Origin: Candidatus Hodarchaeota archaeon
Lineage (GTDB): Archaea; Asgardarchaeota; Heimdallarchaeia; Hodarchaeales; Hodarchaeaceae
DNA length: 37,146 nucleotides
NCBI GenBank assembly: GCA_016839785.1
Contig: JAEOTQ010000236.1
Span: 1 to 37,146, forward strand
Reading direction: 5' to 3'
Every line of letters starts with the position of its first letter. The first letter of the stretch is position 1. Of this stretch, positions 1-37,146 are shown piece by piece. The notes beneath the pieces were generated by a model. It did not search any database. It had not been told where the DNA came from and saw only the letters and a program-made list of their open reading frames with translations. A program made the position numbers and the translations under genes.

Positions 1-284
1 ATTCCAGGAAGAGGGATATACACAGGAGTTGCTAGAACCAATGTATCAATTTCTCTGAGCTTTGGATATGTCGATTCCATATCATCTTTTATGAAGCACC
101 TACCAATAGTGTCATACCAGCATTTAAAGCAACCAGTACACGGAAGGATTTTCTGTCTTTTTGGATAGAACAGCTCAACTTTTGCTCCAGCTTTTTTCAT
201 TCCTTCAACAAGAGGTTTGAGTACAAAGGCCGTATTTCCGTTTTCAGTTCTTGCACTCCCATTGACAATCATTACTTTGGACAT
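1..284 (-). CDS. NAD(P)H-dependent FMN reductase / iron-sulfur flavoprotein family, 5' part only
   Basis: This is the N-terminal 94 residues of a flavodoxin-fold protein read on the minus strand, cut off by the window edge. The start ATG at 284 follows an AAGGAAA ribosome site. The protein opens with MSKVMIVNGSARTENGNT, the phosphate-binding loop of the NADPH-dependent FMN reductase family (the S-A/P-R-x-x-G-N-T pattern that grips FMN phosphate). A cysteine-rich stretch CTGCFKCW follows at about residues 50-57, as in the iron-sulfur flavoprotein (Isf) branch. Such proteins pass electrons between FMN and quinones, metals or ferredoxin in the cytoplasm. A minus-strand TATA-like box lies at about 351-360. 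The gene diverges from the PadR operon. Family is fairly sure; substrate is unknown, and the missing C-terminus prevents a finer call. Confidence 0.8.
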   Translation of the reverse strand, partial: MSKVMIVNGSARTENGNTAFVLKPLVEGMKKAGAKVELFYPKRQKILPCTGCFKCWYDTIGRCFIKDDMESTYPKLREIDTLVLATPVYIPLPG

Positions 285-350
285 TACGTATTTCCTTCTA
301 TTTTTAAATAACAAATTGATTATTAGCTTAATAGCGCCTATATTATCTAC

Positions 351-360
351 TTATATTTGT
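351..360 (-). promoter_or_regulatory. TATA-like box for the FMN reductase gene
   Basis: On the minus strand this reads ACAAATATAA, a plausible archaeal TATA element about 70 bp before the ATG at 284. Its placement would give a start of transcription near 325-330 and a leader of roughly 45 nt. Seen by eye only. Confidence 0.35.
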
Positions 361-402
361 TTTGACTAACTCGGAAGTTTGATATAATTGAGGATCCTGA
401 TT

Positions 403-462
403 CGAAAATTATATATATGAGATACAGTATGTATCACATACAGCATATTCGTAATACAGTAT
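403..462 (+). promoter_or_regulatory. PadR operon promoter with three 16-bp-spaced repeats
   Basis: A TATA box (ATTATATATA) at about 408-418 is preceded by an A-rich BRE-like CGAAAA. Downstream, across the expected transcription start, the 9-mer ATACAGTAT occurs at 422-430, ATACAGCAT at 438-446 and ATACAGTAT at 454-462, exactly 16 bp apart each time. The inverted repeat GTATGT-ATC-ACATAC (429-443) overlaps the first two copies. The arrangement looks like an operator array for the PadR protein encoded just downstream, blocking initiation or promoter escape. The binding protein is inferred; the repeats are directly visible. Confidence 0.6.
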
Positions 463-477
463 TGTAGGTGATTCATT

Positions 478-1035
478 TTGATCAGTAATATTAAGGGATC
501 TGACTCAACTGCGTTAATAGAATCCAAATCTCATCGTAAATTTCTCGAAAACTTTGAGAGCGATCTATTACGTGGGATAGGGAAAGTTTGCGTGTTAAAA
601 ATCATAAAAAATCATGGAAAAGAAGGGGTATATGGGTGGCAACTCCTAAAGGATTTTAAAGACCTAACAAATGATAAGTTGATAATCAAAGAAGGTACTC
701 TTTATCCTTTACTAAGAAATCTTGAAAAATGGGAATCTAAGGGTAATAGACTATCTTTAATCAAATCTTATAGAGTAGTTGAAAAAGATCGTCCCAGAAA
801 GTACTATCATCTTACAGAAGAGGGAGAAAAAATTCTTTCTCACTTAGAGGGTTTCTTTCTCAAACTACTTGAGGCAATTTCAGGTATAAATGATTTTCAA
901 ATCATCCTGAAGGAGGAAAAATATATTTTTTGCCAAAACTGTAAAACAAGAATAGAATATTCAGACAGTGATATTCAATTCTGCGAAATATGTGGATTTA
1001 AACTAATTCATGAAGATCAGGAGAATAAAAAATGA
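478..1035 (+). CDS. PadR-family transcriptional regulator with C-terminal zinc ribbon
   Basis: A 185-residue winged-helix repressor of the PadR type. Residues 30-125 carry the family pattern: helix-turn-helix, then KEGTLYPLLRNLEKWE (71-86) as recognition helix, and the wing ending in RPRKYYHLTEEGEKIL (105-120). Beyond the usual PadR dimerization helix there is an extra C-terminal four-cysteine ribbon: C152-x2-C155 and C169-x2-C172, which could bind zinc or sense redox state. The start is TTG at 478; no better ATG precedes the HTH. The gene overlaps the next one by 4 bp (ATGA), so translation is probably coupled. PadR proteins commonly repress their own operon together with a membrane partner, and the repeat array in the promoter fits autoregulation. 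The family call is firm. The ligand is unknown; the ribbon suggests a metal or redox input by inference only. Confidence 0.85.
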   Translation: MISNIKGSDSTALIESKSHRKFLENFESDLLRGIGKVCVLKIIKNHGKEGVYGWQLLKDFKDLTNDKLIIKEGTLYPLLRNLEKWESKGNRLSLIKSYRVVEKDRPRKYYHLTEEGEKILSHLEGFFLKLLEAISGINDFQIILKEEKYIFCQNCKTRIEYSDSDIQFCEICGFKLIHEDQENKK

Positions 1036-2051
1036 CAACTGAAAATGAAAAACTAGTAAATAATTTCCTTGAGGAAATTAAGAAAAACCTACCAGAATGG
1101 CTTAAAAGTAATGAAACTAAAGTAGAAGACATTTTGTTAGAAATTAACTCACATCTTTGGGATAGTGCCCAAGAAATAGCAGGGTCCGATGATCCTGATC
1201 GAAATAGTATACAAGAAGCTATAAATCGACTAGGGAATCCAAAAGAAATAGCGAAAAGTTACAAAAATCGTGGGACTCCTAAATATTTTGTATCAGAGGA
1301 ATTATGGCCGATTTATACCCAAGTGATTGGTTTTATTGTTGCGATCATATTTACTGTGATTGTTATTACTCAAGTAGTATTGATTGAACCAAATAATCTT
1401 CTTCAAGCTCTTACGAATGGGTTAACTCTTTCTTTCTCAAGTGTCAGTATCTTTATAGTTATAGTTACAGCCATTTTCGTTGGTCTATCACATGAAGGGT
1501 ATTTCCCAAAGGATTTGGGAGCAAAAGATGAGGCTAAGGAATCAAAGACTAACTTCTATAAACCTAATGAATTTCTCTTTAATGGTCTTTTTGGGGTTCT
1601 CTTTGGTTTATTACTAATTGTCATGCCCCTTGATATGATAAATCTGTTCAGGATCATTGTGAATTGGATCATTGGATTCCTTGGTGGTACTTTAATGGTT
1701 TTCAATTCCGCAAGTATATCGCTTGAATTACAGACTTTATTAACAATTGTAGGCATCTTTGCTGTAATTACTGGTGTCACTAATCTACTAAAAATAACTA
1801 AAGATATTAGATTTCATCTTACTATGAATGTTATTCTGATGATCACAGGAATTGTAGATCTTGGGATTAGCTTCTATATTGTCGCAAATCTGCACTTGCT
1901 CTCCGAAGTTCTACCAATTGCCGAGAATATATTACTATTCCTGTGTGTGATAGGAATTATTGGAGCAATCGTTGAGATTTTTAAGACAATTTCAACAAAT
2001 ATCAAACTTTATGGATTCCTTGAGGAGAAAAAAATCTCCTCAACCGCTTAA
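1032..2051 (+). CDS. HAAS-domain multi-pass membrane protein (PadR partner)
   Basis: A 339-residue membrane protein. Residues 5-80 form a helical soluble domain with the HAAS/DUF1700 layout: a conserved ILLEINSHLWDSAQEI helix followed by the IQEAINRLGNPKEIAKSY segment. This domain is known to sit next to PadR regulators. The rest holds about seven hydrophobic segments, roughly at 91-120, 127-152, 181-205, 207-230, 236-256, 262-285 and 296-318. ATG overlaps the PadR stop by 4 bp, so the two are translationally coupled. Its likely role is a membrane-bound sensor or modulator of the PadR protein, by family precedent; no enzymatic motif is visible. A stop at 2051 is followed after 19 bp by the dehydrogenase gene. 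The domain call is good, the signal sensed is unknown. Confidence 0.75.
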   Translation: MTTENEKLVNNFLEEIKKNLPEWLKSNETKVEDILLEINSHLWDSAQEIAGSDDPDRNSIQEAINRLGNPKEIAKSYKNRGTPKYFVSEELWPIYTQVIGFIVAIIFTVIVITQVVLIEPNNLLQALTNGLTLSFSSVSIFIVIVTAIFVGLSHEGYFPKDLGAKDEAKESKTNFYKPNEFLFNGLFGVLFGLLLIVMPLDMINLFRIIVNWIIGFLGGTLMVFNSASISLELQTLLTIVGIFAVITGVTNLLKITKDIRFHLTMNVILMITGIVDLGISFYIVANLHLLSEVLPIAENILLFLCVIGIIGAIVEIFKTISTNIKLYGFLEEKKISSTA

Positions 2052-2070
2052 GTATCTGGAGACATAAGGA

Positions 2071-3051
2071 ATGAAGGCAGTTACTTATTCAAAATACGGT
2101 CCACCTGATGTTCTACAATTAAAAGAGGTTTCCAACCCTACTCCTAAGGAAAATGAAATCCTGATTAGAAATCATGCGACAACGGTGACTTTATTCGACT
2201 GTTGGATGCGAAGTAACACATCTCCTCCTGGGTTCGGACTCATAATGCGTATAGCGAATGGTATCAGAAAACCAAAGCAACCTATACTAGGCACTGAGCT
2301 AGCTGGAGAGATTATATACGTAGGTAAAGACGTTACTTTATTGAAGAAAGGTGACCAAGTTTATGGGTTTACTGGGGATTTAGGTGCATATGTCGAGTAT
2401 ATGTGTTTGCCTGAGGACGGGATGGTATCACTAAAACCAACCAATATGACCTATGAAGAAGCCGCTGCTGTTCCACAAGGGGCATTAACCGCCTTGTATT
2501 TCTTAAGGAAAGGAAATATACAGAAGGGTCAAAAAATTCTCATCTTTGGCGCTTCTGGAGGAGTGGGTACTTTTGCCGTACAGATTGCCAAAAATATATA
2601 CGAATGTGAAGTTACAGGGGTATGTAGTACCTCGAAGATAGAGTTAGTACAATCCTTGGGAGTCGACAAAACCATTGATTATACTAAAGAAGACTTTACC
2701 AAAAACGGGGAGGTTTATGATATTATACTCGACACAATAGGTAAAAGCAACATACGACGAAGTAAAAGAGTACTAAAGGAAAATGGGTTTTATCTTTTTA
2801 CAACCTTTGGATTGCCAAAGCTTTTTGGAATATTGTGGCTTAAAGTGACAAGCAGCAAGAAGACATTTTTTGGGCTCTTAGAAGAGAGAACAGAAGATCT
2901 GATCTTCCTCAAAGAGCGAATCGAAGAGGGGAAGCTATCGTCGGTCATTGATAGATGTTATCCAATGGAACAGATTGCTGAAGCTCATAGATATGTCGAA
3001 ACAGGACAGAAAAAGGGTCAGGTAGTCATCAATATAGTACAAGAGGATTAA
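2071..3051 (+). CDS. MDR-superfamily NAD(P)-dependent quinone oxidoreductase / alcohol dehydrogenase
   Basis: A 326-residue medium-chain dehydrogenase/reductase. It has a GroES-like N-terminal half (1-125, with YGPPDVLQLKEV at 9-20 and GTELAGEI at 74-81) and a Rossmann half with the nucleotide-binding loop GASGGVG at 160-166. The zinc-binding cysteine and histidine set of true alcohol dehydrogenases is not evident, so a zinc-free quinone- or enone-reductase-like chemistry with NAD(P)H is more likely. The length fits the family. ATG at 2071 follows AAGGA at a good distance. It is the third gene of the PadR operon. A paralogue lies at about 6.0-7.0 kb and shares many blocks (LKPTNMT, DYTKEDFT, KKG-VVI). 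The substrate is not predictable; electrophile or quinone detoxification is an inference from the operon. Confidence 0.8.
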   Translation: MKAVTYSKYGPPDVLQLKEVSNPTPKENEILIRNHATTVTLFDCWMRSNTSPPGFGLIMRIANGIRKPKQPILGTELAGEIIYVGKDVTLLKKGDQVYGFTGDLGAYVEYMCLPEDGMVSLKPTNMTYEEAAAVPQGALTALYFLRKGNIQKGQKILIFGASGGVGTFAVQIAKNIYECEVTGVCSTSKIELVQSLGVDKTIDYTKEDFTKNGEVYDIILDTIGKSNIRRSKRVLKENGFYLFTTFGLPKLFGILWLKVTSSKKTFFGLLEERTEDLIFLKERIEEGKLSSVIDRCYPMEQIAEAHRYVETGQKKGQVVINIVQED

Positions 3052-3054
3052 GAA

Positions 3055-3810
3055 ATGAAAGTTAGTAAACCAAGAATGGCTTTTAAATTTTCAAAGATGT
3101 TTTTCTGGAGAATTATAAAAAGAAAATGGTACATGCCTGGTGTGCCTGAAATTAACGTGGATCAGTTAGCAGAGCGACTGAAATCTAATGACCCTCCATT
3201 AATACTTGATCTTCGAGACAGAGCAGATTTTGAGGGTATGGGAGACTCTAAATATGACAAACATGGACATATTCAAGACGCTAAATGGATTCCCATTATG
3301 GAACTTCCATCTCTGTTCGATGAAATTCCTAAAGACAGAGAAATCGTCACTATTTGTCCAGGTGGGGGAATGTCCTTAGTTGCAGCTGAACTAATGATCA
3401 ATGCGGGATTTATAGATGCTAAGAGTTTAAAAGGTGGTATATGGGAATGGGCTAAACATGGACATCCCCTTATTAAAGGAATCGAAACAACAGAATCCTC
3501 TTCTGAAGAAATTGAACTTAGTAGAGATAAAACCAGGAGTGAAATAATCGAAGGAGCGCAATCTAAGGAATATCTTGGTGAAATAGACGATACCGTAGAC
3601 GCACGTGATCTACTTTGCCCGAGACCTGTCTTGATGTCCAAGAAAGCGTTGAATAAATTGGAAGTTGGGCAGGTATTGGAAATTTTAACTACTGATCCAG
3701 GTAGTTGTAGAGATATTCCTGCTTGGACTCATGTCACTAGTCAGGAGCTCTTAAGCTATGAGGAACGTGGTTCTAAAAGTTTCCGTTTTCTTGTAAAAAA
3801 ACTGCACTAA
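3055..3810 (+). CDS. Rhodanese-TusA fusion sulfurtransferase
   Basis: A 251-residue protein with two sulfur-carrier domains. The rhodanese domain (about 31-143) contains LILDLRDRADFEGMG, HIQDAKWIP and an active-site loop beginning with C101 (CPGGGMS), where a persulfide would form. After a charged linker, a TusA/SirA-like domain (about 178-251) has DARDLLCPRPVLMSKKAL with the carrier cysteine C188 in the CPxP motif. Both catalytic cysteines are present, so the protein can probably pass sulfane sulfur from one domain to the other. The N-terminal 25 residues are basic and not part of the rhodanese fold. It starts 3 bp after the dehydrogenase stop and is the last gene of the operon. Roles in thio-cofactor or tRNA sulfur delivery, or in sulfur redox handling, are all possible. 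Fusions of these domains are known in prokaryotes. Confidence 0.85.
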   Translation: MKVSKPRMAFKFSKMFFWRIIKRKWYMPGVPEINVDQLAERLKSNDPPLILDLRDRADFEGMGDSKYDKHGHIQDAKWIPIMELPSLFDEIPKDREIVTICPGGGMSLVAAELMINAGFIDAKSLKGGIWEWAKHGHPLIKGIETTESSSEEIELSRDKTRSEIIEGAQSKEYLGEIDDTVDARDLLCPRPVLMSKKALNKLEVGQVLEILTTDPGSCRDIPAWTHVTSQELLSYEERGSKSFRFLVKKLH

Positions 3811-4008
3811 ATTCTAAATGAAGGTTATGAGATGTAACAAGAGGAACGAGATAAACCTATTCTCAAGATTAACACTATTTAGTGAATGATATGGAAAAGG
3901 AAGCTAAAATGATAGATATATGTATCACGATTTGTCAGAAGAAATGAGACCATTTCTTTTAGAGTTACCCTCTCCTTTATTTTGATTCTCATGAATATTG
4001 GTGTATTT

Positions 4009-4020
4009 CGTATATAAGTA
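4009..4020 (+). promoter_or_regulatory. TATA box for the lipid kinase gene
   Basis: GTATATAAGTA lies about 80 bp before the ATG at 4092, in the 281-bp space after the rhodanese-TusA gene. It would set transcription start near 4037-4042, leaving a leader of about 50 nt. A CGGAG ribosome site at 4079-4083 precedes the start codon. The rest of 3811-4008 holds no convincing gene. Confidence 0.45.
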
Positions 4021-4091
4021 CTGAAAATTGATCACTGAAGTAAACCTCAAAAATGAACTAGCGAAATTAAATTTCCTCCGGAGTTACCATC

Positions 4092-5954
4092 ATGAAAGAA
4101 GCTTTTCTCGTAATTAATCCTGTTGCTGCTGGAGGACGTGTTAAAACGCTTTGGGAGAAAAAAATTAAGCCATTAGTCGACGAAACCGCGTTAGAATATG
4201 ATTTTGAATTCACTTCTTCCCCTCATCAAGCAATTGAAATTGCTAGAAGCCGTGTTAATGAGGGATACAAGGTTATTTGTTCATTAGGAGGGGATGGAAC
4301 AGCAAATGAGGTAATAAATGGGATTTTGAAGGCTGACAAGCCTGGAATTTTCTCTGCTATTCCTGTTGGAACTGGGAGTGATGTTCCTACTACTTATGGG
4401 ATACCTGAAAATGATTTAGAAGCAGCTGTGCAATGCTTAGTGAACGGTCAAAATAAAACCTTTGATGTAGGTTACTGTGAAACAGCTGATCGGTACTTCG
4501 CTGGAGTAGCTTCTATGGGCTTTGATGCACAAGTAACTCAAGTTGCTGATCGGACCCATAAAGGATCTAAAAGATTTTTAGGAGTAAGAAGTTATCAATT
4601 AGCTTTTGCCAGAACACTGACAAGATTGAAGCATTATAATCTGTTAATTAGGATTGATGGAGACCAAACAATCGCAGGCAAAAGAATGTTACTCGCTATA
4701 GGCAATGGAAAACGTTACGGGGCTGGAATGCATATCTGTCCTGATGCAGAAGTAACAGATGGCAAATTTACTGTAACTTCCGTGCAGAGAATGAGTCGAA
4801 TTACTCTCCTGCGATTTTTCCCTACAGTGTATGAGGGTGATCATCTCACACATAAAAGTGTTGAGACGTTTGAGGGGGAATCAATTCATGTGGATTCTAC
4901 CAAAAAAAAGAAATGTTTATATCAGGTAGATGGTGAAATCTTGGGATATCTCCCGGAGACTTTTGTAACAAAACCGAACCTCTTAACTGTACGTGTTCCA
5001 GATCCATGGATTTCTTATTCTGAAATTTGGGAAGGTAAATTGAGAGACGAGAAAGGATTCACTGATCCATTCACTGGGAATAAACTTCTTTTAGCTAAAC
5101 TCCTTTATCTTAACCCCATTTCGAATTATAAAAGAGGACTTGACTGGAGTCAGTCCAAAGAGGAAGTAAATGCAGAAAAGCAGTCAAAAGATGAAGTTAA
5201 AAGTATTAATGAAGAAAATTATTTGTATATGAAGGAAAAACATTTTTCGAAACGAGTGATATTTTTCTTGCTTAGAACTTTTTTCCAAACTCTCAGTTTA
5301 TCAGTTGCATTTACAGCTCCAATAGTTTTTCCATGGTTTTTTGATATCGTTTTTCCAAATCTACTAGCTCTAATTCCCCAAGAAATTGGTGCTTTTGTTC
5401 AGGAAGTAATTGATACCATACAATCTTTTTTTGTACTACCTTCTTGGGTAGAATCTATAATTAGGTTCTTTATGGATCTATCTGCAATCTTTAATCCCTT
5501 TCTTGTCTTTTCATTAATAATGATTTTCTTCAAACAGGTTGGAGCGCTCGCTGAGGAGGAATATCATGATCCATTCAGCTCTGTAAATGGAACACCAACA
5601 TCTACTGGTTATTTTTTGGATTCTATTAGAAGGAAGTTTAGTTTCGATTTTTCCTCCGCTACTCTGATCTTACTCATCGTTTCTAGTTGTGTATCTTTCT
5701 TTTTAGTAATTAGAAGGGCCAGAGGAATTTTATTTGAAGTGATGACAACTAAAGAAGAAATAAGGCACCGTGCAAATGTTAGAAAGGTTTTCCTGAAATA
5801 CTGCAAAGAGGGAACCTATACAGAAATTGATTATACCAAAAATCGACTCTCTGAATCAAAAAAGACAAAAACTTTTGCTAATCTAGTGAAATATGGACCA
5901 ATGGTTTCGTTAATTATCCCTGCAATACTCGCAATACTATTTATTCTGCTTTAA
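4092..5954 (+). CDS. Diacylglycerol/sphingosine-kinase-family lipid kinase fused to a C-terminal membrane domain
   Basis: A 620-residue protein. Residues 1-303 are a complete DAGK catalytic module of the YegS/BmrU/DgkB type: INPVAAGG at 8-15, the nucleotide-binding GGDGT at 66-70, GTGSD at 93-97, and a VDGE motif at 279-282. Such enzymes transfer phosphate from ATP to a lipid hydroxyl. Residues 304-386 are a polar linker. Residues 387-620 hold membrane segments at about 388-425, 452-482, 520-541 and 601-620, with a basic cytosolic stretch (541-600). Stand-alone family members are about 290-330 residues, so the C-terminal half is an extra domain that I do not recognise. It would anchor the kinase at its substrate. 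The enzyme could act on archaeal or other polyprenyl/glycerol lipids. ATG at 4092 has a CGGAG ribosome site. It appears monocistronic or leads into the next gene 24 bp downstream. Confidence 0.8.
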   Translation: MKEAFLVINPVAAGGRVKTLWEKKIKPLVDETALEYDFEFTSSPHQAIEIARSRVNEGYKVICSLGGDGTANEVINGILKADKPGIFSAIPVGTGSDVPTTYGIPENDLEAAVQCLVNGQNKTFDVGYCETADRYFAGVASMGFDAQVTQVADRTHKGSKRFLGVRSYQLAFARTLTRLKHYNLLIRIDGDQTIAGKRMLLAIGNGKRYGAGMHICPDAEVTDGKFTVTSVQRMSRITLLRFFPTVYEGDHLTHKSVETFEGESIHVDSTKKKKCLYQVDGEILGYLPETFVTKPNLLTVRVPDPWISYSEIWEGKLRDEKGFTDPFTGNKLLLAKLLYLNPISNYKRGLDWSQSKEEVNAEKQSKDEVKSINEENYLYMKEKHFSKRVIFFLLRTFFQTLSLSVAFTAPIVFPWFFDIVFPNLLALIPQEIGAFVQEVIDTIQSFFVLPSWVESIIRFFMDLSAIFNPFLVFSLIMIFFKQVGALAEEEYHDPFSSVNGTPTSTGYFLDSIRRKFSFDFSSATLILLIVSSCVSFFLVIRRARGILFEVMTTKEEIRHRANVRKVFLKYCKEGTYTEIDYTKNRLSESKKTKTFANLVKYGPMVSLIIPAILAILFILL

Positions 5955-5978
5955 TCAAACAAAAGAAAACAATCTCAG

Positions 5979-7007
5979 ATGATAATGATGGATAATAAAG
6001 GTAATGCAAAAAATAAAATGAAAGCGATTGTCAATGAAAGATATGGACCACCCGAGGGTCTAAAATTAAAAGAAGTAGATGCACCTACTCCGAAAGATAA
6101 AGAAATACAGATTCGAATACATGCGACGACAGTAGGTTTCGGAGATATTGCCGCACGAGATTTTACATATCGGATATTCCATATGCCTGCGCCTTTATAT
6201 CCCCTGATGAAATTTGTGTTTGGTATCAGAAAACCCAAAAAAACTATTCTGGGAACCGAATTTTCAGGAACCGTTGAGGCTCTAGGGGCCAACGTAACTC
6301 TATTTAAGGAAGGAGATGATGTTTTTGGATATGTTGGTCAGAAAATGGGCTGTTATGCGGAATACATGTGTATGTCTGAAGATGGCTCGGTTACGCTAAA
6401 ACCAACCAATATGACGCATGCAGAAGCCGCTGCCATTCCTTATGGGGGAATCATAGCAGGTGAAATACTTAGAAAAATGAATATTCAACCAAGACAAAAA
6501 ATCCTTATCATTGGCGCTTCTGGAGGGATCGGTTCGGCTGCTGTCCAGCTTGCCAAGCACCACTATGATGCAGAAGTGACCGGGGTGTGTGGTACCCCGA
6601 GATTGGAATTTGTGAAGTCGCTAGGAGCTGATAAGGTAATAGACTATACAAAAGAGGATTTCACACAAAGCGGTGAGACGTACGATATTATTTTTGACAT
6701 ATTGAACAAGAGTTCGTTTGGTCGTTGTAAAAATTCGCTCGTGAAGAATGGCCGCTATATTTTAGCCAGCTTTGGAATGAAACATGTTTTTCAAATGCTA
6801 TGGACCAAATTGATAGGGAGTAAAAAAGTAATATGCTCGATGGCAATGAAAGAGGATATACATCCTGTTAAAGAGCTTGCGGAAATAGGAACGTTAAAAG
6901 CGGTCATAGACAAAAGCTTTCTCTTGGAACAGGCCGCTGAGGCTCACAAGTATGTTGAGGAAGGGCGGAAAAAGGGCCATGTTGTAATCACTTTAGACCA
7001 TCTGTAG
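5979..7007 (+). CDS. Second MDR-superfamily quinone oxidoreductase / alcohol dehydrogenase paralogue
   Basis: A medium-chain dehydrogenase of 342 residues as drawn. The dinucleotide loop GASGGIG is at 179-185, with GTEFSGTVEALG near 92-103. Comparison with the paralogue at 2.07-3.05 kb shows the family normally begins MKA(I/V)xxxxYGPP. That places the true start probably at the ATG at 6018 (residue 14 here), giving 329 residues. The first 13 residues are then leader or an optional extension. The zinc-ligand pattern of classical alcohol dehydrogenases is absent. The gene begins 24 bp after the lipid kinase stop and may be cotranscribed with it. The two dehydrogenases flank the kinase, which looks like duplication and divergence. 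Substrate is unknown. Confidence 0.8.
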   Translation: MIMMDNKGNAKNKMKAIVNERYGPPEGLKLKEVDAPTPKDKEIQIRIHATTVGFGDIAARDFTYRIFHMPAPLYPLMKFVFGIRKPKKTILGTEFSGTVEALGANVTLFKEGDDVFGYVGQKMGCYAEYMCMSEDGSVTLKPTNMTHAEAAAIPYGGIIAGEILRKMNIQPRQKILIIGASGGIGSAAVQLAKHHYDAEVTGVCGTPRLEFVKSLGADKVIDYTKEDFTQSGETYDIIFDILNKSSFGRCKNSLVKNGRYILASFGMKHVFQMLWTKLIGSKKVICSMAMKEDIHPVKELAEIGTLKAVIDKSFLLEQAAEAHKYVEEGRKKGHVVITLDHL

Positions 7008-7022
7008 ATTAAAGGTGACAAA

Positions 7023-7115
7023 ATGGAAAATACCGATACTAAGGAATCGATTGTAGAAAGGATAAAAAGCTCATTATCTAGGTCGGTTGAGGAAGACTGT
7101 CTGGCTTTTGGGTAA
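7023..7115 (+). CDS. Possible 30-residue mini-ORF or gene remnant
   Basis: An ATG at 7023, preceded by AAGGTGA, opens 30 codons (MENTDTKESIVERIKSSLSR followed by ten more residues) ending at TAA 7113. It starts 15 bp after the dehydrogenase stop, in operon-like position. The good ribosome site argues for translation. The short length and abrupt end suggest instead the surviving N-terminus of a decayed gene. I recognise no family. Confidence 0.25.
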   Translation: MENTDTKESIVERIKSSLSRSVEEDCLAFG

Positions 7116-7167
7116 AGGCGTAAACATACCCGAATAAAATCATAGAGAAAATATAGGAGGATTCCTA

Positions 7168-7314
7168 TTGAGTATCGAAAAGAGCTTGTCTAGTTTTTTC
7201 TTTCTGTCTATATTGGGCTTAAACTTTGCAAAGATGGCACTTGGTGAGAATTGTTTAACAATTGAATTTACCTTCAAATTTAATTATTTATATGAAATTA
7301 TTAGGGTGGAATAG
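7168..7314 (+). CDS. Possible 48-residue mini-ORF upstream of the flavodoxin gene
   Basis: A perfect AGGAGG at 7155-7160 stands 7 nt before a TTG codon at 7168 that opens 48 codons. The ORF ends at TAG 7312-7314, two bases before the TTG start of the flavodoxin-like gene. The product would begin MSIEKSLSSFFFLSILGLNF and is partly hydrophobic, with no recognised family. It may be a real small protein, a leader peptide coupled to the next gene, or a decayed gene whose ribosome site has survived. The same stretch contains a TATA-like TTATTTATATG (7283-7293), which argues that part of it is promoter instead. Confidence 0.25.
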   Translation: MSIEKSLSSFFFLSILGLNFAKMALGENCLTIEFTFKFNYLYEIIRVE

Positions 7315-7316
7315 AA

Positions 7317-7796
7317 TTGGAAATCAACAAGCTAAAGATTTTATTGATTGTGTTTTCTTTTCATCATAATAATACTGAGAAAATTGCTAATGTCTTCGCC
7401 AAAGTGCTTAATGCAAAAATAAAGAAGCCCCAGCAAATAAACCCTGAAGAACTTCAAGAGTATAGGCTAATAGGCTTTGGCTCGGGGATCTATGATGAAA
7501 AACACCATAAAATTCTACTTAAACTTGCTGATAAACTACCACATGTCACCAATAGGAAGGCATTCCTTTTCTCAACTAGTGGAGTTACAAACGAAGGAGA
7601 AATTGCTAAAGCTCATTCACATCTTCGGGAAAAGTTGCATTCAAAAGGTTACGTAATTCTTGATGAATTTAACTGTGCGGGATTTAACACGAATAGCTTT
7701 TTGCGATTCTTTGGTGGAATGAATAAAGGTAGGCCTAATGCTAAAGACCTCAAACAGGCAGAAGAGTTTGCCCAGAACCTGAAACAGACCCTGTAA
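7317..7796 (+). CDS. Flavodoxin-like protein
   Basis: A 159-residue flavodoxin-fold protein. It opens with a hydrophobic beta strand (KILLIVFSF) followed by HHNNTEKIAN, which corresponds to the FMN phosphate loop of flavodoxins (T/S-x-T-G-N-T-x-x-x-A) in diverged form. Further blocks are LIGFGSGIYDEKHH at about 51-64, where flavodoxins contact the isoalloxazine ring, and AFLFSTSGV at about 82-90. The length is typical of the group used as electron carriers or flavodoxin-domain oxidoreductases in the cytoplasm. The start is TTG at 7317 behind AGGGTGGA (7303-7310). It converges with the acyltransferase gene at 7895. Fold is fairly sure; partner is unknown. Confidence 0.7.
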   Translation: MEINKLKILLIVFSFHHNNTEKIANVFAKVLNAKIKKPQQINPEELQEYRLIGFGSGIYDEKHHKILLKLADKLPHVTNRKAFLFSTSGVTNEGEIAKAHSHLREKLHSKGYVILDEFNCAGFNTNSFLRFFGGMNKGRPNAKDLKQAEEFAQNLKQTL

Positions 7797-7852
7797 GCTA
7801 AGATATTAAAAAATTTAAAAATGGTACGATGAAATTCAATTCACCTATGTAG

Positions 7853-7859
7853 AAAAAAA
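7853..7859 (-). terminator. Oligo-T terminator of the acyltransferase gene
   Basis: Seven A residues on the plus strand give a T7 run on the minus strand about 36 bp past the stop codon. Oligo-T tracts of five or more commonly end archaeal transcripts. No hairpin is needed or seen. Confidence 0.4.
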
Positions 7860-7894
7860 GGAAGAGAATAATGAGAATTTCCCTATATCTAGAT

Positions 7895-9307
7895 TTAATC
7901 TGTAGATAAGAATTCCAACGCTTTTTCTTTGATTTTCTCCATAGTTTTTGAATCAACTGCTACTTCTGAGTACTCTAGTAACAAGCTTAGTTTTCCAGCA
8001 CAAGTGACTGCGCCCAAGTTAAAATTAATGGTAGTTAATGGAAATGCACCACCAGGACTCATAATTAATCGATCTAATTCTAATGTTCCGTAAGTTCTTG
8101 GAAAATTCATCCGTGTGAGATTTGTTACTGCTGTACCTAAAGAAGGTTTATCTAAAGAGTCAATATTTCCTCTTTTAAGGACAGAGGTGACCACGTCATC
8201 TTGTTTACTGAACGTAGAAAGTTTTTCATATCGTGAAGAATCTGATGGGACAAGCCCACCCACCATTTTGAAACCAAGAGATTCCATAATAGATGGTTCA
8301 AGATAACACCATGTTAATGGTTCTTTAAAGAGATTTTTGTTAGTATAGAGTGGTTTCAATTTCTCATGGAGTTTCCGTCCATTCTCCCAAAAACTAATTT
8401 TTTTGTTATATTTAAATTTTAGAGAGATTCCACCAGCAAAATAGCCCATAGATTCCCCAGCAGGCTTTGGAAGCCGTTTTCTCAGGTCACCCGCGATGAT
8501 CATACTTGAATGATTGGATTTATCCCCTTGAATAAGGTATTGAGCACCTGTAAACGCGGCAGCTAGCGCTGTATTTACAGTAACACCCTCCTTTCTACAA
8601 CGATCCACCAATGCTGAAGTTTGAGCCTCAGATAACTCCACTGAAATCATTTGATGGTTAAAATTCGTCCAATAGGCCTCATTCAAATTCTCATAATCTT
8701 CTTGATCGAAAAAAGTCGGATTTTTTAACCATTTTTTACCCATTCGATTAACAAAATATTTGACAATACGATTAATGGAAACGTCTTGAGGTAAATTATC
8801 TTTATACATTGGGACTGGATCAGGTAAGATTTCCACTTCTTTAGTTGGATCTCCTAGATGGGACATCATATCTCTTGCAAGATATGCTAATGACATTCCG
8901 TCACATATGATATGATGACATATAATTAGTAATTCAGAGACAGCTTGAGATTGTATTAATATAAATCGGATAGCTGGTCGTTCCTCAAACTCAAAAGGTT
9001 TTTTACGTTCCTCTTTTAACACTTCAATCCATTGTCCGTCTGCTTTTCGAGGTATGATAGTTATTGGAATTTCTTTCACTCCATCCATCGTAAACCAAGG
9101 ATTATGATCAGCATCTTCCTGAATTCGGACTCTTAGAGGTAGATGTCTTTGTTGAACTTTGGAAACAGCATTAGTTATCATAGTCTCTGTGATATTTCCT
9201 TTTATCCGAGCTACCATTGTAACGATACCATAAGGGGATCGTGTAAATATACGTTCTAAAGGACTAACCCTTCTTTCAAATTTTATAAGTTGTTTTGTTT
9301 CTGACAT
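7895..9307 (-). CDS. Condensation-domain acyltransferase (WES/PapA/alcohol acetyltransferase-like)
   Basis: A 470-residue stand-alone protein of the chloramphenicol-acetyltransferase-like condensation superfamily. The catalytic motif HHxxxDG is present as HHIICDG at 131-137, after the hydrophobic strand SELLII. The C-terminal half carries the second subdomain, with a long linker. There are no adenylation, carrier or ketosynthase domains here, so it is more likely an O- or N-acyltransferase of the PapA5, wax-ester-synthase-like or alcohol-acetyltransferase type than a peptide synthetase part. It would use acyl-CoA or an acyl carrier, in the cytoplasm or at the membrane surface. The ATG at 9307 is the first reasonable start. 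A T7 run on the minus strand (complement of 7853-7859) lies downstream as a terminator. It is transcribed away from the double winged-helix gene, which may regulate it. The acceptor is unknown. Confidence 0.7.
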   Translation of the reverse strand: MSETKQLIKFERRVSPLERIFTRSPYGIVTMVARIKGNITETMITNAVSKVQQRHLPLRVRIQEDADHNPWFTMDGVKEIPITIIPRKADGQWIEVLKEERKKPFEFEERPAIRFILIQSQAVSELLIICHHIICDGMSLAYLARDMMSHLGDPTKEVEILPDPVPMYKDNLPQDVSINRIVKYFVNRMGKKWLKNPTFFDQEDYENLNEAYWTNFNHQMISVELSEAQTSALVDRCRKEGVTVNTALAAAFTGAQYLIQGDKSNHSSMIIAGDLRKRLPKPAGESMGYFAGGISLKFKYNKKISFWENGRKLHEKLKPLYTNKNLFKEPLTWCYLEPSIMESLGFKMVGGLVPSDSSRYEKLSTFSKQDDVVTSVLKRGNIDSLDKPSLGTAVTNLTRMNFPRTYGTLELDRLIMSPGGAFPLTTINFNLGAVTCAGKLSLLLEYSEVAVDSKTMEKIKEKALEFLSTD

Positions 9308-9395
9308 TTGTTACAAGACCTTTTTTACACATTTGTAAACCTGAATCTTTTTTTCTACATGATTCTAGTTGGTCAAGTACCAAAAAATTCCTGTG

Positions 9396-9477
9396 TTTAT
9401 ATATATTTTCGTTCCGACACAAAAATTCAGAAAATTCAGCTAACTATATAAAGCTGTTAAAATAGAGCTAACTGTAT
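9396..9477. promoter_or_regulatory. Divergent promoter region with paired AGCTAACT repeats
   Basis: For the minus-strand acyltransferase, a TATA element (complement of 9398-9409, reading AAAATATATATAA) is preceded by a CGAAAA-like BRE. On the plus strand, TATATAAAG at 9445-9453 is a second TATA candidate. The direct repeat AGCTAACTATAT at 9438-9449 and AGCTAACTGTAT at 9466-9477, 28 bp apart, brackets it. These copies are candidate operator sites for the regulator encoded next door. The remaining part of 9308-9602 shows a further TATA-like TTTATAAAC at about 9550-9558, closer to the regulator gene. Confidence 0.45.
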
Positions 9478-9602
9478 TATTTGGTAACAAAATGAGAGGA
9501 CATTAAGTTTCTATCGTTTGAAATATTCATAATGAATTGCCAATTTTCATTTATAAACAAAAATTCAACCATTTACTCGATTAGGATAGTTGATTCAGAT
9601 AT

Positions 9603-10733
9603 GTGAATATCATGAGCCTTGATGAGATAAAAAGAGAATTCATTCACTTTATGGAAGAGAAACACAGTGGATTTCTTTTTCCAAGGAAATATTTCGGTTG
9701 CATGATGGCAGTATTCATTGAACAGGAACCTATAACTCAAGATCGAATCGAAGAATTGACGGATTATTCTAAAACCACAATTTCCCAGATGTTAAAACTA
9801 TTACAAGTGAATTTTCCGTTAAAAACCCATAAAAAATCAGGTATTAGAAAAAAATACTATACAATTGATGCAACACCGCGAGAATTTATGCTTAGAGTTC
9901 TCACGAGCATTATCGATTTATATAAAGATAGAGTAGATTTCTTCCCCCTGCTCATCGAGGAAATTAGACCATATACTCAGAAACATCCTAAGTTCAAGAG
10001 ATTTATACAGTTTTTAGAAAATTATTACCATTTTTCTACTCTCTATATGCAGCTCTTAGCGGAGACCTCCCAAGAATTACGAGAATTGGTGAATACGGGA
10101 CAGATTAATGCCTCAGAGCTATCTAACTATAATATTTTAAGTTCACCAGAATATCAAAGAGAAATACAGATTCTCTTGGCCCCCCCAACAGAATCTGAAC
10201 GCTTTCTTGCTCAACAAATTAAAGAACCAAGCTTAGCAAAGCAATATGTTCAATTCAGACAGAAATTCTTCCAAAAGTTTCGAGAAAATCTCACTTATTC
10301 AGGATCCCAGCAATCCATTGCACGAGCGATTATTGGTACAGAATTATTACTCGAACAACGGCCTCTCACACAAGAGGAGATAGAACGAGCTACAAACTTT
10401 CAGCGTAGCACAATATCAGACACCCTCAAACTCTTATTGAAAATGCAGATGATAGGGGTAGTAAAAAGACCTGGAGATCGAAAAAAATACTATGAAATAG
10501 TCCAATCATGGGATGCACGGACGATTAGACGATTTAGAATAAATATCATCTACGCGAAGGAGATGAAGGACAAAATGAGTGAGTGGAAAGAAAAGGTTGA
10601 AACAGAAACATTAGATAAGGGAAACTCCTCGTTATCTCGCTTTTTAGAAGATATTCATCATACTTATGTCCAATTTGAAAATTATTTCAGATTACTTGAG
10701 GTGAAATATCTAAATATTCGGTTAAAAGGTTGA
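9603..10733 (+). CDS. Tandem winged-helix (GbsR/MarR-like) transcriptional regulator
   Basis: A 376-residue protein built from an internal duplication. Two winged-helix units align about 211 residues apart. In the first, ISQMLKLL (60-67) is the recognition helix and GIRKKYY (80-86) the wing; in the second these are ISDTLKLL (271-278) and GDRKKYY (291-297). Each is followed by a helical stretch of the kind that dimerizes GbsR-type repressors, so a single chain may mimic a dimer. Starts possible are GTG at 9603 and ATG at 9612; the latter costs three residues and loses nothing. Divergent orientation to the acyltransferase and the paired repeats in between suggest control of that gene and itself. 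The ligand is unknown. Duplicated winged-helix proteins of this type are uncommon in annotated genomes to my knowledge. Confidence 0.75.
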   Translation: MNIMSLDEIKREFIHFMEEKHSGFLFPRKYFGCMMAVFIEQEPITQDRIEELTDYSKTTISQMLKLLQVNFPLKTHKKSGIRKKYYTIDATPREFMLRVLTSIIDLYKDRVDFFPLLIEEIRPYTQKHPKFKRFIQFLENYYHFSTLYMQLLAETSQELRELVNTGQINASELSNYNILSSPEYQREIQILLAPPTESERFLAQQIKEPSLAKQYVQFRQKFFQKFRENLTYSGSQQSIARAIIGTELLLEQRPLTQEEIERATNFQRSTISDTLKLLLKMQMIGVVKRPGDRKKYYEIVQSWDARTIRRFRINIIYAKEMKDKMSEWKEKVETETLDKGNSSLSRFLEDIHHTYVQFENYFRLLEVKYLNIRLKG

Positions 10734-10872
10734 AAACAAATAATCAACAAACTGATAGTTGATAGATTATTATGTTTCTGCCACAATAACAAACTATTTA
10801 TCTAAAATTGCTCTAAAAGCCGATATTAGGATTCTAAAAATGCTATCGAAGTAGATATTTGGGGATAAAAAT

Positions 10873-12789
10873 TTGAAAACCAATCGTCGCTTAATATTGT
10901 CAGTAATAATTGTTGGTCTTGTTTTATTTACCTTTAATACTTATTTTTCTTCCTTTTCTACGGATTTAAAATTTGTTAAAAACGATAAACATGAAATATC
11001 AGATGTTACTGAACAAGCTGGGAATTTACGAGAATCTAGAACAGGAGCTGAGGGCCTCACTAATTACTCACTAGATTTGGTTTTAGATTCAACAAGTCAT
11101 TATCTCTCTGGAACGTTGATATTAGATTATGTCAATCAGGAAGATATTACGATGGATAAACTGTATTTTCATCTATTCCCGAATGCCTCAGTGAATGAAG
11201 ATGTTCCTGGGTATTTACTTGTTAACGCAGTTAAGATAAAAGACCAAACGCAGGATCTAGATTTTACTTTTGGAAACCAATTGCTTAATCTCACTCTTCC
11301 TCAACCCTTACTTCCGAATGAGGAATTTTCTCTTTGGATGGATTTTGAAACAGCCATTACCAGTAACGAGTCTTTTCGACTGAACTATAAAGATGATCCT
11401 GAGATGGGATTGGTGTATGCTTTATGTAATTATTATCCAATATTGGCCGTATTTGATGATGATGGTTGGAACCTAGAACCCCAGTATTTTATTGGTGATC
11501 CCTTCTACTCTGATGTAGCAAATTATTTTGTCAATTTAACTGTACCCTCTGATTTCAAAGTTGCCTCCTCAGGAGAATTAATGGGACAAAGTCTAGAAGT
11601 TTCTAACCAGATAGAATATAAATATGAGTTAATAAAAGCGCGTGATTTTAGCTTTGCGATCAGTCCTGACTATATTTTGGAAAGTGGAGTATTTAATTCA
11701 ATTCCAGTTAATGTTTACTATTTGCCTCGTGATGCAGGAAATTGGTCGAATTTTGCTCTCAATGTAGCTTTATATTCATTAGATTTATTCACAGATCTGT
11801 ACGGGCCTTATCCTTACAATTCATTTGCGATTGCCACCACTTTTGGCAATTATGGTGGAATGGAATGGCCAGGAATCGTATATATTCAATCTGGCTATGA
11901 GTGGTTTGAGACTGGTATTGCTCATGAGATAGCACATCAATGGTTTTATGCTGTTGTAGGAAATGATCAAATTGATGAGGGCTTTGTGGATGAAGGAATA
12001 GTCTGTTATAGTCATTGGTATTATTTTGAAGAACGATATGAATATACTGAAGCATTTTCTGATGCACATCTATGGAGAACGGCAGAAACTAGTAATGATA
12101 CTCAGTACCCTGAGGGATTAGTAATAAATCGGTCAATAAACTATATAATTGAAAATGATTTAGACTCAGGTTATTATTGGGAGGCTGCATATCATAAAAC
12201 ACCCTCCGTCCTTCACATGTTACGAACCTATATTGGTGATGAAAATTTCTTTAATGGTCTCAAGAGATTTTATTCACAGTACAGTTTCCGAATTGCTACC
12301 TTCAATAACCTGATTGAAAGTTTTAATTATTATATCAATATAGATTGGTTTTTACCATGGTTCAATGAAGGTTTTATTCCTGAAATTGAAGTTGTTTCAG
12401 CTCAACTTGAAAATATTGCGGTAAGTGGGTATAATTTATCTATCACCTTAAAACAAACTGGAAATTCAGTATACTCGACAAAAGTCCCTTTTATCATCTC
12501 GCTGAGTAGCGGAGCAGATACTGTTGTTTGGGTTTGGAGTAATACCTCAATAGCTAGTTCATCCCATATTCTTTTGGACAAAAAACCGTTGTCTCTAACA
12601 GCTGATTTATCTAGTGGATATTTGTATTCACTTAACCTTCTAGAAATGGATCCATTTTCTATTTCCGATAATAGACATGAATCGAGTAAAACTGATGATA
12701 CAGATACCTCTGCATCTTGGTTAATAGTTACACCAGTAATTATAACCCTAGTACTAATTGTCATTGGCACTAAACGCAGAAAAATATGA
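10873..12789 (+). CDS. Membrane-anchored M1-family zinc metallopeptidase
   Basis: A 638-residue gluzincin of the M1 aminopeptidase family. An N-terminal hydrophobic segment (7-25) after basic residues is a signal peptide or anchor. The beta-rich N-domain follows, then GGMEW at 328-332 (equivalent to the GxMEN substrate-binding motif, with Trp replacing Asn). The zinc site HEIAHQW is at 351-357, with the third ligand E374 exactly 19 residues after H355. A C-terminal hydrophobic helix at about 612-632 ends in KRRK, a second anchor. The enzyme should therefore work outside the membrane, cutting peptides. All zinc ligands and the catalytic Glu are intact. The start is TTG at 10873 behind GGGGAT. 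It is shorter than full-length M1 enzymes (about 850) and lacks the large C-terminal helical domain. Monocistronic. Confidence 0.85.
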   Translation: MKTNRRLILSVIIVGLVLFTFNTYFSSFSTDLKFVKNDKHEISDVTEQAGNLRESRTGAEGLTNYSLDLVLDSTSHYLSGTLILDYVNQEDITMDKLYFHLFPNASVNEDVPGYLLVNAVKIKDQTQDLDFTFGNQLLNLTLPQPLLPNEEFSLWMDFETAITSNESFRLNYKDDPEMGLVYALCNYYPILAVFDDDGWNLEPQYFIGDPFYSDVANYFVNLTVPSDFKVASSGELMGQSLEVSNQIEYKYELIKARDFSFAISPDYILESGVFNSIPVNVYYLPRDAGNWSNFALNVALYSLDLFTDLYGPYPYNSFAIATTFGNYGGMEWPGIVYIQSGYEWFETGIAHEIAHQWFYAVVGNDQIDEGFVDEGIVCYSHWYYFEERYEYTEAFSDAHLWRTAETSNDTQYPEGLVINRSINYIIENDLDSGYYWEAAYHKTPSVLHMLRTYIGDENFFNGLKRFYSQYSFRIATFNNLIESFNYYINIDWFLPWFNEGFIPEIEVVSAQLENIAVSGYNLSITLKQTGNSVYSTKVPFIISLSSGADTVVWVWSNTSIASSSHILLDKKPLSLTADLSSGYLYSLNLLEMDPFSISDNRHESSKTDDTDTSASWLIVTPVIITLVLIVIGTKRRKI

Positions 12790-12861
12790 GAGTATGGAGG
12801 AAGGGCGAATCAAGTCTATTCTTTGAAAGAAATTCGACTATCTTATGTGAAGTAATTAAGA

Positions 12862-12870
12862 CTTATAAAT
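12862..12870 (+). promoter_or_regulatory. TATA box for the 12.9-kb gene pair
   Basis: CTTATAAAT lies 58 bp before the ATG at 12920, which gives a transcription start near 12890 and a leader of about 30 nt. A GTGAGG ribosome site sits at about 12906-12911. The upstream 12790-12860 stretch shows no gene. Confidence 0.5.
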
Positions 12871-12919
12871 GAGGTAAATTCGAAATTACAGGTCGTTTAA
12901 ATCGCTGTGAGGACAAAAT

Positions 12920-13276
12920 ATGGAGTTAAAGGACGCTGAATCTCTCTTAGATGGTGGAACTACCAGTCTAAAAGTAGTAGAAAGAGGCAAATCCAAATTT
13001 ATTACTATTGATTACTCGCTGCCAATGGATGGAAGACCTCGTTACGTCTATTTAGGAAAAACTCTCTTTTCAAGAGGTAAACAACTTGAAATAAATTCAG
13101 AGGAAGAAAAGCAAATTGCTTTTTGGGTGAAGGATCAATTAATTTCTTTATTTGGGGAATATCAGCTGGAAGAGTTTCTTGCTGGAAGAGCCCCAAACTT
13201 AACAAGGGAAGGAAAATGGCTTTTTGCTTTAAATTTTTATCGAATTCTATCGTTAGAGCGAGAATATTTTGAATAG
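12920..13276 (+). CDS. Conserved-looking small protein of unknown function
   Basis: A 118-residue soluble protein that I do not recognise. The first half is beta-rich (SLKVVERGKSKFITIDYSL, then GRPRYVYLG at about 38-46), and the second half is helical (QIAFWVKDQLISLFGEY). There is no signal peptide, no cysteine pair and no hydrophobic helix. It has its own TATA box and a GTGAGG ribosome site. It lies 59 bp upstream of the amidohydrolase with no clear promoter between, so the two may be cotranscribed. The clean reading frame, good ribosome site and codon use like the neighbours argue for a real gene. Confidence 0.6.
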   Translation: MELKDAESLLDGGTTSLKVVERGKSKFITIDYSLPMDGRPRYVYLGKTLFSRGKQLEINSEEEKQIAFWVKDQLISLFGEYQLEEFLAGRAPNLTREGKWLFALNFYRILSLEREYFE

Positions 13277-13335
13277 AGGAAATTGCGTTTTTTGAGTGGA
13301 TAGGCTGAAATATTCTTGACAGAAAGGGTCACCAA

Positions 13336-14253
13336 ATGACCCAGCCAAATTCTCAGTTGGAAAATTCAAAACAAACGATTGATAGCCACCACCACTTCTT
13401 TACGAAAGACAGTGTGACAGCTTTTAATCGAATGATTCCACCTGAAAGTTATCAAGATAATCCTAAATTTCAACAATTTCTTGAAGAGCTTCCCACTACC
13501 GAAGAAAGAGCCAAACTAACCGTTGTTGAAATGGAAAAATCATCGGTGGATAAAATCCTACTTATGTCTTTTAGCGGAGATTTTGAGACGGTTTATCGTG
13601 CTCGCGAAATGTACCCTGATAAATTCCTAGCCCTAATTCCATTTGTTGATCCTCGTTATGATCCTCCTGAAATAATAGGTGACTATAAGAAAAAGGGAGC
13701 AGTATCTGTAAAGTTTTATCCTGGATCTTGGGGAAATAATTTTAACTTCAATGATCCGCGAATATTTCCTTATTTAGAAAAATGTCTCGAATTAGAACTT
13801 GTTCCAATGGTCCACTTTGGTGTAATGAAAGGAGGCCCTGTGAATCTAAATGCCTGGCCGGCAAATCCTTTAGAACTACGCCCTTGGCTTCAAAATCCCA
13901 AATTAGTTGATCAGAAGTATATAATCGCCCATTTTGGCGCAGGATATCTTCGAGAAGTATTTCTTATGGCGTATTCACATCAAAAGCGGCTATACGTAGA
14001 TACTAGTGGATCTAATGATTGGATAATATGGTCACCTTTTCCTAACTTAACCCAAGTATTTGAAAAGAGTATTCACGCTTTATCTTCCCAGCATATACTC
14101 TTTGGAACAGACTCTGGTCGATTAACTATGCGACACGATGTGGCTTTACGTCAGAAGGGTATTTTAGAAGATTTAGTGACAAGGAGAGTAATCTCTGATG
14201 AAGATCGATGGGATATTCTTGGGAATAATACTCAACGATTACTCCTATCTTGA
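13336..14253 (+). CDS. Amidohydrolase-family metal-dependent hydrolase (amidohydro_2 type)
   Basis: A 305-residue TIM-barrel hydrolase. The first metal-binding motif appears as IDSHHHF at about 15-21. Later strands give VSVKFYPGSW at about 125-134, VPMVHFG at about 156-162, IIAHFGAG at about 196-203 and the final HILFGTDSGR near 256-265, whose Asp is the usual catalytic base. This order matches the PF04909 group, which includes decarboxylases and lactonases as well as hydrolases. The ATG at 13336 follows AAAGGGT. It converges with the nitroreductase gene, leaving only 4 bp between stops. Substrate cannot be told from the sequence; the call to superfamily is strong. Confidence 0.8.
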   Translation: MTQPNSQLENSKQTIDSHHHFFTKDSVTAFNRMIPPESYQDNPKFQQFLEELPTTEERAKLTVVEMEKSSVDKILLMSFSGDFETVYRAREMYPDKFLALIPFVDPRYDPPEIIGDYKKKGAVSVKFYPGSWGNNFNFNDPRIFPYLEKCLELELVPMVHFGVMKGGPVNLNAWPANPLELRPWLQNPKLVDQKYIIAHFGAGYLREVFLMAYSHQKRLYVDTSGSNDWIIWSPFPNLTQVFEKSIHALSSQHILFGTDSGRLTMRHDVALRQKGILEDLVTRRVISDEDRWDILGNNTQRLLLS

Positions 14254-14257
14254 ATCT

Positions 14258-15037
14258 TCATTCGGTTTTAAGCCAATCTCGTAGAGCAACTTTAACAGAA
14301 CGACGCATTTCTGCAGCATAATCAGAACCAGTCTTTCTTAAGTACACATGTTGTCCGATATTCTGTGCACCTTTCAAGAAATTGTTACTTTTAATTTTAT
14401 ATTGATCTACTAACACTTTTTCGAACTCTTGACTACTTTTGGGATCATAAGTATCTTTAAAATAAACAAAATCTTTAGGAAATCGATTAGTTGTTTTTCT
14501 TGAAGAAATCTCCCTTTTAGAGTAACCGAAACATAAGAGAGTGATAGGAAATACCCATTTTGGTAAGTTAAACATTTCACGATGGATTTCTATATTTTCC
14601 ATAATATCTCCTATGTAACAGGATCCAATACCTAGTGCTTCAGCTCCTATAACTGCATTCTCAGCTGCAATTAATGCATCACAGCACGCTAATAACAGAT
14701 CAGATTCTTGGGGAGTCATATACTCTTCATTATGACTTTTACAATATTCAGGAACCCCCGAGTACTGAAATAAACTATACCATCTTTGCAAATCTGCTAA
14801 AAATAAAAGGACAAAAGGTGCTTTGGCAATAAATGGTTGATTGTCACATGTTTGAACCAATCTCTCCTTTTTTTCCTGATCAGCCACTTCAATCATAGAA
14901 TAATGCATCATATTTCCTGCAGTTGGGGCACGCATAGCACTATGGACAATTAATTCTTTATCCTTCGATGAAAGAAGTTGAGGACTATAAGTTCGTAAAG
15001 ATTTTCGATTTTCAATAATTTTTAATGTTTCATTCAT
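14258..15037 (-). CDS. Nitroreductase-family FMN oxidoreductase
   Basis: A 259-residue member of the nitroreductase superfamily. The N-terminal motif ENRKSLRTYS (8-17), with arginines that bind FMN phosphate, is followed by APTAGNMMHYSMI (37-49). GAEALGIGSCYIGDI, at about 132-146, forms the C-terminal part of the FMN site. These enzymes use NAD(P)H to reduce nitro groups, quinones, flavins or enones as homodimers in the cytoplasm. About 60-70 residues beyond the core fold form a C-terminal extension rich in basic residues, of unknown role. The ATG at 15037 is the natural start. The gene lies immediately downstream of the interrupted zinc-ribbon gene on the same strand. Confidence 0.85.
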   Translation of the reverse strand: MNETLKIIENRKSLRTYSPQLLSSKDKELIVHSAMRAPTAGNMMHYSMIEVADQEKKERLVQTCDNQPFIAKAPFVLLFLADLQRWYSLFQYSGVPEYCKSHNEEYMTPQESDLLLACCDALIAAENAVIGAEALGIGSCYIGDIMENIEIHREMFNLPKWVFPITLLCFGYSKREISSRKTTNRFPKDFVYFKDTYDPKSSQEFEKVLVDQYKIKSNNFLKGAQNIGQHVYLRKTGSDYAAEMRRSVKVALRDWLKTE

Positions 15038-15100
15038 AATTAAACGTGAAAGAATTAGTGTTTTAATTTTTTGTTTATTGAAAAGACCTTGATCCTAGTC

Positions 15101-15331
15101 CTATGCAAATTGAGTCATTAATATGAAAATTAAGAACACTAGAAAGATGAACAAAATGAAAATTACAATGGGTAAAATTTCCTTTTCACGTTGTTTGATT
15201 TCACGCCAGCATTCTTCGCAAAAAATCTAAGGAACAAAGATTGAGGGGAGAATGAAAATACCTCGCTTCTTTACTGGGCCTATAATTACATTTTTACGGT
15301 GGGAACATTTATTCAAAGGTGTTACTTCCAT
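15101..15331 (-). pseudogene. Small zinc-ribbon/transmembrane protein gene interrupted by an in-frame TAG
   Basis: On the minus strand an ATG at 15331 opens a 77-codon frame with a TAG at 15227-15229 (codon 35) and the final TAG at 15101-15103. The part before the stop has C9-x-H11 and a GPVKKRGIFILPSIFVP stretch. The part after has CEECW (C38-x2-C41), a basic amphipathic segment and a strongly hydrophobic helix of about 22 residues. The two halves together look like one small zinc-ribbon protein with a C-terminal membrane anchor, so the TAG seems to interrupt a single gene. TAG is used as an ordinary stop for several genes in this window, so decay or a sequencing error is more likely than recoding. 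No strong ribosome site precedes the ATG. The rest of 15038-15436 shows nothing else. Confidence 0.45.
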
Positions 15332-15436
15332 TTTTTTAGTTTTGTATAATGGAAACCGAGAGTATAATATGTTCAATCATTCCCGAACCTCCTGAATAAA
15401 CTGCTTTTGTCGTCTAAATTCGAGATATGACTTAGA

Positions 15437-16972
15437 TCAAAAAGGTAGATATTGTAGAAGAATCGAACCAAGGGGTAATAGGAGACCTGATAGAGCACTA
15501 AGCTTACCACCATAAGTTCGAACATAAAACATTAAATCGCGTGTGACGTCAACTGACAATGTTTCGGCGAATATACTACCCCGCTCTTTCTCGGAGATTG
15601 ATAGGTGAAATAAATGAGTCGAAAAATCCCTTCGCTCAACTGTAAACCAAGTGGCATCTCCGATCTGCAAAATTTGTGTTAGTAAACCTAAAATGTCTTG
15701 TGAGCCACCAGAAATAAAATCAAGTTTATGATTTTCAATTTGAATTTCCTGTGCTTCATCTAATGGTACTGAAATGTTTAGATCTTCCATAAAATGCTTT
15801 TGTGGTCCGCTTACTTTGAAATCTACCATCCTTTTCCTATCTCGGTAACGTGAAACATCCTTATTCAGAGCGAACATCAAAAATCGAAAGGGATTTTCAT
15901 TCCCAACTACCTTCTCTGGAGCCGCTACATTCACCCATATATCTTGATTATCAAGAAAATCTTCTAAATTATCAGTGAGTTCAATAATCAACCTATCGAT
16001 AGTCATAAAAACTTCAGGTATTCGTGATAATAATTGATCGAATATATCTGTAAGGATAGTAAAGGTTATCGCTGATTTTCCCCCCGAGCTAAATTCAGTA
16101 TATTTCCTTTCGTCAATTACTTCAATCATTTCGGATTTAAAGCTTTCAGAAGGTAGAAGTATGGGCATTCTCTTTTTTATGTAGAATAGTAAAAGTATCT
16201 TTTCTCGAGCGCGCTCTACGCGTGTAACAGAATCGAATCCATATTCGAATGCTGGATTTAAGGATGAGCGAATGGTTTCAGTCCACTCATCAAAACGCAT
16301 TTTGGTAATAGGATCTAAAAATGCTAAAACGGCATCGGTAAGGAGATTATCAAGGATAAGAGGGGTTTGACGTGGGTAATAATATTTTAGAAAGGCACCT
16401 ACTTCAAAACTAGGCTTTTCTGGAATTTTCAAAAGAAGAAGAATTCCAATCGCAATGAGTACAAGACCTATTGCACTAAAAATCAAGATGGGTCTAAGAA
16501 ATGCTCCTTCGAGAGCAGAAAAATCTTGTCCAGTAAGATCAATGACGAGTTTATTGATACCATCATTTTCTTGCAAGAAAGGTATAACCATAACAACCGT
16601 TAACATTAGTACCCAAGAAATAAATATTACACCCGCTATTATAGCAGAGTTTAATAGAACTTGTTTAGTAAAAGCAGTAACAGAACTGAAACCTTCTAGA
16701 CTGTCCACTGGAAATCCTTCTTCTGCTTTCTTCTGAGTCTCTACTTTAAAGCTCCTACTAACAAGAAGTCCATTAATTAAATATGTTAAAGAATTTCCGA
16801 ATAAAAGAGTCCATAATACTCCTGCTATTTTCATTTCACCAGCAGTAGGAAGAAAATTCCCTGAAATCATGCTCACTAAGATTAAAACCGGGAGCAATAC
16901 CATGAGAAATGGTCCAATTTTTCTGCAATACGTGTTCAGTATACTATTAACGCTCATAAAAAACCCAAACAT
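15437..16972 (-). CDS. Membrane protein of unknown function with large cytosolic domain
   Basis: A 511-residue protein I do not recognise. The N-terminal 190 residues hold four hydrophobic segments, about 20-38, 47-68, 108-134 and 158-184, with a polar loop at 73-103. Residues 190-485 are soluble, mixed alpha/beta, with several charged helices and no cysteine cluster, Walker or catalytic motif that I can name. The last 20 residues (LSGLLLPLGSILLQYLPF) are hydrophobic again. The first ATG (16972) or the ATG at 16954 (MSVNSILN) could be the start. It is divergent from the PadR-ABC operon across a 277-bp space, so it may share control with it. Possibly lineage-specific. Confidence 0.55.
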   Translation of the reverse strand: MFGFFMSVNSILNTYCRKIGPFLMVLLPVLILVSMISGNFLPTAGEMKIAGVLWTLLFGNSLTYLINGLLVSRSFKVETQKKAEEGFPVDSLEGFSSVTAFTKQVLLNSAIIAGVIFISWVLMLTVVMVIPFLQENDGINKLVIDLTGQDFSALEGAFLRPILIFSAIGLVLIAIGILLLLKIPEKPSFEVGAFLKYYYPRQTPLILDNLLTDAVLAFLDPITKMRFDEWTETIRSSLNPAFEYGFDSVTRVERAREKILLLFYIKKRMPILLPSESFKSEMIEVIDERKYTEFSSGGKSAITFTILTDIFDQLLSRIPEVFMTIDRLIIELTDNLEDFLDNQDIWVNVAAPEKVVGNENPFRFLMFALNKDVSRYRDRKRMVDFKVSGPQKHFMEDLNISVPLDEAQEIQIENHKLDFISGGSQDILGLLTQILQIGDATWFTVERRDFSTHLFHLSISEKERGSIFAETLSVDVTRDLMFYVRTYGGKLSALSGLLLPLGSILLQYLPF

Positions 16973-17198
16973 CTAATTTGATGTTAGGATTGGGATTAAT
17001 TAAGATTAAAAAAACAATCCATTCAGTTTTTCAACTTAGTTAATTTGTCCTTAATGTGAATTATGATCCTTGTCCATAAGATTCTTCCTTATTTACAGTA
17101 GTTAATCGATTTTTAGGTTTAGTATTTCTTTACCTATTTGAAACATTTCTTCTCTTTACATTTTCCATTTTTGTGTGGAAGTTGTATTTACCGTATAC

Positions 17199-17219
17199 AT
17201 AAGCCATATATAGACTTAT
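17199..17219 (+). promoter_or_regulatory. PadR-ABC operon promoter with inverted repeat around the TATA box
   Basis: A TATA box CATATATAG (about 17205-17213) is enclosed by the inverted repeat ATAAG (17199-17203) and CTTAT (17215-17219). Transcription would begin near 17235, a few bases before the GTG start at 17250. A repressor binding this dyad would block TBP. The remaining 16973-17198 stretch is AT-rich and shows no gene. Confidence 0.45.
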
Positions 17220-17249
17220 AGTCGAAAGCTGAAATAGTGAGAATTACCT

Positions 17250-17609
17250 GTGTCAATCGATTCACTCCTTCCTAAATGGACCACTGAGTTTAAAAAGGGT
17301 TATTCTAAGCCATTAATTCTGTTTACTCTTTCTAAAGTGGAAAAAAGTTACGCTTATCTCCTAACAAAAAAGATTCTTGAGCTAACTAAAGGTGAAATAT
17401 CCATTGCTGGGTCGAATATCTATCCAATGCTTTCTAAACTTGAAAGGGATAATTTGATTACTAGCCAACTCGATGAGTCTGAGAGAAAATTCTATACACT
17501 CACGCAGAAAGGTACGGACTTTCTTAAGAATCTAGAAACTGAGATTCAAAAATTCAATTCCATTATGCTCGAGATAATAAATCCAAATCAAAGTCACGGA
17601 GACATGTAA
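17250..17609 (+). CDS. PadR-family transcriptional regulator (short form)
   Basis: A 119-residue PadR-type winged-helix protein. The hallmark segment is ISIAGSNIYPMLSKLERDNLITSQLDESERKFY at about 50-82, where the NIYPMLSKLE portion is the recognition helix and ERKFYTLTQKG the wing. The dimerization helix is short. Unlike the larger PadR at 478 it lacks a C-terminal zinc ribbon. The start is GTG at 17250, because no ATG precedes the HTH. It heads a five-gene operon, with the RDD-domain gene starting 4 bp after its stop. It probably represses the operon through the dyad at the TATA box. Family call is firm, signal unknown. Confidence 0.85.
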   Translation: MSIDSLLPKWTTEFKKGYSKPLILFTLSKVEKSYAYLLTKKILELTKGEISIAGSNIYPMLSKLERDNLITSQLDESERKFYTLTQKGTDFLKNLETEIQKFNSIMLEIINPNQSHGDM

Positions 17610-17613
17610 GAAA

Positions 17614-18279
17614 ATGACAAAGAAGTATTCAGATCCTATTGATGGGTACATTTGGGAGGTAGGGAATTTATTACCCTATCCAGAGGAAATTAAAAGACCC
17701 GTTCTTGAAGATTTGAAAAAAGACGTTCAGGATGCAATGGGAGAAGATAAAAGACCGCCCGCTGTTGTCTTTGGATCCCCTGTTGACGTTGCCAAGAATG
17801 TAAGTTTGGCACAATCTTGGGGTATCACATCTGCTAGTTGGTCAAAGCGTATGGTAGCATCAGTGATAGATTCTACTATTATAGGCTTTTTATTTGCCAT
17901 AGCTATATTTATTAGGTTTGCTCTTCTCGGATTCGACATCGATAAAGTTGCTATACCATTCCATAATATGGAAATGGATTTTGGGTTTCTATTCATTAGC
18001 CTCCCAATTTTTGGATTTATGGTAGGCTATTTTATAATTTTAGAGCAAACATATTCGACTACCCTAGGGAAACGATTACTTGGATTGACTGTGGTCGATG
18101 AAACTGGTATTAAGATTTCGTGGAACCAATCAATACTGAGGAATTTATCTAAGATACCTCTAGTTGGATTCTTTCTTCTAATTGATCTTTTTGTAGGGAT
18201 TTTTTCGGAAAAAACACGTGGACGAAATCAACGGATGCTAGATTTTGTTGCAGGAACTAAGGTAATTCAAAATAAATAA
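17614..18279 (+). CDS. RDD-family membrane protein with HAAS-like N-terminus
   Basis: A 221-residue protein. Residues 8-72 form a soluble helical segment with PEEIKRPVLEDLKKDVQDAM and a FGSPVDVAKNV close, resembling the HAAS domain that accompanies PadR proteins. Residues 76-218 are an RDD domain: a charged SKRMVASVIDSTIIGF opening helix, TTLGKRLLGLTVVDETG at about 150-166, and the end motif RNQRMLDFVAGTKV. Three hydrophobic helices lie at about 86-107, 127-147 and 176-196. RDD proteins are thought to act in transport or signalling at the membrane. Four bp separate it from the PadR gene. Together they look like a PadR/membrane-sensor pair comparable to 478-2051 but with an RDD domain in place of seven helices. 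Confidence 0.75.
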   Translation: MTKKYSDPIDGYIWEVGNLLPYPEEIKRPVLEDLKKDVQDAMGEDKRPPAVVFGSPVDVAKNVSLAQSWGITSASWSKRMVASVIDSTIIGFLFAIAIFIRFALLGFDIDKVAIPFHNMEMDFGFLFISLPIFGFMVGYFIILEQTYSTTLGKRLLGLTVVDETGIKISWNQSILRNLSKIPLVGFFLLIDLFVGIFSEKTRGRNQRMLDFVAGTKVIQNK

Positions 18280-18309
18280 TTTATGATTATTATAATATAA
18301 GGTGTTTAC

Positions 18310-21300
18310 ATGGGATTAATATCAAGTATAAAGATTGCAAAGCGAGCATTGACTCGACGAAAGACCAAGAATTTCAGTGCTATTCTAGCGATTGCACTCG
18401 GTGTCACTTTAATGGTCGGTATACAAATCACTACCGATACGCTAGAGAATGCATTTCTCACTAGTCTTCTCATTCGCGAAGGAGAGGTTGATATTCGGTT
18501 TTCAAATGGTACAGGTGGATTTCTTTCCGCAGCTGATGAATCGAATATCTCAGCATTAGTTCCTGATGCTCTTGCTATCATGTCAGAACTTCAATCAAGC
18601 GGACCTGCTATGATCGGGTCTCAATTTGAACCATCGGTATCAATGGCAGGGATTCCCCTCGATTATAACGAAGCTTTTGGAAATTTTTATGATTGGGATA
18701 CTGGAGAAGTTATGGACATTAGCACGTACTTAGCTGATAATTCAAGTGTATTACTTTCGAGCAGTCTTGCTGAAGATATGGACATTAATAAGAGTACTGA
18801 ACTTCCTATCAACTTAACTACAGAATTCACATCTATTACGATTGTACCTAAACTAAATGAATCAACTGGTTTTCCAATTCTAAATGAAACAACAGGTTTT
18901 CCAATACTAGAGCTTCAGATTACGGAAGAAAGAGTTATTCTCAGTATAACAGAAATTTTTGATTCACGTCGTCCAGGGATAGGGGCTTCCTATCGGGGTG
19001 TTCTCTTCTCGTTAGATGCATATCAAGATTGGATGAGTCTCCAAGATCCTCTCCGAAATAAAGATATTATTGGTGCTTATTTAATTACTTATCAAACCGA
19101 TCACTTTAGTACTCCCATTGATGAAACTGTACTTCAAGAGAAGTTTGATGCCTTAGAAGAAAGGCTACCAGTTAAAATGGTAAATGATCAGGAAGTAAAT
19201 GTCTATGCTATTGATTCATCAAGGTTATTATACATCGGGCTTATTGATTTAATATTTGGCCTCATGTCGTCCTTTTTAAATGTTCTTGGCTTACTTATTA
19301 TAATCACTGGTATTCTCTTAATCACTAATGTGCAATTAATGAGCGTTGAAGATCGAGAATTCCAAACAGGAGTTCTACGAGCTGTCGGAGAGAAACGTGG
19401 AGGAATTTTCCGTTCAATGCTCTTTGAGACTCTTTTCCAAGGCATATTTGGAGGAATATTTGGTTTAGTTGGCGGATTGATCTTTGGTCAACTTGTTGCT
19501 TTATATTTAGTGAGTCTCTTTGGTTCAGGTAGTGCGAGTGTTCAACCTCTTGTAAAAGAAAGTGTTGTCATTTTCTCGGTTATTGTCGGAGTTATCCTTG
19601 GTATGTTGACAGGATTACTTCCAGCCCTTAGAGCTTCTCGCGTTAACATCGTGGAAGCACTGCGAGGCATCAAAATAACTTTTGAAGAAAAGTCAAGCCG
19701 CAATTTAGCTTTTATTGGTGTTCTACTCAGTTTTCTGGGTATCTTCTTCTTTCTTAACAATGGAATCATCAATAGGAATTTACAATATATCTGGTTAACT
19801 TCTGGATGGGATAACATTTCCGAGTGGGAAAATATTTTACTCGGAGCAGGATTTCTATTTACAGGGCTTGGAATAGTCCTTTCTCGCTATATTTCCCGAA
19901 CAAAGGCTTTTAATCTAACATCGATTGTCTTATGGGGAACACCTGTTTTCATGTTTGTTGTAGCAATGGGAAGTGGATGGATCACTGATATGAGTGGATC
20001 ATCTCTAAATATCCTCATCATTGCTATAATAGAAATTGTTATTGGTTCAGTGATGTTGGTTGGCATGAATCTTCCTTACATCATGCGCTTTCTCAGAAGC
20101 ACGTTGATAAAAATTCCAGGCGTAAAAGGTGTTGCTCAGGTTGCACCAGCATTGATTTCTTCCCACAAAACACGCTCCACACTAACTTTTGCAATCTTCG
20201 CGGTGGTTTTAACTCTAAATGTTACAGTTGCCAGTCTTGTGGCAACGAATATAGATAGTACAGTTGGACAATCAGAAGAAGACTCTCGTGGAATAGACTT
20301 ATATGTTCAACTCAGCGATCCTGAATACAATCTTGCTAATACTTCTTACACTACGGAGCTCTATCGAATAGATTCGGCTATTACTGATGTAATAGGGATG
20401 AAAACTTTCAAACCAGGAAGTACAGATTATACACGATATGTAGCTACAAAAAATCCATTTTCACCAGATTTCAATCCTCAATCGAATCTCTTACCTCTAG
20501 GTTTTGGAGAACTCCGATCAGACCAAATTCTTGGTGACGCACAAAACGCAACTGATGATGAAGATTGGCGATTTGACTTTTATATGTACAATTTACCCGA
20601 TGGTGTGAGACCAACCTCAATTGACCTTGGTGCAAGTGATGAAGTCCTTCTAGACCAGTCAAAACGAGCTTGGGATAAATTCTTCGATCCTGAATATAGA
20701 ATGACCGCATACAATATCACTTTAGATTTAGAGAATTTTGATATCAGTAATTTTGGGGGTTTTACAGCCTCAACTTTGGAGGAAGTTGACCCGATCCTTG
20801 ATATTAATGGGTCTGAAGTCCAATATCCAATTGTATTCACCGATTCATTCTTATTGCCTCTTGGAATGCCAATATGGATTCCCTTCAACACATCCCAATT
20901 TGGTTTTCCAGTTTATCAACCATTTACTATTGGAGGTAGTTTCGATTCGGATCGTGCTGGAGGTTGGCCTCTTTCACGAAGCATGCAAACAGAAGGATTT
21001 TCCAGTGGAAGTTTTTCTGGTACTCTGGGTACTGTTTATTTTCCAGAACGTTTTTCAAGCTATACTGATTTTTTCGGTATGGCAGATGAACTTTCGCCTG
21101 ATAAACGAGAACCAGATCAGTTTGATACTTACTTGATAAAAACTACTTATCCATTTGACAGTCCAGCTATCGAAGATGTTGCTCAATCAATAGAAGACTT
21201 CACTAATACAAAAGATTCTGGATATAGAAAGTTAATTGGTGATGAATTCATGGTTGCTACCGCTACATCTCTATATTCCAAGCTTGAAGCATCATTAGAA

Positions 21301-21699
21301 ATGATGGAACAAATGACTAATTTCCTGCAAATATATGTTAATTTTGGATTAATCATCGGTGCTGTAGGAATGGCTGTCATTTCTGTACGAAATGTTGCTG
21401 AAAGAAAAAGAGAAATCGGAATGATGAGAGCTATTGGTTTTCCTCGTTATCAGGTTATGACCGCAGCTCTTCTTGAACTAATGGTTCTTGGGTTTATTGG
21501 TTTGATTATCGGTGTGGTGAATGGTTTATTCGTTAATGTTGGATTTTCTAATATGCTGGATGTTCCTGTGGTTATACCGTGGGGAACAATTGGGGCGTAT
21601 TTATCATTCATTACCTTTATTGGGTTACTAGCGGGAGCAATTCCAGGCTGGGTAGCAAGTAGGATCCCCGCTGCAGAAGCACTGAGGTATGTAGGTTAA
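18310..21699 (+). CDS. Large FtsX/MacB-type ABC transporter permease
   Basis: A 1129-residue permease. A single N-terminal helix (23-42) precedes an extracytoplasmic MacB-like domain (about 50-300), then an FtsX core with helices across about 310-335, 360-395 and 415-440, and further helices at about 455-600. A second extracytoplasmic domain (about 640-1000) and a final three-helix FtsX core (1005-1129) follow, the latter with the coupling-region sequence RKREIGMMRAIGFPRYQV. The layout is that of a fused two-core ABC3 permease, acting as a lipoprotein- or lipid-handling mechanotransmission machine, not a classic channel. An exact 27-bp tandem duplication lies in the first extracytoplasmic domain at 18853-18906. 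The ribosome site AAGGTG is just before the ATG. It lies 30 bp after the RDD gene and 3 bp before the first ATPase. Confidence 0.85.
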   Translation: MGLISSIKIAKRALTRRKTKNFSAILAIALGVTLMVGIQITTDTLENAFLTSLLIREGEVDIRFSNGTGGFLSAADESNISALVPDALAIMSELQSSGPAMIGSQFEPSVSMAGIPLDYNEAFGNFYDWDTGEVMDISTYLADNSSVLLSSSLAEDMDINKSTELPINLTTEFTSITIVPKLNESTGFPILNETTGFPILELQITEERVILSITEIFDSRRPGIGASYRGVLFSLDAYQDWMSLQDPLRNKDIIGAYLITYQTDHFSTPIDETVLQEKFDALEERLPVKMVNDQEVNVYAIDSSRLLYIGLIDLIFGLMSSFLNVLGLLIIITGILLITNVQLMSVEDREFQTGVLRAVGEKRGGIFRSMLFETLFQGIFGGIFGLVGGLIFGQLVALYLVSLFGSGSASVQPLVKESVVIFSVIVGVILGMLTGLLPALRASRVNIVEALRGIKITFEEKSSRNLAFIGVLLSFLGIFFFLNNGIINRNLQYIWLTSGWDNISEWENILLGAGFLFTGLGIVLSRYISRTKAFNLTSIVLWGTPVFMFVVAMGSGWITDMSGSSLNILIIAIIEIVIGSVMLVGMNLPYIMRFLRSTLIKIPGVKGVAQVAPALISSHKTRSTLTFAIFAVVLTLNVTVASLVATNIDSTVGQSEEDSRGIDLYVQLSDPEYNLANTSYTTELYRIDSAITDVIGMKTFKPGSTDYTRYVATKNPFSPDFNPQSNLLPLGFGELRSDQILGDAQNATDDEDWRFDFYMYNLPDGVRPTSIDLGASDEVLLDQSKRAWDKFFDPEYRMTAYNITLDLENFDISNFGGFTASTLEEVDPILDINGSEVQYPIVFTDSFLLPLGMPIWIPFNTSQFGFPVYQPFTIGGSFDSDRAGGWPLSRSMQTEGFSSGSFSGTLGTVYFPERFSSYTDFFGMADELSPDKREPDQFDTYLIKTTYPFDSPAIEDVAQSIEDFTNTKDSGYRKLIGDEFMVATATSLYSKLEASLEMMEQMTNFLQIYVNFGLIIGAVGMAVISVRNVAERKREIGMMRAIGFPRYQVMTAALLELMVLGFIGLIIGVVNGLFVNVGFSNMLDVPVVIPWGTIGAYLSFITFIGLLAGAIPGWVASRIPAAEALRYVG
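18853..18906 (+). repeat. 27-bp in-frame tandem duplication in the permease gene
   Basis: Two adjacent 27-bp units differ at four or fewer positions. They encode LNESTGFPI and LNETTGFPI in the first extracytoplasmic domain, extending a loop by nine residues. It looks like a recent slippage or duplication event. Confidence 0.8.
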
Positions 21700-21702
21700 A
21701 CG

Positions 21703-22476
21703 GTGAAAGAAATGTCTCAAAACAAAGCAATAAAAATGGATACTCCCCAGATGTTTCATTCGAATGACTCTGAAGTTATTTTGAAGATTGAAGGACTCCA
21801 TAAGAGGTATAATGAAGGTAAATCAAACGAAGTTCACGCACTTCGAGGTATCGATCTAGAGGTTAAGAAAGGAGACATGATGGCGATTATGGGACCATCA
21901 GGATGTGGAAAAACCACACTACTCAATATGATTGGACATCTCGACAAAAATTCTGGTGGAGAAATTCATATCTCTAAAATAGATACAAACAAACTGTCTG
22001 ATGGCCAACAAACCGCATTTCGACGCGATAACATCGGCTTTATTTTTCAGCTCTTCAATCTCTTCCCCTTCCTTAGTGCAGTCGAGAATGTCGAAACTCC
22101 CCTTCTTTTGCAGGGTTACAATTCTGGGATAGCACGAGAACAAGCTAAAATGCTACTACGAGACCTTGGAATGGGTGACCGTCTGTATCACAGTCCTATG
22201 GAACTTTCAGGAGGCCAGCAACAGCGTGTAGCTGTAGCTAGAGCCCTCATTACTGATCCAGCCATCATATTAGGTGATGAACCTACTGGTGACCTGGATA
22301 GTACAACAAGTGCGGAAGTCATAACTCTATTCCGTCGTATCAATAAGATGAATAAACAAACTTTCGTGTTAGTAACACATAATCGATGGATAGCAGAAAA
22401 ATGTGACTACATAGTACATATGATAGATGGAAAAATTTCTAATATGGAAATGGGTCCATTTAAGGAGGAAAAATAA
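21703..22476 (+). CDS. ABC transporter ATP-binding protein (LolD/MacB/FtsE-like), first ATPase
   Basis: A 257-residue ATPase with a full set of motifs: Walker A GPSGCGKTT at 64-72, Q-loop Q116 (FQLFNLFPFLS), signature LSGGQQQR at 168-175, Walker B IILGDEPTGDLD at 188-199 (catalytic E193) and the H-loop H226. These define the MacB/LolD class that drives FtsX-type permeases. Two starts are possible, GTG at 21703 or ATG at 21712; the GGTGA at 21702-21706 spaces better to the ATG. It begins 3 bp after the permease stop and its own stop overlaps the next start by one base (TAATG). It should pair with the permease, either as homodimer or with the next gene product. Confidence 0.9.
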   Translation: MKEMSQNKAIKMDTPQMFHSNDSEVILKIEGLHKRYNEGKSNEVHALRGIDLEVKKGDMMAIMGPSGCGKTTLLNMIGHLDKNSGGEIHISKIDTNKLSDGQQTAFRRDNIGFIFQLFNLFPFLSAVENVETPLLLQGYNSGIAREQAKMLLRDLGMGDRLYHSPMELSGGQQQRVAVARALITDPAIILGDEPTGDLDSTTSAEVITLFRRINKMNKQTFVLVTHNRWIAEKCDYIVHMIDGKISNMEMGPFKEEK

Positions 22477-24305
22477 TGAAGATATTTACAGCCGCTCTAA
22501 TTGATAAACCATTGAGAACTCAAAATGCCGAATTAAGGAAAAATATGGCTTCTGACCTGAAAAAACTTCTGGGTGTAAAGCGGAGTGCGATTGCAAGTCA
22601 AGAATTGAATTCTTTCATTTTCCTGTCAGCAGATAAAGCAAATGGAAGTATGCATCCAGAATTGGTAGAAAAAATTGAGAAAGGAGCGTTGTTCAAACGA
22701 TTTATGTCCTATAATAAGACTAATGAGTCAAAATTTCGTGATCTCTTGAAGAATAATCAAGAGCTTCATGAAACTTCACAAATTGTCAAAAATTTCATAA
22801 AAGAAATCGATAGTGGATTACCTAGAAAGTTAGATCAACAATTAAAGAAAGTTAACACAGATTTACCTCGCATTTTCTGTGAATTAAGCACTCGAAGTTT
22901 TATTACCCTGTGGGACATTGAAGAAGTAAAAGAATACCGATTTTATCTTTCTGGGTTTGATTTTCCTCTCTTTTGTGGGTCTACTGCAGATGTTTCCCTT
23001 AACATTGGGAAAATTGTTGATCAGTTATTGATAGCGAACTTTTTTGTGACATTTTTGAAACCAACTATCCAGCGTTTGGATGAAATGAGCAATGTATTGT
23101 TCAGACTTGAGAAAGAAATTCTCAAACAACATTATTCGACAACAAACAAAAAACTACAATCCAAATTCGACTTATTCTTGCGTATCTTAATAGCGAAACT
23201 AAGTGCACTACAGGAGCTTGAAAATCTTATTTACCGAATTTTCAACCTCTTTGAGATTCCTAGAATGTACCTTACGCAGTACAACCTTGAAAGTGATTTT
23301 GGAGATTTTAATGCAACCATTGCTCGAATTGCCGAAGAAATATCTGAAGGAAAGGTCAAATTACATACTGTTAGCGAGCTTATTCAAAAATGTCAACTCT
23401 GTTTCCGTGATTATCTTGATCAGGGTGTTAACGGTGTCACATTTGTTGATTCCAAAAAAGAATTTCAAGAAGGACTGCGAGCTATGGCTGAAATTAGTGT
23501 GGACTTATTTGTTGAAGCAGAAATGCTCAAAATTTGGGCTGATTATTTTGGTTCCGATTTACCTTTCTTTAGTTTTAATGCACAGCTCTTAAGTGTTGCA
23601 GAAACCGCAGCAGAAAAGATTGACAAAGACACCATTTTAGCAGTACGAGGCCTCTTCAAAAACTATAATTTAGGCCGAAATACAGTCTATGCCATTAGAG
23701 GTGTTAATCTCGACATAAAAGAAGGAGAATTCGTTGCAATCGTCGGTTCTTCAGGAGCAGGAAAAACAACGCTTTTAAACTGTATGGCGAGTCTCGACTC
23801 CCCAGATGCTGGTAGTGTCTACTTCCGTGGTAAAAATCTACATTCAATGAGTGATTCTGCGAAATCAGAAGCACGATTACTTGAAATGGGATTTATTTTC
23901 CAAAGTTACGCTTTACTCCCACACTTCAATACTCGAGAGAATGTTGCGTTACCAGCTGATCTAGCAGGAGGTTTAAATAAAGAGGTCAAAAAGCGAATAG
24001 AGGATCTTCTCATCGGTGTAGGTATTGATCAACAAGCAAAACAATTCCCTGCTCAGCTCAGTGGTGGTCAAATGCAAAGAGTGGCCATTGCACGTGCTCT
24101 AACAAATCAACCTTCTATCATTTTTGCTGATGAACCAACTGGTGATCTTGATAGTGGTACAGGGAAACAAGTCATGGATTTGTTGAAGAAATTCCACGAA
24201 GAAACGGGGACCACGATTGTAGTTATCACTCACGAAGAAGATATCGCTGCTTATGCACAAAGGCAGATCTTAATGGAAGATGGAATTGTCACTAGAAGAA
24301 AATAA
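22476..24305 (+). CDS. ABC ATPase with a large unassigned N-terminal helical domain
   Basis: A 609-residue protein. The C-terminal 225 residues (about 386-609) are a complete MacB/LolD-class ATPase: Walker A GSSGAGKTT (424-432), Q476, LSGGQMQR (528-535), Walker B with E553 and H586. The N-terminal 380 residues match no family I recognise. They are soluble and largely helical, with heptad-like stretches (about 196-260 and 330-360), a C-x-L-C pair at 306-309 and no membrane helix. Ordinary members of this ATPase class are about 220-260 residues, so this is a large N-terminal addition. A strong AAGGAGGAA site precedes the ATG, which shares one base with the preceding stop. It is the last gene of the operon. 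A heterodimer with the first ATPase on the fused permease is plausible; the extension could be regulatory or bind a cytosolic partner. Confidence 0.8.
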   Translation: MKIFTAALIDKPLRTQNAELRKNMASDLKKLLGVKRSAIASQELNSFIFLSADKANGSMHPELVEKIEKGALFKRFMSYNKTNESKFRDLLKNNQELHETSQIVKNFIKEIDSGLPRKLDQQLKKVNTDLPRIFCELSTRSFITLWDIEEVKEYRFYLSGFDFPLFCGSTADVSLNIGKIVDQLLIANFFVTFLKPTIQRLDEMSNVLFRLEKEILKQHYSTTNKKLQSKFDLFLRILIAKLSALQELENLIYRIFNLFEIPRMYLTQYNLESDFGDFNATIARIAEEISEGKVKLHTVSELIQKCQLCFRDYLDQGVNGVTFVDSKKEFQEGLRAMAEISVDLFVEAEMLKIWADYFGSDLPFFSFNAQLLSVAETAAEKIDKDTILAVRGLFKNYNLGRNTVYAIRGVNLDIKEGEFVAIVGSSGAGKTTLLNCMASLDSPDAGSVYFRGKNLHSMSDSAKSEARLLEMGFIFQSYALLPHFNTRENVALPADLAGGLNKEVKKRIEDLLIGVGIDQQAKQFPAQLSGGQMQRVAIARALTNQPSIIFADEPTGDLDSGTGKQVMDLLKKFHEETGTTIVVITHEEDIAAYAQRQILMEDGIVTRRK

Positions 24306-24335
24306 TTTTTCTCTCTCCTCTTCTACCTTTTTTCT
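24306..24335 (+). terminator. Pyrimidine-rich terminator region after the ABC operon
   Basis: Immediately after the TAA at 24303-24305 the plus strand is almost all T and C, with runs of five and six T. This resembles archaeal oligo-T termination. No hairpin is evident. Confidence 0.45.
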
Positions 24336-24431
24336 TCTGAATCTCTTGGGAATTTGTCCTAAATTTATCTATTCCTATCCAAAGATTCTTAATTATTTCT
24401 TTTAATACGAACTTTTCAAGAGGTTTCACGT

Positions 24432-25796
24432 ATGAATGAAGACATTCTTGATTTTTTAAAACAATTAATAGCTTTTAAATCAGTGAGCTCTGATAAGAAA
24501 CAAGCAGAGAGTTCTAGACAAACTGCAGAGTTTATTAAATCAAAATTAAAGGATATTGGTATTCAAGCTGATATCATTGAAAATGAAAAGGAAGGGACTA
24601 ATCCTCTCGTTTTTGGTAAGTTGGGTACAGATTCTGATAAGAAAACAATTTTATTCTATTCACACTACGATGTTCAACCCGCTGAAATTTCTGATGGGTG
24701 GGATACTGACCCTTTTAACATGACTGAAAAGAATGATGGTTATGTTTATGGTAGAGGTACAGATGATGATAAAGGTCCAATTGCAGCCACCATCTTTGCA
24801 ATTAAAGAGTTGAAGAAAGAAAATGAGGAGCTACCAGTCAATTTACGGATATTATACGAAGGGGAAGAAGAAAGCTCATCAGGAGGATTTGAAGAGACTG
24901 TCCTGAAGAATAGAGATTATTTTGGTAAAGTTGATGGGATAATGATTCTTGATACCTCGTGGTTTACAGATGAACAACCCTCCTTGGATTATGGATTTAG
25001 AGGAATTACTTATCTTGGGGTTGAAATAGAGGGACCTTCCAGTGATCAACATTCCGGTATGGTAGGAGGTACTATTCGAGAACCATTGATTGACCTAATC
25101 TATTTGATGTCAAAATTTGTGGATCTAAATGGGAAAGTTTTAGTCGATGGATTTTATGATAAGGTCAAACCTCTTACTGAAGAAGAAACAAAACTATATG
25201 AGAATTTAGACTTTTCTTTGCAGGAATATAAAGATTCTATTGGAATTTCAAAAGTTTTAACCGAAGATTCAACACAGACTCTGATGAACATGTGGCGTAA
25301 TCCATGCTTGTCTATCCATGGAGTTGAAGGGGCGTTTAGCGGATCAGGTGCAAAAACTGTTGTTCCTGGAAAGGTAATTGGAAAAGTGAGTATGCGTTTA
25401 GTACCAGACCAAGTTCCAGATGAAATTACAAAGTTATTTACAACGCACGCTAAAGCAGAATTTAAGAAATTAAACTCTCCCAATCACCTCACAATTACTC
25501 CATTAGGTAGTGGGGATTGGTGGTTCGGGAATGTGAATAATTTTCTGTTTAAAGCGGGAAAAATCGCGCTTAATGAATATTGGGAAATAAACCCTTCTTT
25601 TGCACGATCAGGAGGATCCATACCGATAATTCCTTTTATGGAGAAAACCTTTAAGGCTCCAGCGATTGGCATTGGCGTTGGACAACCATCTGATGGTGCT
25701 CATGGGCAAAATGAACGAATTCGAATAACGAATCTTATCGGTGGAAAAGAAGTTATCAAAATCATGCTGAAAAATGTTGGAGAACAGGTACAATAG
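24432..25796 (+). CDS. M20-family metallopeptidase (dipeptidase)
   Basis: A 454-residue di-zinc peptidase of the M20 family, dipeptidase branch. Metal and catalytic residues appear in order: H78 and D80 in YSHYDVQP, the bridging D112 in GRGTDDDKGP, the catalytic base and ligand E145-E146 in YEGEEESSSGGF, D173 in ILDTSW, and a final His in DGAHGQNERI near the C-terminus. The dimerization (lid) domain lies at about 195-350, with VPGKVIGKVSMRLVPDQ closing it. Cytosolic, no signal peptide. It would release amino acids from short peptides. It stands alone, 126 bp after the ABC operon. The first 50 bp after it carry the promoter of the next gene. Confidence 0.9.
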   Translation: MNEDILDFLKQLIAFKSVSSDKKQAESSRQTAEFIKSKLKDIGIQADIIENEKEGTNPLVFGKLGTDSDKKTILFYSHYDVQPAEISDGWDTDPFNMTEKNDGYVYGRGTDDDKGPIAATIFAIKELKKENEELPVNLRILYEGEEESSSGGFEETVLKNRDYFGKVDGIMILDTSWFTDEQPSLDYGFRGITYLGVEIEGPSSDQHSGMVGGTIREPLIDLIYLMSKFVDLNGKVLVDGFYDKVKPLTEEETKLYENLDFSLQEYKDSIGISKVLTEDSTQTLMNMWRNPCLSIHGVEGAFSGSGAKTVVPGKVIGKVSMRLVPDQVPDEITKLFTTHAKAEFKKLNSPNHLTITPLGSGDWWFGNVNNFLFKAGKIALNEYWEINPSFARSGGSIPIIPFMEKTFKAPAIGIGVGQPSDGAHGQNERIRITNLIGGKEVIKIMLKNVGEQVQ

Positions 25797-25813
25797 GAAT
25801 CTCTTGGAAGAAG

Positions 25814-25833
25814 AAATATAAATATTCGAATAT
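25814..25833 (+). promoter_or_regulatory. TATA box and 12-bp palindrome before a probably leaderless gene
   Basis: AAATATAAAT (about 25814-25823) lies 26 bp upstream of the ATG at 25846, so transcription should begin at or next to the start codon, giving a leaderless message. The perfect palindrome ATATTCGAATAT (25822-25833) overlaps its downstream edge. Confidence 0.5.
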
Positions 25834-25845
25834 GCACAACAATCC

Positions 25846-26190
25846 ATGTCCAAATCCCCTTTAGAAAAAATTAAAGTTGATCAAGTTCAGAAGAAAATCA
25901 TTGAGGACTTCGCAGACATTATTTCTGAAGAAACTGGCCTCACTGTTTTAGTAATCAAAGGGTTTCTATGGAAAACGTTACGTCAATGGCAGAAAACCCA
26001 CGGGATGACAATCACTGACACTGAAAAGGGTTCTGGAAGTTCACCTAACGAAAGAATTCAACAAGCAACTGATATTCTTAATATTTGCAAATCTAAAATC
26101 GAATCATCAACTGATGTCAATATAGAAGATCTGGAAACTGGAATAAAAAAATCTATAAGACATTATGATACACATTATGCGAAGCGGTAG
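25846..26190 (+). CDS. Unknown small helical protein, first of a tandem paralogous pair
   Basis: A 114-residue soluble protein of unknown function. It aligns over its whole length with the protein encoded at 26320-26661. Shared blocks are LEKIxVDxVQ, DFADIIS, VIKGFLWK(T/S)LR, the DTEK stretch, the ERIQQ(A/T)T segment and IKKS(I/L)RHY. It is predicted helical, with many lysines and acidic residues and no cysteine, metal or nucleotide motif. The ATG is at the expected transcription start, with no ribosome site in front, so it is likely leaderless. The adjacent pair arose by tandem duplication. Function cannot be inferred; DNA- or RNA-binding is possible from the basic helices but not shown. Confidence 0.7.
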   Translation: MSKSPLEKIKVDQVQKKIIEDFADIISEETGLTVLVIKGFLWKTLRQWQKTHGMTITDTEKGSGSSPNERIQQATDILNICKSKIESSTDVNIEDLETGIKKSIRHYDTHYAKR

Positions 26191-26273
26191 ATTTTCTCCG
26201 ATTTCCATTCAAAAGATCTTCCAGAAAGTTACTTTTTCTTCTTACACTTAGATGAATTCAAGCAATTGATAGT

Positions 26274-26285
26274 TTTTCTAGAAAA
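26274..26285 (+). promoter_or_regulatory. 12-bp palindrome upstream of the second paralogue
   Basis: TTTTCTAGAAAA is a perfect 12-bp palindrome 35 bp before the ATG at 26320. It is a candidate protein-binding site. Its sequence differs from the palindrome before the first paralogue, so the two genes may be controlled separately. Confidence 0.35.
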
Positions 26286-26319
26286 GTTCTAAAAGGAAGA
26301 CAATGACTCCACATTTAAC

Positions 26320-26661
26320 ATGGCAAAATCATTAGAGAAAATTGATGTGGATAAGGTCCAAAGACAGATCATTGGTGACTTTGCAGACATTATTTCAAAG
26401 GAAACAAATCTCTCAAAGATGGTAATCAAAGGGTTTCTTTGGAAATCTCTTCGTAAGTGGCAAGAAATCCATGGTATGACGCATTCAGATACTGAAAAGG
26501 ATACTACGATTTCACCAGAAGAAAGAATTCAACAAACGACTGAGATCTTTGAGTTGTTCAAACCTCAAGTAATTTCTTCTGCGGAAGTTGATGAGAAGGA
26601 TTTAGAGTTTGCTATCAAGAAATCTCTACGTCATTATGAACAAAAATATGCTAATCGTTAA
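26320..26661 (+). CDS. Unknown small helical protein, second of the tandem paralogous pair
   Basis: A 113-residue paralogue of the 25846-26190 product, starting 129 bp after its stop. The most conserved core is DFADIISxET and VIKGFLWKSLRKW, roughly residues 20-50, which I would expect to be the functional surface. The middle (60-70) is variable and shorter by one residue. No signal peptide or membrane helix is visible. An ATG further upstream (26303) is in another frame. A T7 run at 26669-26675 follows the stop as a likely terminator. Unknown function. Confidence 0.7.
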   Translation: MAKSLEKIDVDKVQRQIIGDFADIISKETNLSKMVIKGFLWKSLRKWQEIHGMTHSDTEKDTTISPEERIQQTTEIFELFKPQVISSAEVDEKDLEFAIKKSLRHYEQKYANR

Positions 26662-26668
26662 TCTATTC

Positions 26669-26675
26669 TTTTTTT
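26669..26675 (+). terminator. Oligo-T terminator after the paralogous pair
   Basis: TTTTTTT lies 8 bp after the stop codon of the second paralogue and before the convergent CoA-transferase gene. Confidence 0.45.
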
Positions 26676-26682
26676 ATGTAAA

Positions 26683-28593
26683 TTAACGAGGATTTTGGCT
26701 ATAAAAAGACTCTTCTGTAAACTCCCAAGTAAGTATGATAATACCACCTTCGCTTTCCATGGTAGCGTTTGTCGCTAGTCCACTTGCGGCAAAATCCTTC
26801 AGTAAATGAATAGCTGCCGCATTTCCCATTATAGTTTCAGTAATAAAACAAGTAATATTTAGTTCTAAAGCTCGTTTTGTTAGATAGCGAAGGAATTCCC
26901 TTGCTAATCCTTTGTTTCGATATTCCTCATGGACTAACAATGAAATCTCAGCTGTCTTGAAGTCATGTAAAATAAAGAAATGGCCAGTGCCAATGATCTT
27001 TTCTGTTGAGATTGGACCTAGGAATGCAGCTATACCCATATCCTGACTAAAATTTATATTTGCTTCTTTTTGTGCTAAACTGTGGGGTAGAGCCCTGATA
27101 GCACTAAAATATCGGGAATACCTACTTTTTTCCGAGACAGAATAGAAGAATCTCCTGAGTTTATCTTCATCACTTGCCAGAATCGGGCGAATGCGCACAC
27201 TAGGCTCCCCGTTCCTCAGTGTGAAGTGTTCTTGGACTTCCATTGGATACATTAGATGTTTCGAGGGATCAGAGTAAATCTGATCTTGGTACATATAGTT
27301 GAGCTCCTTGGCTCTATTAAATAGCTCTTCTCGGAACTTAGGATGCGCTAATTCAATCATAGATAAGACTCTTTCCCGAAGTGAGGCACCATGAAGATAA
27401 GCTATTCCATATTCAGTCACAACATACTCGATATCTGCTCTAGTTATTGCAACTCCCGCGCCTGAACATAAATGAGAGACAATTCGGGAATGTTTACCAT
27501 CACTGGATGTCGAGGGAAGAGCAATAATCGTTTTTCCCCCGGGCGAAAGTTGGGCACCACGATGGAGGTCAACTGCACCCCCAATTCCACTATATAGATA
27601 TGTTCCCAAGCTATCAGCTGCTACTTGTCCTGTTAAGTCTATTTCTAAAGCAGAATTTATTGTCACCATTTTATAATTTTTAGCCACAATATTAGGATCC
27701 AAAACATAATCGGAAGGGTAAAAATGAAAATCTGGGTTATCATTTATAGTATTATATAAACGTTGAGTCCCCATACAGAATGTAGCGACTGTTTTGCCAG
27801 TGTGAATAGTTTTCTTTGCATTAGTTACCACCCCACAATCTAATAATTCCAAAACGGAATCAGTAATAAGTTCAGAATGAATTCCAAGATCTTTTTTTTC
27901 ACAGAGATATTTTGACATTGCGTTGGTAACATTGCCTACACCTATTTGTAGTGTTGACTCATTATCAATCAAACTAGATACATTTCGGGCAACTTTCTCA
28001 ATCTGAGGTGTGATCGAGGGTGGTTTCCATTCTGTCAGAGGACTACTATTCTGAACCATATAGTCGATGTCAGAAGTATGAACAAAACTATTACCATGTG
28101 TCACAGGCATTTCAGGATTAACTTCAGCTATTACGATCTCTGAATTTTCGACTGCAGCCTTTGTAAGATCAACACTTATCCCTAAGCTCACATAACCAGA
28201 TTTATCAGGAACAGAGGTTTGAACAAGGGCAACATCGATTGGTAAGAGTTTCTTTCGGAAAAGATCGGGTATCTTTTGGGATGATACTGGGGTATAGTCT
28301 GCTCTTCCTTCTCTTACAGCTTGACGGATATTATCAGTAATAAATACGCTGTTGTATCTAAAACGTTTTGTATATTGTTCTTTCACGTAGGGGGCTGGGC
28401 CATAAGAAATCACATGATAAATTTCATTATCCTCTGTTTGAATCTCCATCTGTGAAAGATGTAACAATAGAAGTCTGGGCTCTGCACAACCTGTACCAAT
28501 GAAAAGTCTATCACCTGGTTTAATGTGTGAAAGGGCAGCATTGGGCGTAGTGTAATTGGGTTTGTCTGGATCAACTGGTTGGTACGTGTACAA
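26683..28593 (-). CDS. Acetyl-CoA hydrolase/4-hydroxybutyrate CoA-transferase fused to a GNAT acetyltransferase
   Basis: A 636-residue two-domain protein. Residues 15-455 are a CoA-transferase of the acetyl-CoA hydrolase/AbfT/Cat1 group, with GVGN at 218-221 and GIHSEL at about 237-242. Its E241 corresponds by position to the glutamate that forms the enzyme-CoA thioester. VVTEYGIAYLHG at 391-402 is another group signature. Residues about 465-625 are a GNAT domain, with the acetyl-CoA-binding motif EEYRNKGLAREFL. Such fusions are annotated in bacteria and archaea, so the architecture is not new. The GNAT part may acylate a protein using the same acyl-CoA pool. The frame begins at TTG 28593, but AAGGTGG abuts it with no spacer, so the true start is uncertain by a few residues. 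It could connect organic-acid CoA activation to the nearby TCA genes. Confidence 0.8.
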   Translation of the reverse strand: MYTYQPVDPDKPNYTTPNAALSHIKPGDRLFIGTGCAEPRLLLLHLSQMEIQTEDNEIYHVISYGPAPYVKEQYTKRFRYNSVFITDNIRQAVREGRADYTPVSSQKIPDLFRKKLLPIDVALVQTSVPDKSGYVSLGISVDLTKAAVENSEIVIAEVNPEMPVTHGNSFVHTSDIDYMVQNSSPLTEWKPPSITPQIEKVARNVSSLIDNESTLQIGVGNVTNAMSKYLCEKKDLGIHSELITDSVLELLDCGVVTNAKKTIHTGKTVATFCMGTQRLYNTINDNPDFHFYPSDYVLDPNIVAKNYKMVTINSALEIDLTGQVAADSLGTYLYSGIGGAVDLHRGAQLSPGGKTIIALPSTSSDGKHSRIVSHLCSGAGVAITRADIEYVVTEYGIAYLHGASLRERVLSMIELAHPKFREELFNRAKELNYMYQDQIYSDPSKHLMYPMEVQEHFTLRNGEPSVRIRPILASDEDKLRRFFYSVSEKSRYSRYFSAIRALPHSLAQKEANINFSQDMGIAAFLGPISTEKIIGTGHFFILHDFKTAEISLLVHEEYRNKGLAREFLRYLTKRALELNITCFITETIMGNAAAIHLLKDFAASGLATNATMESEGGIIILTWEFTEESFYSQNPR

Positions 28594-29123
28594 CCACCTT
28601 TGTCTATCATTAGTCTTTTTAGTTGATAAGGTGCAGAATTATTTGTATCAATGATTAAATTGCTGATTTCTTTATATTTTTTCTGTATTGTGAAATAATA
28701 ACGTACATTCTGCTATTCTTATTCTCTTTGTGTTGGTAACCTCTGCTATACTTTAAGTAAACTGTGTAATTAAGTTTATTTATTTTTTGGAGAATTCAGG
28801 TTCGGGAGTGAAAGAATCATGTGAAGAATTGTTCATATGAACATATTTTCGCAAATTAAATTCTTTTCTCCATTATTTTAACGATTAACGATCTTAGAGG
28901 AGAAAATTATTTAAAATATTAAACAATATTCATTATTAGATATTAGATTCTTTCTTTAAGTAATCTTATATTTCAGTTATTTTGTATCTAATTTAACTAA
29001 AATTGAACAATTGAAAAGTCTCCTTATGTCAACCCCTAGACTTTATAAGGAATATCACAATGTGATGATGAATCTAATTAAATGTGATTACATTCAATTT
29101 CAGCAGGAACTTGGGTCTTAGAA
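28594..29123. other. 530-bp AT-rich intergenic region between divergent genes
   Basis: No credible gene, tRNA or repeat array is seen. It contains the promoters of the CoA-transferase (minus) and the flavin dehydrogenase (plus). A perfect 14-bp palindrome TGTTCATATGAACA lies at 28830-28843. The promoter/operator of the dehydrogenase at 29042-29094 is listed separately. The rest is A/T-rich without recognisable structure. Confidence 0.5.
29042..29094 (+). promoter_or_regulatory. Promoter/operator of the flavin dehydrogenase gene
   Basis: A TATA box TTTATAAG at 29042-29049 places the transcription start near 29070. Across it lie the dyad ATCACA-A-TGTGAT at 29054-29066 and the dyad AATGT-GATT-ACATT at 29081-29094. 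AATGTGAT repeats at 29059-29066 and 29081-29088, 22 bp apart, about two helical turns. This looks like a two-site operator on one face of the helix. Confidence 0.5.
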
Positions 29124-32093
29124 ATGAGTAATAGCAACTTAAAACCTGAATTCGTTAAACAAAAGCTTAAAGGAAAAATTAAAGGCGAGATTTTAGTAGA
29201 TGAAATAAGCCGCTACTTCTATTCGACAGATGCAAGTGTCTATCGAATAATGCCCACAGCAGTCATTTATCCTAAGGATAAAGAGGATGTTAAAACAGTA
29301 GTCAGATTTGCGAAAAAGCATGGAATTTCTATACATGCACGCGGGGCTGGATCGGGTTTAGGAGGAGCAAGCCTAGGACCTGGGATAATACTTGCATTTC
29401 GTAGATATATGAATGAAATCATCAGTATAGACGAAGCAAATTCAACCACTACGGTACAACCTGGTGTAATTTGTGGTAATCTTAATCAAAAACTTGCGAA
29501 AATCAAAAAGATTGTATACGTCGATAACTCTTCCGAAAATTATGCATCTATCGGAGGAATGATTGGAACCAATTCCTCTGGAGCTCATGCTGTAAAATAC
29601 GGGTACATGGCGGATTTCGTTCAGGAATTGACTGTTATTCTAAGTAATGGAGAGGAGATTCGTGCGAGACCTGTAGAAATCGGTTCTGAAGAATATAATG
29701 CTATAATTTCCAAAGATACTTTGGAAGCTAAATTGTATAAGTCAACAGTTAAAATGATTGATAATCCTGATACCCAAACTTTGATCACTCAACATTGGCC
29801 CAAGGTTAAAATGAATGTCAGTGGTTATAATCTTAAAGACGTAATTAAGGATAATAAAATCGACTTATCACGATTATTCTTAGGATCAGAAGGAACTTTG
29901 GGGATTGTCGTTGAAGCAAAGATTAAATTTATTCCAAAACCCCAAGCGGTGACCTTAATTGTTATGGATTTTGACTCATTAGCAAAATCTGGAAGAGCAG
30001 TAGATTTATTGGTACGTAAGGTTGGTGTAGCTGCTATTGAACAATTAGGAAAATCTGTGCTTGAGATTGCAGTGGGAATGGACCCTGCGCTAAAAGAATT
30101 TATTCCTGCTGGAGTAGATAATATCCTTTATGTCGAATTTGACGATGTTGATCCAGCAGTTCGAGCAGACAAAGTCAAAAAGGCTCGTGAATTAATTATT
30201 GATCAAGAGAATTTAGCCACTGACATGCGTTTTTCTGATGATCCAGTAGAACAAGCCAGCCTTTGGAAAGTAAGAAAAGACGCAGTTCCGCTTCTGAATA
30301 AGGTACGAGAGCCTCGCCGTATTATGGCGTTTGTCGAAGATCAAACTGTACCTCTAGATCAATTAGGTAATTATATGGTACATCTACGTGAGGAAGTTTT
30401 TCCGAAATATGGACTAAGAGCAGCTATTTATGGTCATGCTGCAAAAGGTCTTGTGCATACACGTCCATTTGTCAATACTAAAGATGGAAACGACCTTGAA
30501 TTAATCAAAAAGGTTGCTGATGAAGTTAATTCCTACGTTATAGGTATTGGCGGATCGATTTCTGGTGAACATAATGATGGATTCGATAGGGTCAATTACA
30601 TTAAACAGATGTATGGAGAAGAAGTATACGAGAAATTTAAAGAACTTAAAAATCTCTATGATCCTGATGTCACCTTTAACCCTGACAATAAGATAACTGA
30701 TAAAGAAGATCTTCTCATCAGTAATCTACGCTTTGGTGCAGAGTACTCTGTTATTCCAGGATTAGAAAAGAATCTGGTTTGGGACGATAACTGGGGTTTT
30801 GAAGAAGTCATTGAATCATGTCATGGTTGTGGAAAATGTACTGTTGATCTTCGTCCTCAAAGAGATTGTCCGATTTATCGAGCGAAGCAGACTACTACAG
30901 GTGAACTTGCCTCCCCAAGAGCACGGGCAAATTTAATGCGAGGAATAATATCTGGCCAGTTGGATTATAGTATTTTACAAACTAAAGAAGCACGACAAGT
31001 GTTGGAAGACTGTGCTGGATGTATGATGTGCAATATTGATTGTCCTTCTAATGTAAATATACCAAAAGTCATGTTTGATGCAAAGATTATGCATTATGGC
31101 AGGTCAAAATGGCCATTTATTGGAAAAATTCCTAAAGGACATTATTTCACTGGAAATTATGAAACAATTGCTAAAGTCGGAAGCACTTTCTCTCCTCTCT
31201 CAAATCTTGGATTATGGGGTCCCAGCAAATATATGATGCAATTATTTGGCGGTGTTCATCGCAAAGCCAATTTCCCGAACTTTACACGAAACACCTTTCA
31301 AAAATGGTTTAAAAAACATGCAAAGAACAATCCTGCCCCGACTAATCCTACTAAAAAGGTAGCTATTTTCCATGGGTGTTTTGCCAATTACACAGAAAAT
31401 AGAGATATCGCAGTAGCCCACGTTCAAGTCTTGGAAAAGAATGGAATCGAAGTAGTGGTCCCAAAAGGGCAGAACTGCTGTGGAATTCCATTACTTTCAA
31501 ACGGACTTGGTCATGTAGCAAGGAAGAAAGGTGAAAACAACGCTAAAATCTTTGCAGAGTATGTAAAACAAGGTTATGATGTCGTTACTCAATGTAGTTC
31601 TTGTTATGCTACTCTCAAAGATGAACTCCATGAAACTCTTGTTGGGAATGATGAATCTAAACTTGTAAGAGATAATACATATTTATTCACCGATTACATT
31701 CTAAAACTACGTGACGAAGGAAAACTGAATACTGATTTTAATGGCAACATGGAGAAAGGACTACGTTTGGGGTATCACGAACCATGTCACTTGATAAGTA
31801 GTGGTATCAAGGGAATTTCAGTTAAAATGCTGCAAAGCCTTGGAACGGTCGATGTGGAACCTCTTAAGACTGAATGCTGTGGCCAGTTAGGTAGCTGGGG
31901 ATTTAAATCAAAGAATTATAAATATGGACAAATTGTTGCAGAGAGGTCATTGTATCCAGAAGCGAATCGAGAAGATATCGATGCCTTAGTAACGGATTGT
32001 CCAACCTGTAAATTACAGCTACAGAATGTTAACAAAGAAATTTATCATCCTACCCAAGTTCTCCGTGATGCTTATGGATTGAATAGAACCTGA
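29124..32093 (+). CDS. FAD-linked D-lactate/2-hydroxyacid dehydrogenase with Fe-S and CCG domains
   Basis: A 989-residue enzyme combining GlcD- and GlcF-like parts. The N-terminal FAD_binding_4 domain has the pyrophosphate loop RGAGSGLGGASLGPG at about 74-88 and TNSSGAHAVKYGY at about 150-162. The FAD-oxidase C-terminal domain runs to about 530. Two 4Fe-4S sites follow: C566-x2-C569-x2-C572...C582 and C630-x2-C633-x2-C636-x3-C640. The C-terminal region has two CCG modules with paired cysteines at 785-786 and 918-919. All cluster ligands are present. The enzyme oxidises a D-2-hydroxyacid (lactate, glycolate or 2-hydroxyglutarate) and passes electrons to a quinone or carrier. ATG at 29124. It converges with sucD. 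Full-length members of this fused family are of the same size. The exact substrate is not decidable from sequence alone. Confidence 0.85.
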   Translation: MSNSNLKPEFVKQKLKGKIKGEILVDEISRYFYSTDASVYRIMPTAVIYPKDKEDVKTVVRFAKKHGISIHARGAGSGLGGASLGPGIILAFRRYMNEIISIDEANSTTTVQPGVICGNLNQKLAKIKKIVYVDNSSENYASIGGMIGTNSSGAHAVKYGYMADFVQELTVILSNGEEIRARPVEIGSEEYNAIISKDTLEAKLYKSTVKMIDNPDTQTLITQHWPKVKMNVSGYNLKDVIKDNKIDLSRLFLGSEGTLGIVVEAKIKFIPKPQAVTLIVMDFDSLAKSGRAVDLLVRKVGVAAIEQLGKSVLEIAVGMDPALKEFIPAGVDNILYVEFDDVDPAVRADKVKKARELIIDQENLATDMRFSDDPVEQASLWKVRKDAVPLLNKVREPRRIMAFVEDQTVPLDQLGNYMVHLREEVFPKYGLRAAIYGHAAKGLVHTRPFVNTKDGNDLELIKKVADEVNSYVIGIGGSISGEHNDGFDRVNYIKQMYGEEVYEKFKELKNLYDPDVTFNPDNKITDKEDLLISNLRFGAEYSVIPGLEKNLVWDDNWGFEEVIESCHGCGKCTVDLRPQRDCPIYRAKQTTTGELASPRARANLMRGIISGQLDYSILQTKEARQVLEDCAGCMMCNIDCPSNVNIPKVMFDAKIMHYGRSKWPFIGKIPKGHYFTGNYETIAKVGSTFSPLSNLGLWGPSKYMMQLFGGVHRKANFPNFTRNTFQKWFKKHAKNNPAPTNPTKKVAIFHGCFANYTENRDIAVAHVQVLEKNGIEVVVPKGQNCCGIPLLSNGLGHVARKKGENNAKIFAEYVKQGYDVVTQCSSCYATLKDELHETLVGNDESKLVRDNTYLFTDYILKLRDEGKLNTDFNGNMEKGLRLGYHEPCHLISSGIKGISVKMLQSLGTVDVEPLKTECCGQLGSWGFKSKNYKYGQIVAERSLYPEANREDIDALVTDCPTCKLQLQNVNKEIYHPTQVLRDAYGLNRT

Positions 32094-32206
32094 TTAACCA
32101 GGAATCTATTTAAAATCCAATTCTCTTTATTTTCTATGTTATTCAACTTGCAAATACAAAATTTTTTGGTAGCTTTTAATACTTCTAAGTATTGATTTGA
32201 TAACAG

Positions 32207-32238
32207 AATAAATAAAAAGAAGGATGAAACATTCATCC
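32207..32238 (-). terminator. Hairpin terminator of the sucD gene
   Basis: On the minus strand the sucD stop (32241-32243) is followed after 2 bases by a hairpin, GGATGAA-TGT-TTCATCC (complement of 32222-32238), with a 7-bp stem and 3-base loop, and then a T-rich tail. The layout resembles a rho-independent terminator, unusual next to the plain T-runs elsewhere here. Confidence 0.55.
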
Positions 32239-32240
32239 AT

Positions 32241-33119
32241 TTAGAGATGCTGTTTCACCATATCAGGAATATCCCAAGGAGTCTCGGCAATATTTGCACC
32301 GACAGCAGATAATGCATCAATTTTACCTTGTGCAGTTCCCACATTTCCAGAAATTATAGCTCCAGCATGTCCCATCCTCTTTCCTTCAGGAGCACTCTTC
32401 CCTGCAATGTATGCAATCACTGGTTTATTTACGTTCTGAGCTTCAATATATGCAGCGACCTTTTCTTCTTCATCTCCACCAATTTCCCCGATCAAAACAA
32501 TAATATTTGTTCCATTATCTTTCGCATAGTAGTCAAAAGCTTCCACGAGAGTCGTGCCCCGAATGGGATCCCCTCCAATACCAATGTACGCAGAAACTCC
32601 TACATCCGCATTACCTAAAGCTTTAGCAATTTCATAAGAGAGAGTACCACTCTTAGCAATAGTAGCAACTGTTCCGAAGTGACACATATCTGACGGCATA
32701 ATCCCTAGCTTTATCTTATCGGGAATTAACATCCCAGGAGTATTTGGCCCAATCAGATGTAATCCCTTGGAATGAGCTAATTCAACAAGACGGAGCATAT
32801 CTAGGACGGGAACTCCCTCAGTTATACAACATGTCATATTGATTCCTGCATTTAAGCTCTCTAGTACTGCACCAGATGTAAATCTTGCAGGTACAAAGAT
32901 AATACTCGTATCGGCACCTCGCTCTTTTACAGCTTCTTGAACCGTATTAAATACAGGAACACCAAGTACTTCCTGACCACCTTTCTTAGGAGTAACTCCA
33001 GCAACAATGTTAGTTCCATATTCTTGCATTAACTGCGTATGAAACTTGCCCTGATTTCCTGTAATACCCTGAACGACTACTCGACTATTTTCACTTATGT
33101 GCATTTGATTCTCACCCAA
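32241..33119 (-). CDS. sucD: Succinyl-CoA synthetase (ADP- or GDP-forming), alpha subunit
   Basis: A 292-residue alpha subunit. An N-terminal CoA-binding Rossmann domain opens with SRVVVQGITGNQGKFHTQLMQEYG (about 9-32, the GxTGxxG loop), and the ligase domain follows. It contains the phospho-histidine site KRMGHAGAIISGN near residues 248-260, whose His carries phosphate during catalysis. The length matches the family. ATG at 33119 lies inside the end of sucC, overlapping by 8 bp, so the two subunits are probably translationally coupled. It catalyses succinyl-CoA plus NDP and phosphate to succinate plus NTP together with the SucC product. It is the last gene of the four-gene minus-strand run of TCA enzymes, followed by a hairpin terminator. 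Confidence 0.93.
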   Translation of the reverse strand: MGENQMHISENSRVVVQGITGNQGKFHTQLMQEYGTNIVAGVTPKKGGQEVLGVPVFNTVQEAVKERGADTSIIFVPARFTSGAVLESLNAGINMTCCITEGVPVLDMLRLVELAHSKGLHLIGPNTPGMLIPDKIKLGIMPSDMCHFGTVATIAKSGTLSYEIAKALGNADVGVSAYIGIGGDPIRGTTLVEAFDYYAKDNGTNIIVLIGEIGGDEEEKVAAYIEAQNVNKPVIAYIAGKSAPEGKRMGHAGAIISGNVGTAQGKIDALSAVGANIAETPWDIPDMVKQHL

Positions 33120-34260
33120 TAACTCCTTTTAACTTTTCTACAGCCGCCATCATGTCCTTGTATGCATCAATTCCAGCATCATTCAAAATTTTGACACCTT
33201 CAGTTTCTTTTGTACCAGTAAGACGTATCACCATTGGAGGTGCATCTGGAAATTCATTTAATGTATGTAAAATTGCATCAGCTACCACATCACATCGTGT
33301 AATTCCACCATAGATATTAATTAACACCGCTTTAGGCTTCATGGTGAATATAAGCTTAAGTGCTTCATAAACACGATCTCGGTCTGCACCACCTCCTACA
33401 TCAAGGAAGTTCATTCCAGCTAGGCCATGCTGTGCTAATACATCAAGTAAGGCCATCGTTAATCCTGCACCATTGGCAAGAATCCCCACTTGACCATCCA
33501 ATTCGACAAAGGAAAACCCAAATTGCAATGCTGTCTTCTCAAGATCAGTTAATTTCTTTTTCTGCAATTCTTGAATAGTAGTCTGCCTAAATACAGCGTT
33601 GTCGTCAAGAATCATTTTGCCGTCAACAGCGAATAATCCAGATGGAGTCAGAACCAGAGGATTAATTTCCACTAATTGTGCCTCTTTAGCAGTTGTGATT
33701 TTCCATAATTTTAGGAAAAGGTCCGAAGCTGAATCTACAAGATCACCTGTGAATCCAAGTCGTTCTGCAACGGATCTTGCGGTCTCTTCCTTCAGGCCTT
33801 CTGTAAGAGAAATATTTTCCTTTATAATTGCTTCTGGTCGAGTGGCTGCTACCTCCTCTATATCGATACCTCCTTCTGCACTTGCAATAAGTACAAATTG
33901 TCTTCCAGAAGTATCGAGTGCAATAGAGCAATAATACTCATGTTTAATCTCTGCTAAGCTCTCTATAAGAATTGCTTCAACCTCATAAGTTCCCACTTTG
34001 CGTGTAAAGTAATCTTTGCACAAGGAAATTCCCTCTTCGCGGGTTTGCACGATTTTAATTAGTCCAGCTTTCTTTCTACTGCCAATTGCTATTTGTGATT
34101 TAACAATAGCTGGAAAATTAAATTGTGTTAGTTTATCTTCCACATTTTCTCCCCTTGTAATGACTAAACGATTGACAAGTGGGAGATCAAATTCGGCAAA
34201 TACTTCTTTAGCTTCATATTCTAGTAAACGTATTGTAAACACCTTCAATAATAATTTCAA
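33112..34260 (-). CDS. sucC: Succinyl-CoA synthetase, beta subunit
   Basis: A 382-residue ATP-grasp beta subunit as drawn. It contains RLLEYEAKEVFAEFDLPLVN at the N-terminus, FPAIVKSQIAIGSRKKAGLI for the nucleotide grasp and the C-terminal VGILANGAGLTMALLDV and GGGADRDRVYEALKLIF blocks, as in archaeal SucC. Homologues normally start at the residue before RLLEYEAK. That codon is ATA (34231-34233), with AAGGT (34241-34245) at a proper 7-base distance. The available conventional starts (TTG 34260, TTG 34248, GTG 34242) would add 9, 5 or 3 residues. So either an ATA start or a short N-terminal extension applies. It shares 8 bp with sucD. Only 40 bp separate it from the fumarase beta gene, with two oligo-T runs in between. 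Confidence 0.9.
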   Translation of the reverse strand: MKLLLKVFTIRLLEYEAKEVFAEFDLPLVNRLVITRGENVEDKLTQFNFPAIVKSQIAIGSRKKAGLIKIVQTREEGISLCKDYFTRKVGTYEVEAILIESLAEIKHEYYCSIALDTSGRQFVLIASAEGGIDIEEVAATRPEAIIKENISLTEGLKEETARSVAERLGFTGDLVDSASDLFLKLWKITTAKEAQLVEINPLVLTPSGLFAVDGKMILDDNAVFRQTTIQELQKKKLTDLEKTALQFGFSFVELDGQVGILANGAGLTMALLDVLAQHGLAGMNFLDVGGGADRDRVYEALKLIFTMKPKAVLINIYGGITRCDVVADAILHTLNEFPDAPPMVIRLTGTKETEGVKILNDAGIDAYKDMMAAVEKLKGVIG

Positions 34261-34276
34261 ATAATTAGAATCTATT

Positions 34277-34293
34277 AAAAAAAAGGAAAAAAA
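34277..34293 (-). terminator. Double oligo-T run between fumarase beta and sucC
   Basis: The minus strand reads T7-CC-T8 (complement of 34277-34293) 8 bp after the fumarase beta stop. Such tracts stop archaeal RNA polymerase, so the fumarase message may end, wholly or partly, before sucC. A separate promoter for sucC within the 40-bp gap is not obvious, so partial read-through is possible. Confidence 0.45.
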
Positions 34294-34300
34294 GAAGGGG

Positions 34301-34912
34301 TTAGAAACTAATCCCTAAAAACTCACCAATTTGAGGTAATTTCTTCTGAGCTTCGTCAGCTACGTTCTGAAAAAGACTTTCACCATAGGTATCAATACCA
34401 ACTATCAGAGGACCGAATTTTTCTACATCTAATACCCACAAACATTCAGGAGTTCCTAAATCTAGCCAGTGGACTTCTTTTACTCTCTTGATACCTTTGG
34501 CTGCCACAACAGCTGCACCACCTACAAAAGCAGTATAAACTGCCTTGTATTCTTGCATGGCTTTCACAGTTCTAGCACCCATTCCTCCTTTACCGATGAT
34601 AACATTCACACCAAAAGTTTGAATGAATTCATCTTCAAAGATATCCATTCGTGTAGATGTTGTGGGACCAGCTGCTACAATTTCCCATTGATCGTCAACT
34701 TTTCTCACAACAGGACCACAATGGTAAACTGCCAAGCCTTCAAAGTCAATTGGCATTGATTCTCCTTTTTTGGCCATTTCCAAAGCTCGTTCATGAGCTT
34801 CATCTCGAGCAGTAAAAACAGTACCCGTAACGTAGATAACGTCACCAATTCTAAGTTTTTGTACATCTTCTTTAGTAATGGGAGTTGTAAAATGATATTC
34901 TGCCATGATCAA
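34301..34912 (-). CDS. Class I fumarate hydratase (or tartrate dehydratase), beta subunit
   Basis: A 203-residue C-terminal-domain subunit of the two-part, iron-sulfur class I hydro-lyase family. It has GDVIYVTGTVFTARDEAHERA near residues 23-43, GLAVYHCGP at about 61-69, GPTTSTRMD at about 81-89 and VIIGKGGMG at about 104-112, as in archaeal FumB and TtdB. The starts are ATG at 34912, overlapping the alpha gene stop by 4 bp, or ATG at 34906. It pairs with the alpha subunit to hydrate fumarate to malate. Tartrate dehydratase is the main alternative; the adjacent sucCD genes favour fumarase. Cytosolic. Confidence 0.85.
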   Translation of the reverse strand: MIMAEYHFTTPITKEDVQKLRIGDVIYVTGTVFTARDEAHERALEMAKKGESMPIDFEGLAVYHCGPVVRKVDDQWEIVAAGPTTSTRMDIFEDEFIQTFGVNVIIGKGGMGARTVKAMQEYKAVYTAFVGGAAVVAAKGIKRVKEVHWLDLGTPECLWVLDVEKFGPLIVGIDTYGESLFQNVADEAQKKLPQIGEFLGISF

Positions 34913-35805
34913 TCCTCCTTATGTGTTAAGAATTCCACTCGACCGTCTTGATAAATCCGAGCTGTCGATTTCCGTGCCGCCCAACATTGAATAGCTATAC
35001 CGACTGGCAATGATGCTGGATGTCTATGTGCATAATCGATTTTAACATCCAATGCAGTCGAAACTTCACCACCTAGACCCATTGAGCCAATACCTGTCAT
35101 GTTTATGGCTTTTAAGAGATCTTTTTCCAGTTGTGCAATTTCGGGTTCAGGGTGTCTTTGTCCTAGCGGACGCATTAATTGCTTCTTTCCTAACTTCAAT
35201 GCAATATCGGCACCACCACCTATTCCAACACCGACAATAACTGGTGGACAGGGTTGTCCCCCTGCGTTTAGAATTGTTTCGATCACAAATTTCTTTATAC
35301 CATTAATTCCTTGACCAGGTTTTAGCATTCCTAAGGCACACATATTTTCTGATCCACCACCTTTCGGAAAAACGGTTATTTCTAGATAATCTGCACCAGG
35401 GATGAAATCATAATTGATATACGGGATATGACGCCCAGTATTATCTCCACTATTTCCTCCAACAATGGGATTTACCGCATTCGGTCTTAATGGAATTTCC
35501 TTTGTTGCCCGAGCAGAAGCTTTCCGCAGTATACTTTCAATACCAAGAACTTTGGGGAAATTCTCTCCAATATTCACATAGTAGATATGAATACCAGTAT
35601 CCTGACACATGGGAGTTGCTGTTTCTTCGGCAATGCCAAAATTATCTACAATTGTCGATAATGCAGCTTTGCTAGGGGGACTTGTTTCGGCTTCTTGCAT
35701 TTTCTTCAATGCTTCAGAGACTTCATTTGGCAATTGTGTTGCTGCAAACTTATGCAATTTTACTGTAGTATCCTCTATTAACTGATAGAAGGTCATTTTA
35801 ATCAC
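34909..35805 (-). CDS. Class I fumarate hydratase (or tartrate dehydratase), alpha subunit
   Basis: A 298-residue alpha subunit of the same enzyme. The cluster-binding cysteines are seen in PMCQDTGIHIYYV (about 61-73), in GSENMCALGMLKPGQG and in GGQPCPPVIVGVGIGG, and VGGNSGDNTGRHIPYIN is a family block. This three-cysteine set holds the labile 4Fe-4S cluster that binds substrate. The frame begins with GTG at 35805; the ATG at 35796 (MTFYQLIEDT) is an equally good start and matches family N-termini better. A TATA box (complement of about 35866-35876) and a dyad over the transcription start lie upstream. It is first in the minus-strand run of TCA genes. Oxygen-labile clusters fit an anaerobic or micro-oxic host. 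Confidence 0.88.
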   Translation of the reverse strand: MIKMTFYQLIEDTTVKLHKFAATQLPNEVSEALKKMQEAETSPPSKAALSTIVDNFGIAEETATPMCQDTGIHIYYVNIGENFPKVLGIESILRKASARATKEIPLRPNAVNPIVGGNSGDNTGRHIPYINYDFIPGADYLEITVFPKGGGSENMCALGMLKPGQGINGIKKFVIETILNAGGQPCPPVIVGVGIGGGADIALKLGKKQLMRPLGQRHPEPEIAQLEKDLLKAINMTGIGSMGLGGEVSTALDVKIDYAHRHPASLPVGIAIQCWAARKSTARIYQDGRVEFLTHKED

Positions 35806-35831
35806 TTAAGTAACGATTAGCTAAGTTAGAT

Positions 35832-35876
35832 CCTAGAATATCTAGGTTAATCTATTTTAAAACAAGAAATATATAG
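35832..35876 (-). promoter_or_regulatory. Fumarase promoter with CCTAGA-ATA-TCTAGG dyad
   Basis: On the minus strand a TATA box CTATATATTTC (complement of 35866-35876) is followed about 25 bp later by an inverted repeat CCTAGA-(3)-TCTAGG (35832-35846), covering the expected transcription start. It is a candidate operator for control of the TCA genes. Confidence 0.5.
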
Positions 35877-35938
35877 AAAGGATGTAAAATTTAAATATTA
35901 TCAACTTAAATTGTAGACACTTTGTAAACCTATGAGAC

Positions 35939-36154
35939 TTGAACCTGCCAAATAGCTTAAAGAGATTGGTGATTATTCAGTCGAATATACCACGTGACTT
36001 TACATTCAAAACAATTCTTATAGGGGACACTGCAGTTGGTAAAACAACACTTCCTAGTCATTTTACTCCTAGATCCTTTACTCTGTCATATAAGAAAACT
36101 ATAGGATTTGAAAAATTCAATTTGAAAGGTTTGTTTTATTTTTCTGACGATTAG
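35939..36154 (+). pseudogene. Truncated Rab/Ras-like small GTPase (N-terminal fragment)
   Basis: About 71 codons from a TTG at 35939. From residue 20 (DFTFKTILIGDTAVGKTTL) the sequence is a clear small-GTPase start: strand beta-1, then the P-loop GDTAVGKT at 29-36. A switch I region follows, SLSYKKTIGFEKF-like in form, with the conserved threonine T54 in KKTIG. The frame stops at about residue 71, before the DxxG, NKxD and SAK motifs, so nucleotide binding cannot be complete. Full-length members have about 170-200 residues. It is either a decayed gene or a remnant left by rearrangement; downstream sequence to 36290 is a promoter for the next gene. Rab-like GTPases in number are a hallmark of Asgard archaea. 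Confidence 0.6.
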
Positions 36155-36215
36155 ATTCCTTTCGATTCTGTACATCGATCTTTTCTCGATTTTTACATTT
36201 TTGTCAGAGCAAAAA

Positions 36216-36276
36216 AGTATATATATGTCTTAATTGCATAATATTCGCAAGTATCGAATATATAACAAGCGATACT
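36216..36276 (+). promoter_or_regulatory. Promoter with AGTATCG-N13-CGATACT dyad for the last ABC operon
   Basis: A TATA box AGTATATATATG at 36216-36227 follows an A-rich BRE-like GCAAAAAA. The 7-bp inverted repeat AGTATCG (36250-36256) and CGATACT (36270-36276), 13 bp apart, lies over the predicted transcription start. It is a candidate operator; its regulator is not in the window. Confidence 0.55.
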
Positions 36277-36290
36277 ATTGGTGAAAGAAA

Positions 36291-37022
36291 ATGGCAGGTT
36301 CGCGTGCTATTGCGGTAAAAGTATCTGATGTTCACCGAGAATTCCAAATTGGTGATATATCAATAAAAGCCCTTCGTGGAATTAATATGTCAGTCTATGA
36401 AGGTGAATTTGTAGTTGTTTTAGGTCCTAGTGGATCTGGTAAAACCACTTTACTCAATCAGATAGGTGGAATTGATTCACCGACAGATGGAGAAGTCAAA
36501 GTACGTAATGAAGATATCACGGAATGGAGTGGTGGAAAACTCTCTGAATATCGTCGAAACAAAGTTGGTTGGATATTTCAATTCTTTAACTTAATCCCAT
36601 CATTAAGAGCCTGGGAGAATGTTGCCCTTGCTCTAGAGTTCAAGGGAGATAGGAAGGATATAAAATCGGTTGCCTGCGAAATGCTTGATGCAGTTGGACT
36701 AGGTGACAAAATTGATCGTTTTCCCAGTCAGCTCTCAGGTGGTGAACAACAACGAGTGGCTATTGCTCGTGCATTAGTTAAAAATCCGGAAATTATCGTC
36801 GCTGATGAACCCACAGGAAATCTTGATTTTATTACAGGACAAAAGATTGCAGATCTAATGAAAAAACTTAATGAGAAATTTGGGGGAACATTTATTGTTG
36901 TTTCACATGACCTAAGTATAACTGAAAAGGCTGATCGAGTTTTTCATTTACAGGATGGTCAAATTGTATCAGTTGATGAAACCCCCTCGGTAGGTAACTT
37001 CAAGAAGGTGCAGGAAAATTGA
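36291..37022 (+). CDS. ABC transporter ATP-binding protein (LolD/MacB-like)
   Basis: A 243-residue ATPase of the MacB/LolD/FtsE class. Walker [10 protein letters not shown] is at about 44-52, the Q-loop is in [18 protein letters not shown], the signature is LSGGEQQR at about 146-153, Walker [13 protein letters not shown] at about 166-177 and the H-loop is [20 protein letters not shown] at 36291 follows GGTGAAAG. It is the first gene of a second ABC operon in the window and overlaps the next gene by 4 bp (TTGA). Paired with the following FtsX-type permease, it likely drives export or extraction at the membrane. It resembles the first ATPase of the 17.25-24.3 kb operon more than the fused one. 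Confidence 0.9.
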
Positions 37023-37146
37023 AACTCCTTACCAAGAAAATTTTTCGAGAAATTCGACTAAATAAATTTCGTTCTGTTGTTATTATACTCACTGTAACCA
37101 TAACCATTGCTTTAGGCATTGGTTTACTTAATATCAAAGAATCTTA
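37019..37146 (+). CDS. FtsX/MacB-type ABC permease, N-terminal start only
   Basis: A TTG at 37019 overlaps the ATPase stop (TTGA) and opens a frame that runs off the window end, giving about 42 residues. It begins [20 protein letters not shown] followed by a hydrophobic helix (VIILTVTITIALGIGLL). This is the usual positively charged cytosolic start and first transmembrane helix of FtsX-type permeases, much like the one at 18310. The remainder lies outside the window. Confidence 0.7.
   Translation, partial: MKLLTKKIFREIRLNKFRSVVIILTVTITIALGIGLLNIKES

Follow-up and report, generated by a model that had tools for sequence, protein, structure and literature searches.

Conserved double-core FtsX-type permease of Heimdallarchaeia with two distinct ATPases, one of them bearing a novel extension

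The window, a stretch of 37,146 nucleotides from Candidatus Hodarchaeota archaeon (contig JAEOTQ010000236.1), contains five intact open reading frames on the forward strand at 17250-24305 (Table 1). They encode a PadR-type regulator, an RDD membrane protein, a double-core FtsX-type permease, and two ATPases, NBD1 and NBD2, the latter with a long extension (EXT) in front of its ATPase domain. The gaps of 4, 30, and 3 bp and the final 1-bp overlap given in the original prediction agree with the ORF coordinates. Its view that the permease and the ATPases come from known families also holds, as sequence comparison supports membership in the type VII (MacB/LolCDE/FtsEX/YbbAP) ABC superfamily. The extended reading frame of NBD2 is unbroken in 44 loci and homologous among them, and is thus neither a chance product nor a frameshift artefact. 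An assignment as a defence system was rejected, as PADLOC gave only generic matches to ABC ATPases.

Table 1. Positions of the genes and features of the operon within the window
Feature	Position	Strand	Evidence or remark
TATA-like box CATATATAG, upstream of PadR	17205..17213	+	Sequence; putative function
PadR-type winged-helix regulator, 119 aa	17250..17609	+	Pfam PF03551, E 3e-14
RDD membrane protein, 221 aa, HAAS-like N-terminus with GSP motif	17614..18279	+	Pfam RDD, 4.8e-19
Double-core FtsX-type permease, 1129 aa	18310..21699	+	Two FtsX domains (Pfam PF02687), E 2.4e-30
N-half coupling-helix region around SVEDREFQTGVLRAVG	19342..19392	+	Conserved in orthologues, distinct from C-half
C-half coupling-helix region around RNVAERKREIGMMRAIG	21388..21438	+	Conserved in orthologues, distinct from N-half
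NBD1, LolD-like ATPase, 257 aa, catalytic motifs all intact	21703..22476	+	Pfam ABC_tran, 2.8e-33; NCBIfam
NBD2, 609 aa, EXT and ATPase domain	22476..24305	+	ORF; Pfam ABC_tran, 3.9e-34
EXT, NBD2 residues 1-375	22476..23600	+	No Pfam match; conserved across class
NBD2 ATPase domain, residues 387-609, catalytic motifs all intact	23634..24305	+	Pfam, NCBIfam

Alignment of the upstream regions places the TATA-like box inside a block common to the orthologue in genome G001 and partly to two others. The PadR gene adjoins a gene for a membrane protein with a helical N-terminus and a GxP motif, as in the PadR-HAAS regulatory dyad, and HAAS is also known as a fusion to FtsX-type proteins (PMC11237479). 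Unlike in that dyad, the RDD protein of this locus is not matched by the HAAS profile. The HAAS-like label first given to it stands as far as the GxP motif is concerned, which occurs in 5 of 5 orthologues, and fails at the level of the Pfam HAAS model, which finds no match in the locus even at an E value of 10 and matches a different gene in the same window (E = 4e-9). A HAAS profile comparison with the RDD protein is likewise not significant. The failure of these profile tests counts against the reading of the operon preferred below.

The description of the permease as a two-core protein of 1129 residues is borne out by the two FtsX domains recognized by Pfam. Hydropathy gives 12 hydrophobic segments, four at either end and four in the linker, and two large extracytosolic regions, the spans between TM1 and TM2 measuring ∼260 and ∼355 residues in the two cores. 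The two halves show an internal duplication (E = 1e-12), and their coupling helices differ from each other, each being conserved among orthologues. PDB profile matches comprise MacB, LolC/E, YtrF, YbbP, and FtsX, and the match to the Pfam family MacB_PCD is subthreshold (E = 0.0028). A predicted model of the permease reached a pLDDT of 34 and was left unused.

For both ATPases, LolD is the nearest NCBIfam model, in line with the expected pair of a standard LolD-class ATPase and an extended one. Their profile matches in the PDB are MJ0796, MacB, LolD, and YbbA, with MJ0796 as the best match of NBD1. The catalytic motifs of NBD1 and NBD2 are all intact, and the Q-loop region of NBD2 is conserved. 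Two residues past the Q-loop glutamine, the enzymes show a fixed difference, Phe118 in NBD1 and Tyr478 in NBD2; this position corresponds to Tyr90 of FtsE, in the region shaping the coupling-helix cavity (PMC7468199). In a first tree, NBD1 and NBD2 appear as sisters (94/86). After the inclusion of outgroup ATPases, the extended NBD2 sequences form one clade (100/97) and NBD1 a separate one (99/83); the lone ATPase that accompanies the outgroup permease falls with NBD1 (95/75). A simple duplication was rejected on this basis, and NBD2 may be either a duplicate or a recruit.

The unit that is truly conserved consists of three genes, encoding the double-core permease, NBD1, and NBD2 with EXT. Gene copy numbers are based on searches. 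EXT was detected in 49 of the 59 class genomes (47 plus G021 and G019), and an orthologous permease is present in 54 of the 59, among them all 49 with EXT. Across the conserved loci, the permease measures 1,000 to 1,150 residues. Of 44 loci, 41 have NBD1 and NBD2 as neighbours, and the genes mostly overlap or lie within a few bases of each other. The full five-gene order, with PadR and the RDD protein ahead of the core, occurs in 5 genomes, all of one genus, so that the anticipated conservation of gene order applies class-wide to the core and within a single genus to the complete operon. In another Asgard group, the permeases closest to this one are mostly accompanied by one plain ATPase. Pairwise distances of the permease, NBD1, NBD2, and EXT correlate at 0.94 to 0.97, for much of which shared descent accounts. 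In family f3, the genes for the permease, an NBD1-like ATPase, and NBD2 are dispersed, with the permease located elsewhere. Tight linkage is therefore not obligatory, which weighs against the preferred reading. A split permease in this family was considered and rejected, as the ∼500-residue ORFs beside the ATPase genes encode an MFS transporter and an amidohydrolase according to Pfam.

Other loci in this genome likewise place a pair of ATPase genes next to a single type VII permease. Of the layout initially regarded as unfamiliar, the doubled ATPase genes are thus not peculiar to this operon; what sets it apart is the extension. EXT lacks a Pfam family at E values of ≤1, its model has no Foldseek match among PDB folds at E values of <0.2, and a search for EXT in viruses returned none. 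As far as Pfam, PDB sequence search, and Foldseek can detect, it does not correspond to a known domain. Together with the conservation of the core gene order, this means that the original prediction withstands most of its own refutation tests. Similarities to CorA-like or spike-like proteins were rejected, because the PDB sequence matches reflect coiled-coil bias and the Foldseek E values exceed 0.2. The AlphaFold model of EXT (pLDDT, 74; pTM, 0.72) shows an alpha/beta part at residues ∼1 to 170 and a helical bundle at ∼177 to 359, which suggests a ferredoxin-like core followed by a long helical bundle. The proposed large soluble helical domain is present in the model as this long bundle, and the description is incomplete in omitting the alpha/beta part with its ferredoxin-like order. 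Hydropathy predicts no TM segment in EXT, and its attachment to NBD2 places it in the cytosol. EXT is the least conserved part of the system, with a mean distance of 0.74 versus 0.39 to 0.44 for the ATPase domains.

Among characterized systems, YbbAP-TesA of Escherichia coli likewise has a LolD-like ATPase and a single polypeptide that contains both FtsX cores and both extracytosolic domains (PMC12646458), and the permease profile detects YbbP in the PDB (9ge6, E = 7e-7). YbbAP differs in having two identical YbbA subunits, no EXT, the lipid-hydrolase partner TesA, and a linker of two helices (PMC12646458), against the four that hydropathy suggests for the present permease. Instead of a single ATPase gene for two identical subunits, the archaeal loci hold two ATPase genes from separate clades. 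LolCDE resembles the system in its asymmetric permease pair within one complex, and the permease profile matches LolE and LolC, but LolCDE uses two separate permease genes and serves the outer-membrane lipoprotein pathway. The ATPases of LolCDE are identical LolD subunits. MacB, YtrEF, and BceAB share the FtsX-type permease, the mechanotransmission family, and ATPase similarity, whereas their ATPases are homodimeric; moreover, the MacB ATPase is fused to a single-core permease, and the Bce type possesses a single extracytosolic domain (PMC11466899). The divergent Heimdall ABC3 systems of TCDB 3.A.1.157, described as uncharacterized, belong to the same archaeal group and permease superfamily, and the permease may already be included there; the portion of that description available for comparison mentions neither two ATPases nor an extension (PMC7997004).

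The family resemblance to MacB, seen in NCBIfam and PDB profile matches, could indicate an ordinary exporter of the multidrug or peptide type, mechanistically no different and with an additional domain of mundane role, and export genes are often under the control of PadR regulators. This is nevertheless very unlikely, as a class-wide, lineage-specific domain and two distinct ATPases would be unusual for a dispensable drug pump, and neither a MacA-type adaptor nor a TolC-like outer-membrane partner was found among the operon genes and the other window proteins scanned. In Heimdallarchaeia, a class of Asgard archaea, the system is a conserved, unstudied variant of the known MacB/LolCDE-like machine.

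With moderate confidence, it is read as a type VII mechanotransmitter whose one permease bears a heterodimer of NBD1 and NBD2, with EXT as an integral module for control or docking on the cytosolic side. The heterodimeric motor with a cytosolic adaptor put forward in the original prediction gains indirect support in its first part, from the separate clades of co-inherited genes, the differing coupling helices, and the intact motifs in both ATPases; the adaptor part is conjectural. Each ATPase also has every motif that a symmetric dimer needs, in models, all eight type VII systems of Bacillus subtilis have identical ATPases (PMC11466899), and YbbAP places two identical YbbA subunits on one double-core permease (PMC12646458). 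Alternative homodimers of either ATPase on the same permease, the one with EXT being a condition-specific version, are unlikely even so: NBD1 and NBD2 are paired one-to-one across the class in one gene cluster, the coupling helices of the permease halves differ, and NBD2 was never seen as the only ATPase at a permease locus. The large size of EXT, the separation of NBD2 from the permease gene in family f3, and the grouping of NBD1 with the single outgroup ATPase, as if NBD1 were the sole original motor, would fit a role of NBD2 as a regulator outside the motor, using ATP to control a complex of the permease with an NBD1 homodimer. Such a role is judged improbable given the intact catalytic motifs and conserved Q-loop region, which are expected of a permease-bound ATPase, and the retention of NBD2 alongside the permease across the class.

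In the heterodimer mechanism, the single double-core permease would take the place of the usual permease dimer, its halves most likely served by different ATPases. NBD1 and NBD2 would sandwich two ATPs, each pulling on a coupling helix of its own, and the extracytosolic domains would close and open with ATP binding and hydrolysis. Their movement may extract an outer-leaflet lipid, a lipoprotein, or another hydrophobic compound or drive an extracytosolic partner. EXT could sense a ligand or dock a partner and thereby gate the motor. In the one genus with the five-gene order, PadR and the membrane-bound RDD protein most likely activate the operon in response to membrane stress. A further proposal, tentative and rather doubtful, is that EXT is a new domain from the Heimdallarchaeia ancestor that links the heterodimeric motor to a signal or structure in the cytosol, with force transmitted through the membrane only when EXT is engaged. 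The role assigned to EXT is deduced from position and conservation, and EXT is the least conserved part of the system; both points count against the preferred reading.

Hodarchaeales are tied to the closest known archaeal relatives of eukaryotes. Heimdallarchaeia, as summarized in PMC10307638, is the archaeal class holding these relatives, and the system represents a conserved, uncharacterized envelope machine within it. The characterized type VII systems compared here use identical ATPases, while this lineage-wide system has two distinct ones and a novel domain. It would allow testing of whether two ATP sites and two permease halves do different jobs, and EXT offers a defined target for structure determination. 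If true, gating by EXT would introduce a new principle of control into the type VII superfamily, and would do so in the closest archaeal relatives of eukaryotes.

The original prediction of five packed genes, with their lengths, gaps of 4, 30 and 3 bp and a 1-bp overlap, agrees throughout with the ORF check, and Pfam and NCBIfam assign PadR, RDD, two FtsX cores and two LolD-class ATPase domains to them. The window is contig C229 of an assembly of 4.04 Mb in 248 contigs. The permease shows 12 hydrophobic segments in a 4+4+4 pattern, an internal duplication (E 1e-12) and profile matches to the solved MacB, YtrF, LolE, LolC, LolF, YbbP and FtsX, and because of these features it almost certainly belongs to the type VII (mechanotransmission) ABC superfamily; its extracytosolic folds are putative.

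Features of the operon, the window and related loci
Feature	Location	Coordinates (strand)	Genome
PadR, RDD protein, permease, NBD1 and NBD2 operon	window	17250-24305 (+)	own
TATA-like box (from sequence)	window	17205-17213	own
FtsX-type permease + two different ATPase genes, without EXT	L097	5586-9642	own
Same	L099	3678-5769	own
Same	L100	1100-5798	own
Same	L024	11975-16762	G008
930-aa NBD2 orthologue	L025	4364-9718	G010
EXT-bearing ATPase gene	L088	204-2099	G227
PadR gene + GxP-containing helical protein	L090	9345-10201	G013
PadR gene, then Pfam-confirmed HAAS protein	window	478-2051	own
511-aa membrane protein	window	15437-16972 (-)	own
Two tandem ORFs in the same place	L021	11638-14760	G001
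YegS/diacylglycerol-kinase-like protein	window	4092-5954	own
Acetyl-CoA hydrolase/transferase with a fused GNAT acetyltransferase domain	window	26683-28593 (-)	own

The plain ATPase NBD1 and the 609-residue NBD2 both retain intact Walker A, signature, Walker B with catalytic Glu, D-loop and switch His. The blanks in a regex motif scan across loci are mostly NBD1 His-loops, where V-T-H is invariant in an alignment of ten NBD1 sequences. Seven strongly conserved positions distinguish the two ATPases. At one of them, F118 of NBD1 and Y478 of NBD2 occupy Q-loop Gln+2; FtsE has Y90 there, within the region said to accommodate the coupling helix of FtsX (PMC7468199). The coupling helices of the permease halves differ, each being conserved (EDREFQTGVLRAVG and ERKREIGMMRAIG), which together with the F118/Y478 difference would be compatible with one ATPase per permease half; NBD1 and NBD2 likely form a heterodimer on the permease. 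All eight type VII systems listed for B. subtilis have identical ATPases (PMC11466899), YbbAP combines one double-core permease with two identical YbbA (PMC12646458), and no description of a two-ATPase type VII system was found in the open-access papers searched. Divergent Heimdall ABC3 systems have been assigned to TCDB 3.A.1.157 (PMC7997004), which may include this permease. Three more loci of the same genome and one of G008 pair one permease with two ATPase genes that flank or follow it, the second ATPase having 324-335 aa in the L100/L024 type. Given the three loci, unequal ATPases may be more widespread; the distinguishing feature of the operon is EXT, residues 1-375 of NBD2.

EXT matches no known domain: it has no counterpart in Pfam, and its model finds nothing in the PDB at E <0.2 or in a viral library at E <0.02 with Foldseek. 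Searches with the whole family give scattered weak matches only. The AlphaFold model, built from seven close sequences (pLDDT 74, pTM 0.72), predicts a first part of strand-helix-strand-strand, a helical insertion and further strands, a ferredoxin-like order with weak Foldseek similarity to small ferredoxin-like proteins (E ~0.5-1), followed by four putative helices of 33-41 residues each. The highest weighted conservation among 44 sequences falls on F47, N45, D361, W146, position 240 (Gly in most), D182 and E43, mixing sites of the alpha/beta and helical parts. Hydropathy indicates no transmembrane segments, and EXT is presumably cytosolic because it is fused to an ATPase; it would plausibly serve as a control or docking module.

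EXT occurs in 9 of the 12 genomes of the genus, the window's own included. An alignment-based model detects it in 47 genomes of the class (taken as Heimdallarchaeia) and two others of the phylum, and a family-specific query adds G021 and G019, giving 49 of 59 class genomes. The closest named EXT-bearing contigs are Candidatus Hodarchaeota/Heimdallarchaeota MAGs, among them Candidatus Hodarchaeum mangrovi, which points to a Hodarchaeum-like Asgard archaeon as the organism. The orthologous permease, scoring at least 270 bits (short contig fragments excepted) versus ~154 or less for other FtsX permeases within the class, is present in 54 of 59, including all 49 with EXT and counting G025 from a fragment. 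The five with the permease alone are G012 and G049, whose contigs stop at it or just past it, and three of family f3, in which the genes are scattered. Genomes lacking both number five and are 70-87% complete. In f3 (L094, L109, L137-L142), the extended ATPase gene has an amidohydrolase as its neighbour, an NBD1-like gene has an MFS transporter next to it, and the permease is encoded elsewhere. The EXT gene of G227, a genome outside the class without a detected orthologous permease, is either a transfer or on a mis-binned contig.

NBD1 adjoins NBD2 in 41 of 44 loci inspected, mostly with a 4-base overlap or few-base gap. Conservation of gene order holds class-wide for the three-gene unit of permease, NBD1 and NBD2; the full order is seen in five genomes only (the window's, G001, G004, G006 and G008), contig ends hiding the operon front in G002, G009 and G011. 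Since three-gene paralogous cassettes that lack PadR-RDD are present in this genus and other families, the five-gene operon represents the form that the class-wide unit takes in one genus. The NBD2 orthologue of G010 has a C-terminal tail made of a coiled-coil and a winged-helix-like part. Its neighbour is a truncated permease of 599 aa, and neither PadR nor RDD is present; the orthologue could be a decayed copy, a fused copy or an assembly error.

The PadR-RDD pair resembles the PadR-HAAS dyad, a proposed alternative to two-component signalling under membrane stress (PMC11237479). Of the predicted HAAS likeness, the helical RDD N-terminus with conserved GxP stands, but HAAS profile tests are negative, even though the Pfam model used recognises another pair in the window (E 4e-9 to 1.5e-8), a true and canonical example of the PadR-HAAS dyad from an Asgard archaeon. 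The G013 pair, downstream of a three-gene cassette in another family, echoes the operon front. The 511-aa gene is divergent from the operon and without Pfam match; in G001 the corresponding place holds two tandem ORFs of similar length, and no counterpart is seen in G004, G006 and G008. The YegS-like protein is extended at its C-terminus by ~310 residues that match no Pfam family.

In a tree with outgroup ATPases, the EXT-bearing NBD2 form one clade (100/97) and NBD1 a separate one (99/83), the latter grouping with moderate support (95/75) with the single ATPase of f26, the nearest relatives outside the class; in an earlier tree without the f26 ATPase, NBD1 and NBD2 are sisters. The homologous f26 permeases (~990 residues) mostly have one plain ATPase directly upstream. 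The two clades and this mostly single ATPase make it most likely that the class stem gained the extended ATPase as a second one, by duplication or recruitment. The three-gene system is real, conserved and uncharacterised, a type VII ABC variant marked by a domain specific to its lineage.
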